Of a stretch of 29,678 bases of DNA, positions 1-29,678 are shown piece after piece; the first letter of the stretch is position 1, and every line of letters begins with the position of its first letter. Position numbers and translations under genes: made by a program. Source of the stretch: a virus; IMG/VR virus record IMGVR_UViG_3300024999_000297, positions 1 through 29,678 of that record. One strand, written 5' to 3'. The notes beneath the pieces are model-generated. The model saw nothing but the letters and a program-made list of their open reading frames with translations, was not told the origin of the DNA and searched no databases.

Positions 1-1
1 A

Positions 2-151
2 TTTATTGAAGAATGCGCAGTTGAAACCAAGAGCGACTACGAAAGGACCGGGGATGAATGGCGACAAGGCCGAGCTTCCGCGTATGAGCAGTCGGCCAAA
101 TGGATCAACGAGAAATTTGACAAATACACAAAGGTAAGCACCCGTCCATAG
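2..151 (+). CDS. C-terminal fragment of an unidentified protein (runs off left edge)
   Basis: An open frame enters from the left edge and stops with TAG at 149-151, giving about 49 residues that are charged and helix-like (ending KWINEKFDKYTKVSTRP). I do not recognise the family. The composition looks like real coding sequence and it lies on the same strand as the recombinase that follows about 90 bp later. The intervening 152-242 holds only an AT-rich leader and the recombinase ribosome binding site. It could be the last host or neighbouring-element gene before the recombinase. Confidence is limited because the start is outside the window. Confidence 0.4.
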   Translation, partial: FIEECAVETKSDYERTGDEWRQGRASAYEQSAKWINEKFDKYTKVSTRP

Positions 152-242
152 CTTGCCGGCCGAACGAGTGCTTATCACAACGCCGAAGCGTCACGGTTAT
201 TATACCATGGCGCTCCAATTTAATTAAGAGGAGCGAATAGAG

Positions 243-1245
243 ATGTCAACCCAAATACTTAGCTCTACCGCCCAAGTACTTCTTGAGCAGGTGGTGAGCG
301 CCATTTCTTGCCCCAATACGGACAAGCTCGAACTCCAAGAAACATTGACAGCAATCCTTTCTCAGTACGACATTAAGCCCGCTTTGGTTCCGCAAGGTCA
401 TCCAGACTTGCAGCAAAAGATCAAGCTCTTCCTGGCTGGAAAGAAACTTGAAGGCCTAGCCATATCCACTCTTGAAGGATATGGGTTAGAATTTAGGATC
501 TTTTCGGAGCGAGTTCAAAAAGCTACAAACGAGATTACTACAGCCGATATCCGTATTTATATGAGCGAATTCGATTATCTCAAGACATCATCACTATCGA
601 AAAAACTATTGGCTTGCCAACGAAAAGGTAATTGACTGTGACCCAACCAAGCAAATCAAGCCGCCGAAAAAAGAGCAGCGATCCCCCAAATCCTTGACGA
701 TCGAAGAGTTGGAGATGATTCGAGAGGCGTGCGAGACTCCTAGGGAGAGGGCGTTAATAGAAGTTCTCTACGCGACTGGAGGCCGTTTGTCCGAAATACA
801 AAAAATGGGCCGTGAGGACATAGACTATCAGGCAATGTCGGTTTTGGTCGTCGGCAAAGGCAACAAGGAGAGGCCTGTATATTTTAGTTTTAAAGCCATG
901 TATCATTTGAAAAAATACCTCAAGTTAAGGACTGACTCCGTTAGCGCACTATTCGTCACAGTGAGAAAACCTTATCGAAGGCTGTCAGACCGTGGCATAC
1001 AAAGAGAAATTAAGAACATTGCCCAACGGTCAGAGGTTGTCAAAAATGTACATCCACATATATTTCGGCATACCTTCGCAACACTTATGTTGAACAACGG
1101 AGCGGACCTGGTAGCGGTTCAAGGGCTTCTCGGCCACGTGGATCCGGCCACAACTCAAATCTATGCGACCATGACAGACGAAAAACGTAAGCAATCGCAT
1201 AAGCAATTTCTAGTGCAGGAAACACCTGCTCTTTACACAGCATAA
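243..1245 (+). pseudogene. Xer-like tyrosine recombinase, broken by a small deletion/frameshift
   Basis: The first part (243-635, ATG preceded by AAGAGGAGCG) encodes an N-terminal SAM-like core-binding domain. It runs through SSLSKKL, then changes frame and stops. The +1-shifted frame is open from about 601 and continues the family pattern (YWLANEKVIDCDPTK... IKPPKK), then gives a complete catalytic domain. Numbering from the TTG at 694, this has R31 (GGRLSE), the lysine of GKGNKER, H122-x-x-R125, H148 and nucleophile Y157. Intact relatives carry roughly eight more residues (like SVLKSFF) between SKKL and WLAN, so I infer a deletion of about 20-odd bases near 600-608 that also shifted the frame. 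The catalytic half might still be made from TTG 694, but a full recombinase cannot. It is of the XerC/D-like kind found in multicopy elements, rather than a typical large phage integrase. An intrinsic terminator follows directly. Confidence 0.8.
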
Positions 1246-1266
1246 ACGCCTTTCGGGCGTTTTTTT
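1245..1266 (+). terminator. Intrinsic terminator after the recombinase
   Basis: AACGCC and GGCGTT form a 6-bp stem around TTTCG, followed by a run of T. It starts at the last base of the recombinase stop codon, so it ends the plus-strand transcript. Confidence 0.85.
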
Positions 1267-1273
1267 ATGCCCT

Positions 1274-1330
1274 CAAATTGGCAAGCGCTTGCGATTTTCA
1301 ATTTGAAATTGCTGCGCATAATGCGTCAAA
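1274..1330. repeat. Cluster of palindromes and a repeat copy downstream of the recombinase
   Basis: GCAAGCGCTTGC (1281-1292) is a perfect 12-bp palindrome flanked by CAAATTG (1274-1280) and CAATTTG (1299-1305). CAATTTGAAATTG (1299-1311) is a second dyad. CTGCGCATAATGCGTCAAA (1312-1330) resembles the segment at 2069-2097, which carries an extra 9-10 bases. Dyads of this sort beside a tyrosine recombinase are candidate binding or crossover sites. That role is inferred. Confidence 0.5.
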
Positions 1331-1396
1331 CCTAGATCATATCTACAAACCAGTGGTATCAAGGCTTTCAGCGTATTTTCGAGGCTTAGTATTTGA

Positions 1397-1411
1397 TTAT
1401 GCGACATAACT
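1397..1411. repeat. Left bracket repeat TTATGCGACATAACT of the RHH cassette
   Basis: This 15-bp sequence ends directly against the stop codon of the 130-aa gene. It matches 2057-2070 (TTATGCGCATAACT) except for one inserted A, so the two-gene module lies between two near-identical, dyad-symmetric sites. A recombinase target is the simplest explanation, inferred from position and symmetry. Confidence 0.6.
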
Positions 1412-1804
1412 TTATAGGCTAAGAACTATGCTTTTTTTGATTTTCTCTTGATGTTTAAGAAAGTTTTCGTATATTTTCCCGCTCATTTTCATTGATGCTT
1501 TCTGATCAGGATGATCAGGGTGGTGATTACCTAAATATTCTTCTGGGGACTTCTTTTTGGCATAGAATCGACCTTCATAGGAAGACTTTGTGAGTCTCGA
1601 TACTACATCATCCTTTTCCTTATCTGTACCGTATCCTGTGAGTCTCTTTATGTCTTGATCTGCAAAGAAAAGTAAATCATTTGCCATCAAACAAGCGAGC
1701 CTTACTTCCTCGTAATCTGGTTTTAATCCATCTTTTAAATCAATAATTATATCCATATAGCTTCTCGCGGTAATCCCCTCGCTTTCTTTCAAAAGTAAAG
1801 ACAC
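1412..1804 (-). CDS. Unknown 130-aa protein paired with an RHH protein
   Basis: I do not recognise this family. The protein begins with GTG at 1804 and is hydrophilic and lysine-rich. Its central part reads LACLMANDLLFFADQDIKRL and the C-terminal third contains the segment YLGNHHPDHPDQKAS. There is no signal peptide or membrane segment and no obvious RelE, PIN, HEPN or Fic motif. It lies 14 bases downstream of the ribbon-helix-helix gene on the same strand, so they should be one transcript. The start codon sits in the 3' arm of a small hairpin (CACCC/GGGTG in the DNA at 1802-1815), which would favour translation coupled to the upstream gene. Antitoxin-first order with a small partner resembles a toxin-antitoxin module, but this is inference from arrangement only. 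Confidence 0.7.
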   Translation of the reverse strand: MSLLLKESEGITARSYMDIIIDLKDGLKPDYEEVRLACLMANDLLFFADQDIKRLTGYGTDKEKDDVVSRLTKSSYEGRFYAKKKSPEEYLGNHHPDHPDQKASMKMSGKIYENFLKHQEKIKKSIVLSL

Positions 1805-1818
1805 CCCGTAGGGTGCCG

Positions 1819-2001
1819 TTACCTTTTCTTCTTGGCCGCTTTCTCAACTTCCGCTTCTTTCTCTTCTTCGATAAACTCTTTCATTTTTGCGTTCACCCAT
1901 GGAGAAACTCGAATTCCCTTCTTGCCCGCATAATCACAAAATTCCTCGTAGATACCCGGTTCAATTGTGATGTTTAAAGATTTCCTCACCAACATAACCA
2001 C
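1819..2001 (-). CDS. Ribbon-helix-helix (CopG/MetJ-like) DNA-binding protein, possible antitoxin
   Basis: This small protein carries a ribbon-helix-helix pattern. A short strand (RKSLNITIEPG) is followed by helix IYEEFCDYAGKKG, the turn IRVSP and helix WVNAKMKEFIEEE. It ends with a charged EK-rich tail and KKKR. RHH proteins dimerise and place the paired N-terminal strands in the DNA major groove, and many are autoregulating antitoxins. The first start is GTG at 2001. ATG 1995 or GTG 1989 are equally possible because a GGGGGGTGG ribosome binding site lies close upstream. An extended -10 promoter lies just upstream, and a perfect 16-bp palindrome at 2055-2070 could be its operator instead of, or as well as, a recombination site. 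It heads a two-gene unit with the 130-aa protein. Confidence 0.75.
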   Translation of the reverse strand: MVMLVRKSLNITIEPGIYEEFCDYAGKKGIRVSPWVNAKMKEFIEEEKEAEVEKAAKKKR

Positions 2002-2015
2002 CCCCCAATAAGGTG

Positions 2016-2026
2016 ATTATATACCA
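2016..2026 (-). promoter_or_regulatory. Extended -10 promoter of the RHH cassette
   Basis: On the minus strand the sequence reads TGGTATATAAT, an extended -10 element, 15-25 bases before the RHH start codons. No good -35 is present at 17 bp, as is common for extended -10 promoters. Confidence 0.5.
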
Positions 2027-2054
2027 AATAGTGGGGCTTTGGTTGCTTGCAAAT

Positions 2055-2070
2055 AGTTATGCGCATAACT
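2055..2070. repeat. Right bracket repeat: perfect palindrome AGTTATGCGCATAACT
   Basis: A perfect 16-bp palindrome upstream of the RHH promoter. Its inner 14 bp match the left bracket repeat at 1397-1411 with one base inserted there. It can be read as the second recombination site of the cassette or as an RHH operator. Confidence 0.65.
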
Positions 2071-2097
2071 GCGCACTAATGAGGATAATGAGTCAAA
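2069..2097. repeat. Imperfect copy of the 1312-1330 repeat
   Basis: CTGCGCACTAATGAG followed by GATAATGAGTCAAA aligns with CTGCGCATAATGCGTCAAA at 1312-1330. The extra bases here look like a short tandem duplication of TAATGAG. It directly follows the palindrome and precedes the end of the fibre gene. Confidence 0.45.
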
Positions 2098-2103
2098 TAC
2101 GAC

Positions 2104-4035
2104 TTAAACCTCAAACACACCTAAGCACCAAATGTTGCCGTTAGCATTGGTATAATTATCTGGACTTACTGTAAGACTACTACTATTTCTCTCAAAATAT
2201 ATTTTCATGTCCGTGATTGGTGATGGTACCAATGCCCCAACATAATCTCTGAAATATACTTCCGTAGTTGTCGAACCAAGTGAACCAAGATTAGTCACCA
2301 ATACACCTGTTCTGCTGGAAACGGAACCTTTTATACCTGTAATAGCACTATGGGTTATAGTTAACACACCATTGCTAAACGATACTCCGCTTACACCTTC
2401 TGCACTAGATGTTACCCAGTCAGTACCATTGTAATAAATATAGCCTCCCATTGACTTATTTTGATATAGATTAATTAAAGCCGTTTCAACACCAACGCTA
2501 CCACCCATGAACATGAAATCAGATGCCATTGTTTCGTCTGGACATGCAACAAAGGAAACAACTTTTAAAGCAGTAAAATTGTAGGTAATTGTTATTTTGG
2601 AATTATCGTTTGCTACACTTGCCACGTTTATGGCATCATGATCACCTGTTATTTGTTTCCAGCCTGTTCCGTCATTACGAATTACACACGCAACAACTTT
2701 GATAGTTTTACCATCTTCACCTACAACATTTTGAAATATTCCGTCAATAGGTGGATAAATAGAACTTTTACTTATCAAATATTTATCAACTGGACTATAG
2801 GTTCTACGCACTGACAATATTGAGATTAAAGTAGCATCAAATAACAAGACCATATACGCTACACTTGCTGGCACGGTATATTCGGGGGAATATGAGTCTA
2901 TAGCTGGTATAGCACTAACAAATGTAAAATTTGAATCAAGGTATACCCCTCTCGCACTTAATGCAGAGGGCAAAGTTGTTCCTGGCAACCAGTTTTCCAC
3001 TAGATATTTTTCACCTGGAACAACAGGTAATGGTCCAAGTGAGTGATATGACGCACTACTGATTATTGCTGCTGATCCATTAATATACATATAGTCTAGT
3101 ATTATTGATGAATCAATTCTTGATCTTATATTTTCAACAAATGGGCTGTCACTACGTTTAATTGCATTTGCGTTTAACCATACATCCTCAAGTGTATTAC
3201 CGATATGCACCTTTGTAGCATCTTGAAAAATTAAGATATTATCAATTTCTGTCATTAGAAAATTTAGTTTCAAAGTTACGACATTAGCGGGAGCTTTTAG
3301 TGTGTATTTAGTTTTTGCTGTGTTAAGACCATAATTAGTTCCAAGGAACAAATTGGATATATATACGCCACCGCCATCGAACCATGCTCCCTCTTGATTA
3401 GTACCGATATTATTTAATACAAATATAAATTCTCCTTGTGTGACGGTCAGTGAAATATAACCATACAACGCATTAACTGTTTCTACCCCAGTTGTTTTAT
3501 TAATATATTTACCTGTCACCGCATCTGCTTTCACAAAAAGATTGTACGAGGTCAAAGTATTAGGAATTTCAGAATTTGTCTTTATTGGGGTGATGCTTCC
3601 GTCCGCAGGAACAGTTCCTTGATAGACCCATCCTTGCACCCATGCAGAGTCATTCCATTTATATACATAAGTATCTTCAAGATTTAATTTTACATATGCA
3701 TCACCAGTGGGATAAGCAGCTTGGATGGCTGTTAAATTTGCAAAGTCTTCAGGTGTACCATCAGCCATCAATGCGATTTGAGCATCTACGTAAGTCGTCG
3801 GTGCTTTTAGTGCAAGTGCTGTCGTATTATCTGCCAACTGCGCAGCAAGGGCAGCGTTTAATTGTTTACCTTGTTTTGCAGATAACACCTTATCGGCATC
3901 ATCTGTTGTCAAATTATCTACAATATCTGTCTTGGCAACCTTTGCTGCTAAGGGACCTTCCAAATAATTATCAATTTCCGCTTTGGGAATTGCATCTACG
4001 ATGATCGGAGTTGGGGTTAAGTCACTATATCCCAT
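2104..4035 (-). CDS. Large tail fibre / receptor-binding-type protein
   Basis: A 643-aa protein, last in the tail module in transcription order. Near the N-terminus (about residues 38-65) it carries the pattern VDNLTTDDADKVLSAKQG with a following alanine-rich helix, a motif shared by many phage tail fibres and thought to form a trimeric coiled coil. The rest is rich in G, S, T, N and V with short beta-strand patterns. It contains carbohydrate-binding-like stretches such as VVPGEKYLVENW, repeated T-G-K-Y-type blocks and a beta-rich C-terminus. There is no enzymatic motif. ATG 4035 is preceded by AGGAGG. A receptor-binding role is inferred from position (distal end of the tail operon) and composition. 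The gene abuts the recombinase/RHH segment at its 3' end. Confidence 0.75.
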   Translation of the reverse strand: MGYSDLTPTPIIVDAIPKAEIDNYLEGPLAAKVAKTDIVDNLTTDDADKVLSAKQGKQLNAALAAQLADNTTALALKAPTTYVDAQIALMADGTPEDFANLTAIQAAYPTGDAYVKLNLEDTYVYKWNDSAWVQGWVYQGTVPADGSITPIKTNSEIPNTLTSYNLFVKADAVTGKYINKTTGVETVNALYGYISLTVTQGEFIFVLNNIGTNQEGAWFDGGGVYISNLFLGTNYGLNTAKTKYTLKAPANVVTLKLNFLMTEIDNILIFQDATKVHIGNTLEDVWLNANAIKRSDSPFVENIRSRIDSSIILDYMYINGSAAIISSASYHSLGPLPVVPGEKYLVENWLPGTTLPSALSARGVYLDSNFTFVSAIPAIDSYSPEYTVPASVAYMVLLFDATLISILSVRRTYSPVDKYLISKSSIYPPIDGIFQNVVGEDGKTIKVVACVIRNDGTGWKQITGDHDAINVASVANDNSKITITYNFTALKVVSFVACPDETMASDFMFMGGSVGVETALINLYQNKSMGGYIYYNGTDWVTSSAEGVSGVSFSNGVLTITHSAITGIKGSVSSRTGVLVTNLGSLGSTTTEVYFRDYVGALVPSPITDMKIYFERNSSSLTVSPDNYTNANGNIWCLGVFEV

Positions 4036-4052
4036 TTAATTCAAACCTCCTC

Positions 4053-4727
4053 TTATTCATATCTTGTGACGATGTAAGTTATTGCCCCGGTTATGGTTAC
4101 GATAGGGCTTGGTGTACCACCCACAATTGTAGTAATCACCTTATTGGGTGGGACGGTTATACTAATGCCGTTTACAACAAAAACACCTATGTTACTCATA
4201 TCTGTGTTATAAATTTCAATGCAATATATATTTTCAAAAAACGTCAATACTCCTAACACTGCATCGGCATCAGTAAGTTGTTCAACTAAAGTTTGGTTTG
4301 GTAAGCCGCCAACTATTGTAGCGTTAACGCTTCCTATGAGATTGCTTCCTGATGGAATGGATGGTAATGCTGTAATTCCTACTGTACCTATTTGGTTTGT
4401 CCCGGCAGGAAGTTGGTCAACTATTTTCTTTATGCCTGACGTATCATTAATAGCTGTTAGTAACGACTCTAACCCATCTACATACGATATCAACACATCC
4501 TGCTTCGCTTCGGTAGATGGTGCCGCTATCAACTTCGCTAAAATAGCCGCCAAGGTTGTCTGTGTGGCAAAATCCTTCGCTATCAAAACATCTTGCTTTG
4601 CGCTTGTCGACGCTCCACTAGGTAGTGAGCTATCAACCACTGATGACTCAACCTTTATCTTAGAGTTTCCTTCGTTAAATATTTTCTGCCATATATCCCC
4701 AATGCTCCACCATTTTGAATTAGCCAA
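4053..4727 (-). CDS. Structural tail protein with AKQD and PAGxNxIGxV repeats
   Basis: A 224-aa protein beginning MANSKWWSIGDIWQKIF (TTG 4727, with GAGGA seven bases upstream). It contains two STxAKQDVLI blocks (around residues 41 and 72) joined by a helical linker. These are followed by two copies of the pattern L/I-P-A/S-G-x-N-x-I-G-x-V (around 104 and 122), and then a beta-rich C-terminal domain ending ITGAITYIVTRYE. These blocks recur in phage virion surface proteins, and the PAGxNxIGxV motif also occurs in the capsid-associated protein at 19171-19836. There is no enzymatic signature. The position between two fibre-like genes supports a tail or baseplate accessory role. Confidence 0.65.
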   Translation of the reverse strand: MANSKWWSIGDIWQKIFNEGNSKIKVESSVVDSSLPSGASTSAKQDVLIAKDFATQTTLAAILAKLIAAPSTEAKQDVLISYVDGLESLLTAINDTSGIKKIVDQLPAGTNQIGTVGITALPSIPSGSNLIGSVNATIVGGLPNQTLVEQLTDADAVLGVLTFFENIYCIEIYNTDMSNIGVFVVNGISITVPPNKVITTIVGGTPSPIVTITGAITYIVTRYE

Positions 4728-4744
4728 CTTTTATTCCTCTTTTC

Positions 4745-5125
4745 CTAGCTAACATAAAGCGATACTGATGCTTTTAAGATTTGTCCGTCACCAGCAGTTA
4801 CCGTAAAGTTAACAAAGTACGTTCCATGATCATCTGGAACAGTAACCAATGCCGATACTATATCCCCTGAAACGGTCGCCGCCTGTTCGGTTAAAATCGT
4901 ATAACCAAACGCATTCATAATGTTCCATGTTGCAGAAGCATTTCCCGGAAGAGAGATATTCGATTCGATTGATACTGTAAGGACTTCACCAACTTTAGCC
5001 AGCAAGATATCACCCGCCTTGAAATAATAAATCCTTGGTAATTCTTTAAACCAAGGATTGAAAAATGGTGCTATTTGATTGTCGAAATATCCATTTAGGA
5101 TTAGATAAGATTGTGGAGCGTTCAT
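4745..5125 (-). CDS. Small beta-rich tail protein, Ig-like domain
   Basis: A 126-aa protein whose C-terminal 85 residues look like one Ig-like or BppU-like domain. It has alternating strands with EVLTVSIESNISLPG, a conserved tryptophan (ATWNIMNA), and the late strands HGTYFVNFTVTAGDG and KASVSLYVS. The N-terminal 40 residues (NGYFDNQIAPFFNPWFKELP) may be an anchoring segment. The start ATG 5125 lies just after the upstream gene's stop and is preceded by TTAGGTGG. Such domains commonly decorate phage tails and bind surfaces weakly. The function here is inferred from context. Confidence 0.6.
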   Translation of the reverse strand: MNAPQSYLILNGYFDNQIAPFFNPWFKELPRIYYFKAGDILLAKVGEVLTVSIESNISLPGNASATWNIMNAFGYTILTEQAATVSGDIVSALVTVPDDHGTYFVNFTVTAGDGQILKASVSLYVS

Positions 5126-5127
5126 AC

Positions 5128-5427
5128 TTAACCACCTAAAATCTGACCGCTAATATTTTGAGCGAAACCAGTGATTTGGATAACTTTTAATTCTACTATC
5201 TGACCAGATGTTACAATGAAATCCTTATCAGCTAAATAGGCGGTCGGATATTCACTTGATGTCCTCGACTCATATTTTTTAGTTCCATTTACATAAAGCC
5301 GGACAATAGCCGGAATATCGCATGATGCATTGTATCCAATTACATGCCTTGCCCCATCACTTGTCCATGAGCAAACCGTACCTTCGACACCCGTATTGAC
5401 TGACACGTCAAATCCACTCGCAAGCAT
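5128..5427 (-). CDS. Small hypothetical tail-module protein
   Basis: A 99-aa protein with no recognised family. The sequence is beta-rich (VSVNTGVEGTVCSWTSDGARHVIGYNA, IVRLYVNGTKKYESRT) and ends in a glycine-rich tail (NISGQILGG). The start ATG 5427 has AAAGGA upstream, and the stop is two bases from the next gene's ATG, so the two are translated from one message. It is probably a small structural or baseplate accessory protein, inferred only from its position. Confidence 0.6.
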   Translation of the reverse strand: MLASGFDVSVNTGVEGTVCSWTSDGARHVIGYNASCDIPAIVRLYVNGTKKYESRTSSEYPTAYLADKDFIVTSGQIVELKVIQITGFAQNISGQILGG

Positions 5428-5441
5428 AAGATCATTCCTTT

Positions 5442-6281
5442 CTATTTGTGTACATAATTAAGGTCTACCCATGTCTTAAGTAAGACTACTTGGTCATCCG
5501 TATAAGTATTAGAGGTCGTAACTGCACTATTTGCCGTAGAGATTGCTGTATACGAATTCGTTAGCGCATCATTAGCTATTGCAGTGAGCTCACTTATTTC
5601 CGTAGAAAAGTAATCTTTCTCAGCATATTCTAAAGCATTTATTAACGCTGCCCTAGAATCATAAAAGGAGATAAATGCAGTATTTAGGTCGTTACGGATA
5701 ATTGACGATGTTTGAGTTAAATCAGTTAAACTTGGCGCAAGATAATTATTGAGGTTGTTATAAGCAACAACATAACTGTCATAGGCAGACGTAACAGGGA
5801 TTGATGAATACAAAGTCACTCGAACGTCAATGTTAACCACTTTTTCAGAAACGATTAAATCCAATCTTGGCTTCAGGATCTTCACCTTTTCTTCACCCGT
5901 AACCTTATCTCTATTCGCTATATCTGAAAGGATAGAAAGTGTCGTAGTAGCGTCTGCCTGAGCATTATTCGCCAAGTTGATTGCGCTAGTAGCGTTTGTA
6001 TCCATAACAAACTTTGATGATACTCCCCGGTCTACGTATTTTAAGGATTGATTTCCGTTAGGGTACTTAACCCAAACATTATTGCCTACCGACAATGTTA
6101 GGCCCCTTGGATTATTGCAGGGAACGGCAACATTCGAGTCGTTGATATACACAGTTAAGGGTGAAACACTTGCCACTATGGCGTGATCTTCAAGCAATAA
6201 GTTTGTTTTTAGTAATCCAGAAAATAGACTCCTAATACGTCGATCAATTATTGACAATATTTCCCTCGCTACGTCCTGCAC
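5442..6281 (-). CDS. Baseplate/tail-tip protein with OB-like N-terminus and coiled-coil spike region
   Basis: A 279-aa protein. Residues 30-90 (VSPLTVYINDSNVAVPCNNPRGLTLSVGNNVWVKYP as a pattern of strands) resemble the small OB-like domain of phage baseplate and spike proteins. Residues 118-240 contain NRDKVTGEEKVKILKPRLD and two similar helical blocks. This is the all-helical module found in J-like and Tal tail-tip proteins (the DNKLTPxEK type), followed by alanine/serine/threonine coiled coil to the end. The start is GTG 6281, with GAGGTAATAAT overlapping the end of the upstream gene. It probably sits between the tail hub and the fibres. There is no catalytic motif. Confidence 0.6.
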   Translation of the reverse strand: MQDVAREILSIIDRRIRSLFSGLLKTNLLLEDHAIVASVSPLTVYINDSNVAVPCNNPRGLTLSVGNNVWVKYPNGNQSLKYVDRGVSSKFVMDTNATSAINLANNAQADATTTLSILSDIANRDKVTGEEKVKILKPRLDLIVSEKVVNIDVRVTLYSSIPVTSAYDSYVVAYNNLNNYLAPSLTDLTQTSSIIRNDLNTAFISFYDSRAALINALEYAEKDYFSTEISELTAIANDALTNSYTAISTANSAVTTSNTYTDDQVVLLKTWVDLNYVHK

Positions 6282-6285
6282 ATTA

Positions 6286-7383
6286 TTACCTCACCCTCCA
6301 AACCTCAAGCGTCATATCCGTTCCATCTAGTGATTCAGATATTCGTTGTATTTCATGGTTCCCAATTGCTCCCGTAGATTCGTCGTTCAAGGAAATTACC
6401 TCGTCATCTTCATGACTGGGATTCGGGACAATCTTAAGAGTCACCCTGTCATCGGCTTTTAACCCTTGCGTTAGCTCGAATTTAGCCCTATCAACGCATT
6501 GCTCATCTGAGTAAAGTTCATTCGCTGTAATATTCTTAGCCTTTTGTCCGATGCCAAGGGGTGGATTAGCAACATAAGTAGGCGAATCAATGTTATCATC
6601 TCGAGCTACCCCCTTATATGTTTTACCTGATTCAGTAGCCCCGACAACCTTCACGTAGTTGAAAATCTTAGACCAGCCAGGATTTCTTCGAATGTCCGTG
6701 ATCAAATTTCGATAAGCGACTCCATAGTCCCATGCAACTATTTTTTCAAGAGCGTCAATAATCGGATGCCCTGTAAATACGCCATACTGGTCATAGGACA
6801 CTTCGTAGCTCATTATCAGTGCCAACTCTTTCACTAAGTCGGCAACCGTGCCGCCAGCGTCCTTAGTTATCGTATACGGAGCCATTATTCCCATCTGAAG
6901 TAAATTGAACTTCGTTTCTCCGTATAATTGCAACAACGACTTCATGGCCGTAATGATATCTGTACCAGCGGGTATTTGGTATGTGTCGGCCAATACCCCG
7001 CCCATTTTACCGTCAATCAGAGCCCACTTATCAGAGCCGTTAATCGTAATAGATTGTCCCTCGGAAGAATTAATTGCTTCAGGATCGCCAAGAACAAATA
7101 CCCCCTTTTGGTAGAGGAATTCATTTCCAAGAACATTTATCCCAGTCCATAATCTATACTTCGCTTTCATATTGACGATTGAGCCGTATGGAACAAATTG
7201 AGATAAATTATTGATAAGGGAAATAGAAGAAGTCCTCTTAATATCAGAGGACTTTTCGAATGTAATGTTGCCATCGTTTTCGTAACTTGTATAATCAGCA
7301 ATAACGTTTTCTTCCCAATCCAGCCATTCTATTTTACTCACAGCATGGCGAACTTTGTAAAGAAGGGCATCCTTTAAATCCAC
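6286..7383 (-). CDS. Tail hub / baseplate protein (gp27-like, DUF5048-type)
   Basis: A 365-aa protein with the layout of gp27-like tail hub proteins. An N-terminal strand-rich part (KIEWLDWEENVIADYTSYENDG, then SISLINN) gives way to a central domain with IPAGTDIITAMKSLL and VADLVKELALIMSYEVSYDQYGVF. The end has the typical IGNHEIQRISESLDGTDMTLEVWRV, as in late-control-D or Siphovirus Gp37-like proteins. It would form the ring joining the tail tube to the tip. GTG 7383 follows GGAGGCGTTGCC, and the first 10 bases overlap the upstream gene, which indicates coupled translation. The hub fold is an inference from pattern and position after the distal tail protein. Confidence 0.65.
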   Translation of the reverse strand: MDLKDALLYKVRHAVSKIEWLDWEENVIADYTSYENDGNITFEKSSDIKRTSSISLINNLSQFVPYGSIVNMKAKYRLWTGINVLGNEFLYQKGVFVLGDPEAINSSEGQSITINGSDKWALIDGKMGGVLADTYQIPAGTDIITAMKSLLQLYGETKFNLLQMGIMAPYTITKDAGGTVADLVKELALIMSYEVSYDQYGVFTGHPIIDALEKIVAWDYGVAYRNLITDIRRNPGWSKIFNYVKVVGATESGKTYKGVARDDNIDSPTYVANPPLGIGQKAKNITANELYSDEQCVDRAKFELTQGLKADDRVTLKIVPNPSHEDDEVISLNDESTGAIGNHEIQRISESLDGTDMTLEVWRVR

Positions 7384-9710
7384 GGCAACGCCTCCACTTC
7401 AAGAAATTCGAAGGTGCAATTCTTATACTTACTTACCCGCTCTTCCTTCTCAGTAAGATTAAAAATGTCAACAACCATGATTTCTCCATTCGACTTTTTC
7501 ATGGTTAGAACTGTCTTGATTTCTCCATTTACAAGGTTCTCAAAGACTCTATACGCTTCTAATGGTGTTTGTCTATCTATTGGTACTATAGTAGCGCTTA
7601 CTGTCCCCTTACGCGCCTTCTTACCTCCGTAGACAACTATCGAATAAGGACTATAAAGAGGTTCTAGTTCGGCTCTTCTCCTATCAAGCGATGCATTGTC
7701 AAACTCTAACCCAGCGACAAGTTGCACCGATTCACCTGTCGATGGATTGACAATATAAAGGTTTGTGAATTTAGCTGCCGACATTACAACGTCAGACATA
7801 CTTTTTGAACCAGTTACAGATACGGCCTCTATAGAATAGTAGTACGGAATACCGTTAGCAACCTGATAATCCATCAATTCCTGTTGGGTAATGTTGTCCT
7901 TATACAGAACAGTAGACAGGCTTTCTCCCTTCCATATTCGATAATGATCAATATCCGGTTGTCCACTCGATTGATCTTGGGTTGTCCATGCCAATAGTAA
8001 TGAGTCCTTCACTCTATTCACGACTAGAATTGATCTTGGAGGGAGTGAGAAATCGGTAGTGAATACCCTAATTTCTTCGTCGCTTACGATGTCGTAGATA
8101 TTCCATACATAGACTCCAACCTTATAAGTTGTGCCTGTGATTAGGGTATAGTTCAGTAATTTTGACCTTGCGTTAACATCTAATATTTTTCCTGTATCAA
8201 AAAGTAGGTAGTCGGAACTGTCGTAAAGTTTTACCTGATACGCCTTTTGTGATTTTCCTGACGGATCACCATAATTCCATTCGACTGTAAGATTCTGAAG
8301 GCCATAAATATCGTTGTCTTCAACTGGTACTGTGATCGTTACGGTTGGCGAAGCAAAAACATAGACCGTAGCATAACCGCTTTCGGGGCTTGCGATATCC
8401 AATGTGTCCCAAACAGTGACCTTCCATAGATATTGTGAACCGTTAGTTAATACATTCGGAGCCATACCGTATTCTGAATACGGACTTAATGACTTGCCTG
8501 TATCGAAGACGATGCTCCCGGTCGTAACAGCAACAACCTGAAGCCTAAAAGCGTACTGATTATTCCCTGAATCTGAATAGTAAGTCCAGTTAAATAATGA
8601 GGAATAGGCAGAGTCGAAATTATCGACCCTTAAATTAGTTGGGGCACTAGGGAATGCGTCGAAAACATAAACATTTGATTTAACTCCGGCACTTGATTCA
8701 TTCCAGACGTAATAAATCTTATTGGCAATCATCAGGGTTTTTACCAACGTACTGTTGTATGTTATCCCTATTTCGACGTTCGTTGGTTCTCCCCATACTC
8801 CATCCATAATCACTATGCGACGAATTAGATATTTTGTGGTACTTACGACTGTATCTATACCTTCAAAGTAAAGGTAAATTGCATTTCCTGTTATTTCTGC
8901 GCTTGGTTTTTGTTGATTTTTAGTATTAGGATTATAGGAACCATGACTTATATCGCTTCCTGTTGTTAGGTTGTAAGATTGCCACTGAATAGAGGTATTA
9001 CTCCCGGTATAAATGTTCGAGCAGAAGAGTGTAGCTATTCCTGATGAGCTAATTACTGCCGTGAAGTTGTCGAGCAAAGAAGATGATAAGACATAGTTCA
9101 TTAAATCAAAATTGCCATTATAACCCCATTTAATACCATGGCTAGAGAAGGAATATTCATCAAACATAATAAAAGGTATGCCGTTAAATATCAATATAAA
9201 CGGATTTTGGTAACTTCCGGTCGATGTGTCTGGTGCAGTGGTAAATTGAACACCAGACCACGTTATTCCATCCGACGAATAACTATATCTAATATTGTAA
9301 GTGTCTGGGTAGCTGTCCGTCTTACACGAACAGGCGACGTATACAGTTCCATTATCATCGACCGCCGCGCTTAATCCTTTTTTTAGATCAGCAACAGCCT
9401 CGACAATTACTTTGTATGCATTAATATTTATGTTCGCCTGGACTGTCGCGTCGAAGGAGTTGACGTATACGTTGTCACCATACGTATAAAACACATAGCA
9501 TATATTCCCGACGCTAACGATGGCCGGGGAAGAATCAACGGAAGATATGCTACATAGTGGAGTCCATGAAGCATTATCGTCTTGACTCACATAAACTTGG
9601 AGGGTAGAGTTATTCAGGGCTATTGCTACGAGCCAACCATTAGCAAGTTTAGTTATCTTTTTACCATTACCTGTTAAGTCGTAATTACTAGCTATTACGC
9701 TGTTGGACAC
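7374..9710 (-). CDS. Tail protein: sialidase-like propeller, FN3-like repeats, Dit-like C-terminus
   Basis: A 778-aa protein immediately after the tape measure gene. Residues 1-350 look like a beta-propeller with sialidase/BNR-like blades (VYVSQDDNASWTPL, RYSYSSDGITWSGVQF). Residues 355-650 hold about three fibronectin-III-like domains (PSAPTNLRV..., SPTVTITVP..., LPPRSILVVNRVKDSLLLAWTT), each with the expected tryptophan and tyrosine. The last 125 residues (from about 655: IVNPSTGESVQLV, then TVSATIVPIDRQTPLEAYRVFE) look like a conserved phage tail domain of the distal-tail kind. The normal Dit slot is thus filled by a much larger protein carrying probable carbohydrate-binding domains. GTG 9710 follows GGGGGGTGATC. 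It could cap the tail tube and make first contact with cell wall sugars, which is inferred. Confidence 0.65.
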   Translation of the reverse strand: MSNSVIASNYDLTGNGKKITKLANGWLVAIALNNSTLQVYVSQDDNASWTPLCSISSVDSSPAIVSVGNICYVFYTYGDNVYVNSFDATVQANININAYKVIVEAVADLKKGLSAAVDDNGTVYVACSCKTDSYPDTYNIRYSYSSDGITWSGVQFTTAPDTSTGSYQNPFILIFNGIPFIMFDEYSFSSHGIKWGYNGNFDLMNYVLSSSLLDNFTAVISSSGIATLFCSNIYTGSNTSIQWQSYNLTTGSDISHGSYNPNTKNQQKPSAEITGNAIYLYFEGIDTVVSTTKYLIRRIVIMDGVWGEPTNVEIGITYNSTLVKTLMIANKIYYVWNESSAGVKSNVYVFDAFPSAPTNLRVDNFDSAYSSLFNWTYYSDSGNNQYAFRLQVVAVTTGSIVFDTGKSLSPYSEYGMAPNVLTNGSQYLWKVTVWDTLDIASPESGYATVYVFASPTVTITVPVEDNDIYGLQNLTVEWNYGDPSGKSQKAYQVKLYDSSDYLLFDTGKILDVNARSKLLNYTLITGTTYKVGVYVWNIYDIVSDEEIRVFTTDFSLPPRSILVVNRVKDSLLLAWTTQDQSSGQPDIDHYRIWKGESLSTVLYKDNITQQELMDYQVANGIPYYYSIEAVSVTGSKSMSDVVMSAAKFTNLYIVNPSTGESVQLVAGLEFDNASLDRRRAELEPLYSPYSIVVYGGKKARKGTVSATIVPIDRQTPLEAYRVFENLVNGEIKTVLTMKKSNGEIMVVDIFNLTEKEERVSKYKNCTFEFLEVEALPWI

Positions 9711-9723
9711 ATGATCACCCCCC

Positions 9724-12700
9724 CTACATAGCTGCTAGTTGCCTCATTGCTGAAACTAATCCATTTAAGTTCTGAGACGTGTTAATTTGGTTAATATTTA
9801 CTGAGTTATCATTAGTAGTCGTCACGTTAGCTGATGATCTGATAGATAATGATGCTGCGATAGATTTCTGTATCCTCTCTGCTGCCGCCATAGCTTCGGA
9901 ACCAAACTTATCGAGGGCTAACTTGGCTTTGTTATAATAAATGTCTGCATCTTTAAGAGATTGTTCGTACCCCTTGTTGACTAGCTCTGCTAAAGCATCC
10001 TGATTGATCTTAGTGTCTTCAAGTGCATTTTTCCAATAAAGGTCAAGTGCGTCTTTCTTCTTATTCCACGAATTAATATCATCTTGAATATCCTTATCCT
10101 TGATGCGCTTGGCCTCTTGATTAGCGTCTATCTGAGCTTGAATAGCTTTCTTTTGAGCTTCCTCGGCCATCTTTTCCAATTGATCATTAATCGACTTCTG
10201 AGCCTCTACAATTCGCTTGTCAACGTCATTCAGCTTGGACTGGTCGGCCTGATATGTCCACTTTCCATCCTTACCAATAACTCGAATGTTCTTTTCGCCT
10301 TCAATATTGGCCTTCTCGGTTTGCAGTTCAGCTAAGTTCTTGCGAAGAGTAAGGAGTTGGTTCTGTTCGTCGAGTAAGGAATTTTCCTCTTCTAATGCTT
10401 TGAGTTGAGCATTTAGTGCCTTGTCTTGCTTGTCGAACAATTCATCGGCGATAGTTTTTTCTTTCTCAAGTGCTTTGATTTTGTTTTCGACAAAGAGGAT
10501 CTCGGCATCACGCTCGGTTTCAAGGGACCTCTTTTTCTGTTGAGCTAGTAATTCGGCCTGTTTGCTGATTAAATCCTGTTCTTGTATATCTAACTCTTTC
10601 GTTTTCTGTGTTAGGTTCTCGATCTCATCAGCGTACTTATTAGTGTCTTTAGACAGTTCGTTAATCTGGGATACGATAAGTTCTCGTTCATTTCTGGTTT
10701 CAGATATTGCCTTGGCGTAATCCATTTCTTTGACGATCATGTAACCAAGGGTGTTCCCGGCAAAGTTTTTCATGTGGGCATCCATCATCGTAATATCATT
10801 TGTATAGGATGAAATCTTGCTTTCGAGCATGGTAACGGAAGCTTCGCGCATGACCTTGGAGGTTTCGCGGATACTGTTGGCTAGGGATGCTTCTTGGACC
10901 GATAAGTCCATATCTTTTTTCTTAAGTGTTTCGATTTCTGCACCGTATTTTCCAGTGTCTGAAGAAAGGATTTGGATTTGAGATTGAACTAATTTACGTT
11001 CTACGGTTGTGGCCGAAAGAGCGTTTTTGTAGTCCCCTTCTTTTTTTGTAAGGTAGTCAAGTGATCTAATGTTGCCCCCGAATTGCTCATCGAGAAGGCG
11101 AATGTCATCGGTGTAGGCTTTGACGTTGTTTTCGGCCATGGCTACGGCGAGTTCGCGAGCTTTTTTAGCTAGGTCTTCGAGTTGCTTGGCGGTTTTTTCC
11201 TTGCCCCCATCTCCATCGAGAGGTTCGGGATTGAATCCCGATCCGGTAGGGATGTCGGGAACATCGGATGGATTAGATGAACTACCTACTTTAATTAAAT
11301 CTGCGTATAGTTTATTTAACTGACTTGCTTGTTGCTGCTTGTAGAAATCACTGATAACGCTATTCATATCATCAACAGCCTTCGCGTTATCAGGGGTAGG
11401 ATTTATCTCATACTTAGCCCATGCAAATTGTTTTTGTAAGTACAAACTGGTTTCTTGAAGTTTACCAAGCGCCCCATAAGCTGTAACGGCTGCATTTACT
11501 GCTTCGATTTGTTTATTAATCTCGGTTTGCATGTGAATAGTAGCTTCAGAAACAAGCTTTCTACTATTGTTCCACGCTACTTTTTCGGCCTCTTGTTTTC
11601 CTCTTAGAGAGGATACAACTGATTGAAACGCATCATGCGTATACCCTGCATCCTTTATTTTAGTAGCGCTAGATTCACCTATGGTCAACGCCAAGGACTC
11701 TTCAGTAGCTTGTAGGCTTTTATTTATGTTCGCCTTCTGTTCATCAGTGTTTGAGGAATTTCTTGAAGCAGCTGATAATTTGCTGTGTTGTTGTTCGAGT
11801 TGACCCATGAAATCTATTTCTCTGCTATATTGCTCTGACATTTGTTTATGCTGTTCAACAGCTTGCTTCTGCTGCTCTATGAGTTCAGTTTGAGCGTCAG
11901 CAGCTTTGCCAAGTCCAATTGTATAGGCTCCGACCCCTAGTGCTACTAATGTTGTTAAAATGGATAGCCAGTTACCAGCCACAACCTTACCAATAGCCAT
12001 AGCTACTGTAAGACTTTCTTGAGCTGTTCTTGCAGCCACTATCGCAGTTTCTATTGCCTTCATGACGTTTAACAAGCCAACAATTGCTAAGCCGAAAGCT
12101 ACAGCTTTCATGCCACCATTATTTAACCCATCCACAAAGTAACGCAAGTTATCGAGAGCTGAATTCAGCGCTCCCGTTAGCCCTGAATTCCCCGCTGAAA
12201 CTGTTAACGCTATAAGGGCTTGGTGAAGTTGCCCAGCTTTGCGGGATACAGTGTCCATTTGCACGGCCATGTATTCCTGGGCTAATCCAGCAGAATTAAT
12301 GCTTTGGGCAGTAGCCTTGACATATGTGTCATAATCACCCAATATGGCTGCAGCCTTACTCCACTGAAACTTCCCTGAACTTACAGCCTTGACCACTTCT
12401 TCCATATTGTACTTAGTACCAGCCATGGCAATCATTAAATCCGCGAATACTTGTTGAGCAGGACGGAAGTTACCCTTCAAATCCTTAACTTCGACTCCTA
12501 ATTTGTGCAATTCCTTTACCGCATCATCACTATGAAGGCTTGCGAACATCGTTTTAAGGGTATTTCCTAATTCATTTCCACTACGACCCGTGGCCCGTAC
12601 ACCGGCTGCTATCATACCTTGCAAGTTGTCAAAATCTATCCCCATCATCCGGGCAGAGGATGCAGCCTTTTGATTTCCTTGCGCTAAATCTTGCGCGCTT

Positions 12701-13812
12701 ATCATCGACTTATGGGCTACAGCGGACCACGAATCAACGATACGCATGGAGTATTCTTGTGCCTCTCCTGCGCTTCTCGCCACCATTCCGTATTGATTCA
12801 TGGTGGCCTCTAAACCCTTTACGGATTCGTTCAATGACATATTGTCAACGACGCTGAGAAGGGTTGAAGAGTTTACAAGTTCCTGGATAGTATTAAGATC
12901 CTTGTACTGACGACCCCAATCTTTTGCTCCCTGTAAAACATCCTTAACCGACTGCCCCCAACGTTCAGCAATCACAGAAAAGTTCTCCCCGATTGCGGCC
13001 ATCATTTCAGGAGAGAGTTCCTTACCCATCTTGTGGTAAGTTTCCTCAAGGACCTGCTCTACCCCAGCTAGGTCCGCACCAAAGTCAACGATTCCTTCTT
13101 TTAGAAGGTGGATCCCCCCGTACAGCACAACCATTGACGCCATTGTCCCCAAATGACTACCCAGCGATTTTGTCATTTTACCCAAATACGTTTGACTACT
13201 TGCGTGAGAAGCATTCTGTATCATGTTTTGTTGTCGCAAACCCTCTGTTGCTATCCGGGATTGAGCCAGTTGGGTGTTCGCACTTATCTGCGCTAATCTT
13301 GCTCCAGTAGTTTCTTCAAGCGCAATACGCTGCGCATTAGACATTGCTGATCGTGCATTAGTTGCTTCTTCTGTGGCAATTCTAGCAGCATCAGTTCTTG
13401 CTATGGCCGCAATTGATTCCTCGCGAATTGCGAGAATACGCGCTGAATTAAGTTCCTCACTACCCACCCGTTGCGCCAATATGCTTTCAATTTTAGTTGC
13501 TGATTCTTGTTCAGCGATAATAGTTTTGGTTAGAATTCTCTCTTGCTCAAGTGCTCCCTTTTCTCGGGAAAGAGTTATTCTGTTTTGGCTTTCTGCTTCA
13601 GCTAATGCAATTCTGTTGATATTATCCATATCTCTCGTAAGATTACCAATACTCATAGAACCTACTTTTATATTAGATAGTTGCTTTAATTGAAGGTTTA
13701 AAACATCAAGATAGGTTCCCATTTTCTCTGCAGATTCCAAGAAGGCAGTTATGTTCATGCCTACGTTGGCGGCGATTATGTTCGCGCCGACTTCATCTAT
13801 CAATTTAATCAA
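9724..13812 (-). CDS. Tail tape measure protein
   Basis: A 1362-aa tape measure protein of the TP901 type. It sets tail length and fills the tube lumen. An alanine/glutamate-rich coiled coil occupies about residues 25-210. A conserved core follows (GADLAGVEQVLEETYHKMG, GIDFDNLQGMIAAGVRATGRSG, MEEVVKAVSSGKFQWSKAAAILGD). A hydrophobic stretch lies at about 565-635 (MKAVAFGLAIVGLLNVMKAI, LTTLVALGVGAYTIGLG), and long coiled coils follow to about 1300. Residues about 890-1090 contain two related units of roughly 100 residues, an internal duplication. The annotated start is TTG 13812. TTG 13803 fits the AAAGGGG ribosome binding site better (about 10 bases). It lies downstream of the G/GT chaperones as usual, but a plus-strand gene and a bidirectional terminator intervene. 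Confidence 0.92.
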   Translation of the reverse strand: MIKLIDEVGANIIAANVGMNITAFLESAEKMGTYLDVLNLQLKQLSNIKVGSMSIGNLTRDMDNINRIALAEAESQNRITLSREKGALEQERILTKTIIAEQESATKIESILAQRVGSEELNSARILAIREESIAAIARTDAARIATEEATNARSAMSNAQRIALEETTGARLAQISANTQLAQSRIATEGLRQQNMIQNASHASSQTYLGKMTKSLGSHLGTMASMVVLYGGIHLLKEGIVDFGADLAGVEQVLEETYHKMGKELSPEMMAAIGENFSVIAERWGQSVKDVLQGAKDWGRQYKDLNTIQELVNSSTLLSVVDNMSLNESVKGLEATMNQYGMVARSAGEAQEYSMRIVDSWSAVAHKSMISAQDLAQGNQKAASSARMMGIDFDNLQGMIAAGVRATGRSGNELGNTLKTMFASLHSDDAVKELHKLGVEVKDLKGNFRPAQQVFADLMIAMAGTKYNMEEVVKAVSSGKFQWSKAAAILGDYDTYVKATAQSINSAGLAQEYMAVQMDTVSRKAGQLHQALIALTVSAGNSGLTGALNSALDNLRYFVDGLNNGGMKAVAFGLAIVGLLNVMKAIETAIVAARTAQESLTVAMAIGKVVAGNWLSILTTLVALGVGAYTIGLGKAADAQTELIEQQKQAVEQHKQMSEQYSREIDFMGQLEQQHSKLSAASRNSSNTDEQKANINKSLQATEESLALTIGESSATKIKDAGYTHDAFQSVVSSLRGKQEAEKVAWNNSRKLVSEATIHMQTEINKQIEAVNAAVTAYGALGKLQETSLYLQKQFAWAKYEINPTPDNAKAVDDMNSVISDFYKQQQASQLNKLYADLIKVGSSSNPSDVPDIPTGSGFNPEPLDGDGGKEKTAKQLEDLAKKARELAVAMAENNVKAYTDDIRLLDEQFGGNIRSLDYLTKKEGDYKNALSATTVERKLVQSQIQILSSDTGKYGAEIETLKKKDMDLSVQEASLANSIRETSKVMREASVTMLESKISSYTNDITMMDAHMKNFAGNTLGYMIVKEMDYAKAISETRNERELIVSQINELSKDTNKYADEIENLTQKTKELDIQEQDLISKQAELLAQQKKRSLETERDAEILFVENKIKALEKEKTIADELFDKQDKALNAQLKALEEENSLLDEQNQLLTLRKNLAELQTEKANIEGEKNIRVIGKDGKWTYQADQSKLNDVDKRIVEAQKSINDQLEKMAEEAQKKAIQAQIDANQEAKRIKDKDIQDDINSWNKKKDALDLYWKNALEDTKINQDALAELVNKGYEQSLKDADIYYNKAKLALDKFGSEAMAAAERIQKSIAASLSIRSSANVTTTNDNSVNINQINTSQNLNGLVSAMRQLAAM

Positions 13813-13876
13813 ACCCCTTTAAAAAGGATGTAATATTCAAATTTGTTTGGTAATATATAAGAAAAAAAGGGAAGGT

Positions 13877-14164
13877 GTGGGTAACTTGTTCACTTCATCT
13901 GGTGACATTTTGGCATTTATGGTTATCTTGGGATTAATATGCGGAATTATTAGTGGTGCAATTGCATGGGCAAAGCATCGTTCTTTTGTAGCTTGGTTTT
14001 TGGCTGGATTTTTCTTTAGTCTCTTGGGTATTCTTATATCTGCCATAATGCCTAAAAATGCTAAGAAATGTCCAAGGTGTGGAGAGTTTTCTACTTATGG
14101 AACAGAAATTTGTGAATACTGTAATTATGAATTCATGAATAAGTCAAAAGAAGTTATAGAGTAA
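13877..14164 (+). CDS. Small membrane protein with zinc ribbon, plus-strand 'moron'
   Basis: The only plus-strand gene inside the minus-strand structural operon. It is a protein of about 95 aa with two hydrophobic segments (DILAFMVILGLICGIISGAI and SFVAWFLAGFFFSLLGILISAIM), then a four-cysteine zinc ribbon (CPRCGEF...CEYCNYEF) and a short charged tail. The start is uncertain. GTG 13877 follows AAAGGG by five bases, TTG 13886 follows AAGGTG by eight, and a frame is open from 13847. It has its own strong terminator, and an AT-rich stretch (TAATAT at 13851) could be its -10. Independent transcription, opposite orientation and insertion between tail genes define a moron, typically expressed in the lysogen. 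Superinfection exclusion or another membrane effect is possible, but nothing in the sequence proves it. Confidence 0.7.
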   Translation: MGNLFTSSGDILAFMVILGLICGIISGAIAWAKHRSFVAWFLAGFFFSLLGILISAIMPKNAKKCPRCGEFSTYGTEICEYCNYEFMNKSKEVIE

Positions 14165-14199
14165 AATAAGCACCTCATCTTTTATGGGGTGCTTATTTT
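14163..14199. terminator. Bidirectional intrinsic terminator
   Basis: A 14-bp stem (AAAATAAGCACCTC pairing with GGGGTGCTTATTTT, one G-T pair) around a 9-nt loop, with A and T runs on both sides. It overlaps the ends of the plus-strand moron and of the minus-strand chaperone frame. Transcripts of the tape measure gene coming from upstream must pass it. Confidence 0.9.
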
Positions 14200-14814
14200 A
14201 TCCGATCCCCTTTGCAAAGTTCTGGAACGATTCAATATCAGACAAACTTACTATTTCATCAGGATCGTTAACCGATTCTCCCTCATCCTCCTCAGATCCG
14301 AACACCTTCACGGCAGCAGATAACGCACTAATGGTATAAGTCCATTCCATGTACTCTCCTGCTTGCTTCAGCAAAAGATTCATATGGGGTAAGGATAAAT
14401 TAGGCCAATCTGGCCGATTTGCGTGTTTGGTTAAAATGAAGTCAATTACCGCCCAATCTAACCCCCCCGGCGTTATGTCGTGGGGAGTTTCCGTGACTTT
14501 GGGATATTCAGATCCAAACCTACGTCTACCATGTCCTGTATTACCTGTAGGCTTATATTGTCATCTTCTCGCCAATCTTTTTTCTTCGAATAGTCGCTGC
14601 ATTTAATTAGCATTTCGGTTGCCTCAAGAACTTTTTCGCGTGTTTCTGGTGAATGCGTAAGGTCACTTGATATATTCACTCGGAATCCTATGGCTAAGTC
14701 GATAAAGGCTAAAGCCTTTGTGACTGATAATGGCCTTAGATTGATCTCTGATCCATCGGTTAAGGTTACGCTTTTTGGTTTCTCGATAATTATGTCAAGG
14801 TTTTTTGATTCCAT
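14198..14814 (-). CDS. Tail assembly chaperone GT fusion made by -1 frameshift
   Basis: The frame open from about 14520 to 14198 has no convincing start of its own but continues the chaperone gene in the -1 frame. After the slip at C CCA AAG the protein reads ...LNIPK-VTETPHDITPGG LDWAVIDFILTK... and ends NFAKGIG. The product has about 205 residues from ATG 14814. This is the G/GT arrangement of siphovirus tail chaperones, in which a minority of ribosomes shift. The T part binds the growing tube and the G part coats the tape measure protein. The internal ATG at 14383 is unlikely to be a real start, as 40 coding codons precede it. The frame ends in the bidirectional terminator. Confidence 0.85.
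14473..14814 (-). CDS. Tail assembly chaperone G
   Basis: The unshifted product, about 113 residues from ATG 14814 (MESKNLDIIIEKPKSVTL), which follows GGAG by nine bases. Upstream in-frame TTG 14829 and ATG 14823 are less well placed. Features common to gpG-like proteins are the small beta-rich N-terminus (VTLTDGSEINLRPLS), then helices (VTKALAFIDLAIGF, ETREKVLEATEMLIKCSDY). It lies between the tail tube gene and the tape measure gene, as expected. It should bind tape measure protein before tube polymerisation and is absent from the finished virion. The identity rests on order, size and the frameshift site rather than on a strong sequence motif. Confidence 0.8.
   Translation of the reverse strand: MESKNLDIIIEKPKSVTLTDGSEINLRPLSVTKALAFIDLAIGFRVNISSDLTHSPETREKVLEATEMLIKCSDYSKKKDWREDDNISLQVIQDMVDVGLDLNIPKSRKLPTT
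14497..14503 (-). promoter_or_regulatory. Programmed -1 frameshift slippery site C CCA AAG
   Basis: On the minus strand the zero-frame codons CCA AAG are preceded by C. The heptamer CCCAAAG therefore fits X XXY YYZ and lets both tRNAs re-pair one base back (CCC AAA). The G frame stops 24 bases later (stop codon at 14475-14473), and the -1 frame is open for 99 codons. Confidence 0.85.
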
Positions 14815-14863
14815 TATTTCCATCTCCAAATTTAGGGGAAGTATTTAGCTCCCCCTTTATTAA

Positions 14864-15643
14864 TTACGACATGCGGATTAGGTCAAACACTTTTTTATCT
14901 GGGCGACCCGGGTCGAATACCTTAAGGGAAATTTTTGGCTGGGCTGAATCGCCTCTTTTGAAACCAAGTTCATTTTTACCATTGTAACTACAGCGATAGA
15001 CCACCAATTGCCCCAATCCTTCAGCAGCGGTAATTGGGTTCATGTACTTAACCGTGTGAATATATGTCCCATAAAGAATTCCTGGGTCACTCGTAGCAGA
15101 AGCAATATCAGCAGAAGCAACCGTTCGTTGATAGTCCACAGTTAACGCCTTCCCAGCATCAGCAACGTTAAATGTCAAAACTCCTACAGCAACACTGAAC
15201 TGTCCTACGGTAGGCGCACTAGCGACTTTGGTAAGTGCGCCTGAGCCATCAAGATATCGAACCACTGGGATTCCAGTTTGAGTTGCAGCAAATGCAAGAG
15301 CTACTGTATACGTTGATGTCGATGGGATAGTTGCTTGCTCATCAATCTCCCATACAGTGGCCGCCACGCCATATTGAACTGCGTTATTCATTTGGGCTTG
15401 CATGATGCCCATATCAAAAGTTCCTTCGGTGATTTCTACAGATCCTTCAGCATCAGTCACCATCGTGCCAAATGGAAAAACCGCATCACCGCCCATCATA
15501 TCTTTCGTCTTTACTTCCCAAGCAAGCTTAACCTCAGTGGCCTTGACAACATCGGCAACTCGATTTCCAGATAAATCGTTGAAAATTCCCTTCCCAACGC
15601 CCTTGAACGTCAAAAAACGTTTTTCCCCAGCCAATTGATCCAC
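14864..15643 (-). CDS. Major tail tube protein
   Basis: A 259-aa protein directly upstream of the chaperones. It begins MDQLAGEKRFLTFKGVGKG and has alternating strands of the tail-tube fold (VKLAWEVKTKDMMGGDAVFPFG, AEGSVEITEGTFDMGIM). The middle (about 105-195) looks like an inserted or surface beta domain (TYTVALAFAATQTGIPVVRYLDG, VGVLTFNVADAGKALTVDYQRT). The end is ISLKVFDPGRPDKKVFDLIRM. Tube proteins polymerise as hexameric rings. GTG 15643 follows AAAGGAAAGGAA. A terminator separates it from the neck genes upstream, so this abundant protein may have a separate or boosted transcript. Confidence 0.8.
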   Translation of the reverse strand: MDQLAGEKRFLTFKGVGKGIFNDLSGNRVADVVKATEVKLAWEVKTKDMMGGDAVFPFGTMVTDAEGSVEITEGTFDMGIMQAQMNNAVQYGVAATVWEIDEQATIPSTSTYTVALAFAATQTGIPVVRYLDGSGALTKVASAPTVGQFSVAVGVLTFNVADAGKALTVDYQRTVASADIASATSDPGILYGTYIHTVKYMNPITAAEGLGQLVVYRCSYNGKNELGFKRGDSAQPKISLKVFDPGRPDKKVFDLIRMS

Positions 15644-15660
15644 TTCCTTTCCTTTTCAAA

Positions 15661-15689
15661 ATAAAAAGAAGCCCTAATGTTAGGACTTC
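15661..15689 (-). terminator. Intrinsic terminator between neck genes and tail tube gene
   Basis: On the minus strand GAAGTCCTAA pairs with TTAGGGCTTC (9 of 10 pairs) around a 2-nt loop, then TTTTTAT. The stop codon of the upstream gene lies in the hairpin (15680-15682). It would end or attenuate the transcript just before the tail tube gene. Confidence 0.8.
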
Positions 15690-16108
15690 TGTACTAACTG
15701 GGAGAATTTACAGCGAAAACCTTTTACACCAACTACCCCGGTGCTAATCGGCCCACCTGCCCACATCAGGGTAATCTCCCACCCTGGAGCAAACCCGGCA
15801 AGGAACTTGTTATCCAATAACCCCTGGACAATATCTATCCCCTGCATAGCTTGTCTGAGAGTTCCGTGATAGCACTCGACAATGAAGAATTCTTTCTCCT
15901 GGATGTAATTTGTGACCATGCCATCATCGGGATACATCTTCATCAAAGGGATTGTTGTCGGACTAAGGTGGGTATCTAAATCTTTTTCTAGTGCAAATTT
16001 TGCCATCTTCTGGACATCGGTTGCGTTCGACGCTAGACCAAGGTAAGTTTGTACTCCCTGATCCCCTGTTAAGTATCGCCATAGGGCTAATAGATGTGGA
16101 TATTGCAA
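15680..16108 (-). CDS. Tail terminator/completion protein (putative)
   Basis: A 142-aa protein in the slot of the tail completion protein, between the HK97 gp10-like protein and the tail tube protein. It starts with TTG 16108 (MQYPHLLALWRYL), which follows GGGGAGGGG and overlaps the end region of the upstream gene. Strands such as EKEFFIVECYHGTL, then a helix (LRQAMQGIDIVQGLLD) and KGFRCKFSQLVQ fit the small alpha/beta fold of these proteins. They cap the tail tube and join it to the neck. Identification is by order, size and general pattern. Confidence 0.6.
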   Translation of the reverse strand: MQYPHLLALWRYLTGDQGVQTYLGLASNATDVQKMAKFALEKDLDTHLSPTTIPLMKMYPDDGMVTNYIQEKEFFIVECYHGTLRQAMQGIDIVQGLLDNKFLAGFAPGWEITLMWAGGPISTGVVGVKGFRCKFSQLVQKS

Positions 16109-16111
16109 TCA

Positions 16112-16669
16112 TCACCCCTCCCCCTTTATCGGAATTTTGCGGAACGAATTTTTAATGGCAAGGATGAACCTCTCATTGATAATCACCTTGTTTGCCATAA
16201 CCGCATCGCGCATGTAATGCTCTGCTTCGTGCGGCGTGTACTGAACTTCTCCCCCGGCTTGGAATATGTGCCCATCCTCAAGATTCACTCCTGCAAGATT
16301 ACCGCTCGAATAGTGCTGTACACCATCCAAATCCGTATAAGTCCCTTCGGGTCTACCCAAAATAGCCGTTGTCCCTTGATTTAAGCGTTCAGGGTTGTAG
16401 TCAGGGGATGACTGATACATCGGCAAGAAGGGATTGGATAGATCCATCTGTGAACCGCTTCCCCACTCAGCGATAACGGCTTTCATTCCCTCTGCCCAAA
16501 TTAGTGCTTCGAAGCGTGTCCCCGACTCCGTAAAGCTGACATGTGGAACTACTCCGCTTCGATTAAACAGGGTTGCGTCATTCCGGATATACTCTGCTGC
16601 GTCAAGCGTGGCCTTTGCAAATTCCTCCCGGATAATTTCCATCCATGCGCCAAGATTTAATTTGATCAT
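16112..16669 (-). CDS. HK97 gp10-like head-tail joining protein (putative)
   Basis: A 185-aa protein that begins with a long helix (WMEIIREEFAKATLDAAEYIRND) followed by beta strands (GVVPHVSFTESGTRFEALIWAEG, KAVIAEWGSGS) and ends with a helix (RDAVMANKVIINERFILAIKNSF). That is the arrangement of gp10/gp17-type neck proteins, which often have a central region bearing ...EGT. Its ATG overlaps the stop of the upstream gene by four bases (ATGA), indicating translational coupling. Its gene order between head closure and tail completion proteins supports this call. Confidence 0.55.
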   Translation of the reverse strand: MIKLNLGAWMEIIREEFAKATLDAAEYIRNDATLFNRSGVVPHVSFTESGTRFEALIWAEGMKAVIAEWGSGSQMDLSNPFLPMYQSSPDYNPERLNQGTTAILGRPEGTYTDLDGVQHYSSGNLAGVNLEDGHIFQAGGEVQYTPHEAEHYMRDAVMANKVIINERFILAIKNSFRKIPIKGEG

Positions 16670-17250
16670 TGCCGTAAATCCTCAGCCACTTGGACAATCA
16701 GCAATCCCGTCATAATCACCGCATCAATCGCTGTGACCTGGTAATTGCTTGTGCCAAGGGTAATTCTGTCGCTCACTACGAAATCGCTTCCTGGGTCATT
16801 GTAGGTCATGTAGGCGAGTGTTTTTTGCATAAGGATACGCAGGACAGTATTGGCGAGTAAGCCAGCATCTTTTGCTCTTAGCGCCCCGGTAATGTACTCG
16901 GCACTTACTTTCACATTCGAAAATGTGATTGTCCATGTATTTGTGGGGTTAAGGTTAGAATCTAACCCTTGTGAAAATCGCTTAATATCCACTGTCTGAT
17001 TACACTTGAGCAACATAGATGACTTGTCTCCATCCGGAGTTTTACGAGTAGACTCTACAAGATAAAAGGATTCCCCGTCTCCAATCAGGTCGCCGGATTC
17101 CACAACAGAGTTGGCCGGGTGAGTCCCCTTAAACATGTTCTCGAAGAGATAGGTAGAACTTGATTTTCCGTTCCTGGTCAGGATTGCTTTTTCATTTGTT
17201 GTACTGTTAATAGATATGGGGATATGCCGCCTTGCCATTGCTTCGAACAT
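16666..17250 (-). CDS. Head closure/neck protein (putative)
   Basis: A 194-aa protein with strands that look like the small barrel of SPP1 gp16-type head closure proteins. Examples are ANSVVESGDLIGDGESFYLVEST followed by MLLKCNQTVDIKRF near the middle, and DRITLGTSNYQVTAIDAVIMTGLLIVQVAEDLRQ at the end. The motif 'gd.i...g..y.v..i' recurs. Its ATG shares one base with the upstream stop (TAATG). This protein would sit between the adaptor ring and the tail. Length is above the usual 110, so an extra domain is present at the centre (about 60-140). Confidence 0.55.
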   Translation of the reverse strand: MFEAMARRHIPISINSTTNEKAILTRNGKSSSTYLFENMFKGTHPANSVVESGDLIGDGESFYLVESTRKTPDGDKSSMLLKCNQTVDIKRFSQGLDSNLNPTNTWTITFSNVKVSAEYITGALRAKDAGLLANTVLRILMQKTLAYMTYNDPGSDFVVSDRITLGTSNYQVTAIDAVIMTGLLIVQVAEDLRQ

Positions 17251-17843
17251 TATGCAATCCCCACAATCCGGTAATTGTTTAGCATCATTTTGGCTTCAGG
17301 AGAAATAATCCCTTGCTGGAAATAAGCTACTTTGGAATCGAAGTCGCCCATATCGCTAACTCCAGCATAATCCTTCTTCTGCCACATAGCCGCCACGATT
17401 AACCCGCAAGCTTGCTTGACTAGCTCAGGGATATCTTCATGCCCGGCAGTATAAGTAATTGTCGCTTCTTCAAATGCTGAACCATAGATCCCACCAGGAA
17501 GCCACAGGATCCCCGTAGAAGCGTTCAAGTAATCAAGCGACACATCTAATACTTCCCATTGTGGTTGACCGAATGGAGAGATTAACCCCATGCTGAAAAA
17601 CGGAGATAATGGGTACTTTCCTTTTGCTGATTTAAGGGCAGTTACATTCGGATAAGACAGCTTACATTCGTTGCGCGGATTAACTTGAACCGTTTCCGTG
17701 AAGTCTTTTTGAGTGATCTCCCAGCCTAGATAACCGATAGCGATGTTGGTTGCCATTTGGCATAGACCAGCTTGTTCAGCTGAATCAATCGTCACCATTG
17801 GCGCGTAAGTGGCGAGCTCTGTTGCTTGGATATACAGTGGCAC
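17250..17843 (-). CDS. Head-tail adaptor (gp6-like, putative)
   Basis: A 197-aa protein with the pattern of gp6/gp15-like adaptors, which attach to the portal ring. It has an N-terminal helix (SAEQAGLCQMATNIAIGYLG), a strand region (KDFTETVQVNPRNECKLSYPNVTAL, TITYTAG) and the typical C-terminal DIPELVKQACGLIVAAMWQKK helix followed by AKMMLNNYR. The YTAGxxxIPxxVKQA pattern is common in this family. GTG 17843 follows GAGGTGGTAAT. It lies first in the neck gene block after the capsid gene. Confidence 0.7.
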   Translation of the reverse strand: MPLYIQATELATYAPMVTIDSAEQAGLCQMATNIAIGYLGWEITQKDFTETVQVNPRNECKLSYPNVTALKSAKGKYPLSPFFSMGLISPFGQPQWEVLDVSLDYLNASTGILWLPGGIYGSAFEEATITYTAGHEDIPELVKQACGLIVAAMWQKKDYAGVSDMGDFDSKVAYFQQGIISPEAKMMLNNYRIVGIA

Positions 17844-17864
17844 ATTACCACCTCATTTCAAAGA

Positions 17865-17884
17865 GAGATAGCTAAAACTATCTC
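17865..17884 (-). other. Hairpin between two head genes
   Basis: GAGATAG and CTATCTC form a perfect 7-bp stem with a 6-nt loop just after the stop of the 82-88 aa gene. No T run follows, so it may be an RNA stability or processing hairpin rather than a terminator. Confidence 0.35.
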
Positions 17885-17885
17885 C

Positions 17886-18131
17886 CTATTTGATGTAACC
17901 ATGCTTCTTTAGCACTTCAACTTGATCAGGGCTAACGTTGGCAGCCCCATCTAAAAATATGATTGACTTACCACCAATAAAGATGGTGTGTTGTCCGACG
18001 AATTCAGCGGGTCCAAGGTTGAGAGTCACTTCGACGTTCTCAACCTTGCCAACTACTTCGGAGCCTAGTTCATCGATTATTTCTCCCACTGGCTCAGTAA
18101 CTTCAGTGACTACTTCCTTTTTCTTCTCCAT
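17886..18131 (-). CDS. Small acidic head-module protein of unknown function
   Basis: A protein of about 81 aa from ATG 18131. An alternative in-frame ATG at 18152 would add MGDGDAL. I prefer 18131 because ATG overlaps the capsid gene's stop (TAATG), a normal coupling arrangement. The first 50 residues are very acidic (EVVTEVTEPVGEIIDELGSEVVGKVENV). The rest contains GPAEFVGQHTIFIGGKSIIFLDGAA and a short helical end (SPDQVEVLKKHGYIK). The last part resembles small phage proteins found after capsid genes. The role is unknown. Confidence 0.65.
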   Translation of the reverse strand: MEKKKEVVTEVTEPVGEIIDELGSEVVGKVENVEVTLNLGPAEFVGQHTIFIGGKSIIFLDGAANVSPDQVEVLKKHGYIK

Positions 18132-19096
18132 TAGCGCGTCACCGTCACCCATGCGTGATGGCTTGCAGCATACTTTGCAACAAGCCCCTCGAACAGAACA
18201 CCGCGATACTTAGTCGCTAAATCTTGGATCAATCCGAGTTGGAAGATACGCGGTTTTGGAGTGGTTACATAGTGCATCTCCACCATATTTTCAGTAAGGA
18301 TAACGGCAGGGTAGTCATTCAGAGTGTTATCCCCGCTATTGACCACATACGGCAGAAAAGGATCCGGAACAATCGGAATAATACCGGCAGCCGTTCGAAT
18401 TGCAGGAACCGAAATACCTGGGATTACTTCAGTTTCTTTGGCGAGAACATCCTTAAACATTTGAGGATACGTCATAACCTCTTGCTCCATGAAGTCGAGG
18501 AGCAAAGGATTAACATAAATGGCCGTTGGCCGAACAATGAGCGTGGTATTAGCACACATAGCAGCGATTTTGGTGCGCAGGGATGCGATGATGCTTTCAT
18601 CAGTTGCTACGCTTGCGGTATTGGTAATTTGGGTTTTTAAACCAACAAACTCAATCGTAGTAGGAGTGGTCAGACTTGTGTCAGAACCATTCCAGATATT
18701 TTTGTCGCGAGCAGTCAGCATGGCGCTAATCATGTCTTGAATGTCATGAGCCACCAAGGATGCGAAGATGTTTTGTTGGGCCTGAACTTCGATGTCGAGC
18801 ATCCCGAAGTCAACGGAACCAGTGATGGCCTTGATCATTAAGCTACCTTCTCCGCGATTAGCGTTATAGGGAGTGTAGGCCAAGGTGTGGGCATCGGAGA
18901 ATTGGGCTGACCCAATAGCGTTTTGTTGAACGTAACGACTAGGATTACCGGTTGCGGGCTTAGGGTTGATGCGCTGACCTAATACCCCGCCTTTGCGGGT
19001 AAGATCAACAATTTCAGGATCGTACTTGTCTACAATAACGAAGCCATTTCCGAAAGACGCGGCGGCTTCCATATCTACGAATCCAGCATTGAACAA
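18131..19096 (-). CDS. Major capsid protein, HK97-like fold
   Basis: A 321-aa protein between the protease/decoration genes and the neck genes. Its sequence shows the expected mix. After a short N-terminal arm (FGNGFVIVDKYDPEIVDLTRKGGVL), a beta region with LMIKAITGSVDFGMLDIEVQAQQNIF is followed by a long helix with VAHDIQDMISAMLTARDKNIWNG (spine-helix-like). Next is the axial-domain region TLIVRPTAIYVNPLLLDFME and a P-domain region (AVILTENMVEMHYVTTPKPRIFQLG). The start TTG 19096 follows GGAAGTG. Subunits would be cleaved by the adjacent protease and assemble into the icosahedral head. Confidence 0.82.
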   Translation of the reverse strand: MFNAGFVDMEAAASFGNGFVIVDKYDPEIVDLTRKGGVLGQRINPKPATGNPSRYVQQNAIGSAQFSDAHTLAYTPYNANRGEGSLMIKAITGSVDFGMLDIEVQAQQNIFASLVAHDIQDMISAMLTARDKNIWNGSDTSLTTPTTIEFVGLKTQITNTASVATDESIIASLRTKIAAMCANTTLIVRPTAIYVNPLLLDFMEQEVMTYPQMFKDVLAKETEVIPGISVPAIRTAAGIIPIVPDPFLPYVVNSGDNTLNDYPAVILTENMVEMHYVTTPKPRIFQLGLIQDLATKYRGVLFEGLVAKYAASHHAWVTVTR

Positions 19097-19170
19097 ATGA
19101 ATACACTTCCTTTCAATTTGGGCATGAAAAAGAGCTTACCATTTGGCAACTCTTCAGGAGACATTTTAGA

Positions 19171-19836
19171 TTAAACTAAGGCGTAACCCACAGAATAAGT
19201 GAACGAATCAGCATCGGCATGGGTAACGGTAATGCGGAAGGTCTTGGGTACGAAATCCTTGACGATGAGATTTGGCGAAGCGGTTAAATCAGCGCCGATT
19301 CTGTAGACGTTGGTACTAACACTGTTAACGTCTGCCGATGTCAGTAAGGTATAATACTTGCCGGATGCAGGATCTTTTCCTTCGATTGTTAATACGACAC
19401 TTGCGGCGGCGGGATCCAGAGTGGCATCAAGGATTACATGAAGCCCTCTACCATTGTCATTTGCGATATCTGCACTTGATACCGTGGCTGTTCTAGCAGC
19501 AGAAGCAAGCGCAACTCCTTCGACATTCTTAGCCGGAAGGGTAAGTACGTCTACATCTCCGATGTTGTTATTGCCAGCGGGAAGGGCAGCGTTAACCTGT
19601 ACACCATTAGTCGTGCCAGGAGTCGTTTGGTCAATGCCGAACTTACCGGCAAGCGCAGTTCCAACATCCAATTTAACTACATTCTCGCCGGTAGTCTGAG
19701 AAATAGCAGATACGGTACGATTGGTTACACCGTCAGTTGTTTGATCAACTGCAACCTCGACTACTGCAGTAGTCCGAAAGGCTTTATTTACCCTGTCATA
19801 TACCTGTTGGAATCCAAACCAAGGAAAATTACTCAT
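19171..19836 (-). CDS. Capsid-associated (decoration/head fibre) protein
   Basis: A 221-aa protein directly before the capsid gene in transcription order. It begins MSNFPWFGFQQVYDRVNKAF. It contains DQTTDGVTNRTVSAI and DQTTPGTTNGVQV repeats and a PAGNNNIGDVDV motif, then a beta-rich C-terminal domain with VVLTIEGKDPASGKYYTLLTS and TFRITVTHADADSFTYSVGYALV. This last pattern resembles small capsid decoration domains. The PAGxNxIGxV motif is shared with the tail protein at 4053-4727. A structural surface role is inferred from neighbours and repeats. It starts with ATG, with AAAGGA upstream. Confidence 0.6.
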   Translation of the reverse strand: MSNFPWFGFQQVYDRVNKAFRTTAVVEVAVDQTTDGVTNRTVSAISQTTGENVVKLDVGTALAGKFGIDQTTPGTTNGVQVNAALPAGNNNIGDVDVLTLPAKNVEGVALASAARTATVSSADIANDNGRGLHVILDATLDPAAASVVLTIEGKDPASGKYYTLLTSADVNSVSTNVYRIGADLTASPNLIVKDFVPKTFRITVTHADADSFTYSVGYALV

Positions 19837-19880
19837 TTTCCATCATTCCTTTCGTATTTTGGTTGGGGAATATCCCATGG

Positions 19881-20930
19881 TTATTCACTCCGAGCCTGAA
19901 GCATCTCAGCCATAATCAAGGCAGCAATTTTATCCACCGGTTGACCTTCAGAATTATGAATGGCCGCTTCGAGGTCTTTACCAGTTACGTCACCATAACG
20001 AGCAAGTGGGGTAGTTTTGCGAACCGGAGCAACAAGAGGCTTATTTGCCGCTTCAAGTTCTGCCTTAACAATGGTTGTGATTGAAGCAGAAATTTCTTCA
20101 AGCTTAATTCCTTCTTTAGGTACAGTCTCAAGTGCAGCAGAGAGGGTTGTTACCTTGTCCTCTACTTTAGCATCGACAGCGACAACCTTCTCTTCGAGAG
20201 TAGTGAACTTTGCATCAAGACCTACTACGTTTGCGGAAAGTGTAGCGGTAGATGTTGATAATGCGGTTAATCCTTCTTGCATAGCCTTCATAGCGGCCAA
20301 CAGTTCAATCAATTGTTCTTCCATTTTGGCTTTCAACTCCTTCGATAAATTCGCTGCAAGTGATGTGCCGTTATAGGCAGCCAACATCTTGCGCAATATT
20401 GTTGCACCGGTAAATACTAGAGAGGCAACCACAGCAACAGGTATCCCTTCGTAATTCCCTTCGGTAAGGACAGTTTGGGTTGATTCCATCGACATTCCCA
20501 ATTCTGCTTGGTGCGTCTTGATTAAAGCCGCTTCTTCAGGGAAATCCTTGTCGTAAATGAAACCGGAAACTCTTAGTTCGTTTCCGTCAAGCCAAGCGTA
20601 TTCAATAACCCCAATTTTGTGAAGCTTGTCGTGACCATCCATAGTAGTCTTGAAGTTTACTCCCATGTTTCGTAAGGAGTCCAAGGCCCCTTCCGCTACG
20701 CCTGAGGGCAATAAAATAGGCATACCTTCAAATTCAAGAGGTAAGCCATGTGGTGGTCCGCTTGATGGTTGATCTACAAGAAGTAGTGTCCCATCGAAGG
20801 GCATGTGATTTGGGGCATAGTTATCTTTTCTTACTTCAAGCATACCGCACGCCAGGTTGATGGGAAGAAGATTTGAGGCCATAAGATTGACGGTTTTAAA
20901 TGGTTTTTGCTTACGTTTCGTTTGTCTCAC
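19881..20930 (-). CDS. Prohead protease fused to scaffold
   Basis: A 349-aa protein with two parts. Residues 1-185 look like an HK97/S78-type serine protease. The catalytic histidine is probably H100 (DGHDKLHKIGVI) and the serine S147 (ELGMSMES), followed by the typical FTGATILRK strand-turn. Residues 190-290 are alanine/leucine-rich coiled coil (ALSTSTATLSANVVGLDAKFTT as heptads), the scaffold part, and the end (VAPVRKTTPLARYG) is a linker and core-binding tail. It helps shape the prohead, then cleaves the scaffold and capsid. The GTG start 20930 lies immediately against GAGGAG, so ATG 20882 (MASNLLP) is possible. Confidence 0.8.
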   Translation of the reverse strand: MRQTKRKQKPFKTVNLMASNLLPINLACGMLEVRKDNYAPNHMPFDGTLLLVDQPSSGPPHGLPLEFEGMPILLPSGVAEGALDSLRNMGVNFKTTMDGHDKLHKIGVIEYAWLDGNELRVSGFIYDKDFPEEAALIKTHQAELGMSMESTQTVLTEGNYEGIPVAVVASLVFTGATILRKMLAAYNGTSLAANLSKELKAKMEEQLIELLAAMKAMQEGLTALSTSTATLSANVVGLDAKFTTLEEKVVAVDAKVEDKVTTLSAALETVPKEGIKLEEISASITTIVKAELEAANKPLVAPVRKTTPLARYGDVTGKDLEAAIHNSEGQPVDKIAALIMAEMLQARSE

Positions 20931-20942
20931 CTCCTCAAGCTA

Positions 20943-21176
20943 TTAATTGCATGTAATGTGTTGCTTAAGAATCATCTTGTTTTTGTATGTCGCCTCAAAG
21001 ACGAAGAGACGAAAATCCAATTTACTTTTCTTTAACTCAAAAAGTAAACCGAATTGTGCCGCATCTGCCATAATTTGTTTGGCCTTGTCTATGTTGACAT
21101 CGGATGGGATTTGAAAACCAAACTCTGTTAGGACTAAACGGGTTAGTTTTTCAACTTGCTGATATAGAGTTGGCAT
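20943..21176 (-). CDS. Small hypothetical protein between protease and Acb2-like gene
   Basis: A 77-aa protein, ATG 21176 preceded by TAGGTG. It has an amphipathic helix (LYQQVEKLTRLVLTEFGF), a second helix (NIDKAKQIMADAAQFGLLFEL) and a short strand-rich end (LDFRLFVFEATYKNKMILKQHI). I recognise no family. It is probably co-transcribed with the Acb2-like gene, the two being separated by nine bases. Confidence 0.55.
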   Translation of the reverse strand: MPTLYQQVEKLTRLVLTEFGFQIPSDVNIDKAKQIMADAAQFGLLFELKKSKLDFRLFVFEATYKNKMILKQHITCN

Positions 21177-21185
21177 TTAATTCAC

Positions 21186-21389
21186 CTACCCATTTCTGGC
21201 AATAGAAGCGTTTGCCCACATTACGGCTTCTTCTATTTTGGTTAAGGAAAGCGATTGCTCCCTTGATGCTGGACACTCCGACTGAACCATCTCTGCAAAG
21301 TTCCTCCCCATCTCTCTGATTTCCTCATACCTTGTAATTTGATCCCCTTTTGGTGCGCTATAGGTAAACCTTTTAGTTAAATCGTCCAC
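21186..21389 (-). CDS. acb2: Acb2/Tad1-hairpin family protein (DUF7681-like), anti-CBASS sponge
   Basis: A 67-aa protein beginning MDDLTKRFTYSAPKGDQITRY and ending with the EEAVMWANASIARN pattern. The combination RF-x-Y-x-x-PKGDQ-x-x-RY, then a helix with SREQSLSLTKIEEAVMWANA, is the signature I know for the small all-helical Acb2 family of phages (T4 Vs.4 and Pseudomonas PaMx33 relatives). These assemble into hexamers that bind cyclic di- and trinucleotides and so block CBASS signalling. Tad1 proteins have a related hairpin. The protein is single-domain and full length, with GTG 21389 preceded by AGGGAGGA. Binding here is inferred from family resemblance. The gene sits in the head operon between protease and portal, so it would be expressed late, unless another promoter exists. 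Confidence 0.82.
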   Translation of the reverse strand: MDDLTKRFTYSAPKGDQITRYEEIREMGRNFAEMVQSECPASREQSLSLTKIEEAVMWANASIARNG

Positions 21390-21401
21390 TTGACATCCTC
21401 C

Positions 21402-21545
21402 CTACTTTAGGCAATCCAATTGCATCATGAGTAACATAAATTTTCCTAATGCAGCTTCAGTTTTTTCAGCATCCTCACTTTCTAGTGCATCAACCACTTC
21501 ACCGCAAACATCTCTAATTTTCTTGAATACTTCTAATCCGTCCAT
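21402..21545 (-). CDS. Small hypothetical phage protein (47 aa)
   Basis: The protein begins at ATG 21545 (MDGLEVFKKIRDVCGEV), which follows GGGGGAGG, and ends with KFMLLMMQLDCLK. The same frame is open upstream into the portal gene, but that part is unlikely to be real. It is helical and acidic, with no recognised family. It lies 10 bases after the portal gene and 12 bases before the Acb2-like gene, clearly in one operon. Confidence 0.65.
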   Translation of the reverse strand: MDGLEVFKKIRDVCGEVVDALESEDAEKTEAALGKFMLLMMQLDCLK

Positions 21546-21555
21546 GGGCCTCCCC

Positions 21556-22932
21556 CTAATTCTTTGTAACAACACTATCTGGATTCTGTAGCCTATTTTG
21601 ATCACCAGTTTGTTCTTTCCCAATAGTATGACCCAACTTAGCCATCATCTGTGGATAGGTCATGTCGCCAAACTCGCCCTCATCCAAGGGCTTACCCAGA
21701 TCAGCTAAAATTTGATTCTTCGTCAACACGCCGAGCATCCCATATTTGTAATGGGTGTTGCTCATGATCTCCTGAGCCTTGACGGACGGATTGAGAATGA
21801 ACTTGAACTCCACTGAATCTAACCCCATTCCTAGTTCTCCAATAATCTCAAGGTTTATATGCTCGGCAAGAAGTTTAGCAAGAGGCTTAATCGCCGCGTC
21901 CATGTCGTTGCTATCTTCTGATTCTGCGGTTGAACGATTGGAGCCAGACTGGATACCTAAGCGCCTGGGAGAAACGTCGTAAATGACCGCGATTAATATA
22001 ATTAGGAAATTCTTCCACCCTATGAATAGACCTTGGTCATCTGCTGCCGATATATCAAAGGCGGTTGCGCTATCAAGCCCACCAATAACAGGAGTTCTGC
22101 CGCTCCCTGCGATCATTGTGCGGATATAGGCCTCTACTTGTTTGACTAGATCAGGATCGGCGGAAGGCCCAAGGTTAATCATTTTCTTGGCTACTGCATT
22201 ACCAGCAGTTTTTCCGGCATAAGCCATGCTTTTTTCAAAGTAGTCAATGATTTTGTAAGCTACTTCAAGGGGTGATATACCGTAAGGTGAATTGGTTCTT
22301 GGGGATGCTTTTATATAACATAATTCAGAATCAAGCAGATCGACGAACTGACCTGAATTGCCACCATAACCTGTGTTTTGAGCATAGCGCGGTTCATTCG
22401 GATCTCCTGAATATTCGGGGTACAACTCAATGGATGCGCCATCTACTGCCCATAGATACATCGGACGCTCCGGATCTCCAGACCTAGCAGATTCAATTGC
22501 TCCTGCATCAAGTACCAAGATATCTTCTACAACCATTTCGATGAGTGTTCTGAAGGTATCACTGTTATTAGGGCGCCTGAGGACGTTGTTACAGATTCGC
22601 AGTTGCCGTTCAACTTCAGGTGTTTTTTCAACGCCATCCTTTGGTACTACGATCCAATCCAAGGAGGATACCTGGCGCTTGATCACATTTATTGCGCGTC
22701 GAGGAATTGGGGAGTGGCTGAGTTGACGCAATGCACGCAGCGTAACTTTGGGAGTTGATATTTTTGATTGAACTGCACCTATCCCGTAACCATTGAAGAA
22801 AGGGTAGACTTGAGTTTGCTGTGAGGGCGTGTTTGGTTTGCGTCCTGCATCAATATCAATTTTCTCTGATTCTACAGGATCCTTGATTCGCTTAAATGAA
22901 AATTCTCTGCCAAAGATTTTCGTTGACTTCAC
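21556..22932 (-). CDS. Portal protein
   Basis: A 458-aa protein of the HK97/SPP1-type portal family. Recognisable parts are SPIPRRAINVIKRQVSSLDWIVVPK near residues 75-100, the FRTLIEMVVEDILVLDAGAIES region, then the conserved YGISPLEVAYKIIDYFEKSMAYAG and GLFIGWKNFLIILIAVIYDVSPRRLGI around 200-340. The C-terminal helices include SNTHYKYGMLGVLTKNQI with the typical LGKPLDEGEFGD. Twelve copies form the DNA-entry ring to which the terminase and neck bind. The ATG is preceded by AGGGGAGG. It follows the large terminase gene by nine bases, the standard order. Confidence 0.88.
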   Translation of the reverse strand: MKSTKIFGREFSFKRIKDPVESEKIDIDAGRKPNTPSQQTQVYPFFNGYGIGAVQSKISTPKVTLRALRQLSHSPIPRRAINVIKRQVSSLDWIVVPKDGVEKTPEVERQLRICNNVLRRPNNSDTFRTLIEMVVEDILVLDAGAIESARSGDPERPMYLWAVDGASIELYPEYSGDPNEPRYAQNTGYGGNSGQFVDLLDSELCYIKASPRTNSPYGISPLEVAYKIIDYFEKSMAYAGKTAGNAVAKKMINLGPSADPDLVKQVEAYIRTMIAGSGRTPVIGGLDSATAFDISAADDQGLFIGWKNFLIILIAVIYDVSPRRLGIQSGSNRSTAESEDSNDMDAAIKPLAKLLAEHINLEIIGELGMGLDSVEFKFILNPSVKAQEIMSNTHYKYGMLGVLTKNQILADLGKPLDEGEFGDMTYPQMMAKLGHTIGKEQTGDQNRLQNPDSVVTKN

Positions 22933-22941
22933 CTCCCCTAA

Positions 22942-24300
22942 CTAAAAATCTGCAGAAAAAAAGGAACCTTTTCCATAGTTCCGTTTAATCTCTGGTTCAA
23001 ATAAACTTAAGCTAAGGGCCCACACAGTATCATCGTGATGGCCGTGTTCATGTTTGTATGTGACATTATTACTTTCTGTGACGTTTCTTTGAATACCGTG
23101 TAATTGTGCCCGTAACAATTTGCTATCTGGTATTTCAATCTCTTCTTTTTCCATGAGCATCTTGAGATTGTGAATCATTTTTTCCTTATTTGCATTGGTG
23201 AAGGAAATCCCCTCACACCTTGAACCAAACTCTTTTTGGAGAGGCTCTATTAATACTCCGCCTAAACCTGTTTCATCAATTCTTAGCTTTGAAGCGTTGA
23301 ACCGATTGACCATGTCTATTAAAAAACTTATTTGATAACCGTATTTTTTCTTGGTCAATATTTCTTCAGCAATTACTCTCTTTTTGCCACTCGGAAAATG
23401 TTCAACTGCGTAAAATACAGACTGGTCAATCTTCTTCGCGAAGTCAGCACCAATGGTAATTCTGTTTTGTCCAACATATCCTTTAGAATTTACTAAGTCA
23501 CCATTCACAACACTTGTGATTAGGTCATAAGTGAAGAACGCTGTCGCTTCGTCAATAAACTCGCAACAGAACTCTTGGCGGAATTCCTCATCTGTAAGAT
23601 TGTCTCGCCACATTTCAATATCCGGTACCAGGTCTGGACACTGATCCCACATCACTACGAATTTCTTCCATTGCTTCTCAATCGGGGTACGATCTGCGTA
23701 TCCTTCTTTTTGGTCAATGTTCCATAGGCGGTAAAATTCGTTCTTTTTGCCCATCGGGGTGGATAGAACTGTGATACGATTCCCACCGCGCATTGAAGGC
23801 ATTAGAGCTGTCCAGATTTTCTTGTCTTTCGGCTGAAAGGCAAACTCATCAAGGATGATATTGCCATTAAAGCCGCGCACACTAGATTCCGACTGTGGTA
23901 CTGACTCAGCATTACACCCATTCTTTAGCCGAATATGGGTTTCTTTGTCTTTGACAAGTTGTGGCTGGAGTTGCCTTGGAAGAGTGTCTATTCCATTTTT
24001 GATATGCTCAAGAAGTGTAATCGCCTGACGCTCAGATGCGCTAACCATCATGGTAAAAGGCACAAGTCCAAAATACAGTTCATGAAAAACACGGCCAGTA
24101 ACACAAACCGTACTAAAACCAGTTTGTCGGGATTTATTAGTTATTTCCAGTCGTCTTGGTCCCTCTTTGTACGGATAATCTAGGAATTCTTTTTGATAAT
24201 CGTACAGTTTAGGGGCTTTTCCATTGGGTAAAGTCCAGAATGCTTCAAGGAATTCAGAGGGTTTGTCAGCGTAATTGAGTAGTTGGGTGGATTTCATCAT
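22942..24300 (-). CDS. terL: Terminase large subunit (ATPase plus nuclease)
   Basis: The protein has about 452 residues from ATG 24300, which overlaps the stop of the upstream small gene (ATGATGA). The ATPase half holds the Walker-A-like KSRQTGFS at residues 56-63, Walker B IILDE at 148-152 and the coupling motif STP at 180-182. The nuclease half has an RNase H arrangement of acidic residues: D286 (GADF), D342 (RIDETGLGG) and D423/424 (HDDTVWALS). The motor packages DNA and makes the cut at the packaging site. The upstream TerS-like protein should recognise that site. An upstream in-frame GTG at 24309 is possible but is not near a good ribosome binding site. Confidence 0.92.
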   Translation of the reverse strand: MMKSTQLLNYADKPSEFLEAFWTLPNGKAPKLYDYQKEFLDYPYKEGPRRLEITNKSRQTGFSTVCVTGRVFHELYFGLVPFTMMVSASERQAITLLEHIKNGIDTLPRQLQPQLVKDKETHIRLKNGCNAESVPQSESSVRGFNGNIILDEFAFQPKDKKIWTALMPSMRGGNRITVLSTPMGKKNEFYRLWNIDQKEGYADRTPIEKQWKKFVVMWDQCPDLVPDIEMWRDNLTDEEFRQEFCCEFIDEATAFFTYDLITSVVNGDLVNSKGYVGQNRITIGADFAKKIDQSVFYAVEHFPSGKKRVIAEEILTKKKYGYQISFLIDMVNRFNASKLRIDETGLGGVLIEPLQKEFGSRCEGISFTNANKEKMIHNLKMLMEKEEIEIPDSKLLRAQLHGIQRNVTESNNVTYKHEHGHHDDTVWALSLSLFEPEIKRNYGKGSFFSADF

Positions 24301-24464
24301 GACAAGCACTCATCTTTTTCGTCCCACAATGTTTCTTTGCATTGCGAACATTGGATTACGCTCCAGCAGTTATCTCCCTCATCCGTGTAAACATCATAGA
24401 TAAGATCAGCGTGACCACAATATGGGCAATGGTCATCGTATTCAGGATCGAATTCCATTTTCAT
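24297..24464 (-). CDS. Small four-cysteine zinc-ribbon protein (55 aa)
   Basis: ATG 24464 gives 55 residues: an acidic start, then CPYCGHADL, a middle region, CSQCKETLWDEKDECLS and stop TGA at 24297-24299. The two C-x-x-C knuckles are 26 residues apart, as in a zinc ribbon. The stop overlaps the ATG of the terminase gene, so the two are coupled. The family is unknown. It may bind DNA or assist the terminase, as small Zn-binding proteins often precede terL, but that is inferred. Confidence 0.75.
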   Translation of the reverse strand: MKMEFDPEYDDHCPYCGHADLIYDVYTDEGDNCWSVIQCSQCKETLWDEKDECLS

Positions 24465-24483
24465 CACCGCAATTCAGACAAAA

Positions 24484-24532
24484 TAAAAAAGTCGGCTACT
24501 AACACGATCCCGAAGGAAAGTATCAGTAGCCG
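24484..24532 (-). terminator. Intrinsic terminator upstream of the terL unit
   Basis: On the minus strand CGGCTACT pairs with AGTAGCCG around a 24-nt inner loop that itself contains CC-TTCG-GG. It is followed after two bases by TTTTTTATTT. It lies 20 bases after the end of the Cys-rich gene. Confidence 0.75.
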
Positions 24533-24554
24533 CCTGTTATCAGGTAGGCAAGTA

Positions 24555-25103
24555 TTAAAATTTCATAGCTACGTATCGCAATGGTACTATGTCGATGTTT
24601 TTAATATGTTCCACCAAGGAATTGTAGATTAACATTCCAGGCCCCATTGTATCAACATGAATTTGCTCAACTTCATATTTTTTACAGCAAAGACTCACAA
24701 TAGATAGCATTTGCGATATATCCCTGCATTTGGCGGTATATGCTTTTTCGTCCACGATATCTTTTACAATGACCTCGATTTCATGTCTATCACATTCAAC
24801 TTGTAACGTTGTCCTGGTAAAGCCATTTATATGGCCTTCTTTTCTTTGTTTGATAAGTTCATCGTGTCTCCGGCTATTCTCTGCTGTTCTTTTAATTTCA
24901 GCCACACTAGTTAATCCACCTGTCCTGTGACCAATCAAGTAACTATCATCAACGTATGTTTTGCCTAAACAAATATTTCTGTTTTCATTACACCCTTTAC
25001 ATGGATCACCTTGGCTATTTACCAGCATCCAGCAATATTGACCATCCATAGTGCAAGTGGAGGGCACATAACCCTGTTGAACGCACATTTGTTTATAATC
25101 CAT
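24555..25103 (-). CDS. Cys-rich protein with RNase-H/terminase-nuclease-like C-terminus (unknown)
   Basis: A 182-aa protein. The N-terminal 45 residues hold at least six cysteines (C7, C17, C24, C36, C39, C45), possibly a zinc-binding module. The C-terminal half resembles the second half of a terminase-type RNase H nuclease. A strand (HEIEVIVKDIVDEKAYT) and helix (MLSIVSLCCKKYEV) lead to IHVDTMGPGMLIYNSLVEHI. This recalls the RIDETGLGGVLIEPLQ segment of the terminase in this window. The first catalytic aspartate of such nucleases is not obvious. The fold is therefore a guess. Co-transcription with the phosphatase upstream and terL downstream is likely. AGAGGAG lies about 15 bases before ATG 25103. 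Confidence 0.55.
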   Translation of the reverse strand: MDYKQMCVQQGYVPSTCTMDGQYCWMLVNSQGDPCKGCNENRNICLGKTYVDDSYLIGHRTGGLTSVAEIKRTAENSRRHDELIKQRKEGHINGFTRTTLQVECDRHEIEVIVKDIVDEKAYTAKCRDISQMLSIVSLCCKKYEVEQIHVDTMGPGMLIYNSLVEHIKNIDIVPLRYVAMKF

Positions 25104-25136
25104 AATAATCTTTATTCTCCTCTCGTTTTCGAGTAG

Positions 25137-25274
25137 TTACATCTGTTCCTTCGTGGTCTGCTCAATAATCTTAACTTTTCCATCATGGCACGTTATCTTA
25201 ACTTCGCCATAGTCAGGTAGAGTTATTGTTTTCTGCTTACCGTTGTCATGGATAACTATTTTGCGTTCACTCAC
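25137..25274 (-). CDS. Small DUF2292-like peptide (45 aa)
   Basis: GTG 25274 starts 3 bases after the phosphatase stop, with AGGGG in the end of that gene as ribosome binding site. The protein has about 45 residues, containing KIVIHDNGKQKTITLPDYG, EVKITCHDGKVKIIEQ and an end KEQM. The pattern 'yGxvxi..hdGkv..ie' is like the DUF2292 (YezD-like) short-protein family, of unknown function. It is compact and beta-rich. It is clearly in the same operon, and the size alone would hide it from many annotations. Confidence 0.6.
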   Translation of the reverse strand: MSERKIVIHDNGKQKTITLPDYGEVKITCHDGKVKIIEQTTKEQM

Positions 25275-25277
25275 GGC

Positions 25278-25742
25278 TTAACGTCCCCTCTCTCCCCAAT
25301 GCATCCGCAGATATTCCCTGATCCCATTCTTCGGATTGTAGGCAGGATATAGCTTTCTGAACTCAACTTCAGCTTCTTCAAACGAATCAGGTAGCTCATT
25401 TCGCATACTCAGCATCGCTACCGATGGTCCACGGCTCTCCCCCTGGTTGCAATGCACGAGTACCCTTAATCCATTAATCAGGGACCCACGAATGAAGTCG
25501 AGTGCTGCATTAACCATTGACTCGGAGAAGTATATCGGGTTATCAACATCAACCATGTTCAAGGCTATTTCGTTACCTCGGACGGCGTAGAGGTATTCGG
25601 GGTGGTCCTTGGGTAGGGCGCGTCCAGTGTAGCCAACGAAGGCCCTGTGGTGTGGGTCTTTGTTGCAATGACAGATGGCACCGTTGAAGTTAAGGCAGTC
25701 GGCCTGGTTTCCGACGAATAGGTTTGGCTTTACTTCGATCAT
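25278..25742 (-). CDS. Dual-specificity protein phosphatase
   Basis: A 154-aa protein with the Cys-based phosphatase signature. The active-site loop is HCNQGESRGPS (H97, C98, R104), with the expected preceding strand (GLRVLVHC) and the following helix SVAMLSMRNEL. A candidate general acid is D65 or D67 in NMVDVDNP. The motif HC-x-x-G-x-S-R matches dual-specificity phosphatases. It would remove phosphate from Tyr or Ser/Thr, or from another phosphate ester. It is expressed from the phage operon between the terS-like and terL genes, and AGGAGG lies about 10 bases before ATG 25742. A regulatory role towards a host or phage target is likely, but no substrate can be named. Confidence 0.85.
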   Translation of the reverse strand: MIEVKPNLFVGNQADCLNFNGAICHCNKDPHHRAFVGYTGRALPKDHPEYLYAVRGNEIALNMVDVDNPIYFSESMVNAALDFIRGSLINGLRVLVHCNQGESRGPSVAMLSMRNELPDSFEEAEVEFRKLYPAYNPKNGIREYLRMHWGERGR

Positions 25743-25790
25743 TGTGGGGGCACCTCCTATTTGGTTTAATTACTTTTAAGACATTTGGGC

Positions 25791-25819
25791 AATAAGAAAA
25801 GCCCTGTTTAAAACAGAGC
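25791..25819 (-). terminator. Intrinsic terminator before the phosphatase gene
   Basis: On the minus strand GCTCTGTTT pairs with AAACAGGGC (one G-U), followed by TTTTCTTATT. It ends about 50 bases before the phosphatase start. It could terminate or attenuate transcripts that cross the 470-bp spacer. Confidence 0.7.
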
Positions 25820-25878
25820 CGTTAAGGCGAATCTTAAATTTTGTAATATATCAGGTAGCGACCTAGTGGCGCGTTTTC

Positions 25879-25918
25879 ATACCCCCACCTGGTTGGTTTT
25901 GGTCCCCCCAGGGGGTAT
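25879..25918. repeat. GC-rich dyad, possible cos core
   Basis: ATACCCCC and GGGGGTAT form an 8-bp inverted repeat, with further CCTGG/CCAGG symmetry inside. GC-rich partial symmetry is characteristic of cohesive-end sites, but the cut positions cannot be read from the sequence. Confidence 0.35.
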
Positions 25919-26047
25919 ATGGCTCAAGGAACATGCCTATCCTGCCCCGGAACATACCTCACACCATGTAAACTCAACACCATGGCTAGACATGACACAT
26001 TGTTACTGCCTTCACCTTGGGTCCGATAACTATGATTACGTAAAGTA

Positions 26048-26082
26048 GCGAATGTTACACAACCGACTTATGTAACATTCGC
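26048..26082. repeat. Perfect hairpin, 12-bp arms, 11-nt loop
   Basis: GCGAATGTTACA and TGTAACATTCGC are exact inverted copies, loop CAACCGACTTA. It lies 3 bp from the next hairpin. No T run follows on either strand, so it is not a terminator. Confidence 0.8.
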
Positions 26083-26085
26083 GTT

Positions 26086-26124
26086 AATCGCTACATCCCT
26101 TGCGAGAGTAGGGATGTAGCGATT
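26086..26124. repeat. Perfect hairpin, 14-bp arms, 11-nt loop
   Basis: AATCGCTACATCCC and GGGATGTAGCGATT are exact inverted copies, loop TTGCGAGAGTA. Both arms contain GTAGCGA or its complement. With its neighbour it forms a tandem pair whose loops have equal length. Confidence 0.8.
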
Positions 26125-26212
26125 ATAGTAATTGAATTACATTGGATAACGTGACATTGCATAGGTATTATGTGCGTAAAATCCACTGTACACGGACACT
26201 AACGAACATCGC

Positions 26213-26707
26213 CTAACCCTTTGGGGTAACATCTACCATCATGCCACGGTCCTTTAGTTGCTGGTTGATCAACTCCGTGATATCATCCTTATCCCCTCCT
26301 CCCTGGGCCTTGATCTTAGTCTCGGCTATCTGGCGGATCGTCGAGAGGAAGTTGTTGCGGGCGTTCAGGGTGTAGTGACTGACGGGTAGCAGCTTGAGGG
26401 ACTCGATACCCCCCATGGCCTCCTGCATGACGTAGTCAAGGATTTGCTCAGGACTTAGGGTTTTAACATCTATCACGGGCATTGAGGAGGTCCGGGATTT
26501 GCTTAGTTGCTTCAATGTATCAACATTTAGCATCATATGTTTATTCTTATGTTTGGATAGGTTTGCTGTGTTAAGATTAATACCTTTAGTTTCCATAATG
26601 GCGATGATCTGAGTATATGACTTTCCCTCGTTAATGATCATACGCTCGATCTCTTCACGGAATCCACTATTGCAAATCTTACATTGTACCCCTGCTACCT
26701 CTGACAT
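26213..26707 (-). CDS. Putative terminase small subunit
   Basis: A 164-aa protein with a zinc-knuckle and HTH-like N-terminus. CKICNSGFREEIERMIINEGKS is followed by YTQIIAIMETKGINLNTANLSKHKNKH, the familiar pattern of phage small terminases (a CxxC, a helix and a recognition helix with S-x-H-x-x-x-H). The second half is helical (SPEQILDYVMQEAMGGIESL, RNNFLSTIRQIAETKIKAQ) and suits oligomer formation. It ends with KDRGMMVDVTPKG. ATG 26707 follows GGGGTG. It would bind the packaging site and load TerL. The large terminase is about 2 kb further downstream, with the 470-bp spacer and four other genes between them. That is unusual, so the call is moderately sure. Confidence 0.65.
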   Translation of the reverse strand: MSEVAGVQCKICNSGFREEIERMIINEGKSYTQIIAIMETKGINLNTANLSKHKNKHMMLNVDTLKQLSKSRTSSMPVIDVKTLSPEQILDYVMQEAMGGIESLKLLPVSHYTLNARNNFLSTIRQIAETKIKAQGGGDKDDITELINQQLKDRGMMVDVTPKG

Positions 26708-26719
26708 AGTTACACCCCA

Positions 26720-26799
26720 TTTTAAAGGTCCATAAAGCCTTTAACCCTGTATATCTTTAAAACCTTAATAAACTACTTTAAATACTTTAAATACTGGAG
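26720..26799. repeat. Short CTTTAAA-type repeats upstream of the terS-like gene
   Basis: The word CTTTAAA or its near variants recurs, with ACTTTAAAT repeated in tandem at about 26775-26793. The whole stretch is AT-rich and non-coding. It may be a binding region for a regulator or just low-complexity leader sequence. Confidence 0.3.
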
Positions 26800-26857
26800 A
26801 CATGGGGGAGATGCGGACTGCTGAAAACAACCTATGTTTTTACAAGGCCTTAATGCT

Positions 26858-26998
26858 CTAAGCGCCATCAAGTTTTACCTCATTCTCTTTCTCCTTCGCA
26901 CACACCGGACAACGCGCCCTCTCCAGATAGGAGAAGAACTTCTTTTTGCATATTGGGCATCTATAGAGGGTTGGCTGAATCATTGTTCTCTTAGGCAC
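26858..26998 (-). CDS. Small zinc-ribbon protein (46 aa)
   Basis: I choose GTG 26998, with AAGGCGG eight bases upstream. This gives 46 aa with CPICKKKF and CPVCAKEK, a four-cysteine zinc ribbon, and a C-terminus KENEVKLDGA. The same frame continues upstream through the terminator hairpin, which argues against a longer start. No family name. It is the first gene after the late promoter and terminator. Confidence 0.55.
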   Translation of the reverse strand: MPKRTMIQPTLYRCPICKKKFFSYLERARCPVCAKEKENEVKLDGA

Positions 26999-27023
26999 CG
27001 CAATCACCGCCTTATAGACATAG

Positions 27024-27052
27024 AAAAAGCGCCACCTTGCGGAAGCGCTTTT
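27024..27052 (-). terminator. Promoter-proximal intrinsic terminator
   Basis: On the minus strand AAAAGCGC pairs with GCGCTTTT around TTCCGCAAGGTG (with inner CC/GG pairs), followed by TTTTTC. It lies roughly 30-55 bases after the expected start of the late promoter transcript, so it should stop most transcripts there unless they are modified. Confidence 0.75.
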
Positions 27053-27085
27053 GTGCGTTTTCGTTTCATAAAATTTGATACTAGT

Positions 27086-27114
27086 ATTGTAACACGGCAT
27101 ATTCGTGATGTAAA
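27086..27114 (-). promoter_or_regulatory. SigA-like late promoter
   Basis: On the minus strand: -35 TTTACA, 17-bp spacer, -10 TACAAT preceded by TG (extended -10 TGTTACAAT). A start near 27079 is predicted. It lies between the ArpU-like gene and the packaging genes, where the late promoter is expected. Confidence 0.7.
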
Positions 27115-27141
27115 TGTAGACTTATTGTAGCAGGTTGTCAA
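27113..27141 (-). promoter_or_regulatory. Second overlapping promoter candidate
   Basis: TTGACA with a 17-bp spacer and TACATT as -10. The -35 is perfect but the -10 is weak (4 of 6). It overlaps the -35 of the stronger downstream candidate, so it may be activator-dependent or non-functional. Confidence 0.4.
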
Positions 27142-27157
27142 GCCCCTGAAAAACCCG

Positions 27158-27697
27158 CTAAAGCGCTAACCGCAAGCCATCCACGCCAAAGATCATAACA
27201 CTTAGCTCTTCAACCATGTCATTTTTCCACGTATATACTGACTTTTCACAACAGTGAAGTTCTGCAGCTATAACCCGAACTCGTTCCTTCCACGGCATTA
27301 AACTCTTAACGGGATCTAGGTAAAGCTTGTCAATAACAAGATACTTTTCAGGTTTTCCTTGCTCTATCATCTTTGTCCGAAGCTCTACAAGGGATATTTC
27401 TACTTGCATGACCATTACCAGAGTTCGCGCCCTGCCGCGCCTTATGGCGTAAACGATAACATCCTCCATGTCAGATTCCTCAAAATTGTAGGCTTCTAGA
27501 TCTTCGCCCGAAACTTTATCCTGCGAAAGTTCGATGTGCTTAATCAGGCTCAGATATTTTTTAAGCAGGAGTTCGGTGTTATGGAATCTGTTTTTACGTA
27601 TTCGCTCTCGATCTTCATTTTTCTGCAACTTCAGTGCTTCGATGGCAGCTGCCGTAGCAATTTCCTGAATGTTGATACTACCAAGCTTTTTACCCAT
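27158..27697 (-). CDS. ArpU-like late transcription regulator
   Basis: A 179-aa protein with a C-terminal sigma-region-4-like HTH: KERVRVIAAELHCCEKSVYTWKNDMVEELSVMIFG. The pattern 'iA..l.cs.rtvyr.k...i.eLs..lfG' is found in ArpU and related Firmicutes phage late regulators. The first half (IATAAAIEALKLQKNEDRERIRK) is an amphipathic region that is normally variable in this family. The position immediately upstream of the late promoter and packaging genes is exactly the family's usual place. ATG 27697 follows GGAGGTG. It could activate the weak TTGACA/TACATT promoter or relieve the terminator. That specific mechanism is inferred. Confidence 0.7.
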   Translation of the reverse strand: MGKKLGSINIQEIATAAAIEALKLQKNEDRERIRKNRFHNTELLLKKYLSLIKHIELSQDKVSGEDLEAYNFEESDMEDVIVYAIRRGRARTLVMVMQVEISLVELRTKMIEQGKPEKYLVIDKLYLDPVKSLMPWKERVRVIAAELHCCEKSVYTWKNDMVEELSVMIFGVDGLRLAL

Positions 27698-27712
27698 AAG
27701 GGCTTACACCTC

Positions 27713-28189
27713 CTAAACCCTACTCCAAAATGACGCCTTTTTAGCTCTCTCCCCGACTTCCCTATGGCTCAGTTTCTTTACTGTGCTTGCGTCCTCTAAT
27801 GTCCACCCGTTTCGCATTCTCCAAGTGAATAATTCGTAGGATATGCCGTTTTCAATGGCTCTCTCAATGACATCCTTTGGGTATACCCAATTATCTTTTC
27901 GATTTTGAAGCATTATCTCCTTTTTGTTGGACAAGGGCTGAGTTGCAGCACGTTCAGGGTCCCAACTTCGTTCGATGCGCCTATAAAAGGTTTTGGGCTT
28001 AATACCATTCTGCTCAGCTAGTTTCACCCAATTTTTCACACTCCGTCTTTGACGTGGCGGTGTTGTTAAGGCTCTAGTCTTCGGCCACGCTGACCTTCTG
28101 ATTCGGATAGTTAATGTTCCCGGACTTATGCCATTTTGCCGTGCCTGATCATATTCCTGGGGAGTAATGTAATACTCGTAATTGCTCAT
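27713..28189 (-). CDS. Three-repeat HTH-like DNA-binding protein
   Basis: A 158-aa protein built from three similar units of about 40 residues. Each has a short helix, then 'NGI', a recognition-like helix and a 'W...A/E' end: ARQNGISPGTLTIRIRRSAW, AEQNGIKPKTFYRRIERSW and AIENGISYELFTWRMRNGW. The units match the HTH pattern commonly seen beside HNH and AP2-type homing endonucleases and in phage regulators (nGIs..tfy.Ri..GW..e.A). There is no nuclease motif in the remainder. Tandem units suggest binding to a repeated DNA site. ATG 28189 overlaps the stop of the gene upstream. The target is unknown. Confidence 0.6.
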   Translation of the reverse strand: MSNYEYYITPQEYDQARQNGISPGTLTIRIRRSAWPKTRALTTPPRQRRSVKNWVKLAEQNGIKPKTFYRRIERSWDPERAATQPLSNKKEIMLQNRKDNWVYPKDVIERAIENGISYELFTWRMRNGWTLEDASTVKKLSHREVGERAKKASFWSRV

Positions 28190-28617
28190 CTCGTTTCAAC
28201 CCGGTTTTCAATATCTACCCCTAATGCGAATATTGCGCGACATACCGCGTGGCTCAAGTGTTCGTCTTGTTTGTCCCCAGCAAGGTACGCATACACGTGA
28301 ATGAGTAAGTGGTTCAGATGATCGCGGGTCGATATATTACGCCAGTTTTGATCACTTCCGTATTTGTCGAAGCCTTCTTTCAAAACTTTAGCTGTCGCGA
28401 ATAGTGCCTTCGGATCAACTAGATCGAATCGGTATTCAACCTTTGATTGTTTTCCACCTAACTTATTTACTTCTATCGGCGCGTCTTTTCCAACGCCTGA
28501 TATTAAGACCTTGGACTTATATATAATCTTAGCGTCGTATGGTACATCACCGCATCCGTTGCACGGGAACTTATCCGCCGGGGTGTGTTCATTTCCACAA
28601 CCTTCGCATCTACTCAT
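28186..28617 (-). CDS. DUF5664-like (dATP/dGTP diphosphohydrolase-like) protein with N-terminal zinc ribbon
   Basis: A 143-aa protein. CEGCGNEHTP...CNGCGDVP (residues 4-23) is a zinc ribbon. The rest follows the DUF5664/MazG-like pattern: VEYRFDLVDPKALFATAKVLKEGFDKYG, NWRN, RDHLNHLLIHVYAYLAGD and EHLSHAVCRAIFAL. The family is helical and shares its fold with nucleotide pyrophosphohydrolases. The acidic E/D residues and the conserved FDKYG-x-x-NW segment are visible, though the K-x-R-x-DLvP start is altered (KVEYRFDLVD). In this nucleotide-metabolism cluster it may act on dNTPs. Substrate preference cannot be read. The ATG overlaps the end of the dCMP deaminase gene. Confidence 0.65.
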   Translation of the reverse strand: MSRCEGCGNEHTPADKFPCNGCGDVPYDAKIIYKSKVLISGVGKDAPIEVNKLGGKQSKVEYRFDLVDPKALFATAKVLKEGFDKYGSDQNWRNISTRDHLNHLLIHVYAYLAGDKQDEHLSHAVCRAIFALGVDIENRVETR

Positions 28618-29059
28618 TCTCTTTTACCTCCACCATTTGCAATCTTGCTTCATTCGCCAACTGTTCTGCGAATTCATTTTTTAAACCCTTGAGATAATAA
28701 ACAGTACAGATCCCTGCGTTTATAAGCATCTTTGTACATAAAGCACACGGCTGGTCTGTAACGTAAATATCTGCCCCATCAATCGCTATGCCGTGCTTAG
28801 CTGCCTGGATGATGGCATTCTGCTCAGCATGTACAGCTTTACACAATTCATAACGCTCACCGGAGGGAATCCCCAGCTTCTCTCGTAAGCATCCGTCTTT
28901 TGTGCAATGTGTAATTCCCGATGGGGCTCCGTTGTATCCAGTGCTAAGTATTTGCTTGTTGCGAATAATGACTGCACCTACATGCCTTCTGGAACACGTC
29001 GCCCGAGTGGAAACCGTTTTGGCTAAATTCATAAAATACTCATTCCAGGTTGGCCTCAT
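28610..29059 (-). CDS. dCMP deaminase
   Basis: A protein of about 149 aa starting at ATG 29059 (MRPTWNEYFMNLAKTVSTRATC). It has the zinc-dependent deaminase motifs HAE (H77, E79) and PCxxC (C105, C108), and the ComEB/dCMP-deaminase extras GYNGAPSG with HCTKDGC and SGERYELC. It converts dCMP to dUMP, which with the dUTPase next door supplies thymidylate synthase. An upstream TTG at 29065 is also in frame but is embedded in the dUTPase stop region. Full length for the family. The end overlaps the next gene by eight bases. Confidence 0.92.
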   Translation of the reverse strand: MRPTWNEYFMNLAKTVSTRATCSRRHVGAVIIRNKQILSTGYNGAPSGITHCTKDGCLREKLGIPSGERYELCKAVHAEQNAIIQAAKHGIAIDGADIYVTDQPCALCTKMLINAGICTVYYLKGLKNEFAEQLANEARLQMVEVKENE

Positions 29060-29061
29060 CT

Positions 29062-29493
29062 TCAAAACTTTCCCGTTGATCCGAATCCGTCAACCCCTCG
29101 ATCACTTCCTGAAAGCTCATCCACTTTGAAAAATCGGGCAATATAACAAGGGAAAATAACAAGTTGGGCTAATCTCTCATTGGGTTCAATGACTAAGGTC
29201 TTGTCGATGATGTTAGAAATGCTCATAAAGATCTCTCCACGATACCCGGAGTCTATCGTTCCGATGAGAGCCACCTTACCCTCGCTAGACGCTCCACTTC
29301 GTGGAAATACTAACCCTACATGCTCTGGTGGTATCTCTACTGCTACGCCTGTTGGGATCTTAACGATTGACTCCGGATGAAGAATCAAAGGATGATCGAT
29401 TCGTGCCCTCAGATCTGCTCCAGCGTCTCCCGGATGCTTGCGAGTCGGTTCAAAGATTGGATCATGGGTATTTACAAGTTTATAGTTAATCAT
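29062..29493 (-). CDS. dut: dUTP diphosphatase
   Basis: A 143-aa trimeric-type dUTPase with all five motifs. These are DAGADL (23-28), PRSG (64-67), GTIDSGYRGE (78-87, with catalytic D81 and Y84), NERLAQLVI (105-113) and the C-terminal P-loop-like DRGVDGFGSTG (131-141). It hydrolyses dUTP to dUMP and pyrophosphate, keeping uracil out of DNA and feeding thymidylate synthesis. Start ATG 29493; the helicase gene upstream stops with TAG at 29497-29499, leaving only three bases between them. Complete and apparently functional. Confidence 0.95.
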   Translation of the reverse strand: MINYKLVNTHDPIFEPTRKHPGDAGADLRARIDHPLILHPESIVKIPTGVAVEIPPEHVGLVFPRSGASSEGKVALIGTIDSGYRGEIFMSISNIIDKTLVIEPNERLAQLVIFPCYIARFFKVDELSGSDRGVDGFGSTGKF

Positions 29494-29496
29494 GCA

Positions 29497-29678
29497 CTAA
29501 GCCCCTCCCTTAACTTGCTCAATTCTCGCCTTGACTGCATCCATCAAGGCATCTTGCCCTGCAGCTTTTCGTTCCAAAGCATCCACCGCGTCCTCATCCA
29601 TCGTGCCCTCTGCTACAAGTCGCATGACTACAATACGCCTCGTCTGACCTTGTCTGTGTACCCTTGCATTCGCTTGTT
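29497..29678 (-). CDS. SNF2-type helicase, C-terminal end (continues off right edge)
   Basis: The last 60 codons of a gene whose start lies beyond the window. The sequence QANARVHRQGQTRRIVV is helicase motif VI (Q-x-x-x-R-x-H-R-x-G-Q) of SF2/SNF2 proteins. It is followed by VMRLVAEGTMDEDAVDALERKAAGQDALMD, as in phage DEAD/DEAH SNF2-like helicases, and the stop TAG at 29497-29499. Such enzymes are typical of the replication region of Firmicutes phages, and this fits the orientation from replication (right) to late genes (left). Confidence 0.85.
   Translation of the reverse strand, partial: QANARVHRQGQTRRIVVMRLVAEGTMDEDAVDALERKAAGQDALMDAVKARIEQVKGGA

Follow-up and report, generated by a model that had tools for sequence, protein, structure and literature searches.

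The window, by which we mean the whole 29,678-nt stretch of viral DNA analyzed here, contains a small acb2-like gene (nt. 21186–21389) encoding a protein of 67 aa from a GTG start codon at nt. 21389, preceded by a ribosome-binding site (agggagg, within nt. 21390–21404 of the same strand) ~8 nt ahead of the start. The earlier note on this DNA had given no strand for the ORF; its coding strand is the minus strand, and it is the only acb2 copy in the 29.7-kb virus record.

The gene lies in a head module that reads, in minus-strand order, terminase large subunit (terL), portal protein, p47, acb2, p77, protease/scaffold, a 221-aa ORF, and capsid protein, with successive gaps of 9, 10, 12, 9, 12, 44, and 74 nt. 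The 9–12 nt gaps up to the protease gene point to a single operon and are too short to hold an intergenic promoter ahead of the protease. The terminase large subunit (nt. 22942–24309) was assigned via PF03237/PF17289 and phrog_5909 (4e-42), and the 458-aa portal protein (nt. 21556–22932) via PF04860 (Phage_portal, 2.2e-32) and phrog_2662. The 349-aa ORF at nt. 19881–20930 showed no clear sequence match and was assigned with Foldseek as a prohead protease with a C-terminal coiled-coil scaffold, of the assemblin type. Its model has a low mean pLDDT (57), with a better protease domain and a helical C-terminal part; the first PDB match was gp21 of phage T4 (5jbl, prob 1.00, E = 4.8e-4), with herpesvirus assemblins and proteases close behind, and residues H100, S147, and E149 are invariant in 17 homologues. 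The Pfam match of the portal and the fold match of the protease bear out the earlier placement of acb2 between these two genes. The probable major capsid protein (nt. 18131–19096) had no significant Pfam or PHROG family match of its own, and was assigned by position and by 39–40% identity to the ORF at the corresponding position in L057, one of two contigs of a diverged phage described below.

Two small minus-strand ORFs flank acb2, both with good ribosome-binding sites: p47 (nt. 21402–21545; strong site, gggggagg) on the portal side, and p77 (nt. 20943–21176; taggtg) on the protease side. A weak PHROG match (E = 0.008) was found for p47, which had no homologue in phage records, and p77 had no Pfam, PHROG, or phage-record match. 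The two had been proposed as possible partners of acb2; however, neither turned up next to any of the 80 viral relatives searched, in the phage collection, or in the corresponding slot of related phages, and in the diverged phage acb2 occupies this position with neither p47 nor p77 present. We conclude that p47 and p77 are not obligate partners of acb2. A separate promoter for acb2, also raised previously, finds no backing in the tight operon spacing or in a sigma-70 promoter scan of the 19.8–25.3 kb region, which returned 4 sites over both strands (11.8 expected), with a sole, weak minus-strand candidate inside terL (nt. 23093–23065). No Rfam elements were found in the window.

The 67-aa protein is a further member of the already known Acb2 family, as judged by its profile match to PF24729 (Acb2_Tad1_hairpin), which spans the entire profile (positions 1–58 of 58) at 70.4 bits (E = 1.5e-19; cut-off of 27 bits). 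The experimentally verified Acb2 of phage T4 (Vs.4), used as a positive control, scored 71.4 bits on the same profile. PHROG 1454 (phrog_1454) likewise matched (E = 1.1e-21), while the PADLOC and NCBIfam searches returned no match to the protein. Both sequence motifs on which the assignment had originally been made, RFTYSAPKGDQITRY and SREQSLSLTKIEEAVMWANASIARN, are present in the ORF; these had been attributed to Acb2/DUF7681, which we take to be the same family as PF24729. Against a profile built from its relatives, the protein scored 118 bits, a value inflated by the inclusion of the protein itself in that profile, compared to 16.9 bits for the top of 20,000 composition-preserving shuffles. 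Invariance of the VMWANASI peptide among the IMG/VR relatives is in part a selection effect, as the search patterns themselves included this peptide.

Identity between the 67-aa protein and T4 Acb2 is only ~17%, and an eight-sequence alignment including T4 Acb2 has just four invariant columns (Y10, I24, T50, and M57 in window numbering). Two of these correspond to residues tied to ligand binding in T4, Y8 (Y10) and T68 (T50). The Y8A substitution in T4 Acb2 disrupts dinucleotide binding (PMC12657218, PMC12657230), and a T68M change in the Bas35 protein reduces ligand binding (PMC12657230). A basic residue, R25, is invariant in 106 sequences and stands where T4 Acb2 has K23 and the Pseudomonas Acb2 (p26) has K26, at an identical spacing of 15 residues from the tyrosine in all three proteins. 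We assume that K26 of p26 contacts dinucleotides and that its R67 contacts trinucleotides. The window counterpart of the latter is R43, seven residues ahead of the conserved threonine, as are R67 in p26 and the equivalent arginine in Tad1, whereas T4 has an aspartate there. Overall, Y11, K26, R67, and T74 of p26 (8h2j, 8ixz) correspond to Y10, R25, R43, and T50 of the window protein with the same spacings, the K26 position being an arginine in the window clade; p26 differs in its length (~92 aa) and longer loop. T4 Acb2 (7uq2) is similarly longer (88 aa), with a longer inter-helix loop, and has F82 where the window protein has A64.

One position near the putative ligand site sets the window protein apart. 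Residue 11, adjoining Y10, is a serine found in no other of the 106 sequences, 100 of which have histidine and the others tyrosine, arginine, or lysine; T4 and Pseudomonas Acb2 both have basic residues at this position. Serine in place of histidine or a basic residue suggests that the ligand range or affinity of the window protein may differ from that of its relatives. The singular S11 could also be read as a sign that the gene is a decayed or neutral passenger, with ligand binding lost, particularly as Panoptes selects for the loss of Acb2 (PMC12657218), but the intact frame, the strong ribosome-binding site, and the retention of the invariant family residues make such decay quite improbable.

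Structure prediction agrees with the family assignment. The AlphaFold2 monomer model (pLDDT 92.6) comprises a short N-terminal helix (residues 4–7) and a two-helix hairpin (residues 17–38 and 43–66), matching the published topology of the Acb2 protomer, a short N-terminal helix and two antiparallel helices (PMC12043709). In a Foldseek search of the PDB (350,542 chains), T4 Acb2 (7uq2) ranked first, Tad1 second, and Pseudomonas Acb2 (8h2j) eighth; the 7uq2 match (prob 0.90, TMq 0.72) was not significant (E = 1), and we attribute the PDB E-values of 1 or more to the protein being a tiny hairpin of 67 residues. Significance was reached only in the BFVD, where the best 12 matches were all named Acb2/Tad1 hairpin proteins and are themselves predicted family members.

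The recurrence of Tad1 in these searches bears on another reading, in which the protein is a hairpin-only relative of Tad1 whose main ligand would be gcADPR or a cyclic trinucleotide rather than a CBASS dinucleotide, countering Thoeris, NucC-type CBASS, or type III CRISPR signalling. A single-sequence search of the PDB placed weak Tad1 matches (E = 0.047) before any Acb2, with "Acb2 homolog 43" (9ptq) also returned, and the window protein and Tad1 (7uav, 8kbe) have a hairpin motif in common (SRExxxxLTxxEEAxMWxN; in Tad1, at the C-terminus). The arginine seven residues ahead of the threonine, found in the window protein, Pseudomonas Acb2, and Tad1 and not in T4, fits this reading, as does the oddity of S11 so near a tyrosine linked to dinucleotide binding. 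Tad1, however, is a protein of 123–138 aa with an N-terminal antiparallel beta domain, which is missing from the window protein, whose model contains no strands; the residues of the T4 dinucleotide site, Y10 and T50, are kept; and with a profile of 32 relatives the nearest solved chain among the PDB sequences is the Acb2 homologue 9ptq (E = 4.8e-4). We therefore regard a Tad1-like role as a minority possibility and favor assignment as an Acb2-type sponge, for which the family score, the predicted fold, and the conserved ligand residues agree with the earlier proposal of such a sponge in the head operon; binding of cyclic nucleotides is predicted on these grounds.

Relatives of the protein are widespread, occurring in 299 phage records, at least 154 places in IMG/VR, and six plasmid records, together with 31 loci in GTDB genomes, which are for the most part Bacillota. 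The clade spans Bacillota prophages, actinobacteriophages, one cyanophage, and many uncultured phages, often with late genes, and its members in phage records are mostly annotated as hypothetical proteins. Among the nearest large genes flanking the relatives, the commonest recognized classes were portal protein, terminase large subunit, and head maturation protease/morphogenesis. Since neighbor profiles seeded mainly from the window genes proved too insensitive, these classes were taken from PHROG and Pfam tallies and broader profiles, and even so the neighbor counts are lower bounds. With profiles of low sensitivity, TerL or portal genes were found within 1 kb in 22 of 101 non-redundant loci, and their density was ~10–15% per kb from −5 to +2 kb, falling to 1–3% from +2 to +5 kb. 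Other relatives lie near lysis genes (Jace), tail genes (S-2L), or in the replication/regulation region (Paenibacillus larvae phage Sitara). T4 vs.4, unlike the window gene, lies away from the head operon, among small genes near tk, regB, and denV.

Several individual loci merit a mention. In the Gordonia phage ChisanaKitsune, gp20, annotated as a hypothetical protein, is 51.6% identical to the window protein and, like it, is encoded downstream of the portal gene (here directly), but is followed by an RNA ligase and an ADP-ribosyltransferase instead of the protease. The cyanophage S-2L (MW334946) has an Acb2-like frame (nt. 35214–35405; 48% identical), most of it without an annotated gene, ahead of an annotated tail assembly gene. 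Lysinibacillus boronitolerans L173 has two Acb2-like genes ~6 kb apart (nt. 1610–1834 and 7875–8195). In two cultured bacteria, Paucisalibacillus globulus (L176) and Viridibacillus arenosi (L189), acb2 lies next to TerL/portal. In locus L003, one very long ORF (nt. 1862–5992) with head-morphogenesis, portal, and protease-like matches and an intein-like insert ends directly ahead of the Acb2-like gene, and similar long ORFs occur in L027 and L029.

A search with the portal protein recovered 59 loci, 30 of which carry a closely related module with the same protease within 1 kb after the portal gene. In 28 of these 30 loci, which share the portal–protease–capsid module of the window, acb2 is absent. 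The space it would occupy is only a 29–43 nt gap in some, contains a small basic PRNRAERR peptide in many others, and elsewhere contains a pair of ORFs of 99 and 109 aa (L201), a 74-aa ORF with ferritin, or a 79-aa ORF (L233). The portal–protease junction is thus a variable cargo slot (loci L201, L202 with the ferritin-like protein, L206–L208, L212, L222–L225, and L233), and on the same count we reject acb2 as an ancestral gene of the head operon.

The remaining two loci, L203 and L204, are two contigs of one phage (contigs of L056 and L057; L056/L203 being IMGVR_UViG_3300025530_000016), where acb2 stands alone in the slot, in the order portal–acb2–protease–capsid seen in the window. The portal, protease, and capsid proteins of this phage are 43%, 30%, and 40% identical to those of the window, respectively. 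Over aligned columns, the Acb2 of this phage and the window protein share only 55% identity, and 16 other relatives are nearer to the latter in the tree. Sequences of 67 residues give weak trees, but this distance is a hint that acb2 may have been inserted independently in the two phages.

This variability also informs whether the protein might instead be a small head-morphogenesis factor, one that has kept the Acb2 hairpin and serves in portal or prohead assembly. The location of the gene between portal and protease, and the recurrence of head genes as neighbors across the clade, would suit such a role, but the same module does without acb2 in all but two loci, many having just the short gap, and relatives lie near lysis, tail, and replication/regulation genes as well. 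We consider a part in head assembly very improbable.

The phage is distant from those described, with no megablast match among phages, nearest TerL relatives at 22–30% identity, and nearest annotated phage portals at ~24%. Upstream are dUTPase, dCMP deaminase, dATP/dGTP diphosphohydrolase-like, HNH-like, and transcription-regulator-like proteins. A 154-aa protein encoded just upstream of the terminase module (nt. 25278–25742, minus strand) weakly resembles dual-specificity phosphatases (E = 4.6e-4), with a score that falls short of the Pfam cut-off. An integrase-like ORF on the plus strand (nt. 694–1245) makes it probable that the phage is temperate. At only 183 aa, and aligning to the C-terminal portion of the PHROG profile, this ORF is possibly partial or shortened by a frameshift.

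Taken together, we think it likely that the window gene encodes a minimal Acb2-family sponge which holds CBASS cyclic nucleotides, is made from the late head mRNA, and was gained via a variable slot. By analogy with the solved Acb2 structures, the protein would assemble as a hexamer, which would bind and hold the cyclic di- and/or trinucleotides of CBASS cyclases without cleaving them, and this sequestration would keep the CBASS effector inactive until lysis. The gene would have entered the slot at the portal–protease junction, as opposed to being ancestral to head assembly.

The earlier note had called the late placement curious for a factor that must act early. Such placement is common in the clade, and it would be expected if late phage products trigger CBASS. 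A staphylococcal CBASS cyclase is activated by an RNA from the terminase genes (cabRNA), and phages that escape it are altered in terS or the scaffold gene (PMC10686824); the prohead protease of phage BAS13 activates EcCdnD12 CBASS, according to the account of Richmond-Buccola 2024 given in PMC11312562; and in a Pseudomonas phage deleted for acb2, capsid mutations aid CBASS escape (PMC10419184). Thoeris, likewise, is triggered by the major head protein (PMC11312562). We infer the late transcription of the window acb2 purely from gene order. Translated from a polycistronic late mRNA of the head operon, on which acb2 precedes the prohead protease and capsid genes, the sponge would build up as the published triggers (terminase-gene RNA, prohead protease, and capsid) appear.

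Protection of the lysogen or of a second infecting phage had also been suggested. The former is less likely, as Acb2 is reported to act in prophage induction and not in lysogen maintenance (PMC12043709) and the operon is expected to stay off in a lysogen; during induction or co-infection, the protein may well be protective.

Work on Acb2 has so far centered on the proteins of T4 and Pseudomonas phages, and the genomic position seen in the present clade is recurrent and little discussed. A broader and more speculative proposal, to which we give limited credence, is that late operons repeatedly offer "just-in-time" counter-defense slots, at the portal–protease junction and comparable positions, where the sponge is co-translated with the CBASS/Thoeris triggers (terminase RNA, portal, prohead protease, and capsid) such that antidote and trigger are matched in both amount and time. 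Were this so, other small genes in these slots may be further anti-defense proteins. If the sponge is indeed made together with the CBASS triggers, the expectation that a counter-defense gene must be an early gene would fail for signal-based immunity, and the cargo slots of late operons would be places to seek new anti-defense genes.
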